Source of the DNA: Ignavibacteria bacterium
Lineage (GTDB): Bacteria; Bacteroidota; Ignavibacteria; Ignavibacteriales; SURF-24
Assembly (NCBI GenBank): GCA_025612375.1
Contig: JAAXKN010000001.1
Location: forward strand, 104,669-168,668
Direction of reading: 5' to 3'
DNA length: 64,000 nucleotides
Part shown: positions 1 to 64,000 of the stretch, piece after piece
Numbering within the stretch: position 1 is the stretch's first letter
Layout of the letters: each line of letters begins with the position of its first letter
Notes under the pieces: generated by a model
What the model was told of the DNA's origin: nothing
Databases searched by the model: none
Seen by the model: the letters and a program-made list of their open reading frames with translations, nothing else
Made by a program: the position numbers and the translations under genes

Positions 1-198
1 TGCATTCAGGTTGGTAGACCTAGAAGAGATCACATAAAGCCTGCCATTGTCATCAACCGTGCACAAGAAAGGCTGAACAATAGAGCTGTCAGCCGCGGGG
101 AAAGAAATTCTTTTTGTATATTTCCACTGTGCGGAAGTATTATTTGCATAAAGCCCGAGCAATAGAACTGCAAAAAGAACGGTACGCATTTTTTTCAT
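1..198 (-). CDS. Secreted protein, N-terminal part only (3' end outside window)
   Basis: Reading down from an ATG at 198, the frame stays open to base 1 (66 codons). The first ~24 residues form a signal peptide: MKKMR, a hydrophobic stretch, then cleavage near NTSA-Q. The mature start (QWKYTKRISFP, then a DDNGRLYVISS stretch) resembles the opening of a beta-propeller or surface protein. A GGAG ribosome-binding site lies just upstream (about 204-207). It is 66 nt beyond the stop of the GHL10 glycosidase gene and on the same strand, so it is probably the next gene of that operon. The family cannot be named from this fragment. Confidence 0.7.
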   Translation of the reverse strand, partial: MKKMRTVLFAVLLLGLYANNTSAQWKYTKRISFPAADSSIVQPFLCTVDDNGRLYVISSRSTNLNA

Positions 199-264
199 TT
201 TTACTCCATTTATATTTGGTTATTTACTTGCCACTCTTGAACCGGACAAAGGTGAGGCATGAAC

Positions 265-1395
265 TCAGTTCCCGGCCCTCTCAGGGTTCCTGTAATACTT
301 TCTGAATAAGTCAGGGTACTTCTTCAATCCTTCAAAAAAGAAAAACACCTCACCTTCGACTCCCCTTTTCCTGTTTTCTGTAATTACCGATTTAAGGTAG
401 TCTTCAGTTGCATAATAGCTGCCAAGTTTCAGAAGCACTCCCGGATAGAATTTCACAAGGTCCTTTTTGCTTATCTGAGATTTTACCACCTCATCGAGCG
501 CCCTGACGTACTCACCGATTTCAAAGCGGTAGAGCTGCGGGCATACCATATCGACCATTCCCTGCCTGAGCCATTCGGGCCAATCCTGCAGGTATTCTTC
601 TTTTGACCAGGGGAATATGCTTGGCGACATGGAAACGATCACGCTTTGTTTAATGTCCTTCACGCTTCTGTAAATTCTTTGCATAAATTCATTGAGCTTG
701 CCGGCGCGCCAGTCTATCCACTGAGGGTTTCTGAAATCCTTCGGGGGAAGTGCTCCCTGGTGTTCCTGCCTGTAGAGTTGGACAGTATAGTTATCGTAAC
801 CCGCTTCGACCGGCATGGCGGGCAGCCTGTCATCTCCCTGTATGCCGTCAATGTCATAGTTCTTTACGACTTCACGGATAATGGAAAGAAGGAAATCCTG
901 CACTTCAGGGTTAATGCCGTTCATCCATTCAAAGCCGTTTTTCTCAACGAGCTCACCCTTATTATTTAAGGCTTTCCACTCCGGCTTAAGTTTAAGAATT
1001 CTTCCGCCGTCAAGTTTATAAGAGCTTGAAAGTCCGAATTCGAACCAGGCAATAACAGAGATATTTTTCTTATGCGCCTCTTCTATTAGCTCTCTAAGTG
1101 GATCTCTCCCTGCCAGAGATGGGTCAATTTCTTCGCCAAACATTTCTTTCATCACATTGCTGGGATAAAGAGTCATTGCCTTATTCCAGACCACAACAAA
1201 AATGGTATTTATTCCTATGCTGTCGCATAAATCGATAGCTTCTGCGATGTTTGCCCTTGAATGCAGGACATCGCTGTCGACATTTGTAAGCCAGGCTCCT
1301 TTCACCGCAGGATAATCCGCCTGTGCAGCGGCCGTTATAGGAAGAAGAAATATCAAGGCAGCAAGAGCCGGAAGCAATAAATTTTTGATTGTCAT
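265..1395 (-). CDS. GHL10-type (glycosyl hydrolase-like 10, DUF187/YngK-like) secreted glycosidase
   Basis: 376 aa with a signal peptide (residues 1-26, ending TAAAQA). The body begins GAWLTNVDSDVLHS and continues with ...DSIGINTIFVVVWNKAMTLYPS, the TIM-barrel opening of the family-10 glycoside-hydrolase-like proteins. Later segments IDGIQGDDRLP and VSMSPSIFPWSKEEY also fit that fold, in which acidic residues at strand ends cut glycans. The start ATG overlaps the preceding gene's TGA (ATGA, 1392-1395), so translation is coupled. It lies at the end of a TonB receptor/PorV operon, which suggests periplasmic or surface attack on a polysaccharide. The substrate is unknown. Confidence 0.75.
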   Translation of the reverse strand: MTIKNLLLPALAALIFLLPITAAAQADYPAVKGAWLTNVDSDVLHSRANIAEAIDLCDSIGINTIFVVVWNKAMTLYPSNVMKEMFGEEIDPSLAGRDPLRELIEEAHKKNISVIAWFEFGLSSSYKLDGGRILKLKPEWKALNNKGELVEKNGFEWMNGINPEVQDFLLSIIREVVKNYDIDGIQGDDRLPAMPVEAGYDNYTVQLYRQEHQGALPPKDFRNPQWIDWRAGKLNEFMQRIYRSVKDIKQSVIVSMSPSIFPWSKEEYLQDWPEWLRQGMVDMVCPQLYRFEIGEYVRALDEVVKSQISKKDLVKFYPGVLLKLGSYYATEDYLKSVITENRKRGVEGEVFFFFEGLKKYPDLFRKYYRNPERAGN

Positions 1396-2117
1396 AATTT
1401 TATTCTAATCCCCGCTTTCAGGTCAAACATCTGAAATGTGCTTATGTTTTCCATACCGAGTTCCAGTGAAGGATACAGTTCACCGACAATATTCTTGTAG
1501 GCTGCGCTAAATGATATAGCAACGGGATAAAAGGGAGTTATTATCACTTCCAGTCCCGCGTTAAAGCCTCCGCTCCAGTCAGACTGGCTGACAGCCAGGG
1601 CGTTTTTCACTGAGTAATAGACGGTTTTTGTACCGCCGGTGCCAGATGGCACGCCGGCTGAAAGCGAATCAAGGCCTTCCCTGTGGAATATCCATCTGTA
1701 GAACCCAAAGCCTGCATCGACGTTTGTCTCAAGAAGTCCCGTCCGGAAAAGGTTATATTTTGTATCAAGGCCAAGGCCTGCTATTTCAAGCCTGATCTTA
1801 AGCTGTTTCATTGGAAAAGTTACTTCCCGGTCGGCTCCATCAATTGTAACCGTGCGCTTAAGGCTGAGCCTGTCGGGATTAATTTTGTCGAACTTCAGGT
1901 ATTCTGCCTTGCCAAGCCACGTCCATTTATTACTTGTCTGAAGCCCCATGTAAAAAGCTCCGCCATTAGTGGGCTTGAATCTCTCACTGAGTGTGCCAAC
2001 AGGTTTATAGTAAGCCCCCTCAGCTCCCAAAATCAGGTGCCGGTCCTGCGCAAAAGTTGGCTTCAGTAAAAAGCATAAGGCCAGCACTAAAGGAAGGATC
2101 AAATTTGATGTTTTCAT
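1392..2117 (-). CDS. Outer-membrane beta-barrel-like protein, function unknown
   Basis: 241 aa with a signal peptide (MKTSNLILPLVLALCFLLKP, cleaved near TFAQ). The rest alternates polar and hydrophobic residues in short strands (LILGAEGAYYKPVG, YMGLQTSNKWTWLGKAEYLKF) and ends MFDLKAGIRIKL, the pattern of a small outer-membrane barrel. No catalytic motif is visible. It sits between another barrel gene and the GHL10 glycosidase, sharing a 4-nt overlap with the latter. It may be a pore or an assembly partner for the surface glycan machinery; that role is inferred from position only. Confidence 0.6.
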   Translation of the reverse strand: MKTSNLILPLVLALCFLLKPTFAQDRHLILGAEGAYYKPVGTLSERFKPTNGGAFYMGLQTSNKWTWLGKAEYLKFDKINPDRLSLKRTVTIDGADREVTFPMKQLKIRLEIAGLGLDTKYNLFRTGLLETNVDAGFGFYRWIFHREGLDSLSAGVPSGTGGTKTVYYSVKNALAVSQSDWSGGFNAGLEVIITPFYPVAISFSAAYKNIVGELYPSLELGMENISTFQMFDLKAGIRIKL

Positions 2118-2140
2118 TTCTTTATAAAAAAATTATTAAA

Positions 2141-2911
2141 TCAGTATTTAAGGGTAACGCCAAGCTTTGCCGATAAGACGTCTTTCATGGGAAAGTTATC
2201 GTATCCGTATTTGCCTTTTGTCCGGAAAACATAGGCGTATTTTGCGCCCAGGCTGAGACTAAGGAGATCATTAACGGAGTAGACGGCGTCGAGCCCTGCC
2301 ATTGCAGCATACGGATTACCGGATACATTTTCGGACATATTGCGGTATGAATATCCATAGACATAATTATCCATCCCGGCAAATACCTTTTTCCAGGATT
2401 CTTCAACATAGAGCCTCTTTGAATAGAATAACACGCCGGCGCCAACAAAAGGCCTGACTGAAAGGTTATCGGAGATCACATATTCATAGCTGCCGGTAAT
2501 GAATACCGGGAAGAGATCCATTTTCTGAACCGGGTTAAATCCGGCGCTGTAGCTTGAATCTTTAAGGACAGACTGAACCCACTGTGTCGATTTTGAAAAG
2601 TTCGGGTCATTTATGTCTCCGAAGTACCTTTTCCAGTACTTCCAGTTCCATTCGGCAAACATGGCGTACATATTCTGCTCTACTGAAAATACGCTATAGC
2701 CACCGGTAAGAGAGATGCAGAATTTTCCATAGGCATTAAAGCGGACTTCAATGTCACCCCCGAATCCGTTTATGCTTTTAATCTGCAGGTCATTTCTTTT
2801 TGACAGCGTGTTTGAAAGACCTGCCGAAAAGCTGACCGAGTTGACCTGTCCCATAACAGCGGAACTGAAAAATAATGCTGCAGTTACAAGGAAAAGAAGT
2901 TTTGTTTTCAT
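2141..2911 (-). CDS. Outer-membrane beta-barrel-like protein, function unknown
   Basis: 256 aa, signal peptide MKTKLLFLVTAALFFSSAVMGQ. The mature part shows barrel-like strands (VSFSAGLSNTLSK, KFCISLTGGYSVF, LSLSLGAKYAYVFRT) and ends DVLSAKLGVTLKY with an aromatic C-terminal residue, as expected for insertion into the outer membrane. Its start overlaps the PorV-like gene's stop by 4 nt (2908-2911). It is one of three consecutive barrels in the operon. I recognise no specific family. Confidence 0.6.
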   Translation of the reverse strand: MKTKLLFLVTAALFFSSAVMGQVNSVSFSAGLSNTLSKRNDLQIKSINGFGGDIEVRFNAYGKFCISLTGGYSVFSVEQNMYAMFAEWNWKYWKRYFGDINDPNFSKSTQWVQSVLKDSSYSAGFNPVQKMDLFPVFITGSYEYVISDNLSVRPFVGAGVLFYSKRLYVEESWKKVFAGMDNYVYGYSYRNMSENVSGNPYAAMAGLDAVYSVNDLLSLSLGAKYAYVFRTKGKYGYDNFPMKDVLSAKLGVTLKY

Positions 2912-3852
2912 AGCATACCAAGTTGAAAAGTTAATCTAATTACATTGCCCAGCCTGCCGTAATCGGAAGCCGAGAAGTCCAGATCCACCGGATAATCCAT
3001 CGGCAGAGCCAGTCCGAATCCATAGCTGAATTTTTCCTCGTCATAAAAGAATTTATAGCCGGCCCTGAGTGTAAGAATATTCATCAGTTTTATTTCAGTA
3101 CCAACGTTTACCCTCTCGTCGGCATCGGTCGGGTGCACAGCCTCGGCAATGAGGGTCACTTTGTTTTTATCCGACTGGTAGACCTCGGCAGCAGCGCCGA
3201 TCCTGAACATGGCAGGCATCTTGAAATCGCTGTTCTTGAATTTTGAATTTGTTCCGAAGTTTGTTATGGATGCACCAAGCCTCAGAGAGGACAGTCCGGT
3301 AAGGTAAAGGAAGCCGCCATCCATCAGGACGTTTGATGAGGAATAAACATCGATCTTTTCATTGACATATTTTGCCGTTACGCCGAAAGAGAATTTGTCC
3401 GTAAGCTGTTTTGCGTATGTAAGTCCCAGTGCCATTGATTTTGCGCTAAAGAATCCCGTTTGTTCAAATACCCTCTGGCCTGAGAGCCTGACCGTGCGGG
3501 GCATGGAGCCATAGTCGAGCGCAACGGCGCTGAATCCGAAGGCGCCCATTGCCGAAGAGAATGCATAGCTGGTTGCGTAGTGCTTTATATCTGCAAACCA
3601 CGGGGAATAGCTAAGTGAAAGTGAATGGCTCTGCTGCTGGAAGCCCAGGGCTCCAGGGTTTGAAAATACTGCAGATGAGTTCATATCTGAAAGGCTTATG
3701 GATGACTCACCTAGTGCGGCATTTCTGGCCGTAACAGGAATCTCCAGAAATGTATAGCCTGCAGTTCCGGTCTTCTTAAAGTCCTGCGGGAACATCTGAG
3801 CAGACAGTAAGAGCAAAAGTAATATTGTTAATTTTTTCATCATGAGTTTCAA
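2908..3852 (-). CDS. PorV/PorQ-family outer-membrane protein
   Basis: 314 aa. After the signal peptide (cleaved near AQMFPQ) comes the family opening GTAGYTFLEIPVTARNAALG followed by SSAVFSNPGALGF, typical of PorV/PorQ proteins. In T9SS, PorV shuttles cargo from the translocon to the attachment complex; paralogues are often encoded beside particular cargo. The rest is barrel strands ending VIRLTFQLGML. Start choice is ambiguous: ATGs occur at codons 1, 4 and 5, and MKKLTILLLL at codon 5 gives the neatest signal peptide. It follows the 699-aa T9SS-type cargo by 32 nt, which suggests a dedicated partnership. Confidence 0.75.
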   Translation of the reverse strand: MKLMMKKLTILLLLLLSAQMFPQDFKKTGTAGYTFLEIPVTARNAALGESSISLSDMNSSAVFSNPGALGFQQQSHSLSLSYSPWFADIKHYATSYAFSSAMGAFGFSAVALDYGSMPRTVRLSGQRVFEQTGFFSAKSMALGLTYAKQLTDKFSFGVTAKYVNEKIDVYSSSNVLMDGGFLYLTGLSSLRLGASITNFGTNSKFKNSDFKMPAMFRIGAAAEVYQSDKNKVTLIAEAVHPTDADERVNVGTEIKLMNILTLRAGYKFFYDEEKFSYGFGLALPMDYPVDLDFSASDYGRLGNVIRLTFQLGML

Positions 3853-3884
3853 TGAATATTCAGACTTTTAATTAAATTGTTTCT

Positions 3885-5984
3885 CTATCTGACAATTGCC
3901 AGTTTGCCGGTTTTACTACCCAGCGAAGATTCAATATGGTAAACATAGATACCGCTTGTAACAAACTGTCCGTAATCAGTAGCCTGGTTCCACGATGCAA
4001 TTGCACCCTGGCCCTCATCCACTTTGATAGTTTTTATGAGGTCTCCCCTGACGGAATAAATTCTTATAGTGCACGGGTTAGGAATATTTACAAACTGTAT
4101 CAGGTCTGCATCTCCGGGCTGAGAAGAGCCTTCTCCGATCACGAAAGGATTCGGAACAACGAGCACATTGTCCAGGGTCTTTGGTGGTGCAAGTGTAGCC
4201 ACAAAGGGGTACAGTGACCTGTTTGCATAAATGGAAGATTCAAGAGGCGGGACCTGGCTTGAGTGTGTGCCGGGATAAATTGCCGCCGGATTGATATTCC
4301 ATGAAGTTCTGCCGCTGTCGAATGCAGTCAGCGCATAATAGTATCTGGTTCCAATTTCAACGGTTGAGTCGACAAAAGTATAATTGCCTGCTGAATAATA
4401 TCCATCCTTACGCCTTGAGATTTCGGCAATTTTTTTCCAGGGACCAATAGGAAGGTATTCCGAGCGGTAGAGGCGGTAGCCCTGAAGATCCAGTACTCCG
4501 TCATCCGGGTCAGGCAAGTTTTCACATGAATCCGTCCATGTAATCTCGTTAGCCACAAAATTATCTTTTCCCTTAAAGAAGTTAACCTTAAAGGATGGGG
4601 CCATTGGCGGATTCGGGTGCCTGAGGCCGTTATTGTAAGTAAACTGTGCTTTATCTGCAGTGGGTTCAAAGTTATCAATGCGGCCCTTTGCAAGCATGGT
4701 TATTGCATCGCTTTTATACATATCCGGGCCGGTGCACTTGCTGTAGTCAATCCCGTCAACCATTTCAGCAATTGCAATTACGATCGAGTCTCCGGGGGCA
4801 ATATCCCAGGGACCGAGAGACATCATAGTCCATAGCCTTCTGCTTCCCATCAAGGGATCGAAGCTTGAAGTAACTGAGCTGAATGCGTTTGCAGGGTCTT
4901 TGAGCACGGAGTAGTAGTCTTCCAGGACCCCGCTTTTCCCCGTAAGCGGTCCCCCAAGGTCAATACTGTTATCAACTGCCGACCAGGCAATTTTATTTAT
5001 TTTAGTCGGCAAATGGTTAATGCTGTTAGGGGTACAGTAAAGCAGTTTTATGCCGGCAAAACCAGGTGCAAGCCATTCACCAGATGGTTCAATTTCGCCG
5101 GTTGCAGGATTTTTCAGTTTCTGTCCCCTTGTAGCGGCAAAGGCATAGCTCATTGCTCTCGGATTATCCTTTGAATACGGATCCTCCTTGTAGTCGCCTG
5201 CCCAGCCATAGACCATATTCCGTGAGTTATCGGTCCTGAATTTTGTGTTTCTTGCTCCGGAAGAAAGGTCAGGATAGAAGATTCTCCAGGACTTCGAATT
5301 ACAGTTAATAGCATAATTAAACATCGCATAGAAGCCGTGGAGGGTATCAACGATCTTTCTTTCTTCCTTATACTCTTTGAGCTCATTTGAAATATTCTTT
5401 ATTACGTATTCATATATGATATAATTCTCATCGCTCATCGAGCCGTTCCACTGGTGTGCAGTTCTTCTTACTCTTAAAGGGAGCTGCCTTTGGGGTTCAT
5501 ACTGGCTTGGGAAATTGGGGTTATACTGCCATATGGTTTCAATGGTCTCTTCCCCGCCCGATTTTCTTTTCTGCATACCCCAGTTATCGGAGTACTTCTT
5601 GTGTTTACTGACCCTGTACTTTGAAGTAATTTCGTTTGATATGCTGGATGAATAAATGGACCAGTCCTCGCAGGCAAGGACACTATCCTTATTGTTTTTA
5701 CAGCCTATATAAAGCCCGCCGGTTGCCATGTATGAAGCCGTGCCGTCAATGTCTTCCTTGATTTTGGAAGCATCGAAGCCTGGCCAGTCCCAGCTTATGC
5801 CGGTCTGCGCCCAGTTATTGAAGGAGCCCGGGCCCGATTTTCCGAAGAATAGGCTGTGCCAGAGTTTTCCCCGTGTAAATGTCAAAAGAGGGGCATCAAT
5901 ATCCCCCTGCCCGTATACGTTAACGGCCGAGGAGAGAAGGGTTACAAAGAGAAATAATTTAACTGATAAAGAGTTTTTTTTCAT
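3885..5984 (-). CDS. Large secreted protein with FnIII-like region and T9SS-type C-terminal domain
   Basis: 699 aa with a signal peptide (cleaved near NVYGQ). The long N-terminal region (about 30-470) has no motif I recognise. Around 480-575 a FnIII-like segment reads GYRLYRSEYLPIGPWKKIAEI...GTRYYYALTAFD. The end has PNPF, then TIRIYSVRGDLIKTI and SGIYVYHIES...GKLAIVR, a T9SS/FlgD-like sorting module that is divergent but recognisable. It lies between the TonB receptor and the PorV-like gene, so it is probably a surface-attached component of the glycan-uptake locus, perhaps replacing a SusD-like lipoprotein, none of which I see here. Confidence 0.7.
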   Translation of the reverse strand: MKKNSLSVKLFLFVTLLSSAVNVYGQGDIDAPLLTFTRGKLWHSLFFGKSGPGSFNNWAQTGISWDWPGFDASKIKEDIDGTASYMATGGLYIGCKNNKDSVLACEDWSIYSSSISNEITSKYRVSKHKKYSDNWGMQKRKSGGEETIETIWQYNPNFPSQYEPQRQLPLRVRRTAHQWNGSMSDENYIIYEYVIKNISNELKEYKEERKIVDTLHGFYAMFNYAINCNSKSWRIFYPDLSSGARNTKFRTDNSRNMVYGWAGDYKEDPYSKDNPRAMSYAFAATRGQKLKNPATGEIEPSGEWLAPGFAGIKLLYCTPNSINHLPTKINKIAWSAVDNSIDLGGPLTGKSGVLEDYYSVLKDPANAFSSVTSSFDPLMGSRRLWTMMSLGPWDIAPGDSIVIAIAEMVDGIDYSKCTGPDMYKSDAITMLAKGRIDNFEPTADKAQFTYNNGLRHPNPPMAPSFKVNFFKGKDNFVANEITWTDSCENLPDPDDGVLDLQGYRLYRSEYLPIGPWKKIAEISRRKDGYYSAGNYTFVDSTVEIGTRYYYALTAFDSGRTSWNINPAAIYPGTHSSQVPPLESSIYANRSLYPFVATLAPPKTLDNVLVVPNPFVIGEGSSQPGDADLIQFVNIPNPCTIRIYSVRGDLIKTIKVDEGQGAIASWNQATDYGQFVTSGIYVYHIESSLGSKTGKLAIVR

Positions 5985-6009
5985 AACTGTTTTTTTTATG
6001 ATGATAAAC

Positions 6010-9000
6010 TTAAATTCCTACGCCGAGTGTAAAGAAGATCTGCCTTGGCACATTTCTGTAAGCGCGGTAAGGGCTAAACAGATAGGTGCTTTCCCTGGGA
6101 TAATCGGGGTTGTCGGCCGTTACGCCATAGAGGATCCATGCATTCCTGTCACTTTCATTATCAGGAGGAGTAAGCCACCTGTTATTAAGGAGGTTCATAA
6201 TACGCAGGCCGAGTATCAGTTTTGTGGAACCCCAAAGTATAGTCTTGTTGAAATTAAAATCGAAGTTAGATTCAAGGGGATACCTTCTGTTATTGTAGAC
6301 ATCCTTCAGATCGCTGCTTGTCCTGTATGTAAACGGGAGCCCCGACTGTGCAGTATATGTCAGGCTGTATGTGGTATTTTCAAAAGGATAGACGTTAAGA
6401 ATTCTAAATCCCTCACCTTCCCTAAAGAAATACTGGAACAGGCCGCGGAAACTGTGTGTACGGTCCCAGGAAGCGAGCATTTCCATAGAAGTAATTCTTG
6501 TCTCTGAGCCTGCTGCATTTTCAGGATATAGTATCGGGGAGCCATAGGTACCGCTTGTCGTCTGTGAAAGGCTGTAGCTGAGCCTGTAGCTGAAGTTAGA
6601 GGTTGTGACACTTTCAAGAGTTATATCTATACCGATTGTTGAACCGAACTGGTTATTGGTAGAAGAATTATAGTAGAACAGCTGCAAATTATCGTCTGTA
6701 AAGCCGATGGAATTTCTGGCATTACCAGTAAAGCTTGCAACTTCCTGAGTGCCGATCTGCTTAACCCTGTCGTTGTAATAGATTGCAACGTCAAGCCTGT
6801 TGTCTTCGTCGATCAGCTGCTGGAGCCCGAACTCGTAGTTGATTGTTTTCTTGGGTTCGAGATTTGGGTTTCCCCTGGTGTTCCAGCCGTAGAATGTTGA
6901 AGTACCGAGAGCCTGTGAAAAAACAGGCATTGATGCAAAGTGCCCATACTGAAGGCGGAAGGCTGTATTCTCGCCTACAGGGAAAGACAGGCCGAGCCTG
7001 GGAAGAAACATGTACTTTGTTTTTGAGCGTTCTGTTTCGATGCTGCCCAGACTTCCAGGGCCCTGAGTTCCCTGATAAAAGACGTTAAAGACGTCTTTAG
7101 GCACGGCGGTCTGGAAATTGTACATTTCTGCTCTTAGGCCGAAGTTTGCCACCATCCCCTCATATTCCATCTTGTCCTGAAAGTAAAGGGCAGCATTGAC
7201 AGGAAAAGCGGTGTAGTGTTCGGCTACGCCCTGCTGGGTAAGGAAAGCATTGGCCTTAAAATTATACGTCACGCCAGTATTGGCAAGGTCCCAGTAGTTA
7301 AATCTCACACCAGCCTTAAGGTAGTTGCTTTTAGTAAGCTGGTTTGAATAGTCGGAGCTAAAGCTGACCTGCTCGGACCTGTTATCCTGGAAAAAGTCGG
7401 TAGCAATATTTTCATAGTACGTAAATCTCGAATCCCACCAAGGGCCCCTTGTAAGAAGCAAACCCGTAGTATCATTAGAGCCGTCAAGCCTGTCTTTTTC
7501 ATCATTCCAGGTATAAAGGTATTTATATGGCAGTTCATACTTTTCGTACTGGTGAGTAACCTGAGTTTCGACAAATGAGTTATTATCCAGAGTATAAACC
7601 CAGTTAAAGCTCTGCGAGGTTGTAAGTTCAGTTCTTACAGGATCGCGTGAAGCGAAGTATTTATAGGACGGTGATATGCCGGCCCATCTGATGTCATCGG
7701 AACCTGAGAACAGTCCCCCGACGTATTTCTGGAAGCCGGAGGTAAACTTAAACTTATGATTTTTAATTATCTGTGAAGTAAGTGTAAGAATATAATTTTG
7801 TGCCACCTGGTCTTTTTCCGTTGAAGGAATTCTTGTAGGGTTGCTCTTATATTCCCCCGAGAAGAAGAATTTCAGGAGGTCGGGATTTTTGCCCAATGGG
7901 CCGCCGAAGCCCAGCATATATCTTTTATATGAATGAGTCCTGTAGTCATAGACGCCAAGCGGATTTGCCTCATCGGGAGTATGGAGTTTAGTCCAGAGGT
8001 CATAGGCCCACTCGATTTCCCTGTTTGCAAGTGAATCCCACCTGGCAAGTTCACTCTGTGAAGCGTTTTTTGAAGTAAACACCTTATTATAAAGTTCGGA
8101 ATATCTTGAATTCATTCCCAGGAATGTAAAGATATTGGAAGTTGGAGAAATCTTTGCGTTTTCCTTTTCGACATTCATCCAGTAGTTGAGGTTACCCCAG
8201 GTCTGCCATTCAGGGCTGCTTTTATCGTAAATATAATCGCCCCAGTGGTATTGCCCGGCGGGTCTGTATTCAACCCTGAATTCGCCGGAGAACTTCGGGG
8301 CGCCTTCCTTCATTACTACCTTAACTATGCCTGCCTGGGCGTTGCCGTATTCAGCCGAGAATCCTCCCGAGATAAGCTGCATCTGCTGGACGCCGATAGG
8401 GTTAACGTCATATTTCCAGGAGTTGTTAGCCTTGGTACCGCCTCCCCAGCCTGGGACAGAAGTATTAGAATTCCCCTGTTCGACGCCATTAACCTGGAAG
8501 CTGACTTCATTAGTGCCAGAGCCTCTTACCTGGTAGTCGCCCTGAGCATTTTTCTGGAAGCTGGCCGAAAGGTCAATTATTCCCCTTAAGCCCTCAACAG
8601 GAGAAGCCTTGATCTGCTCGTCGTCCATGGTAGCTGAAGTTGATGTCTGGTCCTTAATGATCTTTGGTCTTTCAGCCAGAATTGTTACAGTCTGTGTCTG
8701 AATGGAAGCATCCTTGAGGCGGAAAGTAACTTCAGTAGTGCGGTCGATAAAGACTTCCACACCCGTTTGGGTTATTGTTCCATATCCTATCATACTGGCA
8801 GTAACAGAATACTTTGCCGGGTTTAAGTTAATGACATTAAACCTTCCCTCCACGTCTGAAGTGGCACCCATTTTTGTATCCACGATACGGATATTAACGC
8901 CCACGAGGGGTTCATTTGTCCTGTCGTCTACTATCCTGCCTGAAATCTTGCCCTTGCCTCCCTGTGCAAATAACACCTGAGAGGTAATTAGCAGCAGGTA

Positions 9001-9048
9001 AAATGCTCTTTTTATTTTTTGGAATGAGAACACGCTATTCCCCGTCAC
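6010..9048 (-). CDS. TonB-dependent receptor with N-terminal carboxypeptidase-regulatory-like domain
   Basis: 1012 aa outer-membrane importer. Residues 33-115 form a CarboxypepD_reg-like domain (GKISGRIVDDRTNEPLVGVN...SMIGYG). The plug follows at about 135-250 (QVRGSGTNEVSFQVNGVEQG, GGFSAEYGNAQAGIVKV), then a long 22-strand-type barrel ending QIFFTLGVGI. The listed start is GTG at 9048 with no clear ribosome-binding site; a second GTG at 9033 follows GGGGA at good spacing and leads into MFSFQKIKRAFYLLL, so the true start may be there. The symporter gene ends 53 nt upstream. It probably imports an oligosaccharide or chelate released by the neighbouring enzymes. Confidence 0.9.
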   Translation of the reverse strand: MTGNSVFSFQKIKRAFYLLLITSQVLFAQGGKGKISGRIVDDRTNEPLVGVNIRIVDTKMGATSDVEGRFNVINLNPAKYSVTASMIGYGTITQTGVEVFIDRTTEVTFRLKDASIQTQTVTILAERPKIIKDQTSTSATMDDEQIKASPVEGLRGIIDLSASFQKNAQGDYQVRGSGTNEVSFQVNGVEQGNSNTSVPGWGGGTKANNSWKYDVNPIGVQQMQLISGGFSAEYGNAQAGIVKVVMKEGAPKFSGEFRVEYRPAGQYHWGDYIYDKSSPEWQTWGNLNYWMNVEKENAKISPTSNIFTFLGMNSRYSELYNKVFTSKNASQSELARWDSLANREIEWAYDLWTKLHTPDEANPLGVYDYRTHSYKRYMLGFGGPLGKNPDLLKFFFSGEYKSNPTRIPSTEKDQVAQNYILTLTSQIIKNHKFKFTSGFQKYVGGLFSGSDDIRWAGISPSYKYFASRDPVRTELTTSQSFNWVYTLDNNSFVETQVTHQYEKYELPYKYLYTWNDEKDRLDGSNDTTGLLLTRGPWWDSRFTYYENIATDFFQDNRSEQVSFSSDYSNQLTKSNYLKAGVRFNYWDLANTGVTYNFKANAFLTQQGVAEHYTAFPVNAALYFQDKMEYEGMVANFGLRAEMYNFQTAVPKDVFNVFYQGTQGPGSLGSIETERSKTKYMFLPRLGLSFPVGENTAFRLQYGHFASMPVFSQALGTSTFYGWNTRGNPNLEPKKTINYEFGLQQLIDEDNRLDVAIYYNDRVKQIGTQEVASFTGNARNSIGFTDDNLQLFYYNSSTNNQFGSTIGIDITLESVTTSNFSYRLSYSLSQTTSGTYGSPILYPENAAGSETRITSMEMLASWDRTHSFRGLFQYFFREGEGFRILNVYPFENTTYSLTYTAQSGLPFTYRTSSDLKDVYNNRRYPLESNFDFNFNKTILWGSTKLILGLRIMNLLNNRWLTPPDNESDRNAWILYGVTADNPDYPRESTYLFSPYRAYRNVPRQIFFTLGVGI

Positions 9049-9101
9049 TGATTAGTTAATATTTTATTTTAAGCGTTGCCTTATGGTTCAGCTGCTAAGA
9101 A

Positions 9102-10925
9102 TCAAGCCGTTTCAGCAGGAATCTCTTCTGCTGTCTGCGGGGCATCTTCTTTTTCTTCATAAGATAATCCCTTAAACCAGCTGAAATACAATGCAACAGT
9201 AAGAGCCGAAAACAACGCAAGCAGAAGCAGGAAGTTTTCCCAGTTTTTCATAATCAGCATCATGCCGGCCATAAAGAATGAAATCTGCCATGGTACAGCA
9301 ATGAAAGTTGAGATAATGTCTCTTCTGTTTTCACGTTTAATTTCTTTTAGTTTACCGGCCGTTTTTTTTGCTGACACCGGCTTCCAGAAGCCGAAAGGGC
9401 GCGTCACGCTATAGAATTCTTCAAGCACTTTCATGTCTGTAGGCTTTGTAAGTAATGCTCCCATTATGCAGCCGGCGAAAGATGCCCCGGCAGGAATAAT
9501 AAAGCTTAAATACTCAGCCACCCCAGGCATATACAGTTTTACAAAGACCGCAGTAATCATACCGCAGAAGGTGCCGGCAGCAAACCCATATCCGTTAAAC
9601 CGCCACCAGAACCATCTGAAGACCAGTGGGACTGCAAGCCCCGATCCCAGGCCAAGGCTCAGCCAGCCCCATATTTCATTAATGCTTGAGATATTGTAGC
9701 TGAAGGCGACTCCTGCAGCGACTATTAAAACCGAGGCCAGTCTGCTCTGTAAGACGAGTTCTTTTTCAGAAGCTTTGGGCTTCAGATAGCCCTGGAAAAT
9801 ATCCTTCACCCAGTAAGCCGCGCCGGCATTGATAATTGCAGTAAAGGTTGACATTGCAGCGGCAAGGAACCCGGTAATTATAAGTCCCTTAATGCCTGCG
9901 GGAACGTAATTCTTTATTACCACGGGGACAACAAGTTCGGGATCGGCAATGATGTGGCCGGTTATACCGTGATATATGCCCAGCATTGCAAATGCCGCAA
10001 CCAGAGGCCACCTGAAAGCAAGGAGAAATATCCAGAAAAGTGAAAGGAGTCCTGCTTCCCTGTCGTTTTTGGCGGCAAAGTATCTTTGTGTTATATAGCC
10101 GCCCGAGCCTCCGCTGCCTTCAAGAGCAGTCTTGATAATGTATAATAGGATGGTTATGCCCAGGAGGTTGAAAATGGAGTAATCGCCCGAAAGATTCATT
10201 TTGAACGGCGGCATTAAGCTGCTCCATTCTTTGAATGTAGTTCTGACCTGCTGAAACTCTCCTTTTCCCATCGGGATGGATACTGAAAATTCGGCTGGAA
10301 GTGTTACTGTCCTAAAGGCAATAAAACATATTGCAATTACAGCCCCGAGAATCAGGAATCCCTGGAAAACATCCGTCCACACCACACCATAAAGCCCGCT
10401 TGTAACGGTATAAACAGTAGTAATAACGATAAGAATTATTGTACCTGTACTTTCATCCAATCCGAAGAATTCGCCGAAGAATTTTCCGCCTCCTACAGCA
10501 AAGTAACTGATTGCACCGATTGCAAAAACAATGTTTGCCGAAGCGCTGAGAATTCTTGCTAAGTCCCCTTCTTTCCCCTTTCCGAATCTGAACTGCATCC
10601 ATTCTGCAACGGTCATCACTTTTGCCCTGCGGTTCCATTTCCCCATAAATACCATAAAGAAAGCCATGATGAGAACGATGCCGCCCCTGAATTCTATAAA
10701 GAACCCCTTGCTTCCCAGGGCGTACAGGAGCCCCACTATGATCATCGTACCTGAGAGGTCGACATTACTGGCCATTCCGGAAGCACCCAGGGCCCACCAG
10801 GGAAGATTCCTGTCGCCCAGGAAGTACGAGTCAATCCCGCGGGAAGCTTTTCTTTCAAAATAAAAGCCAAGCAGAATCACGCCCACCATATAAAGTGCAA
10901 CGATGGAATAGTCAATAAATTGCAT
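9102..10925 (-). CDS. Sodium:solute symporter (SSS family)
   Basis: 607 aa, multi-spanning inner-membrane protein. It opens FIDYSIVALYMVGVILLGFY and continues with FLGDRNLPWWALGASGMASN, the SSS-family pattern of TM1 with the unwound region before TM2. Hydrophobic segments then run to a final pair near residues 545-590, followed by an acidic hydrophilic tail (EEKEDAPQTAEE). SSS proteins import sugars, amino acids or organic acids with Na+. As the first gene before the TonB receptor it probably carries the released sugar across the inner membrane; the substrate is not deducible. The start is the only suitable ATG (MQFIDYS). Confidence 0.85.
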   Translation of the reverse strand: MQFIDYSIVALYMVGVILLGFYFERKASRGIDSYFLGDRNLPWWALGASGMASNVDLSGTMIIVGLLYALGSKGFFIEFRGGIVLIMAFFMVFMGKWNRRAKVMTVAEWMQFRFGKGKEGDLARILSASANIVFAIGAISYFAVGGGKFFGEFFGLDESTGTIILIVITTVYTVTSGLYGVVWTDVFQGFLILGAVIAICFIAFRTVTLPAEFSVSIPMGKGEFQQVRTTFKEWSSLMPPFKMNLSGDYSIFNLLGITILLYIIKTALEGSGGSGGYITQRYFAAKNDREAGLLSLFWIFLLAFRWPLVAAFAMLGIYHGITGHIIADPELVVPVVIKNYVPAGIKGLIITGFLAAAMSTFTAIINAGAAYWVKDIFQGYLKPKASEKELVLQSRLASVLIVAAGVAFSYNISSINEIWGWLSLGLGSGLAVPLVFRWFWWRFNGYGFAAGTFCGMITAVFVKLYMPGVAEYLSFIIPAGASFAGCIMGALLTKPTDMKVLEEFYSVTRPFGFWKPVSAKKTAGKLKEIKRENRRDIISTFIAVPWQISFFMAGMMLIMKNWENFLLLLALFSALTVALYFSWFKGLSYEEKEDAPQTAEEIPAETA

Positions 10926-11187
10926 AGATACTTGCTTATAAATATTAATAATTTAAACCATGCCTGAATCAAGCCATGGCGCCAGTTAGAGCATGCCTCG
11001 TTTTTCCGGTTCAAATTTTAGAGAAAAAGGCAACCTTAAACAACTACATCAAATGGTAAGATTAAGCTGCACAATATGGTAAAGCATTGATATGTTTCAT
11101 TGAAGGAGATTCGGTCTGAATTTCCCTAAACAGATATGAAGAAGCAGGCAGCAGCCTGACTGTGCCTGCTTAAAAAGTGCGAAGTAT
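10926..11187. promoter_or_regulatory. Intergenic region: promoter side of the symporter/TonB operon
   Basis: 262 nt with no credible ORF lie between the response-regulator stop and the symporter start. The operon promoter should be here. I see A/T-rich stretches upstream of 10925 but no box I would commit to. The distal part holds the terminator hairpin listed separately. This is the logical binding site for the adjacent response regulator. Confidence 0.4.
11142..11171 (-). terminator. Terminator-like hairpin after the response regulator gene
   Basis: Inverted repeat AAGCAGGCA (11142-11150) and TGCCTGCTT (11163-11171) with a 12-nt loop, 17 nt past the response-regulator stop. On the minus strand only CTTC follows, so the U-tract is weak. 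It would separate the regulator genes from the symporter operon. Confidence 0.5.
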
Positions 11188-11829
11188 CTAAAGGATGCCC
11201 TTTTTCATGGCTTCTGAAACGGCTTCAGCCTGAGAGTGGACGTGAAGTTTGCCGTATATTTTTTTAATGTGGAACCTGACTGTATCCTTGCTGATGCCGA
11301 AAGTAAGGGCGATTGCATAATAAGTTTTTCCCTTTGCAAGCTCTTTTATAATATCAAGTTCCCTTTCGGTAAGAAGGTTTGCGGCGGAAGAAATTTTTCT
11401 TCCGGGCTGGAAGAAGCTTATAACTTTTCTTGCTATATTCGAACTCATCGGGGCACCGCCCTCATAGGCTTCCTCAATGGACTCGAGCAGGCGCAAAGGA
11501 TGTGTTTTTTTAATTATATAGCCGCTTGCCCCGGCACAGAGGGCTTCAAATACGAGGTCATTTTCCTCATGTATAGTCAGCATTAGGACATTCAGGTCGG
11601 GGTCAATTTCCCTCAGTTTTTTCACCCCCTGGATTCCGGACATTCCCTTCAGCTGAATATCCATCAGCACCACATCGGGCTCCAGGTTATGAATTTTCGC
11701 AAGCATTGTTTCACAGTCAAAAAAAGAGCCGATGCATGTAAAGCCTTCAGCGCCGTTTATGAGGGTCACGAGAGACTTATTGATAATCTCGTTATCTTCA
11801 ACGATTATAACTTTTATCTGTTTTTTCAT
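11188..11829 (-). CDS. NarL/LuxR-family response regulator
   Basis: 213 aa. The receiver domain (about 5-120) has acidic residues E11/D12, phospho-acceptor D57 in VVLMDIQL, and the conserved Lys in GYIIKK. The C-terminal HTH (about 148-210) reads LLTERELDIIKELAKGKTYYAIALTFG followed by SKDTVRFHIKKIYGKL, the classic LuxR/GerE helix-turn-helix. It starts 16 nt after the propeller histidine kinase stop, so the two are a cognate pair. It probably activates the downstream symporter/TonB-receptor operon on the same strand. Confidence 0.92.
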   Translation of the reverse strand: MKKQIKVIIVEDNEIINKSLVTLINGAEGFTCIGSFFDCETMLAKIHNLEPDVVLMDIQLKGMSGIQGVKKLREIDPDLNVLMLTIHEENDLVFEALCAGASGYIIKKTHPLRLLESIEEAYEGGAPMSSNIARKVISFFQPGRKISSAANLLTERELDIIKELAKGKTYYAIALTFGISKDTVRFHIKKIYGKLHVHSQAEAVSEAMKKGIL

Positions 11830-11845
11830 ATTATTGAGTCAGGTG

Positions 11846-14800
11846 TTAATAATAGCCTGTAAATTTAATCATTGTCCCCTCTCCCGGTTTAGACTGGATT
11901 CTGAGGGTACCATTTATCTGTTCAGCCCGGGCTTTCATATTACCGAGCCCGTTTCCGCAGCTCTGTTTGCCAATGTCGAAGCCGATACCGTTATCATAGA
12001 GCGTTATGTCCAGGATTTTCCCATTCACCTGAGTATTAATTGATATTTCAGTACACCTGCTGTATTTGAGAGCATTATTAAGAGCCTCTTTAAAGATCAG
12101 GTAAAGGTGTTTCCTGTATTCAATTGGAAGCTTGATCTGTTCGAGAAAATCCGCGTTATTTATGTGAAGAAGGATCTGAGAATAAGAAAATATCTCCTCA
12201 TAGCTGTCGTGCAATTTAAGGAACAGTTCGTTCAGAGAATCCTTTTTGGGATTAATAAGCCAGATAATATCGCTCATATTATCGATCAGATTTCTGGCAA
12301 TTGAACCTACTTTTTTCACAGTTTCCTTTATCTCCGTGCTCTCTTTCTGATCGTTCATTGCACAGGCGATGTCGCTGAGCATTGAGATTTCTGTAAGTCT
12401 GGTACCTATATCGTCGTGCAGGTCGGCTGAAATCTTTAGCCTGAGGCGTTCGATTGCCAGGAGGTGGCGCATTCTGACGGCAAATATGAGCCATATGATG
12501 CAAAATACAAGGAGGAAACAGAGCAAAATAAACCACCATGTTTTCCAGTAAGGGGGTGCAATAATAATCTTAAGCGAGGCGCCATAATTATTCCAGACGC
12601 CGTCGCTATTAGATCCAATTACCCTGAATGTATAGGTTCCGGGGTCGAGGTTAGTATAAGTGGCAAATCTTCTGGTTTTGGAGTAGTTCCAGTTTTTATC
12701 GAAGCCCTCCAGCTTGTATGCATACTGATTTTCGGTCGGGTTTGAGTAGTGAAGAGCTGCAAACTCGAAAGAAAATACGCTCTGGTTATAATCGAGTTTA
12801 ATCTCACTGGTTTCAGTAACAGATTTTTTCAATGGAGAATCTTCTCCCGGTTTAACCGGTTTATTGAAAATGAGGAAATTGGTAATGACAATGGGGGGTA
12901 TTACCCTGTTGTCTTTAACACTGTCAGGATAAAAGCTGTTTAATCCGTTAATTCCCCCAAAGAACATTTCACCACTGCTGTTTTTGAAGAAAGCGCCCCC
13001 GTTAAACTGATAGCTCTGGAGCCCGTCGCCGGGGGAATAATTTCTGAAAATTTTTCTTTTTAGGTCAAATTTCGAAATTCCCTTATTAGTACTAAGCCAC
13101 AGGCTGCCGTTACTATCCTTAAGAATGCCATAAATTACATTATTCGGGAGGCCGTCTTTCTCCTTGTAAACAATGACGCTGTTAGTGCGGAGATTGAGCC
13201 TGTTAAGTCCGTCATTTGTGCCGATCCACAGTATATCCTCGCCAGCAATATTGTCTTCCATTATAGTCCACACATAATTATTGCTGAGGGCATTATTCCT
13301 GGCAGGTTCAAACTGAAAGCGGGTAAATTTACCAGTATTTTTATCAAAGCGGTTAAGTCCCCCGCCCAGCGTACCGATCCAGAGTCTGCCATATTTATCC
13401 TCACATATAAAGCAGACATAGTTATGGCTCAGTGAAGATGGGTTCTTGGGGTCGTTCAGGTAATGTGTAAATGATCCTTTATTCCTGTCATATTTATTGA
13501 GCCCTGAAAGTGTGCCGACCCACAATGTTCCCTCCCTGTCCTCATGAATTGCAGTAACATTGTTATCGCTGATTGAATTCTGGCCCAAAGAAACCTTGTG
13601 GTGGCTAAACCTGTTCAGTCGGATGTTAAATTCATCGATTCCCCCGCCATTGGTACCGATCCAGAGAATGCCGGACCTATCCTCATAAAGCGAGCGTATG
13701 TAATTGGTGCTTAAGGAGTTTGATTTTCCGGGCATTGAAGTATAGTGCACGTAATTATCCCTGCGGGGTTCATACATATTAAGCCCGTTACGTGTACCAA
13801 TCCAGAGGCGGCCAAAGTTATTGCCGCAAATAGCCGTAACCTCATTGCCGGAAAGGCTGTTGGGGTTGAAAGGGTTATTCTGGAAGAGCCGGAATTTTTC
13901 CTTTCTGCTGTCATACATATTGAGTCCTATATCGGTGCCTACCCACAGGACGCCCGATCTATCCTCAAAAATGGACCAGATATAGTTATGGCTGATGCTA
14001 AAGGGCTCGCGTGCAGAATACTGATATTTGACAAAGCCGATTTTTCCGCGGGAATCTTCTACAATACGATTAAGTCCCCCGCCCAGCGTACCGATCCATA
14101 TTACGCCCTTTTTATCCTCATAGATTTTCCAGATGTTGTTCTGGCTGATGCTTGACCTATCGCCGGGGTTTTTCTTAAAGACAGTAAACCTGTTTGTAGT
14201 CCTGTCGAGCAGGTTAAGTCCGTTATTTGTACCGAGCCAGAGCCTGTGCTTGCTGTCCTCAAATATATCCCAGACATAGTTATTGCTAAGGCCGTATTTC
14301 TGCCCGGGTGAATATGTGTACCTGGTAAATCCGTTATGAGCCGGCTCAAACTTATTCAGTCCGCCATAAGTACCGATCCAGATCTGATGGTTTTTATCCT
14401 CATAAATTGACCAGACATAATTGTTACTCAGGCTTTTAGGATCTGCGGGATTATTGAAGTAATGCCTGAATTTTCCGGTTTTCGTGTCGAGTATATTAAG
14501 CCCGTTGTTAGTTCCAATCCAGAGTTTTCCGTCGCTGCTCTCAAGAATTGCCCTGACATTATTGTTACTAATGCTTGAGGGATCGGCCGGGTTATTAAGG
14601 TAAGAAGAAAAGTTTTCCTTATCCTTATTGTACCTGGTAAGTCCTCCGCCTAGTGTACCGATCCAAAGGTTGCCGTGCCTGTCCTCGTAAATCTTAAAAA
14701 TAGTGCTGCTTCTTAGGGAATTTTCCGCCGGCTGGTTTGCCCTGAAGACAGTAAAGTTATAGCCATCGTATTTATTTAAACCTTCAAGCGTACCGAACCA

Positions 14801-15007
14801 GAGGAAGCCTTTTTTATCCTGGCAGATTGAGAATACAGAGCTTTGGGAGAGTCCCTGGTCTACTGATATTTTATTAAATTTTATTCCGTCCTGGCCCTCA
14901 GGCTTAAGCGCATTAGCTGCAGGGGCATGCAGGAAGAGACAGACAAAGAAGAATATGAGTAGGGTTAAAACGTGACGTATTCCTGCGGTTGATCTGACTA
15001 GTAACAT
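11846..15007 (-). CDS. Periplasmic beta-propeller sensor histidine kinase (Reg_prop, Y_Y_Y, HisKA_3, HATPase)
   Basis: 1053 aa. Signal peptide to about residue 33; then roughly a dozen repeats of the form LWIGTxxGLNxYD...NDPxNPxSLSxNYVxxIYED (two-component regulator propeller) to about 690; a Y_Y_Y domain (YKLEGFDKNWNYS...YTFRVIGSN) at about 760-815; one membrane span (TWWFILLCFLLVFCIIWLIF); HisKA_3 with phospho-acceptor His864 in ADLHDDIGTRLTEIS; and HATPase_c with FKEALNNALKYS and DNGIGFD. It lacks the receiver and HTH modules of Bacteroides hybrid sensors; these are supplied by the next gene. Such sensors typically bind oligosaccharides in the periplasm. Confidence 0.95.
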   Translation of the reverse strand: MLLVRSTAGIRHVLTLLIFFFVCLFLHAPAANALKPEGQDGIKFNKISVDQGLSQSSVFSICQDKKGFLWFGTLEGLNKYDGYNFTVFRANQPAENSLRSSTIFKIYEDRHGNLWIGTLGGGLTRYNKDKENFSSYLNNPADPSSISNNNVRAILESSDGKLWIGTNNGLNILDTKTGKFRHYFNNPADPKSLSNNYVWSIYEDKNHQIWIGTYGGLNKFEPAHNGFTRYTYSPGQKYGLSNNYVWDIFEDSKHRLWLGTNNGLNLLDRTTNRFTVFKKNPGDRSSISQNNIWKIYEDKKGVIWIGTLGGGLNRIVEDSRGKIGFVKYQYSAREPFSISHNYIWSIFEDRSGVLWVGTDIGLNMYDSRKEKFRLFQNNPFNPNSLSGNEVTAICGNNFGRLWIGTRNGLNMYEPRRDNYVHYTSMPGKSNSLSTNYIRSLYEDRSGILWIGTNGGGIDEFNIRLNRFSHHKVSLGQNSISDNNVTAIHEDREGTLWVGTLSGLNKYDRNKGSFTHYLNDPKNPSSLSHNYVCFICEDKYGRLWIGTLGGGLNRFDKNTGKFTRFQFEPARNNALSNNYVWTIMEDNIAGEDILWIGTNDGLNRLNLRTNSVIVYKEKDGLPNNVIYGILKDSNGSLWLSTNKGISKFDLKRKIFRNYSPGDGLQSYQFNGGAFFKNSSGEMFFGGINGLNSFYPDSVKDNRVIPPIVITNFLIFNKPVKPGEDSPLKKSVTETSEIKLDYNQSVFSFEFAALHYSNPTENQYAYKLEGFDKNWNYSKTRRFATYTNLDPGTYTFRVIGSNSDGVWNNYGASLKIIIAPPYWKTWWFILLCFLLVFCIIWLIFAVRMRHLLAIERLRLKISADLHDDIGTRLTEISMLSDIACAMNDQKESTEIKETVKKVGSIARNLIDNMSDIIWLINPKKDSLNELFLKLHDSYEEIFSYSQILLHINNADFLEQIKLPIEYRKHLYLIFKEALNNALKYSRCTEISINTQVNGKILDITLYDNGIGFDIGKQSCGNGLGNMKARAEQINGTLRIQSKPGEGTMIKFTGYY

Positions 15008-15114
15008 TTCGGGCTCAATTTTGAACGCAAAATTATGGAATATTTTACAAATATGAAAATATATTCATACTCACGGAAAATTTTTCGCAAGAGGACAATT
15101 CTTTTCAAAATCCT

Positions 15115-15645
15115 TTATGGTTTTGTTAAGTATTCCGAGATGAGCCTGGCCCATAGTTTATAGGCATCTGCGGTAAGATGAAGCCCGTCCGGAGTAAACC
15201 CAATTTTGAGCTTTCCCTGTTCATCGGAAAAGTAAGAGTTAATGTCAAAATAGCTCAGGCCGTTTTCTTTAGCCAGTTGAGCAAGCTGGCAATTAAATTC
15301 CCTTATGCGTTCATTTGGCCGCGGCGGATTGTCGCGCGTAGGAAAGATTGAAACAGGCACAATATTCACGCAGGGGGAAAACTCTTTAATTCTGCTAATT
15401 ATCTTCTGCATATTGCCCAGGATATATTTATCAGTCCTGTCCCTTGCAAAGTCATTGGTCCCGATACAGACGAATGCAGTAAGGGGTTCACTGCTAAACC
15501 ACGAACTTTCAATTCTTTCCAGGAGTTCTACGGTGCTGTCGCCAAAGACGCCATAATTCAGTATATCGAAGTCAGGCAGGAGTTCTTTTTCATTAAAGCC
15601 ATTGGTAATAGAGTCGCCAATAAGTAAAACAGGTTCTTTTTTCAT
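15115..15645 (-). CDS. GDSL/SGNH-family esterase or lipase
   Basis: 176 aa, no signal peptide, so probably cytoplasmic. SGNH blocks are in order: VLLIGDSITNGF with nucleophile Ser12 (block I), a Gly in NYGVFGDST (block II), CIGTNDF with Asn (block III), and the C-terminal FTPDGLHLTADAY carrying the Asp-x-x-His pair (block V). Members hydrolyse ester bonds on lipids or acetylated sugars. It is separated by about 110 nt from the sensor kinase and by hairpins from the 982-aa gene, so it may be a single-gene unit. It could deacetylate imported sugars; that is inference. Confidence 0.88.
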   Translation of the reverse strand: MKKEPVLLIGDSITNGFNEKELLPDFDILNYGVFGDSTVELLERIESSWFSSEPLTAFVCIGTNDFARDRTDKYILGNMQKIISRIKEFSPCVNIVPVSIFPTRDNPPRPNERIREFNCQLAQLAKENGLSYFDINSYFSDEQGKLKIGFTPDGLHLTADAYKLWARLISEYLTKP

Positions 15646-15716
15646 AAATCAGCCCAGGTTAAAATAAATCCAGTAAGAGGTAAAAGCCTCAAATTTAATG
15701 AGTTCAAAATAAAGTC

Positions 15717-15760
15717 CCCGGAAGGGAGCCTGGCATTAAAGCCAGGCTTTCCATTCCGGG
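15717..15760. terminator. Strong two-part hairpin, probable terminator
   Basis: Nested inverted repeats: outer CCCGGAA (15717-15723) with TTCCGGG (15754-15760), and inner AGCCTGGC (15727-15734) with GCCAGGCT (15741-15748) around a 6-nt loop. On the minus strand it is followed by GGGGAC and then TTTATTTT, so it probably ends transcription of the 982-aa protein gene. Confidence 0.65.
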
Positions 15761-15788
15761 AGGAAGTCGGTTATTCCCAAATAGATGT

Positions 15789-15817
15789 CTTTTGGCAGCT
15801 TAAAGCGGTGCCAAAAG
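15789..15817. terminator. Second hairpin between the 982-aa gene and the SGNH esterase
   Basis: CTTTTGGCA (15789-15797) pairs with TGCCAAAAG (15809-15817), 6 nt past the stop codon. It has no clear U-tract of its own. It precedes the stronger hairpin at 15717-15760, and the two could act together or protect the mRNA 3' end. Confidence 0.4.
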
Positions 15818-15822
15818 GCGCA

Positions 15823-18771
15823 TTATTTAAGGAGCATCATTTTTCTAACAGAGTTAAATTTACTTCCATCCATGCCTTCAACCTTCAGGCTATAGATATA
15901 GATACCGCTTGCGAGCTTTGAAGCATTGAAGCTGACAAACTGCTGGCCTGCAGGCATGAAGCCGTTGACGAGGTTTGCAACTTCCATTCCAAGTATATTA
16001 TATACTTTTAGTGATACTTTAGCTCCGGTCTTAAGGTTGAATTTAATCATTGTTGATGGGTTGAAAGGATTAGGATAGTTCTGTTCAAGAGCATATCCAG
16101 AAGGCCTCTGCTTTCCGGTTTCTTCAACAGCAGTAATCTGTGGGCCTTTCTTGTAGAATACAGAGATCCATAAGTCGACATCCAGCCCCCATGTCACTGA
16201 ACCCGGCTGGTCGAAATATCCCCAGGAATTATCACTGTAGAGTTCCCAAGCGCGTGATTTTTTGTCACCCTCGCCATTTTTATCAGAAAAGAGGGCAACA
16301 GTATCATCGGAAGCTGTAGCCCATTCGGCACCAACAAAGATTTTACCAGAATCAGGTACAACCAGAGTAGAATCCAGGAAGAACACATTTCCCTGTCCCG
16401 TGGTGTCTATTTTATCCGTAGTAACCTTAATAGTTCTCAGAATTTTTCCCGGCTTTCCGTCGGCAAAAGTTCTGATATTGAGGCTTAGTGTATCCGGCGT
16501 ACCGGTAATTTTCTTATAGCCGAAATAGTATTTAACGGCATTAACTTCATCGTCCTTAAACATATCGAAGCGCTGATATTTTCCCAGGTCGCCGTAGCTG
16601 TTCGCACCGGCAACGAAACCAGCGCCATAAGGATTAGCAAGGAGGGTTTTCGTATTACCAAAGAACAGTGTATCGTTCACGCCAAGCTTCATATCATCGT
16701 TATAAGTAAATGCGGCAATGCCGTTATTTGAGCCCATAACAAAGAAAACGACAACTTCCCTGCTGTCTTTTGAATATTTAAGCACCTGAACAGAGCCAGC
16801 GCCGTTAAGGTTCTTAACTGCCCCAAGTGACGGGGTAACAGCCGAGAGGAAAGATTTTGCAGGATCAGTTACGTCTATAATGTTAACGTTTTCAGAAGGT
16901 CCTGTCTGACCTGCGAACGGTAAATATGCAGCTATATATTTTCTGTTATTCATTTCGAAATATTTGATATTGGTTGAAGAGCTGTTTGCAGCCTTAACCG
17001 TATCAAGCATTTTGCCGTCTGCCGAATAATGGATAAGCGGTTTGCTGTAGGTCTTAAAGTAGAAAGATCCATCTTTTAAGAGAGCAATATTAGGCATTGA
17101 GCTGAATGAAGCGCCTTCAAGGGTGATTACGGTAGGAGTGAATGTATTACCGTTGTCGGTAGTGGTAAATTTCACCAGCTGTCCCTTATCCTTGACGCCG
17201 CAGAAGATTGTAAGTGAATTATCCGAAGCCTTTCCATAAACATTAAAAGCATCGCCCATTCTTGAGCCTGCAGCGGCAGCTTTATAGGAGATGACAGATT
17301 TGGCAGTATCCACTGAACTCCATTTATAAACCGTAAACGGTGTAGTTGAAGCATCGAGTGTCATATTTGCGGCATAGATCACGCCATCTTCAGAAACGCC
17401 AACGACGTTAAGCGGGAAGTATCCCACGTCAGTCTTAGGTTTAGCTATGACATAGAGGCTGTCGCCAGTAAAGGCATCGTGGACTACGATCTTAGGTCCG
17501 CCCGTGCGGCTTACGACAAAAATTTTATCTTCGCCGCTAATTCTTCCGTAAGCCATGCTTCTTTCATAGTCGGAGCCAAAATAAGCCGGCTTTGTGCCAT
17601 TAGCAGCTGTTTTTTGCCAGTTTATTTCAGAAGGCATAGGCACGTAAAGCGGGTTGAGCGTAAAGGCGCCAATACCATTATTTGAACCGAGCAGGAAGAA
17701 TACGTAATTGTCTGTTCCGCTATTGGGAATATTCATAAATTCAACAGAGCCGGTTCCGTTTGTATTTGCAGTTGCACCCAATGAAGAAGATTCATCGGCA
17801 AGGAAAGTTTTCTTTGGAGTAGTTATGTTGAATATCTGAAGTTTTTCGGCGGTTCCTGCCTGGCCTGCTGCAGGCATATATCCGGCGATGAACTTCCTGC
17901 CATCAAGTTCAAAATATTCGATTTTTGTAATTGATGAGGATACTACACTTGCAGGAATTGTGTCAATGACTGTTCCATCGGCAGTATAGTGGATTATAGG
18001 AGTAGTATAAGACTTAAAGTAAAAGCTTCCGTCGGGAGCAAGCGAAACGTTACCGCTTGAGCTTGTTTTTGCACCCTGAAGAGTAATAACTGATGAGGTG
18101 AAAGTCTTGCCTGAGTCAGAAGAAGTGAATTTAACAACTTTTGGCTGGTCCTTTACGGCAGCAAAAATTGTGATGTCGGCACCTTTACCGGACACGCTGA
18201 ACATATCGCCCATTCTCCAGGCAGCATCTGCAGCAGTATAGGAAAGGACTGTCCTGCCGGTATCGGTTTCACTTGCCCATCTGTAAACGACAAAAGGTGA
18301 TTTCTGTGCGTCGGTTACCATGTTGCAGACGTAAATGATTCCGTCCTGAGTAACTCCGGCGCAGTTGACCGGGAATGTACCTGAAGTAGTCTTGGGATTA
18401 ATAAGAGTTCCAAGGCTGTCGCCAGTCAGGGCATCATGAACAAAGATCCTGTTGCCGCCATTGCGGGAAACGACATACATTCTGTAGTTGCCGTTAACCT
18501 TTCCGACAGCCATACCTCTTTCGGTATTTGAACCGAAGTAAGAAGGCTTATTATTCTTGGCAACAGATTTCTCCCAGGAGATTGTGCCTGAGAACAAGGA
18601 ATTCTTTTGAGTTCCCTGGAATCCTGGAGCAGCAGTTATTGCGGCATCAGACTGTGAATTGTTTAAAGCCGCAAGATTCTGGGACCTTCCTGCCAGGACA
18701 CCTGTTTTAGAAGCCAGATATCCTGATGCCAGAAAACAACTCAGAATCAGTACTAAGAAAGTTTTTTTCAT
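15823..18771 (-). CDS. Duplicated DUF4623-like beta-propeller T9SS cargo protein
   Basis: 982 aa. After an N-terminal signal sequence come two homologous ~310-aa repeats (about 60-375 and 385-700). Each contains ISWEKS/INWQKT, SYFGSNTERGMAVG/AYFGSDYERSMAYG, HDALTGDSL/HDAFTGDSL, a DGSFYFK strand and a GSNNGI(G/A)AFT end. About 705-890 is an uncharacterised region, and about 905-982 is a T9SS type-A sorting domain (NYPNPFNPSTMIKFNL, LKVYNILGMEVANLV, SGIYIYSLKV). The product should be exported and surface-anchored or released. The repeats resemble DUF4623 as I remember it; the ligand is unknown. Two hairpins follow the gene. Confidence 0.8.
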   Translation of the reverse strand: MKKTFLVLILSCFLASGYLASKTGVLAGRSQNLAALNNSQSDAAITAAPGFQGTQKNSLFSGTISWEKSVAKNNKPSYFGSNTERGMAVGKVNGNYRMYVVSRNGGNRIFVHDALTGDSLGTLINPKTTSGTFPVNCAGVTQDGIIYVCNMVTDAQKSPFVVYRWASETDTGRTVLSYTAADAAWRMGDMFSVSGKGADITIFAAVKDQPKVVKFTSSDSGKTFTSSVITLQGAKTSSSGNVSLAPDGSFYFKSYTTPIIHYTADGTVIDTIPASVVSSSITKIEYFELDGRKFIAGYMPAAGQAGTAEKLQIFNITTPKKTFLADESSSLGATANTNGTGSVEFMNIPNSGTDNYVFFLLGSNNGIGAFTLNPLYVPMPSEINWQKTAANGTKPAYFGSDYERSMAYGRISGEDKIFVVSRTGGPKIVVHDAFTGDSLYVIAKPKTDVGYFPLNVVGVSEDGVIYAANMTLDASTTPFTVYKWSSVDTAKSVISYKAAAAGSRMGDAFNVYGKASDNSLTIFCGVKDKGQLVKFTTTDNGNTFTPTVITLEGASFSSMPNIALLKDGSFYFKTYSKPLIHYSADGKMLDTVKAANSSSTNIKYFEMNNRKYIAAYLPFAGQTGPSENVNIIDVTDPAKSFLSAVTPSLGAVKNLNGAGSVQVLKYSKDSREVVVFFVMGSNNGIAAFTYNDDMKLGVNDTLFFGNTKTLLANPYGAGFVAGANSYGDLGKYQRFDMFKDDEVNAVKYYFGYKKITGTPDTLSLNIRTFADGKPGKILRTIKVTTDKIDTTGQGNVFFLDSTLVVPDSGKIFVGAEWATASDDTVALFSDKNGEGDKKSRAWELYSDNSWGYFDQPGSVTWGLDVDLWISVFYKKGPQITAVEETGKQRPSGYALEQNYPNPFNPSTMIKFNLKTGAKVSLKVYNILGMEVANLVNGFMPAGQQFVSFNASKLASGIYIYSLKVEGMDGSKFNSVRKMMLLK

Positions 18772-18824
18772 ACAACGACCTTTTTGAGTTTTTGAATAAA
18801 TGAATTAATTGAAAGAAAGCCTTT

Positions 18825-18852
18825 GCCTGAATAGCCGTTAAACTTTTCAGGC
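18825..18852 (-). terminator. Terminator-like hairpin after the GH94 gene
   Basis: GCCTGAA (18825-18831) and TTCAGGC (18846-18852) with a 14-nt loop, about 40 nt beyond the GH94 stop on the minus strand. The tail reads AAAGGCTTTCTTTC, a modest U-rich stretch. It would end the long operon that starts at 32047. Confidence 0.45.
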
Positions 18853-18892
18853 TGCTTTTTATATAGAGAACAGATTTCCAAAAGGAACAGTA

Positions 18893-21307
18893 TTAACCCA
18901 TTACAATTTCAATTTTAATCTCACTGGCATCATATTGCATAGGATCTATGAAAGCCGAGCTGGAAACTTCACCGTTTACCTTCATGCATTTTACAGAAGA
19001 GTTTACTCCAGCTTCGTTATTGACATGAAGAATGAGGCGTTTGCCGCGGAACATTCTTTCGGCCTTAAATTCCTTCCACGCTGAAGGAATGTTTGGTGAA
19101 ACAGTCACTCCGTGCAGTGACGTCTTAAAGCCAAGTATATAATCCAGCCCTATTCTCAGCATCCAGACTGCTGTACCGGTAAGCCAGGAATGGCTCGCCT
19201 GATTAACACTCGGGTGATCGGGGCTGGTAACATATTCTGCAAAAACGTAAGGCTCTACCTCGTACCTGTCGATATCCTTTGCTGAATTCAAAGGAAGCAT
19301 TTTCGAATAGACGTCATAAGCCGTTTCAATGTCGCCGTTCATAATTGCTGCCAGGACGAACCAGGAGGAGGCATGGTTAAAAATTGCGCCGTTTTCCTTT
19401 TTTCCCGGGACGCACCTGCTGATGAGCCCTATGTCATCTGCTATTTCCGTAAATGAAGGCCAGCAGATCTGAATGCCGTAAGGTTTATACAGGTACTTTT
19501 TGCACGATTCCAGAGCCTTGTCTGCACGATCCTTACTGGCAAGCCCCGATATAACAGACCAGGTCTGAGAGTTAATAAATATTTTTCCCTGCTTGTCCTT
19601 ATGTGTCCCAACCGGGCTCCCATCATCCTTAAATGCCCTTATATACCACTCGCCGTCCCAGCAGAATTCATCAGTTGCAGCCTTAAGCCTTTTATAAGCA
19701 GCGGTAAAGCGGCTGAGGGTTTCCTTATCCTTTCTAAGCTCCAGGAGTTCAAAAGTTTTCCTCAGGACATAAGCCAGGAAGAAGGCACCCCAGACGGTCT
19801 CCCCTTTTCCCAGGGGTCCGATGTGATCGAGAGTATCATTCCAGTCACCGTTCATAATCCTGGGGAGTGATCTTTCAGTAGTCGAAGAGACTGCGAAATC
19901 GAGTGCGTTAATCATGTGGGTATATACATCAGCGCTCCCCTTGTCGTAGTAGTTCACTGTTTCTTCAAGGATTGAAAAGTCACCTGTTTCATTCAGGTAT
20001 TCAATGATGCCGAACGGTATCCAGAGCGGAGTATCGGAATGATTGGTCCTTTCGCCGCTGTCAGTAAACTTAAAGAAGTTATGCAGCGTAGAGCCGTCAG
20101 AAAACTGGTAACGGAGGGCCTTCAGGAGGCGTGTTCTTACGCGCTCCGGATGGGCAATTACCATTCCAATAATATCCTGGAACTGGTCTCTCATTCCCGT
20201 ACCGAAGAGCAGGCCTCCATGATAATAGCCTGCGTTGCGTGCCATGTCGAATGTAACTGCAGCCTGGTACTGGTTCCACACCCCGAGCATTGCATCAAAT
20301 TTCTTATCCGGTGTATGGACTTTAATATTATTCAGGTATCCGGTCCAGTAGTCCTTCAATTCCTGAAATTTGCTGTTTAGGGTTCCGGTTTCCTTAAGAT
20401 CACAAATTTTCAGGTGCTCAAAGGGGTCTTCTTCCCTGGGTGAAATTCCAAGAATTGAAGCAAACTCGATTTCGGAGGATGGTTCCAGGCACACCTTTGA
20501 CTTGAGTGCAGCAACCGGGTCGCCCGCAGTTATTTCATTATTTTTCATCACACCGGTTTCAACCGATTCCGGGTTTGCCTCCGAGCGCCAGCGGCCTATA
20601 AATGTGTCCAGGCTGCTGTCGAAGCCTTCAACGGGAAGGGTGCTTGTAAATACGAGATTATACTTCCAGTCGATATTAGGCTGAGCCACAGAGACCTTTT
20701 TATTGAGGACCCAGTAGCGTCTTGTTGCAACAATTGCCTCGTGCTGAGTGTTGAATTTAATTTCTGTAAAATGCTTGTCGTTCGGTTCATTGATAATATC
20801 GTTAAGAGCATTGCCCATCATGAGTTCAATGAAGGAATAGATTTCAAGTTTTCTCTTTCTGCCCGATAAATCCGTCAGTTTTACCTTCCATATTTCGGCA
20901 TTGGTATCCAGGGGGACGAAATAAGTCAGTTCTCCCCTCATGCCAAAAATTTCAGTAATGATGGTTGTATACCCCTGCCCGTGCCTGCACTCGTATTTAT
21001 CGTACTTAAGGTCAATTGTAGGGGCCCAGCTCAGCGACCAGTACTTATTCAGTTCAGCGTCCTTTACGAGTATATATCTTCCGGGCCTGTCCCAGGGCAG
21101 GCAGTTATATCTCATTCTGCTAATTCTGTTGTCGCGGGGTGAGTCCAGGAAGCTGAAGCCTCCGCCCGTGTGGGAAATGAGTCCGCCATAATGCTCATTC
21201 CATATATAATTAAACCAGGGTCTGGGGGTACGCGGGTCAGTAATTATATATTCCCTGAAGTCCTCTGAAAAGTGTCCGTATTTATTTTCAAACATTGAAT
21301 CCCTCAT
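18893..21307 (-). CDS. GH94-family disaccharide phosphorylase
   Basis: 804 aa, no signal peptide, so cytoplasmic. The N-terminal beta-sandwich opens YGHFSEDFREYIITDPRTPR followed by GGLISHTGGGFSF, the GH94 signature. The catalytic (alpha/alpha)6 domain has GTGMRDQFQDIIG and MNGDWNDTLDHIG; Asp491 (the D of WND) aligns with the GH94 general acid. NHASSWFV and SWLTGTAVW carry the His and Thr that bind phosphate in known members. GH94 cleaves beta-disaccharides with phosphate to give alpha-sugar 1-phosphate; known substrates include cellobiose, chitobiose, laminaribiose and cellobionate. The NanE-type epimerase in the operon favours an N-acetylhexosamine substrate (inference). It overlaps the GH38 gene by 20 nt. 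Confidence 0.9.
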   Translation of the reverse strand: MRDSMFENKYGHFSEDFREYIITDPRTPRPWFNYIWNEHYGGLISHTGGGFSFLDSPRDNRISRMRYNCLPWDRPGRYILVKDAELNKYWSLSWAPTIDLKYDKYECRHGQGYTTIITEIFGMRGELTYFVPLDTNAEIWKVKLTDLSGRKRKLEIYSFIELMMGNALNDIINEPNDKHFTEIKFNTQHEAIVATRRYWVLNKKVSVAQPNIDWKYNLVFTSTLPVEGFDSSLDTFIGRWRSEANPESVETGVMKNNEITAGDPVAALKSKVCLEPSSEIEFASILGISPREEDPFEHLKICDLKETGTLNSKFQELKDYWTGYLNNIKVHTPDKKFDAMLGVWNQYQAAVTFDMARNAGYYHGGLLFGTGMRDQFQDIIGMVIAHPERVRTRLLKALRYQFSDGSTLHNFFKFTDSGERTNHSDTPLWIPFGIIEYLNETGDFSILEETVNYYDKGSADVYTHMINALDFAVSSTTERSLPRIMNGDWNDTLDHIGPLGKGETVWGAFFLAYVLRKTFELLELRKDKETLSRFTAAYKRLKAATDEFCWDGEWYIRAFKDDGSPVGTHKDKQGKIFINSQTWSVISGLASKDRADKALESCKKYLYKPYGIQICWPSFTEIADDIGLISRCVPGKKENGAIFNHASSWFVLAAIMNGDIETAYDVYSKMLPLNSAKDIDRYEVEPYVFAEYVTSPDHPSVNQASHSWLTGTAVWMLRIGLDYILGFKTSLHGVTVSPNIPSAWKEFKAERMFRGKRLILHVNNEAGVNSSVKCMKVNGEVSSSAFIDPMQYDASEIKIEIVMG

Positions 21308-24089
21308 TATTAGTATCGAATTTTATTCTTAGGGTAACGATTTTCTTTTTCCCTACTGTAACATTAAAAGAATTACTGTTTATGGTATCGACTTTGCGCC
21401 GTGGTTTTTCCTCCAGAGTAGTTTCTTCAACCCCTGATATTCTGAAAAGGGTTGAAACGTTTCCTGTTATCGTTCTTCCGGAAGGATTATAGAGCCTGAG
21501 AATAAAGCTTCCATTTTGGCCGTCCTCTGCTTTTTTAAGTGCGCTGAAGACGAGATCCTTCGGGATAAATTCAATAAACGATGAGTCGGGGTTTAACATC
21601 CCTTCAGATGCTCCTGTCTGCACAAGAGAAATGGAATTTGAAAAAGTCAGAGCCTGTTCAAAGACTTTGCCTTCAGACCAGTCTTTCCTGTGGGGATAAA
21701 AGGCGACGTGGTATGTATGTTTCCCCAGGCACTGTGAGCCTTTCATGTGAGAATAGTCCTGTTTTGAGCTGGGTGCAATGATGTATTCAAAGGCGCGCAG
21801 AAGTGTAACTGCAAGAGTCTTTTGCTTATCCTGCATCACCTCATACTCCTTTAGGCCTTCGCTTAAAACAGCGCAGCCGTTTGCGCCATCTGAAACATCC
21901 ACAAAGTGGTGCATCGGATAGTCGTACATGGGCTGTTCAATCCAGTCCTTTGTATCAGGGCGGTCAATTGAGCGTTTAACGACGTCAAACTGTCCTTCCC
22001 CGTATGAATACTTTGCATCAAGCCCGGTTGGGAAAAGCATTCTAAGGCGGTGGCTCTCGGCTATGTTATCAACTTCCACCATAAACTCCAGGCGCCTTGA
22101 GTTCTTTCCCAAGCTAAGTGTCAGAATAACAGGCATCCGGACCATTTTCCTGGTTTTTGAGAGTCTTGATTTGAGGTTTTCAGGAAGCCTTATAATATGT
22201 TTAATTCTAAAGACAGCTCTAAGAGGGTTGTCCTCAATGATTTTTATTTCCGGCTTTGATTTGAGCGTAGAGATGACCGGTTCAAGAGTCTCATGCGTCC
22301 AGGCATGACCGCCTTCACCTTCATCCAGGAAATAGCCCAGGTTTTTATAGGTTACCTTTGATTCTTTGTCAGTTACATTAAAAGACCCGTCGCTATTAAT
22401 TTTTACTTTGATGAACGGGTTTTCAAGGAGCCTCTCCCCTGCCCTATTGGTTTTAATGAGGCTTCCTTTAACTGATTTTTTTTGAGATGAAGGAATTACC
22501 TTAAACTGCCTAAATCCGAAAGCAGGAATGTCCTTCAGTTCCAGGAGAGTAGTGTAGCGCATCATCTCGAAGTACATCGGGCGGTCTATGAGCTGCTCCA
22601 GAACAGGCTGGCAGGCTTCCCTTCCCGTGACTACTATATCAAGTTCATTACCCCTGCTGTCAAGAACCTTGATGCTGCCTTTGTCAAATTCTTTCGGAAC
22701 GTCTATAAATGCCTGCACGGTTTCATTTCGCGTGTAGTTACCGGGATTGAATGCCGTAAGGAAAATATTCTTTTCATCCGGCACGGGAAGAAGTTTACTG
22801 CTGTCTATATTTTTCGAGATATATTTAACTGCTCTTTCAAATACACCGTGTGAGATCTGGAGGGAATGCTTATACCTCACAATCATGTCGTCGTGTATGT
22901 CATCAAGGCTGCAACCGCCGATTGAATCGTGAGCCGAATTCTGTATCAGGTACTCCCAGGCAATATCGAGATAATTGTCGCTGGTATTTCTGCCCAAAAG
23001 CGAAGAGAAAGCGCTAAAAGGCTCAGCATAGTACATCAGCCATTTTTCCGCTTCGTAATTTTTCTGTTTAATGTACATTCTGGCTGAAGTTGTATAGCCG
23101 TACAGGTTTCCGCTGCGCCTGTCGAACTGCGCGCTCCTGCGTTCCCCGCGGACTAATTTGAGTTTGGATTTATCCACACTTTTCAGTACTGCATCCGCAT
23201 ATTCTTCAAGAGTGCTGTGTTTTACCTCCATTCCGGGCATCATATTATTTATATCGCTAATGATTCTTGCGGTTTTCGCGTTTGGTCCGCTTGAATCGTG
23301 CCCTTCCATCCAGATAACGTGTCTGGTTGTAAAATCGTGAGCCTGCTCCCTAATAATTGATTCAACGGAGGGTTTTATATTCTGGCTGTAATATGAATCA
23401 AGCGGGACAATTATTGAGTAATCCTCTCCATACATATTTTTATCGGCAAAGTGAAAAGGCATACCTCCTTTAGACCACTTGTATTCAACATCCGGAATAG
23501 ACTCGTTATGGATCACCGGGCGATAGATATAAAAGTAAAAGTTATATCTTGGCATTGTAGAGAAGCGGGAAGAGACCATTTTTTCACCGTCCGCTCCTTC
23601 CCATAAAAATTCCGCCCTTGGGCTGTCAATGGAATTAACGCCGCGGTAGAACATAATAAGGTCTATATCAAACTGCTTATATATCTGGGGGAGCTGTGAT
23701 ATCTGTCCCCAGGAAAAAGGTGAATAGCCAATTTTTGACACCCCGCCGTACATAGCAGAAGTTTTATGCCCCAGAAGAAGGTTACGTATAAGGTTTTCGC
23801 CCCCCACCTGGAATTCATCGGGAAGTATGTACCATGGACCAACAAGGAGCCGTTTTTCCTCAACAAGCCTTATGAGGAGATCCTTTTTATCGGGGCGGAT
23901 TTCGAGGTAATCTTTAAGTACAATTGACTGGCTGTCCAGATGGAACGCCCTGTATTGCGGTTCATGTTCAAGTATATCGAGGACATTATCTATCATATCG
24001 ACGAGCATCTGGCGGTTCTTCTGGAATGGGTAGCGCCATTCCCTGTCCCAGTGCGTATTTGAAATAACGTGAAAAACTTTATTGTTCAT
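21288..24089 (-). CDS. GH38 alpha-mannosidase homologue with Phe at the nucleophile position
   Basis: 933 aa, cytoplasmic. The GH38 fold is clear: SNTHWDREWRYPF with zinc ligands H13 and D15, the GPWYILPDEFQVGGENLIRN region, WMEGHDSSG, and NSAHDSIGG with the third zinc-site His. The C-terminal beta domains are complete (LSLGKNSRRLEFMVEVDN, AVLSEGLKEYEV). The segment that normally carries the catalytic nucleophile, GYLPDSFG in E. coli MngB as I recall it, reads GYSPFSWG, putting Phe125 (codon TTT at 23715-23717) where Asp is expected. Either the protein uses another mechanism, or it is a binding or pseudo-enzyme. It is coupled to GH94 by a 20-nt overlap. Confidence 0.88.
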   Translation of the reverse strand: MNNKVFHVISNTHWDREWRYPFQKNRQMLVDMIDNVLDILEHEPQYRAFHLDSQSIVLKDYLEIRPDKKDLLIRLVEEKRLLVGPWYILPDEFQVGGENLIRNLLLGHKTSAMYGGVSKIGYSPFSWGQISQLPQIYKQFDIDLIMFYRGVNSIDSPRAEFLWEGADGEKMVSSRFSTMPRYNFYFYIYRPVIHNESIPDVEYKWSKGGMPFHFADKNMYGEDYSIIVPLDSYYSQNIKPSVESIIREQAHDFTTRHVIWMEGHDSSGPNAKTARIISDINNMMPGMEVKHSTLEEYADAVLKSVDKSKLKLVRGERRSAQFDRRSGNLYGYTTSARMYIKQKNYEAEKWLMYYAEPFSAFSSLLGRNTSDNYLDIAWEYLIQNSAHDSIGGCSLDDIHDDMIVRYKHSLQISHGVFERAVKYISKNIDSSKLLPVPDEKNIFLTAFNPGNYTRNETVQAFIDVPKEFDKGSIKVLDSRGNELDIVVTGREACQPVLEQLIDRPMYFEMMRYTTLLELKDIPAFGFRQFKVIPSSQKKSVKGSLIKTNRAGERLLENPFIKVKINSDGSFNVTDKESKVTYKNLGYFLDEGEGGHAWTHETLEPVISTLKSKPEIKIIEDNPLRAVFRIKHIIRLPENLKSRLSKTRKMVRMPVILTLSLGKNSRRLEFMVEVDNIAESHRLRMLFPTGLDAKYSYGEGQFDVVKRSIDRPDTKDWIEQPMYDYPMHHFVDVSDGANGCAVLSEGLKEYEVMQDKQKTLAVTLLRAFEYIIAPSSKQDYSHMKGSQCLGKHTYHVAFYPHRKDWSEGKVFEQALTFSNSISLVQTGASEGMLNPDSSFIEFIPKDLVFSALKKAEDGQNGSFILRLYNPSGRTITGNVSTLFRISGVEETTLEEKPRRKVDTINSNSFNVTVGKKKIVTLRIKFDTNNEGFNV

Positions 24090-24113
24090 TACTTTTTCTT
24101 ACCTATGTTCATT

Positions 24114-25484
24114 TTAATGAATAAATAACTTATGGCACAGGAGAACCTCAGGCAGACCGCCTTCACACACAAAAGAGGCAGCCGAAAGGTCGTGTTTTTT
24201 AGTCTGTGCAAACGGAAGTGCCACACATAATCCGATACCTGCGGTTCTAATTGCCACGGTGCCGCTTTCGCTATCCTCAAATCCCGCTACCGTTTTGAAT
24301 TTTTCCTTTGGAATATGGAGTCTGTGAAGAGACATGCTGTAAAGGTCCCTGTGGGGTTTAAGCCTTATTTCGCTGGAATCACTGGCAGTAATGAACGCGT
24401 CATAGACATTATTGTAATCGGAGAACTTTTCGCAAAGCGTGTCTTTAAGCTCCCGAGGAATTTGGCTGCAGTTTATCTGTGCACGGAGCATTGTCATTAG
24501 CTCCCTCATTACGATATCAGCCTCATAAAAAATTGAAGAAGTCACAAGCGCCTTTTTAGCGGGATTCTTTCTGTAAACTCCCGCCAGGAGGCGGAGGTTT
24601 TCTTTGGCTGCGGTCATTAAACTTGCGGGGAATTCTGTGCCCGTTCTTGTTTTATAGTCTTTAAAGATCAGTGGCAAAAAGTATTCTATTTGAGACTCAG
24701 CGACCCATCCATTAATAATTGAGAGGAAAGTCAGTACGCCGGGCATAGGCTCGATGAGGTGTTTACCGGGATCAGAAAAAATTTCCGCGGCTACATTGCT
24801 TCCTTCCCCATTTTTGATGCGTTCAAGAATTTCGTGATATCGCTGATAGTAGACGTCAATGCCTGCTCTTACAATGCTGTCGAAGCCTGAGGGTTCAAAA
24901 CTGCTGCCATAGGTGTTAACAAAGTGTTTAATAATTTCAGGAGTAATTTCAACCGTTGATGCATCACGCCCCAGGTTTATGAGCACCGGATCCGAAAGCA
25001 TATCCCCCAACTTCAGGTTTATGACGTTGTTTCTGACCTCTTCCTTTCTTTTCTCATCGCGTCCAAGTACCAGCGTCCAGAGCGCGGCGTGAACAAACGC
25101 ATTTTTAATATTCTCGGTCCTGAAGGAATTCTGATATTTATTTACAAGGTATTCCACGTGTTTTGTCGTGCTGTTACCGATTATATGGGGATAGTCCAAA
25201 ACGTGGTCCAGTCCCGTCCACTCTTCATTTGACATTCTGGAGCTAAAGAGGCGGATCATATATTCCAGGGAGTGAAGGCACAGGAGCTCAGTGGTAGTTG
25301 TAGTGCCGTCCATATCCATCACAAATGCGGGAATAATGCCTGGGACGGATTTAATCTTTTCTGCCATAGGATAAATCTCAAAGGGAGGATAGACGTAGTC
25401 GGGGTTATTGACTACGGCAAATTCCTCCCCCAGGGATTCCAAAAGTTCGTAAGCATCTTTATTGTCTATAAATTTTTTATTCAT
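24114..25484 (-). CDS. HAD-superfamily hydrolase with large insertion (beta-PGM/phosphatase-like)
   Basis: 456 aa, about twice the usual HAD length. Motif I is AFVMDMDGTTTTTE (nucleophile D57, acid D59), motif II the Thr/Ser of ALVTSSIFYEAD, motif III the Lys in IRLKPHRDLYS, and motif IV GFEDSESGTVA. About 230 residues lie between motifs I and II, far more than a normal cap, with a PMPGVLTFLS segment near the end of it. It probably acts on a sugar phosphate, as a phosphatase or mutase, made by the neighbouring enzymes. It lies 24 nt upstream of the GH38 gene and follows the FAD oxidoreductase in the operon. Confidence 0.85.
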   Translation of the reverse strand: MNKKFIDNKDAYELLESLGEEFAVVNNPDYVYPPFEIYPMAEKIKSVPGIIPAFVMDMDGTTTTTELLCLHSLEYMIRLFSSRMSNEEWTGLDHVLDYPHIIGNSTTKHVEYLVNKYQNSFRTENIKNAFVHAALWTLVLGRDEKRKEEVRNNVINLKLGDMLSDPVLINLGRDASTVEITPEIIKHFVNTYGSSFEPSGFDSIVRAGIDVYYQRYHEILERIKNGEGSNVAAEIFSDPGKHLIEPMPGVLTFLSIINGWVAESQIEYFLPLIFKDYKTRTGTEFPASLMTAAKENLRLLAGVYRKNPAKKALVTSSIFYEADIVMRELMTMLRAQINCSQIPRELKDTLCEKFSDYNNVYDAFITASDSSEIRLKPHRDLYSMSLHRLHIPKEKFKTVAGFEDSESGTVAIRTAGIGLCVALPFAQTKKHDLSAASFVCEGGLPEVLLCHKLFIH

Positions 25485-25514
25485 TTGAATTAAATCCTTC
25501 GGAGTTCATTTTTA

Positions 25515-26825
25515 TTAAGCCATTATGTTATACTTGACCAATTCCTGCACTTCCCGGTAAGGAAGCTCGCGGAGGCTTTTGTTTTTCCTGACGGCAAGTG
25601 CCGCCGCTGCGCCCGAAGCCTCACCTGTAGCAGCGCTGGTGGGCATAATTCTAAGCGCACTGTGTCCTTCTCTGGTAGAAGAGACGCACCTGCCGGCAGC
25701 AAGGACGTTCCGGACTCCCGAGACGAAGAGTGTTCTTAAAGGAATTTCGTAGTACTGGCCTTCGGGCACGTGCTCCATGACGCTATTTTCATCTTTCTGC
25801 CCATGTATATCTATTCCGTAGCAGGCTCTTGCAACTGCGTCATGAAACTTACATCCCCGTCTTACGTCATCGCCTGTATAAACATAGTCGCCTACTGCCC
25901 GGCGTGTTTCTCGTACACCCACCTGAACAGCCGTCTCGAGGAGGAATGAGTCTTCGAAGCCCGGGATTTCGCTTTGCAGGAGGCTAACGACCTCAGATAC
26001 CTGCTGACGTCCTTTGATTTCAGCTTTGGTAAGGTCAAAAGAGCTGGAGCCATCGAGCGACAGGATGTTTGATGTATTGAAGGAAGCTTCTCCTTCTTCG
26101 GGCAGTGTAGTAAAGAATATATATTCTAATTCCGGGGAGAGTCTACCCTCCCGAATGGCATTTTTCACCTGGCTGAAATATCCGGCGATGGAAATGATTT
26201 TCCTGAAGTCAAAATTATAATCCATCCATGAAAAAAAGTTTTCCTTATTCAGTGCGGCGTAATCCGTAACTTTTCTCATATTGATGTTTGCCATTCTGAA
26301 GAACATTGTAAGCGCCTGCAATTTTCCCGTTTTTTCGTCTCCCTTGCTGAATCGCAATCCGGCAAGGTAAAGCAGTTGGGCGTCTCCGGTTGTATCAATA
26401 AATATTTTACCGGTGAATCTGAATGTCCTGCCTTCTGAGAGAACGCGGAGAGCCTTTAGTTCACCATCGAGTATTTCGACGCTGCATATTTCGCAATTGA
26501 GCAGGAGGTGGCAGCCGGACTTTTCCAGAATAGAGAAGGAAGCGATACGGAAGCTACCGGCATAAAAGCCGTTATCTATAATTCCGTGCATAGTTTTCAT
26601 TTCCTTTTCCAGTTCCCCTAAGACACCATTAACAAGAGGCCTGCCGTTAATGGAATATTTCATAAATGGCGAGACCATGCCGGCGGTAGACATACCTCCT
26701 AAAAATCCGTAACGTTCAATGAGAAGTACGCGGGCTCCCATAGAGGATGCTTTAGCAGCGGCACTTATGCCCGCAATGCCCCCTCCGGCAACAATGACGT
26801 CGTAATCATTTTCATTATTGTTCAT
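25515..26825 (-). CDS. FAD-dependent oxidoreductase (FAD_oxidored family)
   Basis: About 436 aa. The N-terminal Rossmann motif is VIVAGGGIAGISAAAKASS with Glu of LIERYGF. It continues GFLGGMSTAGMVSPF, then IFIDTTGDAQLLYLAG, and ends with the C-terminal FAD site VLAAGRCVSSTREGHSALRI followed by MPTSAATGEASGAAA, all typical of this flavoprotein family. Members oxidise or reduce sugars or small carbon substrates, but the reaction here is unknown. Two ATGs are possible (26831 and 26825); I chose 26825 because it makes an ATGA overlap with the preceding NanE-like gene's stop. The intact family length contrasts with the short paralogue two genes upstream. Confidence 0.88.
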   Translation of the reverse strand: MNNNENDYDVIVAGGGIAGISAAAKASSMGARVLLIERYGFLGGMSTAGMVSPFMKYSINGRPLVNGVLGELEKEMKTMHGIIDNGFYAGSFRIASFSILEKSGCHLLLNCEICSVEILDGELKALRVLSEGRTFRFTGKIFIDTTGDAQLLYLAGLRFSKGDEKTGKLQALTMFFRMANINMRKVTDYAALNKENFFSWMDYNFDFRKIISIAGYFSQVKNAIREGRLSPELEYIFFTTLPEEGEASFNTSNILSLDGSSSFDLTKAEIKGRQQVSEVVSLLQSEIPGFEDSFLLETAVQVGVRETRRAVGDYVYTGDDVRRGCKFHDAVARACYGIDIHGQKDENSVMEHVPEGQYYEIPLRTLFVSGVRNVLAAGRCVSSTREGHSALRIMPTSAATGEASGAAAALAVRKNKSLRELPYREVQELVKYNIMA

Positions 26826-27526
26826 TGGCATAGCACTTTCTTTATTGCATCAATGTACCATTGAGTAATGAGTGCCGGGCGCGTAATTGCAGAGCCGGTT
26901 ACAACGCTCCATGCGCCTTTTCTGATCATCTTTGCCGCTGCCTCGGGTGTATTGATGCGCCCTTCAGCAAATACAGGGACAAGGGCTTTTGAGGCAAGGG
27001 ACTCAAGGAGCTGGAAGTTAGGGCCGAGCGGGCATTCCGCCGAAGTCTCCGGAGTATACCCGTTAAGAGTTGTAGAAATACAATCTGCCCCGGCCGCTTC
27101 ACATTCCAGACCTTCTACGGAATTGGAGATATCCGCCATAAGAGTGCAATCAAATTCGCGCTTTATTTTTTCTATAAACTCTGGACCGCTAAGTCCCTCT
27201 CTTTTTCTGAATGTACCGTCAACAGCAATGATACCGGGGCCGATTTCCATGAGTTTTTCAACTTCTTTCATAGAGCCGGTAATTCTTACAGTTCCATCCT
27301 GAAAATAGGATTTGCTGAGTGCAATGACGGGGATATCGACTTCAGAAAGAATCCTCTTTGTTTTTTCGACACCCTCGGATCTTATACCTTTTGCTCCCCC
27401 CTGCAGAGCGGCCTTAGCAAAAAGCGCAACTCCTTCAGGTGAATTGAAAGGTGATTCCCCTTCGGCCTGACAGGATACGACAAGGCCGAACTTCAATTTT
27501 TCTAGAATATTTTGACTTTTTTCCAT
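26822..27526 (-). CDS. nanE: NanE-like N-acylglucosamine-6-phosphate 2-epimerase
   Basis: 234 aa from ATG 27526 (MEKSQNILEKLKFGLVVSCQ). A longer frame from 27577 would overlap the upstream gene by 50 nt, while 27526 starts 1 nt after its stop, so I prefer the short form. NanE features are all present: GLVVSCQAEGESPFNSPE, the Lys in VIALSKSYFQDGTVRITG, TLMADISNSVEGLECEAAGA, CISTTLNGYT and PVFAEGRINTPE with the catalytic Glu region. NanE interconverts N-acetylmannosamine 6-phosphate and N-acetylglucosamine 6-phosphate in the cytoplasm. No NanA lyase or NanK kinase is nearby, so the substrate may come from another route. Confidence 0.88.
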   Translation of the reverse strand: MEKSQNILEKLKFGLVVSCQAEGESPFNSPEGVALFAKAALQGGAKGIRSEGVEKTKRILSEVDIPVIALSKSYFQDGTVRITGSMKEVEKLMEIGPGIIAVDGTFRKREGLSGPEFIEKIKREFDCTLMADISNSVEGLECEAAGADCISTTLNGYTPETSAECPLGPNFQLLESLASKALVPVFAEGRINTPEAAAKMIRKGAWSVVTGSAITRPALITQWYIDAIKKVLCQ

Positions 27527-27527
27527 A

Positions 27528-28367
27528 TTATCCGCATAAATGTGTTTCAATTTCTGAAGCTTTGACAAGCTGTTCATCGGACAGATAGTTTTTTGACAGG
27601 ATTTCTTCTACCGTCTTAACAGGCTCCTCAGTGATCTCATTTTCCCGGTCAAATTCGAACCGGGAATAAATCTCAGGGGGCATAATCTGAATTCTGGCCC
27701 CGGAATTATGGAGCACAGGAGTAAATCTTCCTGCTTCTTTCTCGCTCAGGCCGTCCGCACTCTTGAGTGAAACCCAGTACCTGCCGTCGCGCAGTTTCAC
27801 ATAGTTTGAAATGCCCTCATACATAAGGAAGCCGTTTTCCAGGGGCCTTGTTGTAAAGAGATTTGCTTTCCTTGCAATCTCCCTTGGCTGGAATCTTCCA
27901 TGAATAAAGCTGAAGAGAAAGTTTTCCGAAGCATCCAGCAGCAATGAAGTGGTCATTTTTATAATTCCATCTTTTCCAACTAAGTCCAGCTCCAGGCGGT
28001 GGTCACCCTTAGTTTCAGTCTTAAGAGGGTTGACATGGAAGAGCATATCGACGTTATTAGCCACAAGTAATTCCTGGAGGATCATTTTAACCGTTTCCGG
28101 GTTAACCAGCACTCTTTTTTCATCATTATAAAGGATGCCGTATTTATCTTTTTTCAGAGAGGAGATGAACTGCTTATAAAAGCCTTCACCTTCGGGTTCC
28201 TTTATTTTCTGAAGGCAGTTCAGGCCAGAAGTGATGCTTCCGCCGGGAAATCCGTAGCGGTTTGTCATCAGCACATCTTTCCCCTCGCCCCGTTTATTAA
28301 GGGCATAGATTACTCCGGCAACAGTAGCGCCGTAAACCACAACATCATATTTTTTACTTCTAATCAT
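27528..28367 (-). CDS. Short FAD_oxidored-like protein (lacks C-terminal FAD segment)
   Basis: 279 aa. The N-terminus matches the full-length paralogue at 25515-26825: YDVVVYGATVAGVIYALNKR, then TNRYGFPGGSITSGLN. The dinucleotide motif is imperfect (GATVAG in place of GGGIAG). The C-terminal part with AGR...GHSALR...ATGEA is absent; the protein ends ...VKASEIETHLCG after a helical tail. The stop is clean and the next gene starts 1 nt later, so this looks like a settled short form rather than recent truncation. It could be a partner subunit of the longer flavoprotein, or inactive. Confidence 0.75.
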   Translation of the reverse strand: MIRSKKYDVVVYGATVAGVIYALNKRGEGKDVLMTNRYGFPGGSITSGLNCLQKIKEPEGEGFYKQFISSLKKDKYGILYNDEKRVLVNPETVKMILQELLVANNVDMLFHVNPLKTETKGDHRLELDLVGKDGIIKMTTSLLLDASENFLFSFIHGRFQPREIARKANLFTTRPLENGFLMYEGISNYVKLRDGRYWVSLKSADGLSEKEAGRFTPVLHNSGARIQIMPPEIYSRFEFDRENEITEEPVKTVEEILSKNYLSDEQLVKASEIETHLCG

Positions 28368-28381
28368 TAATTTTCACCTGG

Positions 28382-30538
28382 TCACTTTGAAGAAACAATC
28401 AGGACTACTTCATCATCAGGTGATATTCTGGAAAGTTCCAGATCTGTCAGTGTCATCACCTGTGTTTCATTAATCAGTCCGGAAAGATTTATTATCTGTC
28501 CTGATATCAACAGAAATATATTAGGCATAAGGGCACCTGCATCGCCAAAAACTGTAAAACGTTCAACAGCCCTGGAGATTTTGTTTTTCAATTCACCTGC
28601 CTGAACTGAAACAACAAAAGCCTCATTCATCTGCAGGCGGATTGTGCCTTCCCTGTCAATTACCCTGAGCTTGCAGAATTCCCTTCTTATAAGTCCGAAA
28701 CTGCTTTTTTTAACGCCCTTATGGACTACAGCGTACAGGAAGGGGGTTCGTCCGGCAATAATGAGGTTATCGGTTGAAGTTTTAAGTGACGAAGCACAGA
28801 TGCTGAAAAGCTCGTGCTGGCTCAATTCCTTAATGTTCAGGTCACGTGTTCTTAGCTCACTATTGCCCATTGCGACGGCAATAATTTTTTTGTTCTTTGA
28901 ATCTATCTCTACAGTAATTTCTACGGTATCCGGGGCTGCCCCCATTTTTATAACCGAGTCGAGCGCTTCCTGGCGGATTGCAATAATTTCGGAATCAGTG
29001 GGATTAATTGAAGATCTTTCCACTGAGTCCATGATCATACCAAGAGCAGCCCCGATTGCAGAAATGACTTCGCAGTTAGAGCTGATCTTGTGAGGGTAAT
29101 CAAGATATCCGGCGGTAAAAGGGACAATTGCAGATGCACCGCCGCCGCCGCCGATAAAATTAATGAGTTCCTCATCGAGCTTATATTCCCTCTTAAGCTG
29201 GCTTATTACGGGTTTAATTTTTTCAGCAGATATTTCCAGTATATCCAGGGCGATCTGTTCAGCCGGTGTATTCAATTTTTCAGAGAGTGAGCTCATGGCC
29301 TGTGCAATTGCCATATGGTTTGCTTCGCCATGACCTTTCTCTTTTACAAGCCCAAGGAAACCGGAGGCCTCGGTAGGTGTAATTGTAAATTTCTTATGGC
29401 CGTTTTTACTGATAGAGATTGCCAGGTAGTCATCAGGGTCATTTTCCCTGGGTTTTACATTTTCAATTTCAATATTCCTGAAGTCAGTATCGCAGCTGAA
29501 GGACACATAATCCAGCCCTGCTATGTGGGCGCTTCTGGGTCCCACTTCAAAAATTCTGCCCGAGCGGATCCTGGGGACTGAGCCGCCGGCAATGCCGAGG
29601 GTTCTAACGTCAAGGGTTTTCAGGTATAGTCTGTTGCCTCCGATCTGGGCGCTTTTGACCTGTGGCTTTCCATTCTTAATGACAGAGATATCGGTTGAGG
29701 TCCCGCCTACTTCAAGAAAGATTCCGTCGGACACTTTAGCGTACATGAGTGCGGCGGCCAGACCAGCAGCCGGGCCGCTAAGCATCGTAAGAATAGGTCT
29801 TCTGCGCATTTCATTTATATCCATAATTCCGCCGTCGGAACGCATAACCATAAGTGGGGCTTTAATGCCGCTTTTCTTAATGGCCTCCTCTGTCATATTC
29901 GCTGTTTCCAGCATCTTAGGCATCATGCTGGCATTAAGCACCGCAGTCCTTGTTCTTACCCTTAAGCCGTAAAGCTTTGAAATACTGCTTGCGGCAGTAG
30001 CAAGGAGCCCCATTTCCTGTGCGATATGCACTACGAACTCCTCGTTTGAGAGGTTATCGACTCCGAATGCCTCTGAGGCTACAATTACTTCTGCCCCGCT
30101 TTTGAGAAGTGTTTCAATAGCATTGCGGACCCTGTTTTCATCAAGGGGCAGAGAAGTATCAAGAAAACAGTGCCTGGTCTGGAGAAACTTATCAGAGCCG
30201 AGGCCGATGTGGTCAAGCTTTGTCTCCTTTTTTGCCCTCAGGCCTTCAAGGCCTTTTCCCATACCTATTATTCCAACTATTGCGACGTCACCTTCGAGCA
30301 GGGCATTTGTAGCCTGTGTGGTGGAATGTGCAATGAGTATAATTTCCCCGGGGTTCAGTTTTGCAGCAGAGATCAGTTTCTGAAGAGCCTCAATAACTCC
30401 TTTTGCAACCCCTTCCTTAGCGGAGTGTGTAGTAGGCACGCAGGCTTTCCCCACAATTGAATAGTCACTGATTTCAACTGCCACAGCGTGTGTAAAAGTA
30501 CCGCCAACGTCTATTCCAATCTTTATTTTTCTAACCAT
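28382..30538 (-). CDS. Hydantoinase/oxoprolinase HyuA-family ATPase
   Basis: 718 aa, normal HyuA length. It opens KIKIGIDVGGTFTHAVAVE, the phosphate-1 loop of this ASKHA-fold family, followed by AHSTTQATNALLEG, MVMRSDGGIMDINEM, MLSGPAAGLAAALMY, FLEVGGTSTDISVIKNG and IGGGGGASAIVPFTAGY. Family members use ATP to open lactam or hydantoin rings or to activate carbonyls, usually with a HyuB subunit; no HyuB gene is in this window. It is placed between the permease and the short FAD protein, 14 nt from the latter. It may act on a lactam- or amide-bearing sugar (inference). Confidence 0.9.
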   Translation of the reverse strand: MVRKIKIGIDVGGTFTHAVAVEISDYSIVGKACVPTTHSAKEGVAKGVIEALQKLISAAKLNPGEIILIAHSTTQATNALLEGDVAIVGIIGMGKGLEGLRAKKETKLDHIGLGSDKFLQTRHCFLDTSLPLDENRVRNAIETLLKSGAEVIVASEAFGVDNLSNEEFVVHIAQEMGLLATAASSISKLYGLRVRTRTAVLNASMMPKMLETANMTEEAIKKSGIKAPLMVMRSDGGIMDINEMRRRPILTMLSGPAAGLAAALMYAKVSDGIFLEVGGTSTDISVIKNGKPQVKSAQIGGNRLYLKTLDVRTLGIAGGSVPRIRSGRIFEVGPRSAHIAGLDYVSFSCDTDFRNIEIENVKPRENDPDDYLAISISKNGHKKFTITPTEASGFLGLVKEKGHGEANHMAIAQAMSSLSEKLNTPAEQIALDILEISAEKIKPVISQLKREYKLDEELINFIGGGGGASAIVPFTAGYLDYPHKISSNCEVISAIGAALGMIMDSVERSSINPTDSEIIAIRQEALDSVIKMGAAPDTVEITVEIDSKNKKIIAVAMGNSELRTRDLNIKELSQHELFSICASSLKTSTDNLIIAGRTPFLYAVVHKGVKKSSFGLIRREFCKLRVIDREGTIRLQMNEAFVVSVQAGELKNKISRAVERFTVFGDAGALMPNIFLLISGQIINLSGLINETQVMTLTDLELSRISPDDEVVLIVSSK

Positions 30539-30571
30539 TTTTCTTCGGTCTAATCGGTTAAATAGCCTGGT

Positions 30572-32047
30572 TTATAAATAAATTAATGAGGCACAAAGCA
30601 GCCCCAGAAAAGCAATTGTCCATGTATACGGCATTGTATTTTTTAAGAGTTTCTGCACATCCGTCTGCATTTCGTTTGCCAGCCAGACGTTGTGTGTATT
30701 TGTCGGGTCGCTTATTCCCTGTATCTGCCCAACTGAGAGCAGGAGTCCCATGATAGCACCGGGGTTGAGCCCGCTGGCAAGAAACACGGCAGCCAGACCG
30801 TAGCCCATTCCCCAGACATTCAAAGGGCCGCGGTACAGCGCCAAAGGCGCACAAAATGTAAAAATAGCCACGTATGAAAGGCTGCCATGAGGAACAATGT
30901 TCAGAAGAAGAGGTTTCAATAGATTAAGCACGGGCCAGCCTCCGGGATATTGCCGCAATTCCACTCCGGGTCCCATAATTGCGATAAGGAGCATTCCGAT
31001 GCCGAACATAAGTATCACGGCAGGCATAACAACAGCTCCCCCCTCGAAGATGCATCTAATCAGGAGGTTGAGTCTTCCTTTTTTGTATGTTGCCATGAAA
31101 GCATAAATTATTCCCACAATGAATGAGGCAATAAAGTTCAGACTGAATATCAGTATTAAAATCAGCGGTATTACCGGGGAGAAGTAAGCCGTCCAGTGAA
31201 CATCTGACAAATGTTCGTTTTTCTGGAGAACCAGCCTCAGAATAACGACTGCACACAGCAGAGCCATTGAAGAAGCTATAGCCCATTTCAGGACAAAAGC
31301 CGTTCCTGAAAAGAATTTATCGACCATCCCCTTTCCTGATGGAGTCAGGACATTGCTGTAGACTGCGAATGCCGCAAAAGCCAGGCCCATAAGAATTATG
31401 CTGACGATTGCAATTTTTCTTACATTAATATTCTGTCCATCCCTGTAGAGCTGGACGGTGATATATACAATTGCAATAAAAAGAGAGATAGAAAAAATAA
31501 TAAGCGCAAAGCGTTTGATCTCCTCGGGATGAAGCCCCATCACGCTGATATATACGGCCCAGTTCCCGACGTTTATAATGCCGCCAATGCTGAGGCCGAA
31601 GAGAAATATTCCTACTGCAGTAATAGCTCCAATTCCGACTGAAGACATTATTGGGAGCACAATTGTAGCCACCATTATTATTGCGCCAAGCCCACCAAGA
31701 ATTGAGAACAGGAAAACAATAAGCAGTAAAGTCATTACAGCAATTATCCAGGGGTTATCGCCGGAAAGTTCTGCTCCTTTTTTTATCATGCTTTCGGCTA
31801 CTCCCGTTTTCTGAAGCACAATACTGAGCATACTTCCCATCATTGCAATAGTATAGGCATTGTACAGCTTCAGTGAGCCCTGTCCTATGACATATTCAAT
31901 GATATCCCCGGGCAATATTCCGCCAATTAGCGCAATGAGGACCGCCATGACAGGAAGCGTAATCAAAGCCGGCATTTTGCGCATAAACATCAGGACGGAC
32001 ATGACTGCAAAAACGGCAACAAGAAGTAATGTTTGAATTATCTGCAT
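30572..32047 (-). CDS. Inner-membrane permease, GntP/citrate-type ion transporter superfamily
   Basis: 491 aa with about 12 hydrophobic segments and no signal peptide. It starts IQTLLLVAVFAVMSVLMFMR, then LITLPVMAVLIALIGGILPG. The re-entrant-like SILGGLGAIIMVATIVLPIM and the conserved ISDPTNTHNVWLANEMQ near the C-terminus suggest a carboxylate or sugar-acid symporter of the GntP/CitMHS type, though I cannot fix the family. It is the first gene of the eight-gene minus operon, 33 nt before HyuA, so it probably imports the pathway substrate. Confidence 0.75.
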   Translation of the reverse strand: MQIIQTLLLVAVFAVMSVLMFMRKMPALITLPVMAVLIALIGGILPGDIIEYVIGQGSLKLYNAYTIAMMGSMLSIVLQKTGVAESMIKKGAELSGDNPWIIAVMTLLLIVFLFSILGGLGAIIMVATIVLPIMSSVGIGAITAVGIFLFGLSIGGIINVGNWAVYISVMGLHPEEIKRFALIIFSISLFIAIVYITVQLYRDGQNINVRKIAIVSIILMGLAFAAFAVYSNVLTPSGKGMVDKFFSGTAFVLKWAIASSMALLCAVVILRLVLQKNEHLSDVHWTAYFSPVIPLILILIFSLNFIASFIVGIIYAFMATYKKGRLNLLIRCIFEGGAVVMPAVILMFGIGMLLIAIMGPGVELRQYPGGWPVLNLLKPLLLNIVPHGSLSYVAIFTFCAPLALYRGPLNVWGMGYGLAAVFLASGLNPGAIMGLLLSVGQIQGISDPTNTHNVWLANEMQTDVQKLLKNTMPYTWTIAFLGLLCASLIYL

Positions 32048-32271
32048 TGTGTTATTTTACTTTTTGTGTGCTAACATAATTAAACAGAAAAAGAAAAAAA
32101 CCTACACTATGATGTAGTTGTCGGGGAGCATGAGATGAGCTAACTTTTTATGCCAAGATATTTGTTTTTGCAATGTTTTGGGAATATTTCGCCATTTTGG
32201 CCGGGCTAAAACCGGGAGATATCCCGCTGTTACATTTCCGGCAGATAAACTATAGGGATCTACACATCATA
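32048..32271. promoter_or_regulatory. Divergent promoter region between the permease operon and the mutase operon
   Basis: 224 nt separate the starts of the minus-strand permease and the plus-strand phosphohexomutase. It contains an A-rich tract (about 32082-32100) and a short palindrome CTACA-CTATGA-TGTAG (32102-32117) that could bind a regulator. The shared region suggests that the two operons are controlled together. Confidence 0.4.
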
Positions 32272-33711
32272 ATGAATAATGAAATTGTTTTCGGGACCGA
32301 CGGCTGGCGCGGCCTGCTGGATAAAGAAATAAACAACGAATCTACTTCACTTGCGGCACAGGCATTTTCAGACTATCTCATTTCAGAGAAAAGTGAGGCT
32401 AAATGTGGACGGGACCTGCAGGTTGCCGTAGGATTTGACGGAAGGAGATGTTCATCTGAATTTGCGTCAATATTTGCCGAGGTCCTCTCAGGCAATTCGA
32501 TAAGAGTATTTTTATCTGACAAAGTTGCACCTACGCCTGCCTTGTCATTTTTCGTGAAAGAAAAAGAGCTGGATGCAGGTGTTATGATAACTGCGAGTCA
32601 TAATCCGCCTGAATACAACGGTATAAAATTCAAGGCATCATACGGAGGTCCTTTTTGTACAGAAGAGACACTGAAGGTTGAAAAGCTTCTTGGCAGGAGC
32701 AGCATTAAAAGGAACAGCCAAAATGTAGTTACAACTGATCTTATGGAAGTTTATTTCGGGCAGCTTGAGAGCTACATCGATTTCAGATCTATAAGGGAAG
32801 CAGGCATTAAAATCCTGGCCGATTCGATGGCAGGAGCGGGCCGGAGGTACCTTGAAGAAATACTAAAAAGAAACGGATGCAGTTGTGAGACAATTTTCGG
32901 GACATGCAGTACAGACTTCTGCGGGAGGATGCCTGAGCCGATAGAAAAAAATCTTACAGATTCAAGAATTTACTTACAGGAAGACCCGGGATTTTCCTTT
33001 GGAGCTGCCACGGACGGTGATGCCGACCGCTGCGGGATCCTGCTTGAAAACGGTCAGTGGCTGAGTGCCCAATATACGATTCTTCTTTTGAACGATTACT
33101 TTGTAAATCAGAGAAAAGTCAAAGGGCACCTGGTAAAGACATCCTCGGTTACCGATAAGATAAAGCAATTTGAATCCGCAGAAAGGAAAGTTATTGACGT
33201 GCAGGTGGGTTTTAAATATATATGTGAAGAAATGATTTCCAGGGATATTGCAATTGGGTGTGAAGAAAGCGGCGGCTTTGGCTACAAAGGGCACATACCT
33301 GAACGTGACGGAATTTTATCTGCTCTGATAATGGCCGAGATGCTTTCAAAATCGGGCTACACCGAATTAAGCAGGTATTTTGAAATGAAAAAGCGTGAAT
33401 TCGGGAGCATCTTTTACGACAGGATTGATTACAGGTACGATGGCAAAGACAGAACAGAGATACTGCCCCGGCTTTTTTCCTCTCCACCGAAAAGCATAAC
33501 AGAATTTCCAGTCCTCGACATTAAGGAATTCTATTCAAGCAGGGGGATCATCAACGGATTAAAGTTCACCCTAAAGGGAGATGCCAGATGGCTGCTCATG
33601 CGCGCTTCAGAAACAGAGCCACTGGTAAGAATATATGCCGAGGGAAACAGTTCCACGGAAGTAGAAACATTGCTCAGGAGCGGCGTCAATTTGTTACTTA
33701 ACAAGAATTAG
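32272..33711 (+). CDS. Phosphohexomutase (phosphoglucomutase/phosphomannomutase family)
   Basis: 479 aa from ATG 32272 (MNNEIVFGTDGWRGLLDKE); the 33 codons open upstream do not look like protein. The alpha-D-phosphohexomutase signatures are in order: FGTDGWRG, the phosphoserine loop MITASHNPPEYNG, metal loop GAATDGDADRCGIL, sugar-binding GCEESGGFGYKGHIPERDG, and a C-terminal phosphate-binding RASETEPLVRIYAE. It interconverts hexose 1- and 6-phosphates in the cytoplasm; GlcNAc, Glc and Man substrates are all possible. It faces the GH94/NanE operon, so it could convert the GH94 product, a sugar 1-phosphate, to the 6-phosphate used by NanE. Confidence 0.92.
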   Translation: MNNEIVFGTDGWRGLLDKEINNESTSLAAQAFSDYLISEKSEAKCGRDLQVAVGFDGRRCSSEFASIFAEVLSGNSIRVFLSDKVAPTPALSFFVKEKELDAGVMITASHNPPEYNGIKFKASYGGPFCTEETLKVEKLLGRSSIKRNSQNVVTTDLMEVYFGQLESYIDFRSIREAGIKILADSMAGAGRRYLEEILKRNGCSCETIFGTCSTDFCGRMPEPIEKNLTDSRIYLQEDPGFSFGAATDGDADRCGILLENGQWLSAQYTILLLNDYFVNQRKVKGHLVKTSSVTDKIKQFESAERKVIDVQVGFKYICEEMISRDIAIGCEESGGFGYKGHIPERDGILSALIMAEMLSKSGYTELSRYFEMKKREFGSIFYDRIDYRYDGKDRTEILPRLFSSPPKSITEFPVLDIKEFYSSRGIINGLKFTLKGDARWLLMRASETEPLVRIYAEGNSSTEVETLLRSGVNLLLNKN

Positions 33712-33723
33712 GCAGTGCATATA

Positions 33724-34542
33724 ATGGGCAATTGTGAAGCCAGGAGAAGGCTCAAAAAATTTCTTACTGAAGGAGGACTAAGGCCAGGACAAAATATAAT
33801 TGTACATGCTTCTTTCAGGAAACTCCGGGAAGAATTCCCTGAAATCAGCCCGGAAGAAGCCGTATCTGTACTGAAGGAAATAATAAGCTGCAATGGCTCG
33901 GTTATTTTCCCGGCATTTACCTACAGCTTTAAGAAGCCTGGCCAAAGCTATGATTTTTTTGACAGGCTTCATTCACAATCCAAAACCGGAATTTTGTCTG
34001 AAGTCTTCAGAACCTCAGAAGGCGTGATAAGGACGTCCTCCCCTACCCATTCATTTTCATTATGGGGAAAGGCAGCAGGCTCCATCAGCTTTCTAAATTC
34101 ACCGTCAAGCCCTTTGGGACACGGAAGCGTAATTGACTGGCTTGCAGGAACGGATGAAAGTTATGTACTCATGCTTGGGGCTGATTTTACTGCACTGACG
34201 ATTGGGCATTACATAGAAAACATTTCCGGAGCCGAATACCTTAAGATTTCACCATGGAACTATTTGAATGTACTTCCATGTGGTGTTTCAGACATCGGCG
34301 AGCAGGCTTTAATAGAAGTTCCGGGGTGCAGCAGGAGTTTCACCGGATTTGAACGCCACCTTCTAAAAGAAGGTATCATAAAGAAATTCTGCAGGGAAAG
34401 TCTCAACAGTTATTTCATAAGCATCCCGCTTTTAATTCGGCATGGCATAAGCTACCTAAGGAAGAATCCAACCGGACTCCTCTGCCCCGAAGGAGCGTGC
34501 AGCTCGTGCAATGAAAGACACGTGTTTTTACAAAACAAATGA
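33724..34542 (+). CDS. AAC(3)-family N-acetyltransferase (Antibiotic_NAT)
   Basis: About 272 aa; ATG at 33724 or GTG at 33715, 3 nt past the mutase stop. Antibiotic_NAT features: RPGQNIIVHASFRKLREEFP, then GSVIFPAFTYSF, RTSSPTHSFSLWG with the catalytic-site His, and GHGSVIDWLAG. The family acetylates the 3-amino group of aminoglycosides, and many chromosomal members acetylate amino sugars in biosynthesis. The C-terminus has a Cys-rich end (LLCPEGACSSCNERH). Its tight coupling to the mutase and the facing NanE/GH94 operon suggests acetylation of an amino sugar rather than drug resistance (inference). Confidence 0.85.
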   Translation: MGNCEARRRLKKFLTEGGLRPGQNIIVHASFRKLREEFPEISPEEAVSVLKEIISCNGSVIFPAFTYSFKKPGQSYDFFDRLHSQSKTGILSEVFRTSEGVIRTSSPTHSFSLWGKAAGSISFLNSPSSPLGHGSVIDWLAGTDESYVLMLGADFTALTIGHYIENISGAEYLKISPWNYLNVLPCGVSDIGEQALIEVPGCSRSFTGFERHLLKEGIIKKFCRESLNSYFISIPLLIRHGISYLRKNPTGLLCPEGACSSCNERHVFLQNK

Positions 34543-34557
34543 TGCAGGAGTTTTACA

Positions 34558-35865
34558 TTGAGTAATAGAACCAGGCAGAACATAGTATTTAGAATTCTTA
34601 GCACCTGCATATTAGTTTTGTCTTCATGGACCCAGATGCTGCCGCAGAATATGCCGGGTAATTTTGCAAGGACCGACTCCAGCACGACAAAGAATAATCG
34701 AAATGAATTCCGCAGTAACATATATAAAGACATCATCAGGAATAATTTTTCTTTTCCTCTTTCCGGAAAAACAGAAAGCAGGTGGAAAGGGGCGTACTGG
34801 GGATGCGAGATTTCATATTTCAGAGACACACTTGTATATGAAAGGCTCAAAGAAGCTCTTCGGCAGTATAATGAAAGATCATCTGAATTTAACAGGGCAA
34901 CTCTTGAAGCGCTTTACACGCTTTATCCTGCAGGATTTGAGAACGACATCCGAAGAATAATAAAGGAGACCCAAAATCCAAAGCATTTTGCCATGGCAGC
35001 GGAGTATCTTCGGAGAATAAGCGATGGAAATACTTCTGAAAATAAAAAACTTCTGGAGTTGATGAGTCGAAAATTTCCGGCATGGCAGAACGATCCCATT
35101 CTGTTTATGCTGAAATACAGGCTGGAAAAAACAAAAGAAACATTGCCCGATATTGCAGGCCTCTTAAAGCACGAATTCTGGAAAGGTAAAACGGTAATAA
35201 TCAGCTTTCAGAGTGAGAACAGGGATTACGAGGGTATAACTGTAATCCGCTGCCCTGACGGTAAATTCGTTAAAGACAGCTCCGGGAACATCTTCCACAT
35301 TAATCAACTTGCACGCAGTCTATCCAATCTTCCGGGCTATCTTACAAATGGCAGCACGCCTGAAGGAATTTATTCTGTACAGAAGATTGATACTTCAGAC
35401 AATAAATTCATCGGGAAGACTCCCCTTATTGTAACAGCACTTCCCTTTGAAGTCCCGCCAGATTTATTCTTTAAGGATAGTAAATTAAAAGGAATCTCCT
35501 GGAGCACTGATTTATACAGAAAGATGTTACCCGGCTCATGGGTGGATTATTTTCCATTATATGAAGCGTTTTATGCAGGAATGGCAGGAAGAAGCGAGAT
35601 TGTGATGCACGGAACTACAATTGACCCTGAGTTTTATAAAAACGCTCCTTATTACCCCAACACCCCTTCAATGGGCTGTATGACAGCGAAAGAGATTTAT
35701 TCATCCGAAGACGGGAGGCTGGTTTTAAGTGATCAGCAGAAATTAATTGATGCATTTACTGGCTGCTACAAAAAAGAAGCGTTTCTTGTCGTCATAAATA
35801 TTGAGGGAAAGGAAGATGAATTAAGTATAAACGAAATACGGGGATTTATTGAGGAAGCGGAATGA
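34558..35865 (+). CDS. L,D-transpeptidase-like (YkuD-like) exported protein
   Basis: 435 aa starting at TTG (34558), supported by AGGAG at 34546-34550 with 7-nt spacing. A hydrophobic N-terminal segment (IVFRILSTCILVLSSWTQML) is a signal or anchor. About 60-200 is helical with repeat-like spacing. The C-terminal half has TNGSTPEGIYSVQKID, then EIVMHGTTIDPEFY and NTPSMGCMTAKE, matching the HG(T)...S-x-GC catalytic motif of L,D-transpeptidases, which cross-link peptidoglycan or attach proteins to it. The motif spacing is long and the Arg usually after GC-x is absent, so the activity is uncertain. It ends at a strong terminator. Confidence 0.65.
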   Translation: MSNRTRQNIVFRILSTCILVLSSWTQMLPQNMPGNFARTDSSTTKNNRNEFRSNIYKDIIRNNFSFPLSGKTESRWKGAYWGCEISYFRDTLVYERLKEALRQYNERSSEFNRATLEALYTLYPAGFENDIRRIIKETQNPKHFAMAAEYLRRISDGNTSENKKLLELMSRKFPAWQNDPILFMLKYRLEKTKETLPDIAGLLKHEFWKGKTVIISFQSENRDYEGITVIRCPDGKFVKDSSGNIFHINQLARSLSNLPGYLTNGSTPEGIYSVQKIDTSDNKFIGKTPLIVTALPFEVPPDLFFKDSKLKGISWSTDLYRKMLPGSWVDYFPLYEAFYAGMAGRSEIVMHGTTIDPEFYKNAPYYPNTPSMGCMTAKEIYSSEDGRLVLSDQQKLIDAFTGCYKKEAFLVVINIEGKEDELSINEIRGFIEEAE

Positions 35866-35895
35866 TATGCCTCCAGGGTTCAAGGTTATGATGAC

Positions 35896-35929
35896 AAAAG
35901 CCTGAAGTCTTTTTAGATTTCAGGCTTTT
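35896..35929. terminator. Bidirectional intrinsic terminator
   Basis: A 15-bp stem with one G-U pair: AAAAGCCTGAAGTCT (35896-35910), loop TTTT, AGATTTCAGGCTTTT (35915-35929), followed by TT on the plus strand and by the A-tract complement on the minus strand. It ends the plus-strand mutase/AAC(3)/transpeptidase operon and the facing barrel gene at 35946. Confidence 0.9.
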
Positions 35930-35945
35930 TTGTATCCATTTTATT

Positions 35946-36578
35946 TCATAAGAGATCTACAAATTCAAAGTTGAGGGAATAGGTGGTGGCCTCTTTGCTT
36001 ACAGATACTGAAGGCCTGAGAATAACCTTCGAAGTCACACCTTTGGTCATAAATGCCGCTGAAAAGTCAACAACCGGAATCATGCTTGGAGTTTCCTCTC
36101 CTGCAAACCTTTCAGGCCTGAAAAAGCTCAACATTGCAAAAGGCTGGATCTGGAACTTTTGTGAAACCTCAAACCTGCGAAATACATATGCTCCGATGGA
36201 CCATGATCCCACGCTCAGCTGCCCGGTTTCGTCTTTTGATGTATACCTGTGTACATTAAACTGAATCATAGCTGACAACGAAACCGGGTTTGTATCAGAC
36301 TGCTTCAGTATGTGCACACCCGCAAAGGGTGAAATGACAGTGGAAGTGGATTTGTAAGCAGAGGTATCCTCTTCCCCGAAGATATAACTGTAGCCGATCC
36401 CGAAATCAAAGGTGCCGGAATTTGATACCCCGGCAGATCCACCTAATGAGAGGACTTTGGGATGGTACGCTCCCGTAAGAGAAATTCCGTAGGCATTCTG
36501 CCCTATTTCTATGTATTCCCCCTGGGCGTAGATGGTTCCAAGGGACATCAGTAATAATATTGCTGTTAAATATTTCAT
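35946..36578 (-). CDS. Outer-membrane beta-barrel-like protein, function unknown
   Basis: 210 aa, signal peptide MKYLTAILLLMSLGTIYAQ. The mature protein is built of alternating strands (AYGISLTGAYHPKVLSL, GTFDFGIGYSYIFG, SLSAMIQFNVHRY, SWSIGAYVFRRFEV) ending TYSLNFEFVDLL, consistent with a small 8-10-strand barrel. No family motif is seen. It stands alone between the bidirectional terminator and a lipoprotein gene. Confidence 0.6.
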   Translation of the reverse strand: MKYLTAILLLMSLGTIYAQGEYIEIGQNAYGISLTGAYHPKVLSLGGSAGVSNSGTFDFGIGYSYIFGEEDTSAYKSTSTVISPFAGVHILKQSDTNPVSLSAMIQFNVHRYTSKDETGQLSVGSWSIGAYVFRRFEVSQKFQIQPFAMLSFFRPERFAGEETPSMIPVVDFSAAFMTKGVTSKVILRPSVSVSKEATTYSLNFEFVDLL

Positions 36579-36683
36579 AATCGGCTTAAAATATGTTATT
36601 TAATTTGAGTAAACATAAGGAATATTATTTTTATTGTCATGGGAAATCTCTGTAAGTCCAACATACAATTTACATAGGCGGGA

Positions 36684-37295
36684 TTAGTTTCCAGTGTTTC
36701 CCCAAAAGCAGGGGCTGAAAACTTCTTTATTATCATCAGGTATCCCGGAGCTTACATAAACTTCCCTATGATGCAGACCATATGAAGAATATTCCGATGC
36801 GTCAATAATAATTTCGTCTCCGGGTAAAAGAGTAAGGCTTAATCTTCCTTCAAACCAAAAGTACCCCTCGATAAAAGAAGGATTCTTAAAGTCCGAGAGT
36901 ATAACCTGCTCCGGGTTTCCGTAAATCTCTGAGAGCCTTTCAAGGAAATAATCAAGATCGGAATAAGTATTCTGAGGATCGGGCAGGAAAATAAGTTTTG
37001 CCTCAGCAAATCCCACCCTGAAAATAAACTTACACTGGGATGCTTTTTTATCCATGAAGTAATAGTTCTCGTAGGCAAGGCTGTAAAAATCGTAATAGTG
37101 TTCACATGGAATAACGTCAAGTGTCTGCATTAGGCGGTCGTCCAGGATACTCATCGGAGTATCCCACCTGAAGCCCAGGAAGCCTTCCAGGTTAGGCGGG
37201 GTTTCGGTCTGCTGAAAGTAGACAGGTTCTATGCATCCTGTAAAGGAAAGCAGAAGTGCTGCAAGGGCGGCAAAAGTTACGTATTTTCTGTGCAT
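36684..37295 (-). CDS. Predicted lipoprotein, function unknown
   Basis: 203 aa from ATG 37295 (MHRKYVTFAALAALLLSFTGC); an ATG 24 nt earlier is possible, but 37295 is preceded by a GGGGG stretch at good spacing. Lipobox LSFTGC puts lipid on Cys after the signal. The body starts FLGFRWDTPMSILDDRLMQ and later reads YFLERLSEIYGNPEQVI, a layout seen in small periplasmic proteins with repeated FGFxWGxS-type segments, but I cannot name the family. It has no obvious operon partner. Confidence 0.7.
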   Translation of the reverse strand: MHRKYVTFAALAALLLSFTGCIEPVYFQQTETPPNLEGFLGFRWDTPMSILDDRLMQTLDVIPCEHYYDFYSLAYENYYFMDKKASQCKFIFRVGFAEAKLIFLPDPQNTYSDLDYFLERLSEIYGNPEQVILSDFKNPSFIEGYFWFEGRLSLTLLPGDEIIIDASEYSSYGLHHREVYVSSGIPDDNKEVFSPCFWGNTGN

Positions 37296-37492
37296 TGTAA
37301 ACCCCCGGGAAATTTTCAATAATGAGTCTGCAATGGTTATAGAACATAATCCGTACCAGAGGGGAATTTATTTAAATATTGAGGATTTATAGCGCTTTGT
37401 GGATAGTTTTGAATACAGGGGATGAATAAGATAAAATACAATGTGCGAGGTTTCCGCAGGGGCGGATTCAAAGTTCGAAGTTTTGTACAAGA

Positions 37493-37525
37493 GGCGCGCC
37501 CGGGACTTATGGAAAAAGGCGCGCC
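37493..37525. repeat. Paired GGCGCGCC octamers able to form a hairpin
   Basis: The self-complementary octamer GGCGCGCC occurs at 37493-37500 and 37518-37525, 17 nt apart. They can pair as an 8-bp GC-only stem just past the M61 protease stop (37539, minus strand). Read on the minus strand the tail is TCTTGT, so a rho-independent terminator role is possible but weak. Confidence 0.45.
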
Positions 37526-37538
37526 CCAAATGGAATAC

Positions 37539-39311
37539 TTATTTCAAACTCATCCAGGCCTGGCGGAGGCTTAGTTCTTCAGGCGTGGCATCAGGATTTT
37601 CCTTAAAGACAAAACTGCGTTTAACAGGGAGCATTTTTAATGTAACCTCATGAGGAATTTTATTCCTTAAGAGCGTCAGCTGAAGCTCATCGCCCGTCTT
37701 TAGTTTTCTTAATTGGACAGTCTTCTGCATGGCGTTCTGCAGTGTCAGAGTGTCACCCATAACCTTAAAGACAATGTCTCCCCTCTTAATGTCGAGCGAA
37801 GATTGTTCTGGCTCGATGCTATTAATTACAATCATATTATTGGCTACTGTCATAGAAAGTCCTGAATGCGCCTTTGAAGTGTCGTAACCGGCAAAGTCGG
37901 CATAATCAATTCCCACACTGCTGAAATATTCTTTAATTGGCAGCGGTTCATTGCCTATTATGTAGCGCTTAAAGAAGTCGCCAATTTCGGGGTATGTCAT
38001 GCGCGTAAAGTCGTCGAAGAATGTTGCCTCGCTGAATGATTTGTTGATGCCGTATTGCTGCGACAGTTCATGCAGCACTTCCCTTAATCCCCTTTTCCCA
38101 TGTGAAAGCTCCAGCAGCCTGAGATCCATAAGTCCAGCTACTATTGCCCCGCGGGCATAGATGTCGGCATACTCCCTCTGCATTCTGACGCTGTTCACGC
38201 CCAGATCCCTCAGGCTTACATTGGCCTCGTAGCTTTTGCTCTGGGCCAGCTTTTCCGACATTCTTTTCAGGTATTCGCCCAGCGTAATCTTATTAGTCCG
38301 GAGCAGCATTATATTTGCGGCCCATTCTGTAACACCCTCATAAAGCCAGAGGTGCTGCGACATAACGGGTTTTTCATAGTTAAAATTTCCTACGAGCTCG
38401 CTATGAAGTGTAAGAGGCGTAAAGATATGATAAAACTCGTGCGCAACCACTGTGCGGAGCAGTTCTTTATATTGGGGGCTGAGGGGTTCATCTTCCATTA
38501 CATAATCGGAACTGAAGGAATGTTCCCACGCGCCATATGACATTTTGCCGAATTGGAAAAGGAATGTGTATTTTTTAACCGGGAGGCCTCCCATGAATTC
38601 AGATTCAGCCTGAAGAATATCCTTAATTGAGCCAAGTAAGCTGTCGGATGTAAGGCGGCCTGAAACTGAATATGTATATACGTCCACATCTGTTCTGCTG
38701 ACGTTCAATGAAGACTTTGTAAGGCGCCCGAGAAGAATCGGGGAATCCACCACCCTGTCGAAGTTTTCAGCCTCATAAAACCCATCGGCATCCTTTTCGA
38801 GAGCGGTGCCGGCCGTCCAGTTCTCAGGGTATTCAAGTTTTATTTTAACGGGAGCTGACTGCCTACCCTTAAAGTATCCCGCATATGTCTGTCCGTTCAA
38901 AAGCGCGTTATCATTCCCCAGGCTTGAGCCGCACATCGGATAGACAAAGTTACTGTCGACGTGAGTATCCATAGTTGTTGTCATAACGTACTCAATTTTC
39001 CTGACCTTTCCGGGATCTGAAATTGACCACTGATTAAGTGACGAATGGGTTGTTGTAATTTCGCCTCCCGAGGCATCGAAGGCGCGGAACTGTTTTACGA
39101 AGCGCCCCATATCCATCGTCTGGTACGATCCGGGCGCGGTAGCAGCAAACTGGTAAACATTATTTTCAGCCGACAGCTTTTGGGGTACAAGTGTAACATT
39201 GATTGTGCGGCTGGTATCAAGTCGTACGTAGTATGTCTCCTGCGCGTATGGGATTGTTGACAGAATAAATAATGCTGCAGGGAGTAAAAACAGCGGAAAA
39301 TTCTTTTTCAT
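37539..39311 (-). CDS. M61-family (glycyl aminopeptidase-like) metalloprotease with PDZ domain
   Basis: 590 aa, signal peptide ending TIPYAQ. The N-terminal domain (about 25-200) has YYVRLDTSRTINVTL and the sandwich typical of M61. The zinc site is HEFYH (291-295) followed by LWLYEGVTEWAA with the distal Glu ligand. A PDZ domain at about 470-560 (GLSMTVANNMIVINSIEPEQ, IKRGDIVFKVMGDTL) positions substrates. M61 enzymes release N-terminal Gly/Ala or small residues from peptides. It is likely periplasmic or exported. The leader has AAGGAG at optimal distance and a short hairpin (39339-39353). Confidence 0.92.
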   Translation of the reverse strand: MKKNFPLFLLPAALFILSTIPYAQETYYVRLDTSRTINVTLVPQKLSAENNVYQFAATAPGSYQTMDMGRFVKQFRAFDASGGEITTTHSSLNQWSISDPGKVRKIEYVMTTTMDTHVDSNFVYPMCGSSLGNDNALLNGQTYAGYFKGRQSAPVKIKLEYPENWTAGTALEKDADGFYEAENFDRVVDSPILLGRLTKSSLNVSRTDVDVYTYSVSGRLTSDSLLGSIKDILQAESEFMGGLPVKKYTFLFQFGKMSYGAWEHSFSSDYVMEDEPLSPQYKELLRTVVAHEFYHIFTPLTLHSELVGNFNYEKPVMSQHLWLYEGVTEWAANIMLLRTNKITLGEYLKRMSEKLAQSKSYEANVSLRDLGVNSVRMQREYADIYARGAIVAGLMDLRLLELSHGKRGLREVLHELSQQYGINKSFSEATFFDDFTRMTYPEIGDFFKRYIIGNEPLPIKEYFSSVGIDYADFAGYDTSKAHSGLSMTVANNMIVINSIEPEQSSLDIKRGDIVFKVMGDTLTLQNAMQKTVQLRKLKTGDELQLTLLRNKIPHEVTLKMLPVKRSFVFKENPDATPEELSLRQAWMSLK

Positions 39312-39338
39312 AAAGGCTCCTTTTGAAAAAGTTATTGT

Positions 39339-39353
39339 GCTGCCCTAGGCAGC
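39339..39353 (-). promoter_or_regulatory. Short hairpin in the M61 protease leader
   Basis: GCTGCC (39348-39353 read on minus) pairs with GGCAGC around a 3-nt loop, 28 nt upstream of the start codon; CTTTTTC then the AAGGAG site follow. It could be a small attenuator-like element or just part of the promoter region. Confidence 0.3.
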
Positions 39354-39506
39354 GCCCCTGAATAGATTGATGCAATAATTTATAAATTTGAGGGGTGAAT
39401 TTCAAATGAGACGGGAACCGGGGATGCAACGGGGTATGATAATTTGCAGGAATTTTGTATAATTTATTTTAAATATTCAACTTCCCTGCAGATAACCGGA
39501 GGAGGT

Positions 39507-39959
39507 ATGAAGGAGAAACGGAAGGAGCTTATTTTATGGGCTATTATCGGAGTACTCTTTCTTCTGATAGCCATTCAGTTTTTTCAGGTTGACAGGGACA
39601 ATCCCAGGAAAGCTGCAGTCATAAGATGGAATTCCGGGAATGCCGGGAATCTTGCACGCAGGGCGTGTTACGACTGCCACAGCAATGAAACCACGTGGCC
39701 CAATTACGCCTGTTACGCCCCGGTGTCATGGTTCGTTGCAAGCGACGTCCACGAGGGCCGGAGCAGCTTAAACTTCTCGGAATGGACCTACACAAGAGAA
39801 AAAGAAGCAGAGCGGGCAATAAAAATGATCGAGGAGATATTTGACGGCGACATGCCGCCAAGGACGTATCTCTGGATGCATCCTGAAGCCCGGCTTGACG
39901 AAGGCGAAAAGCTTGACCTGGTCAAAGGAATTGAAAAGACTTTCAGTGTAAAACACTAG
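39507..39959 (+). CDS. Membrane-anchored haem-binding domain protein
   Basis: 150 aa from ATG 39507 (MKEKRKELILWAIIGVLFLL), directly after GGAGGAGGT; the open 21 codons upstream are ignored. One N-terminal membrane span (about 7-28) anchors a periplasmic domain with a single c-type haem motif, ACYDCHSNETTWP, then APVSWFVASDVHEGRSSLNF and the DMPPRTYLWMHPEA segment with a likely distal Met/His. This matches the Haem_bd (PF14376-type) family of small cytochrome-like proteins. It stands alone between the protease and the BNR-repeat gene; its redox partner is unknown. Confidence 0.85.
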   Translation: MKEKRKELILWAIIGVLFLLIAIQFFQVDRDNPRKAAVIRWNSGNAGNLARRACYDCHSNETTWPNYACYAPVSWFVASDVHEGRSSLNFSEWTYTREKEAERAIKMIEEIFDGDMPPRTYLWMHPEARLDEGEKLDLVKGIEKTFSVKH

Positions 39960-39975
39960 CCCCGGTTTTAATTAT

Positions 39976-42201
39976 TTACTTAATAAGCATGATTTTTTTT
40001 GATTCCTTATGCTTCCCCGCCTGGATTGAATATATATAGACTCCGCTGGGTAAAGATGAGCCGTTAAAGAGCACATTATATTCTCCCGCGGACTGCTCTT
40101 CATTTACCAGCTCTGCAACCTGGCGGCCAAGCATGTCAAAAACTTTCAGCTCAACGTGAATCTTTGAAGGTATCTCATACCGGATTGTAGTTGCCGGATT
40201 AAAGGGATTCGGATGGTTTGGGTAAACCCTGAAGGCATTTTCTACAGGTACATACTCCTTTTGAGCCGGAGGGATCTGAGACAGAGCATCAGGATATATA
40301 TACAGCCTTGAATAAGAAGATGCGAAAAGGTCCCCCCTTCTGTTGAAGAAGAGCTTTGCTTCAAGGCTGTTAAAGTTAAGGTTGCCCTTTTTCCATGTCA
40401 GTCCGGCATCAGAGGTAACGAGTGAAGAATTCTCAGTTAAAATTACGCCCCTGTATTTGTCGTAGAACGTAAAAGCCACGGCATCAGTATTGATAACCTT
40501 CCAGGAGTTGCCGCCGTCGCGAGTAGCATAGATTTTTCTTCCGCCGATAGCAAAGCCGGTTAAGTCATCAATAAATTCAGCATGGGTGAGTTCATTAGCA
40601 GCAATATCCTGCACGCGCCAGTTATTCCCGCCGTCAGTTGATGAGTAAATAATTCCAACCCTGGAAGACTGCCTATCAAGTCCTCCTGTTCCTAATACCT
40701 TAAAGCCGCTGTACATTTTAATTTCATTCAGGAATATTCCTGTCAATGGTGCATAGCGCCAGTTTTTACCACCATCGGCAGTAGTGCAGAGGTAGGGATA
40801 ACCCTGCACTACAATGCTATCGGCGCTAAGAGCATAAACGCCCGAAACCCCTCCGTAATGGTCAAAATAGATTTCCTGCCAGCTGTCGCCGAAATCTGTA
40901 GATTTATAGAGCACGAACTGTCTTTCGGTAAGATACATACAGTTACCGGAAATACTCAGATGGGTAAAATCCAGGTTAAAATCTTTAGGGAGGTGCTTAA
41001 GTATCCATGTACTGCCTCCATCGCGGCTTACAATAAGATCCTTGTAATAAGGAGCCACAACAGCTGAGAGTTGAGTTTCAGGAGACCGGGGTCTGTTATC
41101 GAACGAAACCTCACCGGCATAAACGTCCCTGTTGGAAGTTAGCCTTGTAAAGCTTTTCCCGGCGTCAGTGGATTTGTAAATCCCCGAAACTGTAGAAACG
41201 AGGATGGAGTTTTGTGTAGGGATATATACCGATGAGTAAAAACTGTTATAGTTGCCCCGGCCCTCGAAGTCACTGCCTGTTTCCCATGATTGCCCCATAT
41301 TGCCCGTCCGGCGGTAACAAACTTTTCCGTAGTATCCGTCAAAATTCCCGAAGACAACGCATGTACTGTCATTTATAACTTCAAGCTTATTGTAATATTC
41401 ACCGGGGAATTCCTGAGTAGTCCAGGATTTTCCGAAGTCAGTTGTTTTAAGAATAATGCCATATGTTTGCTTCTGCAGAACCCTATGGATTCTGCCTGCG
41501 GCATAACCTGTCCCGGTGGGATTCATGTGGAAGTCTGCATAAACGACCTCATTGAGAGAATCCGATATAATGCCGGTATTCAGTTTAGTCCATTTTTTCC
41601 CTCCGTTGGAGCTTTGCCAAATTCCAGCCCCGGAGTAAGTTCCATATGAATGACTTTTCAGAATCCAGAGATTTGTTTCATCCTGAAGAAACATATTATT
41701 GATATTCCCTTCATCAAATAAAGGTGTTTGCAAGTACGTCCATGTCAGGCCTGCATCCGTAGTCTTAAAAAATCCGCCGCCTCCACACTTAAATCCCACC
41801 TTTGGACTGGCGAATCCAACCATCTGCGCACCTGCATAGTCCGGAGACACCTTTACCCAGTGGTGCCCTCCGTCAGTAGTTCTGAACTCACCGCGGATTC
41901 TATCAGTTATATAGCCAATAAGGCTGTCTGCAAAGGAGATGCCGCTGGATACATTGTCCCCGAAGCCCGAGTTATCAAAAGGTGTATACCATGGGTAAAA
42001 TGTGAAGGAATTTCCGGCGTCACCTGTAGAATATACCTGTCCGAATTCGCACCAGAAATAGGCCTTACTGCCGATTACGCATGTTGAATATACACGCATT
42101 GTGGGAGGCACCGGGGCAACGGGCTGCCAGAAACTCTGGGCAGATATAGCACAATGAAAAAACATGAGGATTAGCGCCAAATACAAAACACGGTTTTTCA
42201 T
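39976..42201 (-). CDS. BNR/Ycf48-like repeat T9SS cargo protein
   Basis: 741 aa, signal peptide MKNRVLYLALILMFFHCAISAQ. About ten repeats of the form (S/T)TDGGxxW or KSTDxGxxF (FRTTDGGHHWVKV, KTTDAGLTWTYL, YSSTDGGNNWRV, ATRDGGNSWKVI) build sortilin/BNR-type propeller blades. The C-terminal ~75 residues are a T9SS sorting domain (VYPNHPNPFNPATTIRYEI, LKVFDMLGRQVAELV, SGVYIYSIQAGKHKESKKIML). The start overlaps the lipoprotein gene stop by 4 nt. Such surface propellers are common in this lineage, with unknown ligands. Confidence 0.85.
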   Translation of the reverse strand: MKNRVLYLALILMFFHCAISAQSFWQPVAPVPPTMRVYSTCVIGSKAYFWCEFGQVYSTGDAGNSFTFYPWYTPFDNSGFGDNVSSGISFADSLIGYITDRIRGEFRTTDGGHHWVKVSPDYAGAQMVGFASPKVGFKCGGGGFFKTTDAGLTWTYLQTPLFDEGNINNMFLQDETNLWILKSHSYGTYSGAGIWQSSNGGKKWTKLNTGIISDSLNEVVYADFHMNPTGTGYAAGRIHRVLQKQTYGIILKTTDFGKSWTTQEFPGEYYNKLEVINDSTCVVFGNFDGYYGKVCYRRTGNMGQSWETGSDFEGRGNYNSFYSSVYIPTQNSILVSTVSGIYKSTDAGKSFTRLTSNRDVYAGEVSFDNRPRSPETQLSAVVAPYYKDLIVSRDGGSTWILKHLPKDFNLDFTHLSISGNCMYLTERQFVLYKSTDFGDSWQEIYFDHYGGVSGVYALSADSIVVQGYPYLCTTADGGKNWRYAPLTGIFLNEIKMYSGFKVLGTGGLDRQSSRVGIIYSSTDGGNNWRVQDIAANELTHAEFIDDLTGFAIGGRKIYATRDGGNSWKVINTDAVAFTFYDKYRGVILTENSSLVTSDAGLTWKKGNLNFNSLEAKLFFNRRGDLFASSYSRLYIYPDALSQIPPAQKEYVPVENAFRVYPNHPNPFNPATTIRYEIPSKIHVELKVFDMLGRQVAELVNEEQSAGEYNVLFNGSSLPSGVYIYSIQAGKHKESKKIMLIK

Positions 42202-43007
42202 TTCATATTCTCCTTATATAAAACTATATCCTGGTGCAGAAGTAAATTCCGGTAAAGGGCAATTTGCATCACAAGAGGCATGTATCCTCTTCGTTTTACA
42301 TAAAGGTAGACATAATTGCCAAGATAACGTTTATAGTAACTCATATAGTCACTACCGGGTGTAACAACCGAATCGCCCACAAAAGCCTCACTGAAAGGAA
42401 GGTAATATTCCCCCTTGGAAGTTGCAGCCGCATTGGGAGTTCCGCGGTCACTAATAACAAACATGGGGCAAGAGGCATTAAATTGCCTGCCGCTGTCGCT
42501 TAAGGCAGAAAACCTGATTGTATAGGGCCCATTCATCAGCTTAAGGCTATCGACTATGTCCTTGAATTGATACTGGTAAAGACCTCCTTCGAAGTCACCT
42601 GAATGGAGATAAGAGGCTTTAGCGGCTGAGTTTCGTGTAACGGAAATACCGATATGTGACTTCCCGGGTAGTGAAAACTTGATATATGTGGAATTATAGA
42701 CAGGATTAGGGTAGTTTCCGGAAAAAGAAAAATCGAAACTAGCCGTTTTGTTAAGCCTTTTAGGAAGACTCATTTCGAAGTTGGAACCCGTACTGCCCGG
42801 ATAATATGAATAATAGCAGTATATACTTACGCTATCGAGTGCAACACCGGATGAATCAACCACCCGGCCAGTCAGGCCGTTCATGACCTGCGGTTCAGGT
42901 TCCATTGGCTCGCTGCAAGCATAGACAAGTAAGGGAAGGATTACAATAATAAGAAAAGTAAAACACCGCATGATTTTACGGGACAATAAAGGATTTGAAT
43001 TAATCAT
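42198..43007 (-). CDS. Lipoprotein with carboxypeptidase-regulatory-like domain
   Basis: 269 aa. ATG 43007 has an AGAGAGG site at good spacing; a second ATG at codon 13 leads straight into MRCFTFLIIVILPLLVYAC. The lipobox LVYAC gives a lipid-anchored Cys. The domain MNGLTGRVVDSSGVALDSVS is the CarboxypepD_reg-like beta sandwich, and SGNYPNPVYNSTYIKFSL inside the chain resembles an internal T9SS-like segment. It is translationally coupled to the BNR-repeat cargo, perhaps as its surface partner (inference). Confidence 0.7.
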   Translation of the reverse strand: MINSNPLLSRKIMRCFTFLIIVILPLLVYACSEPMEPEPQVMNGLTGRVVDSSGVALDSVSIYCYYSYYPGSTGSNFEMSLPKRLNKTASFDFSFSGNYPNPVYNSTYIKFSLPGKSHIGISVTRNSAAKASYLHSGDFEGGLYQYQFKDIVDSLKLMNGPYTIRFSALSDSGRQFNASCPMFVISDRGTPNAAATSKGEYYLPFSEAFVGDSVVTPGSDYMSYYKRYLGNYVYLYVKRRGYMPLVMQIALYRNLLLHQDIVLYKENMK

Positions 43008-43194
43008 TTGATTAACCTCTCTGTTTGTTTGGGGATAACATCAGCACGGTAGAATTATTACGATAGTCCCTCCGGTATTCCTTTGATGAAATTATTTGCA
43101 TCATTAACAGTATTTTATGGCTATAGATCCCTGAACGCCTTACGAAAATTATTTTATTTTTCTGTGGAATGCCAGTAAATTTTGCGTAATGTGA

Positions 43195-43684
43195 ACTGTT
43201 TCACTTTCACCAGACGGCAAAAAACTGTTTTGGGGAAATAAAAAAGGGTTGTATATGATGGACGTAACAAGCGGAAATGTCGCTCAATTGAGCAGCAAGA
43301 AAAATATCAATTCCATGTATCCCCCAAGTTTCTCAAAAGATATGAGTAAAATAGTCTATTCAAATGGAGAAAAGCTTGAGACGATGGATATCAGCGGCAG
43401 CTACGAACAAAACGTACTAAAAATTGATGCAAGTAAATATTTATACGGCCCCCATTTCATTTTTAATGACAGCAAGATCATCTACATGGAAAAGGAGGCA
43501 TTCAGGAGACGGGAGCAGAATTCTATACAAGGAAAATGATGATTTGTACGTAATAAATCCTGATGGGTCGGGCAAAAGGCTCTTACGCAGCAGAGCTGAA
43601 GGAGAATATTATCTGCTCACCCCGGCGATTTCGCCGAACGGAAAGTATATAGTATTTGCTCGGATATATGATTCCTCAAATTAA
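43195..43684 (+). pseudogene. Decayed TolB/PD40-like beta-propeller fragment, frameshifted
   Basis: From a stop at 43192-43194 the frame reads VSLSPDGKKLFWGNKKGLYM and continues GNVAQLSSKKNINSMYPPSF...SKIIYMEKE, a clear PD40-type propeller blade. Near 43495-43505 the similarity jumps frame and continues DGSRILYKENDDLYVINPDG then EGEYYLLTPAISPNGKYIVF until a stop at 43684. There is no signal peptide or start suited to the blade pattern, and the frames differ by a single-base-type shift, so this is a remnant of a longer secreted or TolB-like protein. A sequencing error could explain the shift but not the missing ends. Confidence 0.7.
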
Positions 43685-43711
43685 ACCTATCAGCCCGACC
43701 GCCGGACTGCG

Positions 43712-43737
43712 CCCCGGAGGCTTTCAATCCTCTGGGG
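43712..43737 (+). promoter_or_regulatory. Stable hairpin in the leader of the repeat-built T9SS gene
   Basis: CCCCGGAGG (43712-43720) and CCTCTGGGG (43729-43737) form a 9-bp stem with one G-U pair and an 8-nt loop; no U-tract follows. It sits about 200 nt upstream of the 43938 start in a 253-nt stretch (43685-43937) with no gene, so it may be leader RNA structure or leftover of the decayed gene. Confidence 0.35.
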
Positions 43738-43937
43738 AGGACCACTGACCGCGGCAGCTGAGTATAGCCATATACTTTTGCAGCGTTAATCTCGACCTAA
43801 ACGCCGAAAAAGCTCGACTTTTTTGCCGAAGGCGGTTCATTGAAGAAGCTAAAGGAGGGCAAAACAGGGCAAAATTCGGGTGGCACAAGTGTTGCTTCTC
43901 AATTATATCTTAATCAACACTTAAAGGAGAAACATGA

Positions 43938-45506
43938 ATGAAAGCAACCAAATTTAACGCTCTGCTTCTTGTTACCCTGTTACTTTTAACCGGCAGCCTC
44001 ATGGCGCAGCACGGGCACTTCCGCCCCGACTCGCTAACGACGGTAACAGTTACCGGAAAAGTAATAGTTAAAACCATAACCATACAGGATACGCTAAAGT
44101 GGAAGGACACTGTTGTGGTCCGCCAGTTCACAAGGTATCTGCTCGACACCGATCAAAACGGTACGGCCGAGTATGAACTGAACTTCGGACCCAAGTGGTA
44201 CAAGCCTGACAGCAGCAGCGCCGTAAGGCCTCTGGACGGCGACATGGTGACTATAAAAGGCGGGCAGCCAGGCCGTCTTACACGTGACAGCCTTAAGATG
44301 GTAGTTGTTTATGAAATAAACGGACTCTTCTGGCGCGATCCTTTTGATGCCACGTGGAACAGGATGGGTAAAAACTCACACGACAAGTTCCACGGCGGAA
44401 AGTGTCCAAAGGGCTACGGATTCGGTCCCATGCACGATTCCCTTACAACCGTTACTGTATCAGGTAAAGTATTTGTCGATACAACCTTTGTCAATGAACG
44501 TTTTTCGATCGATACCAATAACGATTCACTGCCTGATTACAGCCTTAACTTCGGACCGTACTGGTACACACCTTCGTCAGGCGCAGTAAGGCCCAAAGAC
44601 GGCGATAATGTAGAAGTTACAGGCGGGCTGCTTAACCGCAACAATAAGCCTGTGATAATAGTCTTCAAGATAAACGGACAGCAGTGGCTCGACAGTTCCA
44701 TTGTTGGAAAGGAACTTGGCGGAAGCTGGATCGGACGTGAAATGAGGAAACATATGAAGTTCCACTCACCTTTTGATTCACTGAGCTCTGTAACGGTTAA
44801 CCCCGGATGGGCCGGAGGAATGATGGGCGGAATGATGAAAAACAAGATGTACGGACAGATACTTGAACTTATGCCGGGTGACATTCCGAACCAGGAGGAT
44901 GAAAATGTTCTTGCAGCCTATGAAGTCAGCATGTTTGACGAAGCGGGCAACAACGCCATGCTCAGTAACGGCATGAGAGGAAGCCATATGAACCTTGGTT
45001 CAACCACACAGGTTCAACTTCATTTTAATGATTATCAGCTTCAGTACGGCAGCTTCTCAGAGAACAATATCACGGCCAAGTACTGGGATAATAATTCAGG
45101 TGAGTGGGTAGCCGTTAACAATGCAACCCTCAGCACAGCATCAAACACCGTTACATTCCAGCAGAACACACTTAGCAACCTTGTAATTCTGACCGCAGCC
45201 AAGGCTGCAACAGCAATGGACAGCCAGAATGGAGAAGTTCCAGGAAGCTATCAGTTAAGCCAGAACTATCCTAATCCTTTTAATCCCTCAACAGTAATCA
45301 ATTACACGATTACAAAAGCAGGATTTGTAAGTCTGAAGGTTTATAACATACTGGGCAAGGAAGTTGCAACTCTTGTAAGCGGACAGCAGACAGAAGGGAT
45401 GCATTCAGTTCAGTTCAATGCTTCAAATCTTCCCAGCGGAATATATATTTACACAATTCAGGCTGGTGAATTCAGTGCCAGCAAAAAGCTCATGCTTCTA
45501 AAATAA
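43938..45506 (+). CDS. Repeat-built secreted protein with T9SS sorting domain
   Basis: 522 aa. The start is ATG 43938, served by AAAGGAGA with 7-nt spacing; an out-of-frame ATG lies 4 nt earlier. Signal peptide to about residue 24 (LMAQ). Two ~100-aa repeats follow: DSLTTVTVTGKVIV...YELNFGPKWYKP...AVRPLDGDMVTIKGG and DSLTTVTVSGKVFV...YSLNFGPYWYTP...AVRPKDGDNVEVTGG. A third segment starts DSLSSVTVNP with a GMMGGMMKNKM stretch. The C-terminal 80 residues form a T9SS type-A domain (NYPNPFNPSTVINYTI, LKVYNILGKEVATLV, SGIYIYTIQAG). The repeats look like small beta sandwiches (DUF5666-like layout). The function is unknown. Confidence 0.8.
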   Translation: MKATKFNALLLVTLLLLTGSLMAQHGHFRPDSLTTVTVTGKVIVKTITIQDTLKWKDTVVVRQFTRYLLDTDQNGTAEYELNFGPKWYKPDSSSAVRPLDGDMVTIKGGQPGRLTRDSLKMVVVYEINGLFWRDPFDATWNRMGKNSHDKFHGGKCPKGYGFGPMHDSLTTVTVSGKVFVDTTFVNERFSIDTNNDSLPDYSLNFGPYWYTPSSGAVRPKDGDNVEVTGGLLNRNNKPVIIVFKINGQQWLDSSIVGKELGGSWIGREMRKHMKFHSPFDSLSSVTVNPGWAGGMMGGMMKNKMYGQILELMPGDIPNQEDENVLAAYEVSMFDEAGNNAMLSNGMRGSHMNLGSTTQVQLHFNDYQLQYGSFSENNITAKYWDNNSGEWVAVNNATLSTASNTVTFQQNTLSNLVILTAAKAATAMDSQNGEVPGSYQLSQNYPNPFNPSTVINYTITKAGFVSLKVYNILGKEVATLVSGQQTEGMHSVQFNASNLPSGIYIYTIQAGEFSASKKLMLLK

Positions 45507-45529
45507 TAACTCCGATCTGAAGCATTTTT

Positions 45530-45563
45530 AAGGGCAGGGATCACATCCCTGCCCTTTTTCTTT
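45530..45563 (+). terminator. Strong intrinsic terminator
   Basis: A 12-bp perfect stem, AAGGGCAGGGAT (45530-45541) and ATCCCTGCCCTT (45545-45556), with a 3-nt loop, followed by TTTCTTT on the plus strand. It ends the repeat-built T9SS gene 24 nt past its stop. Confidence 0.92.
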
Positions 45564-45703
45564 CCAGGAAGTTACAGCCCTATGGAAACTTGCTCCTGGC
45601 TCCTTTGCCTTTAAGCATTTATAAACACCTTCACCTTATGCGGCTTTTCCAAAGGGGTGAGCGCTTATTCCCGGGGCCACAGTCTTAATCCTTAATAAAT
45701 AAT

Positions 45704-46963
45704 TTATAATTTTATTCTGCACGCGCCGTATTCACGAACCTCCACCTTGTGCACAGAACCCGGTTCCAAAGCCCTGTTAATAAGGGACATATAATCATCA
45801 AATAGATTGTGTTCCACAAACGCCAGGATTGTGCCGGCAAAGCCGCCACCGTGGATCCTGCAGCTTCCGCGACTGAAGTTTTTCTTCAGGTAGTACTCTG
45901 TTAATTCCAGTGCAATTGAAACGCTCTGCTCCTTATAGTTTTTATTCGAGTATATGTTCTGCAGAAACTTGAAGGAAGAATCGCCGGACTGTTTTATTAA
46001 AGACAAAAATTCGGTTATCTCTCCATTTTTAATAGCCAGGACTTCCCTTTTAACCCTTTCATTTTCCTCCAGGAAGTGAAGAGCCCTTAAGACCGCACGG
46101 TCGCCCAGTTTAATCCTGAGGTCTTTCATGTTATCCAGAATATCACTGCGCTTAATGAAGCGGCAGAGGCTTTTCCCAAAGTATCCTGCAACGGCTTTCA
46201 TTTCGGAAGGGATTGCGGCGTAGTCATCCGTAAGATCTGCGTGTGTAGCGCCAGTGTTGACAATGACCGCCTCAAAGCCGTAGTCAGAAAAATTAACATT
46301 CAGTTTTTCAACCTTGGGATTGTCCTTGTCAAAGAAATCCACAAAGACTATTCCGCCAACGGCAATTGCGAGCTGATCCATAAGTCCGCAGGGTTTTCCG
46401 AAGAAATTATTTTCAGCATACTGCCCGAATTTTGCAATTTCCACGGGAGATACACCTCCTGCGTTATAGAATTCATTTAATATTGCACCTATCAATACTT
46501 CAACAGAGGCCGATGAGCTGAGGCCTGATCCTATGGCTACATCGCTCTGTAGCACGCAGTCAAATCCCCCGATCATGTGGCCTTCCAGGAGGAATTTTGC
46601 CGCCATTCCACGGATTAGGGCTGAGGTCGTTCCTTTTTCTGCTTCCTGAATATGAAGGTTTCCTAAGTCAACGGAAAACCTGGACTTAAGATTACCTGAG
46701 ATTAAATTTATCCTGTTAAGGTTATTCTTTTGAGCAGCGGCAATTGTATCTGTGTCAATTGCGGAGGCAAGAATCAGTCCGTTATTATGATCTGTATGGT
46801 TGCCTCCTATTTCAATCCTGCCGGGACTCGTAAAGAATGCAGGCTTTGAGGCCTCAAAGTTTTCATTAAAGTACTTCTCAAGATTTCTTAGCCTGAAGGT
46901 CTGTGCCTCAAGTGTTCCGTTATTCTTATATAATTCCTTTAATTCCATATTATTGTTTCTCAT
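45704..46963 (-). CDS. galK: Galactokinase
   Basis: About 419 aa from ATG 46963 (MRNNNMELKELYKNN); a longer frame from 47041 would run through the neighbouring small gene and is rejected. GHMP-kinase signatures: FFTSPGRIEIGGNHTDHNNG (galactokinase motif, here with GGNHTDHN in place of the usual GEHTDYN), ATP loop AIGSGLSSSASVEVLIG, and CRIHGGGFAGTILAFVE. It phosphorylates galactose at C1 using ATP in the cytoplasm. Last gene of the gal operon, 11 nt after the small membrane protein. The mutarotase and epimerase genes are not in this window. Confidence 0.92.
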   Translation of the reverse strand: MRNNNMELKELYKNNGTLEAQTFRLRNLEKYFNENFEASKPAFFTSPGRIEIGGNHTDHNNGLILASAIDTDTIAAAQKNNLNRINLISGNLKSRFSVDLGNLHIQEAEKGTTSALIRGMAAKFLLEGHMIGGFDCVLQSDVAIGSGLSSSASVEVLIGAILNEFYNAGGVSPVEIAKFGQYAENNFFGKPCGLMDQLAIAVGGIVFVDFFDKDNPKVEKLNVNFSDYGFEAVIVNTGATHADLTDDYAAIPSEMKAVAGYFGKSLCRFIKRSDILDNMKDLRIKLGDRAVLRALHFLEENERVKREVLAIKNGEITEFLSLIKQSGDSSFKFLQNIYSNKNYKEQSVSIALELTEYYLKKNFSRGSCRIHGGGFAGTILAFVEHNLFDDYMSLINRALEPGSVHKVEVREYGACRIKL

Positions 46964-46974
46964 ATTGTATGCTC

Positions 46975-47175
46975 TTACTGCCTCACCTTTTTGTTTTTCA
47001 GAATAAACAGGCCGCCAAAGGCAACCATTATGCCGCCCCACCAGAAATTGGGATGAGTTGAGGCAAGGACGGTTATTTTGGCAGGAGGATTAAAATAAAG
47101 CATAAAGCCTGCAAGTAAAACAATCAGTCCCATAACGACGAGTATAAGCCCCACAAAATACCAGATTGGTTTCAT
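46975..47175 (-). CDS. Small two-span membrane protein of the gal operon
   Basis: 66 aa with two hydrophobic segments: WYFVGLILVVMGLIVLLAGF (about 5-24) and a C-terminal segment WGGIMVAFGGLFILKN, with a short loop carrying ASTHPNFWWGG. It is placed between the Na+/sugar symporter (19 nt gap) and galK. I recognise no family. Its position suggests an accessory subunit or stabiliser of the symporter; that is inference. Confidence 0.75.
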   Translation of the reverse strand: MKPIWYFVGLILVVMGLIVLLAGFMLYFNPPAKITVLASTHPNFWWGGIMVAFGGLFILKNKKVRQ

Positions 47176-47194
47176 AAGAAAATCTCCTTTTATA

Positions 47195-48877
47195 TTACCA
47201 GTAATAGATATTTATTGCAATTAAGATAATAAGTGAAATGACGGCCCAGAACTCTGGCTTTTCAAGCAGGGGAATGTTCTTCTCTTCTGGGGCCTCAGCG
47301 GTCAGGCCCTTGACAAACCCCACAAGTTCCTTCTTATCTTTTTTCTTTGTAAAGAGGCTTATAACTATGGTTACAACAAAACAGATGAGCCATGCCCACC
47401 AGGCTCTCCAGAAGTTTGTTGCCATGACGCTCGGCTTATTGGAAAGTGTAATGAATGTAAGGTCCATCCATTTCATCTTGTCTATAAGGAACAGTGCAAA
47501 CGAAGAAAGCATTCCTGTTATGAGTCCGAAGAAAGCCCCGTTGGGGGTAATCCACCAGACAAACATTCCAAGGAGCATGGTAGCAAACAAGGGAGCGTTG
47601 ACCCAGGAGAAGATTGCCTGCATATAATCCATAATGCTCGGGAAGCTCTTTGCCCAGTAGGCAGTACCGATTGAGATAATAATGCCGACGATTGTTGCAG
47701 CGCGGCCCATCCAGAGGAGGTTCTTATCTGAAGCGTTTTTATTTATTACGGATTTATAAATATCGTATGTCCAAACTGTGTTAAAAGCGCTGATATTGCC
47801 TGCCTGCCCTGCCATAAAGCCGGCCAGAAGGGCTGTTACGCCAAGGCCCACAAGTCCGGAAGGATAATACCTTGCAATTAAAAGAGGAAGTGCCTGGTCG
47901 TATTCCCCTGCCTTGAGCATCGGGAACCCGCTTTTAGGATCGTGTGACAATACAAGTGCAATAAGGCCCGCAAGAATGACAATAAAAGGAAGCGCCATCT
48001 TGAAGAAGGAGGCAAGTATCGGGGTCATTCTGGCCGAGCGCAGATCCTTGGCCGAGAAGGCGCGCTGCACGACAAGAAAGTCCGTGGTCCAGTATCCGAA
48101 TGACAGGACAAATCCGAGACCCAGTACGATGCCACCCCACGTAACCATCATGCCGTTTTGCGATGGGTCGCCTGAGGTTGACCATAGAGTATTCATCGAA
48201 GTGGTCTGGAACTCCTGTATCCTGGCAAAAATCTCCTTAATGCTCCCGATCTCAAGAATACCCATAATTGAGACGAGGAAAAGGCCGAACCAGATCAGGA
48301 AGAACTGGATGATTTCTGTAAAAATCGCAGACATAAGTCCGCTTAAGGATACGTATGCGGCAACAGTGATTGCCGATACCCACATGCTTACGTCCCAGTG
48401 CCAGCCTAAAAATGTATGCAGTACGAGTGCCATTGCATAGAGGTTAATGCCTGAGACCAGGAGTGTCATTATTGCAAATGAAAATCCGTTGAGTACTCTG
48501 GTTTTCTCGTCGAAGCGGACCTTAAGGTATCCGGGTACAGAATTGATTTTGCTGCTGTAGTAAAAAGGCATCATATAAATGCCCAGGAAAAGCATTGCGG
48601 GGATTGCGCCGATCCAGTAAAAATGGGCCACATACATTCCGTACTGGAACGTATTTCCCGTCATACCGAGGAGCTCCAGTGCCCCGAGGTTAGCAGACAA
48701 GAATGCAAGTCCTGCCACCCAGGAGGAGTTTCTTCTTCCTGCCAGGAAGAAATCCTTTTCGCTTGTAGTAAATTTTTTAAGATAAAGGCCAATACCCAGT
48801 ATGAAGGCGAAATATATCACAATTATGAGCCAGTCGACATACGTCAGGCCGATAGCACTAAAACCAGTAGACTCCAT
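47195..48877 (-). CDS. Sodium/sugar symporter, vSGLT-like (SSS family)
   Basis: 560 aa, about 14 membrane spans. TM1 YVDWLIIVIYFAFILGIGLY is followed by FFLAGRRNSSWVAGLAFLSA and NLGALELLGMTGNTFQYG, matching vSGLT-type sugar symporters. The residues near SGINLYAMALVLHTFLGW and LLAGFMAGQAGNISAFNTVW also fit that group. The Na+ gradient drives galactose or glucose uptake across the inner membrane. It lies between galT and galK, so galactose is the likely cargo. A hydrophilic C-terminal loop (KKKDKKELVGFVK) precedes a last span. Confidence 0.9.
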   Translation of the reverse strand: MESTGFSAIGLTYVDWLIIVIYFAFILGIGLYLKKFTTSEKDFFLAGRRNSSWVAGLAFLSANLGALELLGMTGNTFQYGMYVAHFYWIGAIPAMLFLGIYMMPFYYSSKINSVPGYLKVRFDEKTRVLNGFSFAIMTLLVSGINLYAMALVLHTFLGWHWDVSMWVSAITVAAYVSLSGLMSAIFTEIIQFFLIWFGLFLVSIMGILEIGSIKEIFARIQEFQTTSMNTLWSTSGDPSQNGMMVTWGGIVLGLGFVLSFGYWTTDFLVVQRAFSAKDLRSARMTPILASFFKMALPFIVILAGLIALVLSHDPKSGFPMLKAGEYDQALPLLIARYYPSGLVGLGVTALLAGFMAGQAGNISAFNTVWTYDIYKSVINKNASDKNLLWMGRAATIVGIIISIGTAYWAKSFPSIMDYMQAIFSWVNAPLFATMLLGMFVWWITPNGAFFGLITGMLSSFALFLIDKMKWMDLTFITLSNKPSVMATNFWRAWWAWLICFVVTIVISLFTKKKDKKELVGFVKGLTAEAPEEKNIPLLEKPEFWAVISLIILIAINIYYW

Positions 48878-48909
48878 AAGTTCCCCTGTTGGTTAGGTAA
48901 TAGATATAT

Positions 48910-49944
48910 TTATTTTCTGCTGTAATGTTCCGTTGGCAAGGATCTTAATATCTCAGCGCTTTTCTCGGGCAGAATATCCCTCTGCGGGTTTGCGAGCATT
49001 TCATAGCCGACCATAAACTTCTTAATTGAAGCCGAGCGCAATAAAGGCGGATAGAAGTGCATATGCAACTGCCACTCAGGGTGGTCTTTCCCGTCGGTCG
49101 GAGCCTGGTGAATCCCGGAAGAGTAAGGAAACGACACGTTAAATATATTGTCATATTTTACTGTGCAGTACTTAAGTGCCTCTGCAAACAGTTCTATATC
49201 GTCTTCTGAAAACTCCAAAATGCTCTTAATTTTCCTCTTTGGTATTATCATGGTTTCAAAGGGCCAGACGGCCCAGAACGGGACCAGGAGAACGAATAAT
49301 TCGTTCTCATAGACGATGCGTTCTTTTTTCCCCACTTCAAGCGAAAGGTAATCAAGAAGGAGGTCTTTTTGTTTTTTTCTGAAGTATTCAAGCTGTCTCG
49401 TCTGTTCCTTTGCAGGCTCAACGGGTAGAGATTCCTCAGCCCAGATCTGGCAGTGAGGGTGCGGGTTGCTGGCCCCCATGATCTGCCCCCGGTTTTCAAA
49501 TATCTGCACGTAGTTAATGGAAGGATTACTGCCAAGAGATTCATATTCCACTTTCCATTTTCTTATTACCTCCTTAATATCCTCAATTTCCATCTCAGCA
49601 AGCGTCAGGTTGTGTTTTGGGGAAAAGCACACGACGCGGCAGAGGCCCTTTTCAGAGCGTGCTATAAGGAGATCAGAATCATTAAGTGTGGATTCAGGCG
49701 TATCCAGCCTGAGGGCGCTGAAATCATTATTAAAGGCATAGGTTGATTTATACTGAGGGTTATATTCCCCGTTTGCGCGCACGTTTCCAGGGCACAAGTA
49801 ACAATTGGGGTCGTATTCAGGCCTTATTTCCGGAGGTACTTTCTCCACCTGTCCTTGCCAGGGGCGTTTAGTTCTTTCAGATGAAACGAGCACCCACTCG
49901 CCGGTTAATATATTTAGTCTTCTATGAACGTTATTATTTAGCAT
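48910..49944 (-). CDS. galT: Galactose-1-phosphate uridylyltransferase
   Basis: 344 aa, the normal length. It opens RRLNILTGEWVLVSSERTKR, then a zinc-site CYLCPGN with two Cys, and the active site GASNPHPHCQIWAEE, in which the HPH carries the uridylylated His. FWAVWPFETMIIPKR and QLHMHFYPPLL (second metal His cluster) are also in place. It swaps UMP between UDP-glucose and galactose 1-phosphate in the Leloir pathway. First gene of the galT-symporter-small protein-galK operon; the 223 nt upstream (49945-50167) must hold the promoter but show no clear box. Confidence 0.95.
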   Translation of the reverse strand: MLNNNVHRRLNILTGEWVLVSSERTKRPWQGQVEKVPPEIRPEYDPNCYLCPGNVRANGEYNPQYKSTYAFNNDFSALRLDTPESTLNDSDLLIARSEKGLCRVVCFSPKHNLTLAEMEIEDIKEVIRKWKVEYESLGSNPSINYVQIFENRGQIMGASNPHPHCQIWAEESLPVEPAKEQTRQLEYFRKKQKDLLLDYLSLEVGKKERIVYENELFVLLVPFWAVWPFETMIIPKRKIKSILEFSEDDIELFAEALKYCTVKYDNIFNVSFPYSSGIHQAPTDGKDHPEWQLHMHFYPPLLRSASIKKFMVGYEMLANPQRDILPEKSAEILRSLPTEHYSRK

Positions 49945-50167
49945 TGACCCTTCAGTTTGTATTTAGAAACATTTTATTATTTAAACACAAGAATCGGACA
50001 AGGGGCGCCGGCGTTTGCAGTTTCTGTTTATCACCGTTTTATTCAAATGGGCATACTGATGCGTAAACGCATGCAATTTATAAAGTTAAGGGCAGCGTGT
50101 CAAGGTTTCAGTGAATTATTTTCCCTGACAATTACAAAAGAATTATAAATGCGTCTTTTAGTTACGT

Positions 50168-50809
50168 TCAGGGAGGCGGAGTTTTTGTGGGAAAGATCAG
50201 CCTGTCAGCCTCACTAATCTCATCCTGAGAGATTGTGTGTCCCATATTCTTATACACTTTTAATGTAACATCAGCGTTCATCCGGAGCAGGATGTCCAGA
50301 GTTGAATTCACTCTTTCCAGGGGCACGTGGGGATCGGGGTCGCTGGTGCCAAGAAAAACCGGGGTGTTAAAAAAATCGCCATGGTAGTTTTCGGGATGGA
50401 TCCTTTCCCCTATTAAGCCCCCGGTAAAAGCTACAATTCCGCCATACTTTTTTGCGTTACGCGCTGCAAATTCGAGCGTAAGGCAGGCGCCCTGGGAAAA
50501 GCCGAGCAGGTAGACATTCCCGTCCTGAATTCCCGCCTCATTCAGGTCCCTTATTATATCTCCAAGCTTTTCCAGGGCAGAGGAAAGCCAGGGTTCATTC
50601 TGCTTCTGAGGGGCAAGGAAAGAATAAGGGTACCAGGTGTTTCCTTCAGTCTCAGGGGCAAGAAGCGCAAAGTCTTTTACGTTCAGGTATTCTGAAAGTG
50701 AAAGGATGTCCCTGGCGTCTGCCCCCCTGCCGTGTATCATGACGAGTGCCTTTTTTGCCTCGGAAACATCCCTGCCCGCCATAACCAGATTTTTTGAATT
50801 TAACAGCAT
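50168..50809 (-). CDS. Phospholipase/carboxylesterase, MhqD-like alpha/beta hydrolase
   Basis: 213 aa. The oxyanion motif MIHGRGADARDILSL and nucleophile elbow LGFSQGACLTLEFAARN (Ser in GFSQG) define a carboxylesterase of the YodD/MhqD type. The Asp is in FLGTSDPDPHVPLE and the catalytic His in NMGHTISQDEI. No signal peptide. It starts 15 nt after the ring-cleaving dioxygenase gene, as mhqO/mhqD-like genes do in Bacillus, so it probably handles products of quinone or catechol detoxification. Confidence 0.85.
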   Translation of the reverse strand: MLLNSKNLVMAGRDVSEAKKALVMIHGRGADARDILSLSEYLNVKDFALLAPETEGNTWYPYSFLAPQKQNEPWLSSALEKLGDIIRDLNEAGIQDGNVYLLGFSQGACLTLEFAARNAKKYGGIVAFTGGLIGERIHPENYHGDFFNTPVFLGTSDPDPHVPLERVNSTLDILLRMNADVTLKVYKNMGHTISQDEISEADRLIFPTKTPPP

Positions 50810-50824
50810 AATTACAGCCTTCTT

Positions 50825-51793
50825 TTAAAAATACATGCGGCGGAATTTCTCCAGATTCAGCTTTACAGGCTTCACCGCCTTTTCAATTTCCCTGCGGTGA
50901 GGTTCGTACTGCGGCGGAAGCATAAAGTCCTCTCCCAGGTGCTCCTGGCTTTCATCGACTGTAAAACCCGGAGGCCTTGTTGCAACCTCAAAGAGCACTC
51001 CTCCCGGCTCGCGGAAATAGACAGATTCAAAGTACTGCCTGTCGATTACAGGCGTTGGATTGAGCATACTTTCAGCTATTCCGCGCCTTACTTCCAGCTG
51101 CGATTCCTTGCCGGGAGTACAAAAAGCCATATGGTGGACCGTGCCGTTTCCGCCCAGGCCCCTGAGGCTGTCGGGAGTGCATAAAATGTCCACATAGTTG
51201 CCGGGTGAATCATCCGCGGCAAAACGGAAGCGGTTGCCTTTTTCTGTAATGAGTTTATGGTCGAGCTGCGCAGTCAGTATACCGGCAGTTCTTTCATAAC
51301 CTTCCTCCCAGATCTCCACGCTGAAAAATCCTTTAATTGAATGTTCCAGGGGAACAAGTCCATATGTAAATCCGTTCCGGGCGTCCCTGTCGTTAAATAC
51401 CAGTTCAAGCTGCAGCCCGTCCGGATCCTTAAATGAGATTATGACCTCGCCGTCAAAGCGTTCCTGCGCAGAATGATAATTAACGCTGAATTTATGCAGG
51501 CGTTCTTCCCAGAATTCCATTGAAGAAGACGGGACAGAAAATGATATGGTATTGATCATTCCCTTTCCGTTACGCCCCCTCTGTATATCCCCGAAGGGAA
51601 AGAAAGTAAGAATGGTTCCGGGATCCCCGGTTTCGTTGCCATAATAAAAATGATACACGTCGGGAGCGTCAAAGTTCACGGTCTTCTTGACAAGCCTGAG
51701 CCCCAGTATGCCCGTATAGAAGTCCAGGTTTTTCTGCGGGTCACCCGCAATTGCCGTAATGTGGTGAATTCCTGTTATTTTATTTTCTGCCAT
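50825..51793 (-). CDS. Ring-cleaving dioxygenase, MhqO-like (VOC/glyoxalase family)
   Basis: 322 aa with two VOC halves (about 5-145 and 155-290). Metal-ligand regions are ITGIHHITAIAGDPQKNLDF with His and, in the second half, GTVHHMAFCTP and the Glu of GGVLFEVATRPPG. VNFDAPDVYHFYYGNETGDPG is characteristic of the MhqO/YdfO group, which opens hydroquinone or catechol rings using Fe2+. A GAGG ribosome-binding site lies 7 nt upstream. The pair with the esterase suggests protection from quinones rather than growth on aromatics. Confidence 0.88.
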   Translation of the reverse strand: MAENKITGIHHITAIAGDPQKNLDFYTGILGLRLVKKTVNFDAPDVYHFYYGNETGDPGTILTFFPFGDIQRGRNGKGMINTISFSVPSSSMEFWEERLHKFSVNYHSAQERFDGEVIISFKDPDGLQLELVFNDRDARNGFTYGLVPLEHSIKGFFSVEIWEEGYERTAGILTAQLDHKLITEKGNRFRFAADDSPGNYVDILCTPDSLRGLGGNGTVHHMAFCTPGKESQLEVRRGIAESMLNPTPVIDRQYFESVYFREPGGVLFEVATRPPGFTVDESQEHLGEDFMLPPQYEPHRREIEKAVKPVKLNLEKFRRMYF

Positions 51794-51807
51794 CTAAAGC
51801 CTCATTT

Positions 51808-51829
51808 CTTATTATTAATTATTACTAAG
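51808..51829. promoter_or_regulatory. Imperfect A/T palindrome upstream of the MhqO-like gene, candidate operator
   Basis: A 22-nt quasi-palindrome starting CTTATTATTAA and ending TTACTAAG lies 15-36 nt upstream of the dioxygenase start, between GCCTC and GAGGC repeats. MhqO/MhqD-type genes are often under MarR-family repressors; no regulator gene is adjacent. The match is imperfect. Confidence 0.3.
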
Positions 51830-51993
51830 TAAAAGAGGCAATACCTTCAAGCCAATAGTTAAAGCCATAACTCCCTTTCCAGGAACAAAAAAGCCGGAGA
51901 TTATAAGGAAACAAAGAGAGCACTTTTCCCCTTAAATCTTTTGTCTTTTTTGGTTTAGTTACATCAACGCCTAAAAAATCCGAGGAATGTATT

Positions 51994-52908
51994 ATGTATA
52001 ATGTTAAAAATGACACCCGGTGGCCTGCCCTGCCATATGAAAAATGGAAGGACACGCTTGATACGCTGCATATGTGGATGCAGATTGCGGGCAAGGTAAA
52101 GCTGGCACTTCATCCTTTTTTGAATCACTGGTGGCAAGTAGCCTTCCAGATTACCTCCTCAGGTATGACAACAGGGCTCATCCCATATAAGGATGAGGCA
52201 TTCGACATAAACTTTGATTTAATTCATCATGAACTTCTGCTTCACAAGGTCAGCGGCGAGTCCTTGAAGATCTCGTTATATCCCCGCTCGGTAGCTGACT
52301 TCTACACGGAATTCATGGGAGCCTTAAAGGATCTTGGCATTGACGTTAAGATTAACCCTATGCAGGTGGAAGTTACCGATCCCCTCTCTTGTGACACGGA
52401 TGATTTACATTCTTCCTACGACAGCAGTTATGCACACAGCTGGTGGCTTCTGCAGGTAAAGTGTTATTTTGTTTTTGAACGTTTCTGCTCACGTTTCAGG
52501 GGAAAAAGCAGTCCCATACAGTTCTTCTGGGGTTCTTTTGACCTGAATGGAACGCGCTTCTCCGGCAAGCCTGCCGCGCCGCCTGACTACGGAGGGCGGA
52601 TAATGCGTTTTGCTGAAAACGAGGAGAATTTTGCCTTTGGTTTCTGGCCCGGGGACAACAGATATCCTCACGCGGCTTTTTATTCCTATCTGTACCCGGC
52701 ACCCAAAGGTATTGAGAATGTTCATATTGAGCCTCCGGCAGCATCATTTAATACTGTAATGGGTGAATTTATAATGCCTTATGAGGATATTTTATCCCTC
52801 GCTTCGCCTGAGGAGAAGATAATGCAGTTTCTCCAAACTACATATGAAGAAAGCGCAAAGCTTGCGGGCTGGGACGTCAGGTCACTTGAAGGACCGGTCC
52901 CGTTTTAG
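51994..52908 (+). CDS. DUF5996-family protein
   Basis: 304 aa, no signal peptide. It opens RWPALPYEKWKDTLDTLHMW and MQIAGKVKLALHPFLNHWWQ, then VTSGMTTGLIPY-like and FDINFDLIHHELLLHKVSGE segments and a DPLSCDTDDLHSSYD stretch, all characteristic of DUF5996. The function of the family is unknown. The start has GAGGA upstream. It is divergent from the quinone-detoxification pair and followed by the UBP zinc-finger gene 48 nt later. Confidence 0.85.
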   Translation: MYNVKNDTRWPALPYEKWKDTLDTLHMWMQIAGKVKLALHPFLNHWWQVAFQITSSGMTTGLIPYKDEAFDINFDLIHHELLLHKVSGESLKISLYPRSVADFYTEFMGALKDLGIDVKINPMQVEVTDPLSCDTDDLHSSYDSSYAHSWWLLQVKCYFVFERFCSRFRGKSSPIQFFWGSFDLNGTRFSGKPAAPPDYGGRIMRFAENEENFAFGFWPGDNRYPHAAFYSYLYPAPKGIENVHIEPPAASFNTVMGEFIMPYEDILSLASPEEKIMQFLQTTYEESAKLAGWDVRSLEGPVPF

Positions 52909-52956
52909 CACAAAAAGAATAGACGGAATTTTATTTTAAGCTGAAAGGTAGAGAAA

Positions 52957-53223
52957 ATGAAAGAAGTATGCGAACACATTGCTCAGATTACCAGGGAGCC
53001 CGAGCCGAAGACGCCCGAAGGATGCGAGGAGTGCCTGAAAATGGGAGACACCTGGGTGCACTTAAGGCTTTGCCTTACATGCGGGCACGTAGGCTGCTGC
53101 GACCAGTCAAAGAACAAGCATGCAACCAAGCATTATCATGCGACACACCACCCGGTAATAAAATCTTTTCAGCCGGGAGAGGACTGGGAGTACTGCTATG
53201 TGGATGAACTGTTTGCCGAGTAA
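52957..53223 (+). CDS. UBP-type zinc-finger protein
   Basis: 88 aa, nearly all one zf-UBP domain: CEHI, then GCEECLKMGDTWVHLRLCLT, CGHVGCCDQSKNKHATKHYH and HHPVIKSF. The Cys/His spacing matches the ubiquitin-protease zinc finger, which in bacteria is found as a free-standing small protein of unknown role. It lies 48 nt after the DUF5996 gene and ends at a terminator, so the two probably form a transcript. Confidence 0.9.
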   Translation: MKEVCEHIAQITREPEPKTPEGCEECLKMGDTWVHLRLCLTCGHVGCCDQSKNKHATKHYHATHHPVIKSFQPGEDWEYCYVDELFAE

Positions 53224-53240
53224 GGTAATATTAAAGCCAG

Positions 53241-53267
53241 GGGAAGAGCAGTTTACTCTTCCCTTTT
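53241..53267 (+). terminator. Intrinsic terminator after the UBP zinc-finger gene
   Basis: GGGAAGAG (53241-53248) pairs with CTCTTCCC (53256-53263), 7-nt loop, followed by TTTTGCTT. It also separates the converging PafA-type gene, which ends at 53280. Confidence 0.85.
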
Positions 53268-53279
53268 GCTTAAAATATC

Positions 53280-54911
53280 TTACTTAATAAGCGGAATTCC
53301 TATGGAGCCGCTGGGCTCAGTAATTTTCAGCAGGTCTGCAACCGTAGCTGCAATGTCGACGATATAGACAGGTGTGTTTACAGTCTGCTTAGGAATGTGC
53401 CACCCGTAAAAAAGTATGGGGACGTGTGTATCGTATGAATACGGGGCGCCGTGGGTTGTTCCGGTATTAAGGAAAGTCGGAAGAAATCCGGGCTGAAGGT
53501 TATAGGCAATGTCGCCCGAGCGTGCCGGGTTAAAGCCGTTTAATATCAGGTCCCCGGACTCACGGCTGGCAGCTCTGCCTTCAAGGTCAGTCCTTGTTGA
53601 GAGGGTTGAAATCTGCGGAAAACCGCTTCTTATATAATTGCTGAAGGAGCTGATTACAGAGTGAAGATCCAGGCCGCCTTTTTTTATCTCATCGCGGCTA
53701 AAAAATATCTGGAGGTTCGATGTATTCTCAATAATTCTTGTGCTGCCGTAAGTTCTTGTGGCAAAAGCCTTCAGAGAATCTGAAAATGCCCTGCTGTTAA
53801 GTTCCCCTGAAGGGAGGTTATGGTCCTTCAGGAAGTGCGGTGTATCGAGCCCCGCGTGGTCAGCGGTTAAAAAGAACACATAGTTTCCTTTTCCCACCTG
53901 TTTATCGAGCGCCTTTAAGAGCTCCGCGATCTGGAGGTCGAGTTTAATATAGGTATCCTGAAGCTCATAGGAATAATTTCCATAAGCGTGCCCCACATAG
54001 TCGGTGGAGGAAAAGCTTACGGCCAGGAAATCTGTTTCTTTGCCCTTTCCCAGGTTTTCATTTACGAGAGCCGCAATTGCCATTTCCTTAACTATCTCGT
54101 TTCCAAAGGGGGTGGATTCAAGGCTTCCGTATTTCTGGTCGGGCTTCACCTTATCGAATGCATGAGGGAATGTGGTCTTGCCTTCTGAGAATACGTCTTT
54201 TTCATAGTCCGACTGGTCAGATCCCAGGCTCTGATAGTCCTCCCTGGGCTTTGATAGTGTCCACTGCCCTGACAAGAACTTATCTGCCAGTTTTCTTTTA
54301 TTAAAATCCTGCACCCACACAGGAAGCGAATTCATGTAATAGGTGGAAGTAATGAAGTCCCCTGTTTCATAATCATACCAGTAAGCCCCGTCGGGCCAGT
54401 GGCCTCCGGGAAGGATTGCAGCCCTGTCCTTAAGTGAAACGCTTATAACTTTTGCCTTCCCGTTAGTTGCAAGCTTAAGCTGGTCTGTAATTGTAGTAGA
54501 GAGTTCGCGCCTTGGGGACATCTGTCCTTCCTTATCATTACTGCCGACGGTTTTAACTGTGGTGTCGCTTGCGCAGTAGACCATTTTCTTCAGTGACTTA
54601 TCGTAGAAGTCGTTTCCGATTATTCCATGGAAGTACGGTGTAGTTCCGGTATATATGGATGTATGCCCGCATGCGGTATAAGTAGGGACATAATTATAAT
54701 GGGCAAAAGTGAAATTTGAGCCTTCATTTTTGAGGCGGTTAAAGCCGTCTTTTCCGTAATAAGGTTCGAAACGGTAAAGATAATCATATCTCATCTGGTC
54801 TATGACGATTCCGACGACCAGTTTCGGTCTTTGCAGCTGCTGTGGAAAGAGTTCAGATGAAAGGGCAAGCAGTAAGACCACGAGCGGAAAAAATAATTTA
54901 GTTTTTGACAT
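53280..54911 (-). CDS. PafA-type alkaline phosphatase
   Basis: 543 aa, signal peptide ending ELFPQQ. The metal Asp38 is in VVGIVIDQMRYDYL; the nucleophile Thr79 in YVPTYTACGHTSIYTGTTP and Asn100 (GIIGN) fall at the positions I remember for the Chryseobacterium/Elizabethkingia PafA enzyme, and SLKDRAAILPGGH gives the Lys-x-Arg pair. The distal metal site is ADHAGLDTPHFL, with the final His in NTGTTHGAPYSYD. It hydrolyses phosphate monoesters in the periplasm. It stands alone, converging on the UBP gene. Confidence 0.92.
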   Translation of the reverse strand: MSKTKLFFPLVVLLLALSSELFPQQLQRPKLVVGIVIDQMRYDYLYRFEPYYGKDGFNRLKNEGSNFTFAHYNYVPTYTACGHTSIYTGTTPYFHGIIGNDFYDKSLKKMVYCASDTTVKTVGSNDKEGQMSPRRELSTTITDQLKLATNGKAKVISVSLKDRAAILPGGHWPDGAYWYDYETGDFITSTYYMNSLPVWVQDFNKRKLADKFLSGQWTLSKPREDYQSLGSDQSDYEKDVFSEGKTTFPHAFDKVKPDQKYGSLESTPFGNEIVKEMAIAALVNENLGKGKETDFLAVSFSSTDYVGHAYGNYSYELQDTYIKLDLQIAELLKALDKQVGKGNYVFFLTADHAGLDTPHFLKDHNLPSGELNSRAFSDSLKAFATRTYGSTRIIENTSNLQIFFSRDEIKKGGLDLHSVISSFSNYIRSGFPQISTLSTRTDLEGRAASRESGDLILNGFNPARSGDIAYNLQPGFLPTFLNTGTTHGAPYSYDTHVPILFYGWHIPKQTVNTPVYIVDIAATVADLLKITEPSGSIGIPLIK

Positions 54912-54977
54912 TACCTGTTTAACCGTAAATAGTTCAAAATAAGATGACCAATATATGAAATTTTAATATAAACAAAA

Positions 54978-55008
54978 AAAGCTCAAAAACCGTGTGATTT
55001 TGAGCTTT
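54978..55008 (-). terminator. Intrinsic terminator after the two-CW protein gene
   Basis: AAAGCTCAAAA (54978-54988) pairs with TTTTGAGCTTT (54998-55008). On the minus strand the stem is followed by a run of T's and then GTTTATA, 75 nt past the two-CW gene stop. Confidence 0.88.
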
Positions 55009-55082
55009 GATGTCTGCAATAATTTTTTTTCAACTTTTGAAGCCGGCATATCAGTCTGTGTGCCGCAAAGTTCAAGCCGTGT

Positions 55083-55385
55083 TCATTCTTCCAGAGTCAT
55101 TCTTTTAGTAAGGTGAAAGACCGACTTGCCCTCTTCCTTAAGTACGTGGTCATAAAACTCACACACCATGCAGCTTGGGATTTTCCGGGCAAAAGTTCCT
55201 TCAATATGGCCCTGGCAAAATGAGCCTGCAATTGCCCAGCAAATTCTGCCCCCGTTTGTGCCGTCATTTATGCTGTCGGCATCCTGATTAGAAGCAGAAG
55301 GACAGAGGCCAAGTTCCGGGACCTTATTGCCATTTGGTCCGCGCCCGCATTTCATGAATTCCCAGCAGTTGAGTTTTTTTGCCAT
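55083..55385 (-). CDS. Two-CW domain small Cys-rich protein
   Basis: 100 aa. Two Cys-Trp segments, KLNCWEFMKCGRGPNG near the start and GRICWAIAGSFCQG in the middle, with a third Cys group CMVCEFYDHVLKEEG, match the two-CW domain, whose proteins are often linked to sensory or methyl-accepting systems. Seven or more Cys suggest a metal or redox site. No signal peptide. It is a single gene with its own terminator. Confidence 0.8.
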   Translation of the reverse strand: MAKKLNCWEFMKCGRGPNGNKVPELGLCPSASNQDADSINDGTNGGRICWAIAGSFCQGHIEGTFARKIPSCMVCEFYDHVLKEEGKSVFHLTKRMTLEE

Positions 55386-55525
55386 AGATGTTACACCGTT
55401 ATTAAAGTATAAACAGCCAATTATTTTTAGAACAGGGATGAATGAAAGTGCCTAAATATAAAATTATTTGGTTCAACAGGCAAGTCTCACTCAGAAGTTA
55501 AGGCAGAGAAGAAAGTCTTTAAGTC

Positions 55526-57016
55526 CTATAGCTCTTCAAACACCCTTATCAGCTCATCAGAAGGCTCAAGGCCTACAGAAATTCTAAGGAGCTGACGGTC
55601 AATGCCTAGGTTATTCAGCCTTGCCCTGCCCCGCGGGGTCTTCAGCATATCGTAATGCGCCATATAAATGTATGGCATGGCGAGCGTAAACTCTGTTCCG
55701 AAGCTTGGACCTTTGGCCAGCGGAAGGCGGTCGTAATAGTGCTGAAGATCCTTATCAAAAATTACTGAGATGAGCCCGGGCACGGCACCGCCATTTTTCA
55801 TTATCTTTCTGTAATTGCATTCGGTAGATTCTTCAAGCGCCCAGTGAACGTGTTTAATTTTAGCAGATGATTTCAGATAGCTAATAAACCGGAGCGTATT
55901 TTCTGAAATTGCCTCCACCCTTTGAGAGTAGAATTTAATTTCTTCAGCCAGCCTGCATATGTCTTTAATATATGGGATTTCATTTATTCCGCACAGGGCT
56001 TCTTTTATTGACTGTGCCATATTGCTGTTCTTATTCAGCATGACAGCGCCCATCATTACATCGGCATGGCCGCACGCGTATTTGGTGAGGCTTTCAACAA
56101 CAACGTCGGCATATTCCATCAGTTCCACGTTAAATGGTGTGGCAATTGTTGAATCAATCATTAAAGGAATATTAAAGTTCCGGGTTAAGGAGGAAAGCCT
56201 CGGCAGGTCTGCCGTCTGGATCAAAGGATTCGTCGGGATTTCCGTAATTACGCAGGCAATTTCAGAGTGATTTTCTTTTATATATTGTTCAAGAGAATCC
56301 AGGTCCGCAATGTTAATACAAATTGAGTGCTTATTGCTGTATTTGCGGATTATTTCCATCGAGTCGAGATATAGCCACCCAAGCTGGACAATAATGTTTC
56401 TTTTAGCCTCAGACCGTTTCACTCTTAAGGCTTCAAAAGCCGTATAGAAGGCATTTGTTCCTGAAGTACAGAGAAATACGTCTTCAGGCGCCACATTGCC
56501 ATAGGCCTCAGAAAGTGTCTTTTTTATTATACCCGCGGCAGATGATGAATCCTCACGCTTTTCCGGGAATTCAGAGAGGACGATTTTATTTTTAAGCAGG
56601 AAGTCTTCGGCTTTTCTTGAAGATAGGATTAGTCCCGTGTGCTGCTGGAAATATTTTACACCTTCAAGTAAAGGAGAATCCTTAGGGATTTTAATAAAGT
56701 CCAGGCCCTCAAAGGTGAGGGTTTCCAGGCAATGTCCGGTCTGTTTTTCGAATAAGGACACGCTCTTAAATGAGGAGACGGGAATGATATCGTCTTCAGG
56801 AGTTAAAGAAAAATTCTTGCGGGCATAATCCCGGGCTTTCTGAACCAGCAGGTTCTGTCTGAAGCGCGGGTACGCAGAATGCATAATTTCAAGAACCGAG
56901 GGATCGCTTTCCTCATATCCAACGACGTCAGAGATTTTGGGAAGGCTTACCGAAACTGCATGCGGGTTGTTTTGAGGTAATGAATCTCCGCAAGGTATAT
57001 GACAAAAGTACTCCAT
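55526..57016 (-). CDS. Cys/Met-metabolism PLP enzyme, STR2-like cystathionine gamma-synthase type
   Basis: 496 aa. The C-terminal 400 residues are a Cys/Met-metabolism PLP fold: FLCTSGTNAFYTAFEAL, PTNPLIQTADL, the PLP-Asp region MIDSTIATPFN and the Lys in ESLTKYACGHADVMMG. An N-terminal extension of about 100 residues with HAVSVSLPKISDVVGYEE is reminiscent of fungal STR2-type cystathionine gamma-synthases as I remember them. It starts 11 nt after the second PLP gene. The reaction is probably gamma-replacement on an activated homoserine; the exact substrate is unknown. Confidence 0.85.
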   Translation of the reverse strand: MEYFCHIPCGDSLPQNNPHAVSVSLPKISDVVGYEESDPSVLEIMHSAYPRFRQNLLVQKARDYARKNFSLTPEDDIIPVSSFKSVSLFEKQTGHCLETLTFEGLDFIKIPKDSPLLEGVKYFQQHTGLILSSRKAEDFLLKNKIVLSEFPEKREDSSSAAGIIKKTLSEAYGNVAPEDVFLCTSGTNAFYTAFEALRVKRSEAKRNIIVQLGWLYLDSMEIIRKYSNKHSICINIADLDSLEQYIKENHSEIACVITEIPTNPLIQTADLPRLSSLTRNFNIPLMIDSTIATPFNVELMEYADVVVESLTKYACGHADVMMGAVMLNKNSNMAQSIKEALCGINEIPYIKDICRLAEEIKFYSQRVEAISENTLRFISYLKSSAKIKHVHWALEESTECNYRKIMKNGGAVPGLISVIFDKDLQHYYDRLPLAKGPSFGTEFTLAMPYIYMAHYDMLKTPRGRARLNNLGIDRQLLRISVGLEPSDELIRVFEEL

Positions 57017-57027
57017 AAAAATTATCC

Positions 57028-58173
57028 TTAACTTAAGGCCGATTCTATATCCCCGATCAGGTCGTTAATGTTTTCGAGCCCGACAGAAATTCTGAGTGTA
57101 TTTGCGGTTATGCCGATAGCATTAAGGTCCTCTTCAGTAAAACTGTGGTGGCTTATCTTTGAAGGCATTTCAATCCTTGAATCCACGGTTCCAAATGATG
57201 CCTTTTCGCCAAAATATTTTGTATTAGTGATAAACTTTGCTGCCTGGCTGCTGTTTATCATATCTACAGTAAGAATGCCGGGGCAGATTTTCATCTGTTT
57301 TACAGCAAGCGCATGCTGTGGGTGGCATTCAAGGCCCGGGAAGCATACCTTCATAACGTCCGGTCTTTCTGAGAGATATGCCGCAAGCTTAAGTGTATTT
57401 TCTTCCTGCACCTTCATTCTGTATGTAAGAGTAGGAAGCCCCAAAGTAATTAAGAAAGACTCAAACGGGCTCTGTGCCCGTCCTTCGGCATTTGAATAGA
57501 ACCTCAGTTTTTCAACCCATTTCATCTCTTTTGCCGCAACCGCGCCCGAGACTGCAGCCCCGTGGCCCGAGACCGATTTGGTGGTTGAAAAAACAGAAAA
57601 GTCGGCTCCAAGCTCAAGAGGTTTTTGCGAGGCAAATGTTGCCAGGCTGTTATCAACTGCAAAGAGGGCCTGATATTTTTTACAGATTCCGGAAATTGCA
57701 GCGATGTCAATTATTTTAAGTCCGGGATTTGTAGGACTTTCGCAGAAGACGAGCCTTATATTTTTTGTGCGGATCAATTCCTCAACCTTCGCGTGGTCCA
57801 TGAAGTCGCAGCTATAGACATCAATACCGGACTTTTGAGAAAGAATATTAAGGAGCCTGTAGGTGCCGCCGTAGCGGTCCATTTCAACGAGTACCGCGTC
57901 GCCTGTCTGAAGTGTAGTCTCAAAGAGCAGAGCGATTGCTGAAAGGCCCGTATTGATGCAGACGCATCCCTGGGCGCCTTCGGCAGCGGCAAAGATATCT
58001 TCCAGGGCATTTCTTGTAGGGTTATCAGTCCTGGAGTAATCGTATATCCTATCACCCGATTGTTTTTTAAGGTCGAAGGTTGCTGTCTGATAAATTGGCA
58101 GATGAGAAGCACCGTAAGGGTCGTTAATACTGCAGTTATCGGTCAGTCTTGCAAGTAATGTTTCCAGCTCCAT
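57028..58173 (-). CDS. Trans-sulfuration PLP enzyme (cystathionine gamma-synthase/lyase family)
   Basis: 381 aa, the standard length. It opens DNCSINDPYGASHLPIYQTA, then FDLKKQSGDRIYDYSRTDNP, the PLP-Asp region ALFAVDNSLATFASQKP, and the Lys in SVFSTTKSVSGHGAAVSGAV; the Lys forms the PLP aldimine. The C-terminus has FGTVDSRIEMPSKISHHSF and LRISVGLENINDLIGDIESA, typical of the family. It makes or breaks cystathionine or related thioethers in sulfur amino-acid metabolism. First gene of the PLP pair. Confidence 0.9.
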   Translation of the reverse strand: MELETLLARLTDNCSINDPYGASHLPIYQTATFDLKKQSGDRIYDYSRTDNPTRNALEDIFAAAEGAQGCVCINTGLSAIALLFETTLQTGDAVLVEMDRYGGTYRLLNILSQKSGIDVYSCDFMDHAKVEELIRTKNIRLVFCESPTNPGLKIIDIAAISGICKKYQALFAVDNSLATFASQKPLELGADFSVFSTTKSVSGHGAAVSGAVAAKEMKWVEKLRFYSNAEGRAQSPFESFLITLGLPTLTYRMKVQEENTLKLAAYLSERPDVMKVCFPGLECHPQHALAVKQMKICPGILTVDMINSSQAAKFITNTKYFGEKASFGTVDSRIEMPSKISHHSFTEEDLNAIGITANTLRISVGLENINDLIGDIESALS

Positions 58174-58296
58174 AACAAAAACCGTTTATATAATAAATAT
58201 CCGTGTAAGCACTTAAAATTAAGGTGTAAATATAATATAGATTGGTGAAATAACAATGAAGGAATGGATTTATTTGAAGAATAAAGGGAGCTTATT

Positions 58297-58330
58297 AAAG
58301 TGCCGCCGCAGAAAGAGCGCAGCGGCACAT
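58297..58330 (-). terminator. Terminator-like hairpin after the orphan ABC ATPase
   Basis: GTGCCGC..GC (from 58300) pairs with GC..GCGGCAC (ending 58327), with a mismatch, flanked by A/T tracts. On the minus strand TTTAATAAG follows, 40 nt past the ATPase stop. Confidence 0.6.
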
Positions 58331-58367
58331 TTAATATATTATAAACTCAGGCCAGGCTTTTCCGGCG

Positions 58368-59045
58368 CTATCTTATTACGAGTTCTCCCTTTCCGCCGCA
58401 CAAAAAGATCGTCTTATTCGCGTAAGTTTCGAATTCCCTGTTATTATGGATTGTAATAATGGTTCTGCCTTCTTCATTCAGTTCTTTAAGGAGTTCCATT
58501 ATACCCACCCCGGTTGCTGAATCAAGTGCGGGATCGGGTTCATCAATAAGTAGTGCGCCGGGATTTTTCACCATAGCGCGTGCAATAGCAACCCTCTGCT
58601 GCTCACCCTTATTCAGAGAGCCCGGGAGCATGCCTGATTTATAGTACAGGTAGACTTTTCTTAAAACGGAAAGCGCCATTTCCTTCTGTTCTTCCAATGA
58701 GTGCTCGTTGGAAACAAACGGGAGCATAACGTTTTCAAGCACCGTAAGAAACGGAAGGAGCTGAAACGAAGGAAACATGAAGCCCAGGTTCTTATGCCTG
58801 AAATCCGCAAGCTGTTCGGGAGAGAGACTATAAATGTCGGTTCCATCCACAATTACGCTACCGGATGTAGGACGGTTGAGGCCTCCGAGCGATGTTAGGA
58901 GAGTACTTTTACCTGAACACTCCTCCCCCATTATCAGGCAGAAGTCCCCTTTTTCCAAGCTGAAAGAAACGCCGTCTATAGCCCTAATAAATCCTTCCTG
59001 TGTCGGATAATACTTCTGCAAATCCTTTATTTCAATCTGGCTCAT
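58368..59045 (-). CDS. ABC transporter ATP-binding protein, LolD/MacB-like, without adjacent permease
   Basis: 225 aa. Walker A is MGEECSGKSTLLTSLGG (GxxxxGKS kept, but GEEC replaces the usual GPSG), Q-loop FMFPSFQLLPFLTVLENVML, ABC signature SLNKGEQQRVAIARAMV (NKGEQ in place of SGGQQ), Walker B ALLIDEPD and H-loop TIHNN. It resembles LolD/MacB-type ATPases that drive lipoprotein or tripartite export. No permease gene lies beside it, so it must work with a distant partner. The signature changes might lower ATPase activity or mark a subfamily. Confidence 0.88.
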   Translation of the reverse strand: MSQIEIKDLQKYYPTQEGFIRAIDGVSFSLEKGDFCLIMGEECSGKSTLLTSLGGLNRPTSGSVIVDGTDIYSLSPEQLADFRHKNLGFMFPSFQLLPFLTVLENVMLPFVSNEHSLEEQKEMALSVLRKVYLYYKSGMLPGSLNKGEQQRVAIARAMVKNPGALLIDEPDPALDSATGVGIMELLKELNEEGRTIITIHNNREFETYANKTIFLCGGKGELVIR

Positions 59046-59484
59046 AACTTTCCTCTTTCTTTAATATTTTAATAGTGCTTTACGGCAGGGTATGTCCCCT
59101 GCGGCAGAGTAGCTTCGTCCGGAATATTAACCGCCTAAAAAAAGACCTGACTGTCTTTTCAGCGGATAAAGTTCCGGATGGACCAATTGTACTAACCTTA
59201 TACGTCATTTCCGCTCACAATGTTTCCATCTTCATCAGATAAATGACCGGCTTAAAAGAACAAAAATCAAAGTCTAAAAATAAAACAAATCGGGAAAATT
59301 ACAATAAACGAGCGAATTATTTTCAGGGCAGTCGGAAAACCGGAGGCTTAAGTCACCAGAACAGCCCAAATCAGGCAGCATTATGATCTTTTGTTTTACC
59401 TTTTCAGCTCCTTACCCAGCCGGCCGCTGCAACTGCCGGCTGGCTCCATCCAACAAAGATCATAATGCTTTCAAAAGCTGAAGC
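59046..59484. other. Gene-free stretch with a large inverted repeat
   Basis: 439 nt with no credible ORF on either strand. It holds the 59378-59468 inverted repeat listed separately and some A/T-rich sequence; no tRNA, known riboswitch pattern or transposon end is visible to me. Since both flanking genes are on the minus strand, it should contain the 3' region of the metal-binding protein gene and the promoter of the ABC ATPase. Confidence 0.7.
59378..59468. repeat. Nested inverted repeat, possible terminator or structured RNA
   Basis: Outer arms GCATTATGATCTTTTGTT (59378-59395) and AACAAAGATCATAATGC (59452-59468) match except for one extra T. Inside them CCAGCCGGC (59416-59424) and GCCGGCTGG (59435-59443) form a 9-bp GC-rich stem. 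Short AGCTGAA-type sequences lie on both sides in a non-nested order. It begins 17 nt past the metal-binding protein stop on the minus strand, so it may cap the Cus operon mRNA. Confidence 0.7.
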
Positions 59485-59859
59485 CTATTTTACCTTGAAG
59501 CCGTTCTTTTTAAGGTTGTCTTTTGCCTGCTTAAGAGTAACTTCTTCCAGTGTCATTTTGCAAAGAGGGCATGTACCCGGCTTGTCGCTAATAACGTTCC
59601 AGTCCATCTGATCCTGGAAAACCTTGCCGTCCTTATTTTTATCTATTGCCTTAAGATCAATAACACCTTTGCGGACGATTGACTGGTCCTTGCCATTGTC
59701 TTTTTCCTGTCCCATATTCATGTGTCCCTGCATTGACATCTTGTGATCCTTATGGGAATCAGCGCTCTGGGCCATAAGGCTGCCGCTAAAGCTAAAAGCT
59801 ACCAATGCTCCGGCAAGGCAGAATTGGGCAAATTTTATGGATTTAACTGACATTTTCAT
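59485..59859 (-). CDS. Small exported protein with heavy-metal-binding (HMBD-like) motif
   Basis: 124 aa, signal peptide (MKMSVKSIKFAQFCLAGALV, cleaved near LMAQ). A Met/His-rich stretch (DSHKDHKMSMQGHMNMGQ) follows, and near the C-terminus NVISDKPGTCPLCKMTLEEV matches the second half of the HMBD motif seen in CusB-type adaptors. This suggests a periplasmic Cu/Ag-binding protein that hands metal to the pump, a CusF-like role without CusF homology. It follows cusB by 59 nt on the same strand. Confidence 0.75.
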   Translation of the reverse strand: MKMSVKSIKFAQFCLAGALVAFSFSGSLMAQSADSHKDHKMSMQGHMNMGQEKDNGKDQSIVRKGVIDLKAIDKNKDGKVFQDQMDWNVISDKPGTCPLCKMTLEEVTLKQAKDNLKKNGFKVK

Positions 59860-59918
59860 TTTTTCTCCATTGTTTTGAGTTTATGTTTATTTCCACTTAA
59901 GGTAAGTGTTGTTAAAGG

Positions 59919-61271
59919 TTACATTTTCATATTGGGATCCATCTGTCCCGAGGAGTTCCCCTTCTGGCCAGACTGTCCCTTATTATTATCCATCTTCATT
60001 CCGGCGTGTTGTCCACCTGCCGGGGCGCCTGCCTGGAGCTGGCTTTCAGAGTCTATAAGGAATCCGCCTGTAGAGGCAACTTCCTCTCCTTCTTTCAGGC
60101 CTGACAAAATCTCGTACTTATCGCCGAATTTACTACCGACTTCAACCGTGCGGCTTGTAAACATGCCATCCTGTGCTTTTACCCATACAATATTTCTTTT
60201 TCCCGTAAAGAGGACGGCGCCACCTGGAACAAGGAGGCCCGAGCCCGCGTTACTCCTGAAGAGTGTCTGTCCGAACATCTGCGGCTTAAGCAGGCCGCCT
60301 TTGTTTGCAAATTCGCTCCTTACCTTAATTGTTCTTGAAGAGGAATTGAGCACGGGATAAATAAAAGTTACTTTGCCTTCAAAAGTTTTTCCCGGATAAG
60401 CCTGAAGAGAAAGCTCGGCACGGCTTCCGGTTTTTATTGCCTGGAGGTCCTTTTCGTAAACTTCAGATATGCTCCAGAGCGTAGACATATCGGCAACGTC
60501 ATAGATAACTGTTCCTTCATTTACATACTGCCCTTCCTGCACCTTCTTATCGATGACGGTTCCGCCTGCTGGCGAATAGTATGTTATTGTAAGCTTTACG
60601 TCTTTTGTAGCTTCCAGGTTTTTTATCTGTGCATCTGTTACACCAAAGAGTTCGAGTTTTTTTCTTGCAGAGGACAGAAGCCTGTTCTGGTTTCCGCTTC
60701 CCTGATAGAGTCCCGAAGGCTGATTGCCGCCGTTAAGAGCAATGAGATACTCATTTTCTGCCTGAACGATGTCCGGGCTGTAGATTTCGAACAAGGGCTG
60801 CCCCTTGCGGATATAATCGCCTGTTCTGTTTACAAAGAGTTTTTCAATCCTTCCATTGAATTTAGCGGAGATATACTTCCTGTTCTGCTCGGCAAAATCG
60901 AGGTAGCTATAGGCGTTAACATCTTTCTGCAGGCTCCCCTTTTCAACTTTTGCGGTTGAAACGTTTGCCAGGATGAGCTTATTGCCGTGAATTGCAATCA
61001 TTGCCTCCATGTCGTTAACGTTAGTTTCCTTGTTGTCTGTGGCATCATCAATTGTTTTCTTTACAAGTTCCATATTGCAGATCGGGCAGACGCCGGGTTT
61101 ATCCGAGACTACCTGCGGGTGCATGGTGCATGTATAATATTCCTTTTTACCCGACTTCTTTGCCTCCAGCGAGTGGTCATGTCCGTCCTCACCGCCCGAG
61201 GATTTTGCGCATCCTGCCATTACGAATGCCAGAGCTACTAAAGGTATGAGAAATAATCTTAAGACTTTCAT
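59919..61271 (-). CDS. CusB-like periplasmic adaptor of a metal RND pump, with HMBD
   Basis: About 450 aa from ATG 61271 (MKVLRLFLIPLVALAFVMAGC); a frame 33 nt longer is possible, but 61271 has AAAGGA at good spacing. Lipobox VMAGC anchors it. Then a His-rich bit, HMBD YYTCTMHPQVVSDKPGVCPI and CNMELV, a barrel-sandwich (KISAKFN-like YISAKFNGRIEKLFVNRTGD), coiled-coil hairpin, and GAVLFTGKRNIVWVK. The tail is Met/Gly-rich (HAGMKMDNNKGQ...MDPNMKM). It links the RND pump to the outer-membrane channel for Cu+/Ag+ export. Confidence 0.92.
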   Translation of the reverse strand: MKVLRLFLIPLVALAFVMAGCAKSSGGEDGHDHSLEAKKSGKKEYYTCTMHPQVVSDKPGVCPICNMELVKKTIDDATDNKETNVNDMEAMIAIHGNKLILANVSTAKVEKGSLQKDVNAYSYLDFAEQNRKYISAKFNGRIEKLFVNRTGDYIRKGQPLFEIYSPDIVQAENEYLIALNGGNQPSGLYQGSGNQNRLLSSARKKLELFGVTDAQIKNLEATKDVKLTITYYSPAGGTVIDKKVQEGQYVNEGTVIYDVADMSTLWSISEVYEKDLQAIKTGSRAELSLQAYPGKTFEGKVTFIYPVLNSSSRTIKVRSEFANKGGLLKPQMFGQTLFRSNAGSGLLVPGGAVLFTGKRNIVWVKAQDGMFTSRTVEVGSKFGDKYEILSGLKEGEEVASTGGFLIDSESQLQAGAPAGGQHAGMKMDNNKGQSGQKGNSSGQMDPNMKM

Positions 61272-61337
61272 TTTATTTCCTTTTATAAATTCTTTTGCTT
61301 TCATGGTTATTCCCGTAATATTTTCTACAGTAAAAAT

Positions 61338-62660
61338 CTATTTAATTGATCCGCCAACCATCATTTCAATTTCGGCTAAAGACATCTGCGAGTCGGCCTG
61401 CGCCATGTAATAATTCATCTGCTGCATCAGGAGCATCCTGTAGGTATCGATAATAGTGGCAACGTTTGTCTGGTTGCTCTGATAAGCCGTAAGCTGGGCC
61501 TGAGCTGCCTGCTCGTATAGAGGGATTACGTTGCCTGAATACAGTTTCAGGAGGTCTTCAGCTGTCTTGTATTTTGTAACTGATGCCTTCAGCTGGGCGG
61601 TCATATCGCGCTGCATGTCATTTTTTTCATATTCAATTCCCCTGATTCCGGCATAAAGCTCTTCTTCCTTAGCCTGGTATTTACCCTTGCTCCATGGGGC
61701 AAAAGGAAGAGTAATTGAAGCCATAAGAGAGTACATATATTCCGTCTTCGGCTCTTCCATTCCCATAGTAAGCATTGAAAGGTCGGTTTTGGAAGTAAGT
61801 ATCATTCCCTGCGGCTGGCGCATTACCATAGCCTGGAGCATAAGGTCAGGAATTTTATCCTTCTGATTAGCTGTAATCATTGCCTTATTCATCTCCACCA
61901 TATTACTCATCTGCCTTAGCGAGGGGTTTACTGCGGCGAGCTTTTCCTCCAGTTCAGCCTGAGTAATTAAGAGAGTATCGTTCGGGATTTCCTTTACTAT
62001 ATTTATGTCCTTTGATGACAGGTCGCGCCCCAGGAGCTGATTGAGCCTGTAAGTACCACTTTCGAGCTCTCTTTGCAGCGTTACGAGCTGAGTCTGGCTT
62101 GAGGCAATTTCCCCTTTGAGCGTCAGTATGTCTGCCTGGCTTGCGCGGTTAACCGAATAATTTGTAGTCAGGAAGTTTATAAGATTATTATATAGATCTA
62201 TATTTCTTTTCTGGACTTCAATTTTCCGTTCCGTCATCCACAGGCTGTAATAAGACATCTTTATCTGTCCTATGAGGTTAACTTTATAGATCTGGTAGTT
62301 ATCTCCCTGGACGACGGCATTTTTTCTTTCGCTTTCGGTCATAGCATTGATCTTGCCGCCCAGCATGAACATCTGTGAGAGTGAGACTTCATTTGAGAGG
62401 GCGTCGTTAACTATGTTATACTTACCAAAAGGGATCTCAGAGAACTGAACGCCAAGGGTTGGAGCCTGTGCCGAGTTAAATGATTCCGCCCTGAACTCAG
62501 CCGAGCGGGTTTTAGCCTCCAGCGACTTCAGCCTGGGGTTATTCTTAAGGGCCTCATTAACCAATGAGTCCACCGACTGTGCTTTTGCCGCCCGCGGCAT
62601 TAGAATTAACACAATCATTAAAACTGCAAAAGCTTTCAAATTATTTAACAAAGTTTCCAT
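61338..62660 (-). CDS. TolC-family outer-membrane channel of the metal efflux system
   Basis: About 440 aa from ATG 62660 (METLLNNLKAFAVLMIVLIL, cleavage near AAKAQ); the open frame to 62747 adds a repeat-like, implausible N-terminus. Two TolC-type halves of long helices follow: SVDSLVNEALKNNPRLKSLE then LKGEIASSQTQLVTLQRELE and the second RQMSNMVEMNKAMITANQ with KYKTAEDLLKLYSGNVIPLY. It forms the outer-membrane tunnel for the CusBA-like pump, whose genes flank it (67 nt to the adaptor). Confidence 0.9.
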   Translation of the reverse strand: METLLNNLKAFAVLMIVLILMPRAAKAQSVDSLVNEALKNNPRLKSLEAKTRSAEFRAESFNSAQAPTLGVQFSEIPFGKYNIVNDALSNEVSLSQMFMLGGKINAMTESERKNAVVQGDNYQIYKVNLIGQIKMSYYSLWMTERKIEVQKRNIDLYNNLINFLTTNYSVNRASQADILTLKGEIASSQTQLVTLQRELESGTYRLNQLLGRDLSSKDINIVKEIPNDTLLITQAELEEKLAAVNPSLRQMSNMVEMNKAMITANQKDKIPDLMLQAMVMRQPQGMILTSKTDLSMLTMGMEEPKTEYMYSLMASITLPFAPWSKGKYQAKEEELYAGIRGIEYEKNDMQRDMTAQLKASVTKYKTAEDLLKLYSGNVIPLYEQAAQAQLTAYQSNQTNVATIIDTYRMLLMQQMNYYMAQADSQMSLAEIEMMVGGSIK

Positions 62661-62717
62661 TTTACTTTTCTGCATTTTGAATTCTGTATTTGAATAATGG
62701 TTCTCTTTTTTCTCTTC

Positions 62718-62741
62718 ATTCAGCATTAATAATTCAGCATT
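62718..62741. repeat. Short direct repeat ATTCAGCATT in the pump/channel junction
   Basis: ATTCAGCATT occurs at 62718-62727 and 62732-62741 in an A/T-rich stretch between the pump stop (62752) and the channel start. It makes a spurious N-terminal extension of the channel frame. Similar low-complexity repeats are common in intergenic DNA; no function is inferred. Confidence 0.5.
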
Positions 62742-62751
62742 CATCATTTTC

Positions 62752-64000
62752 TTAGTCCCCCTCCCTCATCCAGTCTGCCATCTTGGAGACTTCAAGATTA
62801 CCTTTCTTTAAGGCACGCTCCTTCATTATGGCAAAGAGTATAGGGGTTACAACAAGAACGTGCATTGCGCTGGTTAATAGGCCTCCGATCATTGGAGCTG
62901 TAAGAGGCTTCATAACGTCGCTTCCTGTTCCTGTAGACCACATGACAGGAATAAGTCCAACCATTGCCGTTGCCACAGTCATAACCTTGGGCCTCAGTCT
63001 TAAGACAGATCCTTCAACCGTTGCCTCATAGATATCCTGTTTTGTAATCTCTCCCCTTTCACTCCTGTGGTAAGCTCTCAGGCGTTTATCCAAAGCTTCG
63101 TGGAGGTAGACCACCATAACAACACCGGTTTCAACCGCAATACCGTAGAGTGCGATAAAACCTACCCAGACTGCAACCGAGAAGTTATAGCCCAGGGCGT
63201 AAACCATGTACATGCCGCCAATGAGTGCGAAAGGCACTGAGAGCATAACGACGCCAGCTTCCTTATAATCCTTCAGAGTAAAGTATAGGAGCACAAATAT
63301 TAAGAGGAATACTACAGGCATTATTATAGTTATTGTCCTCTGCGCCCTCACCTTGCTTTCATACTGTCCGCTCCACGTGTAGGAGTATCCTGCCGGGAGG
63401 TGGAGTTTTTCAGAGATAACCTTCTTGGCGTCGACCATGACGCTTCCCATATCGCGTCCGCGCGTATTCATAAATACTATTGACCTCAGCATACCGTTTT
63501 CGCTTGATATCATAGGTGGCCCTGTAACCACATTGACGTCAGCAATTTCAGAAAGCGGTAGATAAATTGTAGAGCCTGCTGATGGTGCCGTCAGTGAATT
63601 ATCCTCAGCCTGAGGGCCTGGGGTAACTGAAGCAGTCTGAACGGTTCTTTGGCTGTTGCCTCCGCCCATTGAAGACATGCCTGAAGACTGTGAAGCTCCC
63701 ATTGAGCTCCCGCTGCCCATTGCTCCTCCGCCAGAAGAAGCCATGGGTGCGCTTCCCATTGTAGAGGAAACAGGAACGATCAGGTTTTTGAGGTCTTCGA
63801 TATTGTTTCTATAGTCTCTTTCATATCTCATTCGTATCGGGAAGCGCATTCTGCCTTCAAGCACGATTCCCAGGTTCTGTCCCCCGATAGCGGTTTCAAT
63901 TATGTCCTGCAGGTCGCGTATATTTACGCCGTAGCGGGCTGCAACATCGCGTTTAACCTGTATGTCCATATAGTATCCGTTCTGCACGCGGTCTGCCACT
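62752..64000 (-). CDS. CusA-like heavy-metal RND efflux pump, C-terminal part (5' end outside window)
   Basis: At least 415 codons, running past the window edge; the first in-window residues VADRVQNGYYMDIQVKRDV belong to the periplasmic porter domain. IETAIGGQNLGIVLEGRMRF, the metal-site region TGPPMISSENG, the membrane block FVLLYFTLKDYKEAGVVMLS, then VGFIALYGIAVETGVVMVVY and LRLRPKVMTVATAMVGLIPV match CusA. An inserted Met/Ser/Gly-rich segment (about codons 78-143 of this fragment) is unusual. It exports Cu+/Ag+-type metal using the proton gradient. First of the pump-channel-adaptor-metal protein order. Confidence 0.93.
   Translation of the reverse strand, partial: VADRVQNGYYMDIQVKRDVAARYGVNIRDLQDIIETAIGGQNLGIVLEGRMRFPIRMRYERDYRNNIEDLKNLIVPVSSTMGSAPMASSGGGAMGSGSSMGASQSSGMSSMGGGNSQRTVQTASVTPGPQAEDNSLTAPSAGSTIYLPLSEIADVNVVTGPPMISSENGMLRSIVFMNTRGRDMGSVMVDAKKVISEKLHLPAGYSYTWSGQYESKVRAQRTITIIMPVVFLLIFVLLYFTLKDYKEAGVVMLSVPFALIGGMYMVYALGYNFSVAVWVGFIALYGIAVETGVVMVVYLHEALDKRLRAYHRSERGEITKQDIYEATVEGSVLRLRPKVMTVATAMVGLIPVMWSTGTGSDVMKPLTAPMIGGLLTSAMHVLVVTPILFAIMKERALKKGNLEVSKMADWMREGD
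63570..63768 (-). other. Met/Ser/Gly-rich insertion inside the CusA-like pump
   Basis: About 65 residues, beginning VSSTMGSAPMASSGGGAMG and ending near LTAPSAGST, lie between LKNLIVPV and IYLPLSEIADVNVV, where E. coli CusA, as I recall it, runs directly from LPILTPMKQQ to ITLADVADI. The segment has at least six Met and almost no hydrophobic residues, so it should be a flexible periplasmic loop. Confidence 0.8.

Follow-up and report, generated by a model that had tools for sequence, protein, structure and literature searches.

The window (the whole stretch of DNA that was analyzed, 64,000 nucleotides in length) holds on its minus strand a gene at 21288–24089 for a 933-aa protein with the GH38 fold, placed by its ORF, Pfam domains, AF2 fold match and clade support of 100/100 in a clade whose members lack the catalytic nucleophile. 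On one side it overlaps by 20 bp a gene for a GH94 phosphorylase-family protein (18893–21307), which bears out the coupling to a phosphorylase gene that a preliminary description of this DNA had reported. Directly upstream lies a gene for a 456-aa HAD-superfamily protein (24114–25484), and beyond it are genes for an FAD-dependent oxidoreductase (25515–26831; Pfam PF12831; conserved in lineage A, defined below), for NanE of the ManNAc-6-P 2-epimerase family (26822–27577; family matches), for a short, fast-evolving FAD_oxidored-related protein (27528–28367; Pfam and relatives), for a HyuA (hydantoinase/oxoprolinase) family protein (28382–30538; Pfam) and for a probable membrane transporter (30572–32047), recognized by its hydrophobic sequence and with no Pfam or NCBIfam match. 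All of these are on the minus strand. A GlmM/phosphohexomutase-like protein (family match) is encoded on the plus strand at 32173–33711; in most relatives its gene lies inside the operon.

In the FAD_oxidored-related protein, the Pfam match is limited to the first half, and the protein is 27–52% identical between species, compared with about 45–85% for its neighbors. The membrane protein (491 aa) is conserved in the operon and probably imports the substrate. A gene of the aminoglycoside 3-N-acetyltransferase family (33715–34542) adjoins the mutase gene; homologs recur near the operon (L013, L025, L036 and L041), so a role in resistance is improbable here.

The GH38 gene has an ATG start and zero internal stops, and the GH38 N, middle, C and C2 domains all score above the Pfam cut-off. 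The AF2 model has a mean pLDDT of 87.6, and its best structural matches are the GH38 enzymes of Enterococcus faecalis and Streptococcus pyogenes (TM 0.83–0.84 to 5kbp and 2wyh/2wyi); the loop at residues ∼120–130 is modeled at low confidence (block mean 56), and residues 389–391 fall below 50. Thus, both the intact gene and the overall fold stand as previously described. The NCBIfam model for MngB mannosylglycerate hydrolase (NF007331) scores the protein at 484.6 bits, below its equivalog cut-off of 1138. The protein lacks a signal peptide, its His13 being residue 13, and is most simply taken to be cytoplasmic.

In the Streptococcus enzyme SpGH38, the zinc ligands are H13, D15, D125 and H351, the acid/base is D232, D125 serves both as nucleophile and as zinc ligand, and R149 keeps D125 ionized (PMC2815779). 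The preliminary description had proposed that this Asp is replaced here by Phe125 (codon 23715–23717, minus strand), and every alignment agrees. Locally the alignment is ungapped, GYSPFSWG standing against GYFPDTFG of the Enterococcus and Streptococcus structures (phmmer) and GYLPDSFG of Escherichia coli MngB (locus L171); a profile–profile alignment likewise sets Phe125 at the nucleophile position, and even the residue number is the same in both proteins. Pairwise, multiple and profile alignments therefore rule out misalignment at position 125. As aligned, Phe125 takes away both the nucleophile and the fourth zinc ligand. Another Asp at the nucleophile site was looked for, and none was found by sequence alignment; because Asp223 is invariant and sits in a clade-specific insertion, it could conceivably occupy that site in the folded protein.

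The substitution is not peculiar to this gene. When 84,980 species genomes were scanned, 327 related stretches came back, and in the best 80, which were examined at the site, Phe is present in all 80; the motif there is GYSPF[SG]WG or differs from it by one residue (GYTPFSWG in L029). The search for other PFSWG proteins that had been suggested earlier thus succeeded, and Phe is also found in 12/12 further loci, against Asp in every MngB-type canonical relative aligned. Such recurrence is far beyond chance, and a sequencing error is therefore rejected. A canonical GH38 partner supplying the activity from the same genome was likewise considered and rejected, since a search of the source genome for a canonical GH38 gene found none; two other genomes have both forms.

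The rest of the catalytic apparatus is retained. Over 55 aligned members of the Phe clade, the zinc ligands His13 (24051–24053), Asp15 (24045–24047) and His387 (22929–22931), the last contributed by the helical domain, are invariant and correspond to H13, D15 and H351 of SpGH38, so that the zinc site is kept as first claimed. Equally invariant are Trp18, the general acid/base Asp265 (23295–23297), which aligns with D232, and Arg149 (23643–23645), the partner of the nucleophile Asp in SpGH38 (PMC2815779) and here without that partner. These codons and those that follow are all on the minus strand. Around them, ∼20 positions, including R19, H50, S53, F125, W127, Q129, R181, R190, W205, D223, H264, S267 and W597, are invariant in the Phe clade and carry another residue in four canonical relatives; H264, however, is not fully clade-specific, since His stands at that position in E. 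coli MngB as well. In the first shell the changes are D125F, F127W and Y574W: Trp127 (23709–23711) replaces the Phe127 that is conserved in the −1 subsite (clade comparison; PMC2815779), and Trp597 aligns with Y574 of SpGH38. A remodeled loop or insertion of ∼50 residues (∼176–225; 23415–23564), supported among other evidence by the profile alignment, is specific to the clade and contains invariant R181, N183, R190, W205 and, at the sequence level, D223. Arginines R19, R175, R181 and R190 are gained and R149 is kept, as read from the sequence alignment, and these are candidates for binding phosphate at the −1 site. The ∼20 changed and fixed positions form the pattern of a remodeled, selected site rather than of decay, and the active site as predicted from these comparisons is remodeled, not broken.

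In a maximum-likelihood tree, the Phe forms make up a single clade with 100/100 support and a long stem, so one change accounts for all of them. Lineage A comprises Ignavibacteria, Bacteroidota, Marinimicrobia, Calditrichaeota, Delongbacteria and others; lineage B, at ∼39% identity, comprises gut Clostridia and Planctomycetes. The branch of nucleophile-less α-mannosidase-like enzymes is therefore widespread and well conserved among bacteria. Against the nearest relative, dN/dS is ∼0.07, a rough NG86 value; dS is saturated in all pairs but one.

The operon is conserved in lineage A in the order transporter, HyuA, second FAD oxidoreductase, NanE, first FAD oxidoreductase, mutase, HAD, GH38, GH94, with losses in some lineages. 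Among the 29 lineage A loci with at least 8 kb upstream, GH94 is found in 21, NanE in 21 and HyuA in 23. The co-occurrence with these three genes that the preliminary description had expected thus holds in lineage A and fails in lineage B: GH94, NanE, HyuA, the mutase and the transporter accompany the Phe-type GH38 in lineage A only. NanE and GH94 are absent from lineage B, where HAD is the sole constant neighbor and a canonical GH38 adjoins in 9/13 loci, often on the opposite strand. Comparison of the GH94 protein did not separate the cellobiose from the chitobiose type. No kinase gene was seen in the operon here, even though phosphosugars are the substrates of NanE and the mutase, and Phe-GH38 operons showed neither a PTS nor a kinase gene; ROK-family sugar kinase genes and NagA occur elsewhere in the source genome, and the ROK genes weaken any argument from a missing kinase. 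Other genes that recur beside lineage A loci (L002, L036, L049 and others) encode NAGPA phosphodiester glycosidase, GHL10, DUF5009 and DUF4434 proteins, and GlcNAc 2-epimerase and sodium:solute symporters also recur; N-acylglucosamine 2-epimerase is found in some Balneolaceae and Melioribacteraceae loci. On a Priestia megaterium plasmid (L174:2639-8269), a canonical GH38 (PDTFG) has an FAD-dependent oxidoreductase and a ROK gene as neighbors, and so the association of GH38 with such oxidoreductases is wider than the Phe clade.

The core partner of the Phe-type GH38 is the HAD protein, which went unmentioned in the preliminary description. Its homolog adjoins GH38 in both lineages, lying directly upstream in 47/51 lineage A loci and 12/15 lineage B loci. 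Across 197 genomes of one class, HAD is present in all 17 with a Phe form and in none of the other 180, of which 21 carry a canonical GH38 only. This co-occurrence has a Fisher p of ∼7e-25, or 3e-11 within GH38 carriers, in counts that ignore kinship and take related species as independent. The lineage A and B proteins are homologous across the catalytic motifs (DxD, S/T, K, ED), which are all present, with D57, D59, T315/S316, K376, E403 and D404 invariant, and they share the cap residues H109, Y212 and H217. The fold matches CbbY, β-PGM and mannitol-1-P phosphatase (Foldseek), but the PGMB family model (TIGR02009) scores 17.4 bits, below its cut-off of 153; the fold, like family scores and PDB sequence comparisons, does not tell a mutase from a phosphatase. 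In Lactococcus lactis β-PGM, residues R49, K117 and N118 bind the second phosphate. In an alignment with the β-PGM sequence, the HAD protein has other residues at these positions, and so may be a phosphatase rather than a mutase. The same genome has a second HAD paralog (G000:C11:67364-68728; L154:9320-10732) in which motif I reads DLEGT, the second Asp having become Glu; its gene adjoins an aldose-epimerase-like gene, with no GH38 nearby.

An enzyme of this kind that has lost its nucleophile and kept its acid and metal has four options: an external nucleophile, a nucleophile from the substrate, a residue that has moved into the site, or another reaction altogether. The Phe-type GH38 is very probably catalytically active, and we tentatively favor the first option, in which it would be an inverting phosphorylase with phosphate in place of Asp and HAD processing the sugar phosphate. 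Zinc, held by three protein ligands instead of four, together with aromatic groups, would hold a sugar of α-mannose or α-ManNAc configuration; the retained acid Asp265 would protonate the leaving group; and inorganic phosphate, bound to the freed Arg149 and perhaps also to the newly gained arginines, would most likely attack from the β face instead of Asp125 to yield a β-sugar-1-phosphate. The obligate HAD partner would then act on this product as phosphomutase or phosphatase. Through NanE, this could in lineage A feed into ManNAc-6-P/GlcNAc-6-P metabolism, parallel to GH94 phosphorolysis and a hexosamine-phosphate mutase.

Several observations lead to this preference. Phe125 is invariant alongside the retained zinc ligands, acid, Arg149 and Trp18, ∼20 further positions are fixed in the clade, and neither a signal peptide nor a kinase gene in the operon was seen; all of this counts in its favor. 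Inverting phosphorylases need only an acid, as phosphate replaces the base (PMC8950772), and the groups kept in the Phe clade appear to be the set that they need, unless Asp223 stands in for the lost carboxylate. In GH130, a set of basic, phosphate-binding residues as opposed to carboxylates separates phosphorylases from hydrolases (PMC4599007); the loss of a carboxylate and the gain of arginines in the Phe clade fit the phosphorylase side of that pattern. The HAD partner points to a sugar phosphate, and it is this partner, the acid-only requirement, the GH130 precedent, and a partnerless R149 with gained arginines that together favor phosphorolysis. Moreover, lineage B, without NanE or GH94 and often beside a canonical GH38, indicates that an acetamido sugar need not be required for the chemistry common to both lineages. 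Against phosphorolysis, Phe is no obvious phosphate ligand, and the missing β-PGM second-phosphate residues count against HAD acting as a mutase in such a pathway. GH38 is not among the known inverting phosphorylase families listed in PMC8950772. What we infer rather than prove is that the reaction is a phosphorolysis, that it proceeds with inversion, and which sugar it acts on.

The same observations bear on the other options. If the substrate supplied the nucleophile, which we consider unlikely, the protein would be a retaining hydrolase of an α-N-acetylmannosaminide: the axial 2-acetamido group, trans-diaxial to the α leaving group, would attack C1 to give an oxazoline, Asp125 would be dispensable, and Phe125, Trp127 and Trp597 would form an acetamido pocket. 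ManNAc is suggested by NanE in most lineage A operons and by the N-acylglucosamine 2-epimerase of some Balneolaceae and Melioribacteraceae loci, the first-shell changes make the −1 pocket more aromatic, and GH18, GH20 and GH99 are precedents for a substrate that assists as nucleophile (PMC4599007). However, lineage B has the same Phe with no ManNAc genes nearby, which argues against this as a shared explanation; the GH38 zinc binds the 2- and 3-hydroxyls, an arrangement that an acetamido group would disturb; and the obligate HAD is left unexplained. A still less probable course is that an acidic residue of the clade-specific insertion reaches the −1 site and maintains a retaining glycosidase. 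Asp223 is the best candidate, being invariant in 55/55 in an insertion that only this clade has, alongside R181, N183, R190 and W205, but it does not align with the nucleophile site in sequence, and by itself this arrangement does not explain the HAD linkage.

It is somewhat more doubtful again that the substrate is a phosphosugar or other acidic glycoside, as the 6-phospho-mannosylglycerate of MngB would be, with the gained arginines binding the anion, water or the 2-hydroxyl as nucleophile, and HAD removing the phosphate before or after cleavage. The closest named family, although below its cut-off, is a mannosylglycerate hydrolase, and both the clade-specific arginines and the HAD partner fit; the lack of a PTS or kinase gene in the operons does not, nor do the non-phosphorylating sodium:solute symporters that accompany some lineages. 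Recruitment of the zinc site for a non-glycosidic reaction such as deacylation, as in the deacetylases that share this barrel type, is very unlikely: the His-Asp-His metal site does survive without the nucleophile, and the operon does hold the amidase-like HyuA, but the protein retains the acid/base of a glycosidase, Trp18 for sugar stacking and every GH38 accessory domain, and lineage B has no HyuA. Least credible is a pseudoenzyme or decaying gene, for which only the missing canonical nucleophile speaks. The frame is intact, purifying selection is strong at the low dN/dS given above, Phe and the zinc and acid residues are invariant among relatives, including Phe throughout the best 80 of the 327 stretches, and one clade has been kept over many phyla with a conserved operon. 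Decay is therefore rejected, in agreement with the preliminary description.

Phe-type enzymes thus probably break sugar bonds by a different chemistry, perhaps with the use of phosphate. Homology reads them as α-mannosidases or mannosylglycerate hydrolases though the defining residue is missing, and under either phosphorolysis or substrate assistance their automatic annotation should change. One ancestral change, many phyla, a remodeled site and a fixed partner make this a testable case of a glycosidase fold switching mechanism. Phosphorolysis, if true, would extend the short list of glycoside phosphorylases by one family and provide an enzyme for making α-mannosides from sugar-1-phosphate; substrate assistance, if true, would define a new α-ManNAc-specific class. 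It is possible, though even more tentatively than phosphorolysis as such, that this is the first GH38-fold glycoside phosphorylase and the first phosphorylase of α-mannosides or α-ManNAc glycosides, having arisen when loss of the zinc-bound nucleophile let phosphate in and fixed the HAD partner. In the open-access literature, searched incompletely, we found no earlier description of a nucleophile-less GH38 or a GH38 phosphorylase, nor of a linkage between GH38 and either HAD or GH94 plus NanE.

It is useful to compare the Phe clade with known systems. With E. coli MngB, the GH38 mannosylglycerate hydrolase, and with SpGH38, it shares the fold, the four domains, H13, D15 and H351, as well as the acid/base D232, R149, W18 and D352. 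It differs in the exchange of Asp125, nucleophile and fourth zinc ligand, for Phe and of F127 and Y574 for Trp, and it adds its specific insertion, its invariant residues and its HAD partner. In known pathways, β-sugar-1-phosphate is handled by a HAD-family β-PGM. The inverting α-glucoside phosphorylases of GH65 turn an α-glycoside into a β-sugar-1-phosphate (PMC3899277) and are alike in the logic proposed here, but their fold is unrelated, and phosphorolysis is proven for them, whereas we infer it for Phe-type GH38. The mannoside phosphorylases and hydrolases of GH130 are a precedent in that an exchange between basic phosphate-binding residues and carboxylates distinguishes the two kinds of enzyme (PMC4599007); they differ in their unrelated five-bladed propeller fold, in acting on β-mannosides and in using no zinc. 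Finally, GH99 endo-α-mannosidases and GH18/GH20 hexosaminidases also work without an enzyme nucleophile, the 2-O or 2-acetamido group of the substrate serving instead (PMC4599007), but they have other folds, and their −1 sugar is not bound by zinc.
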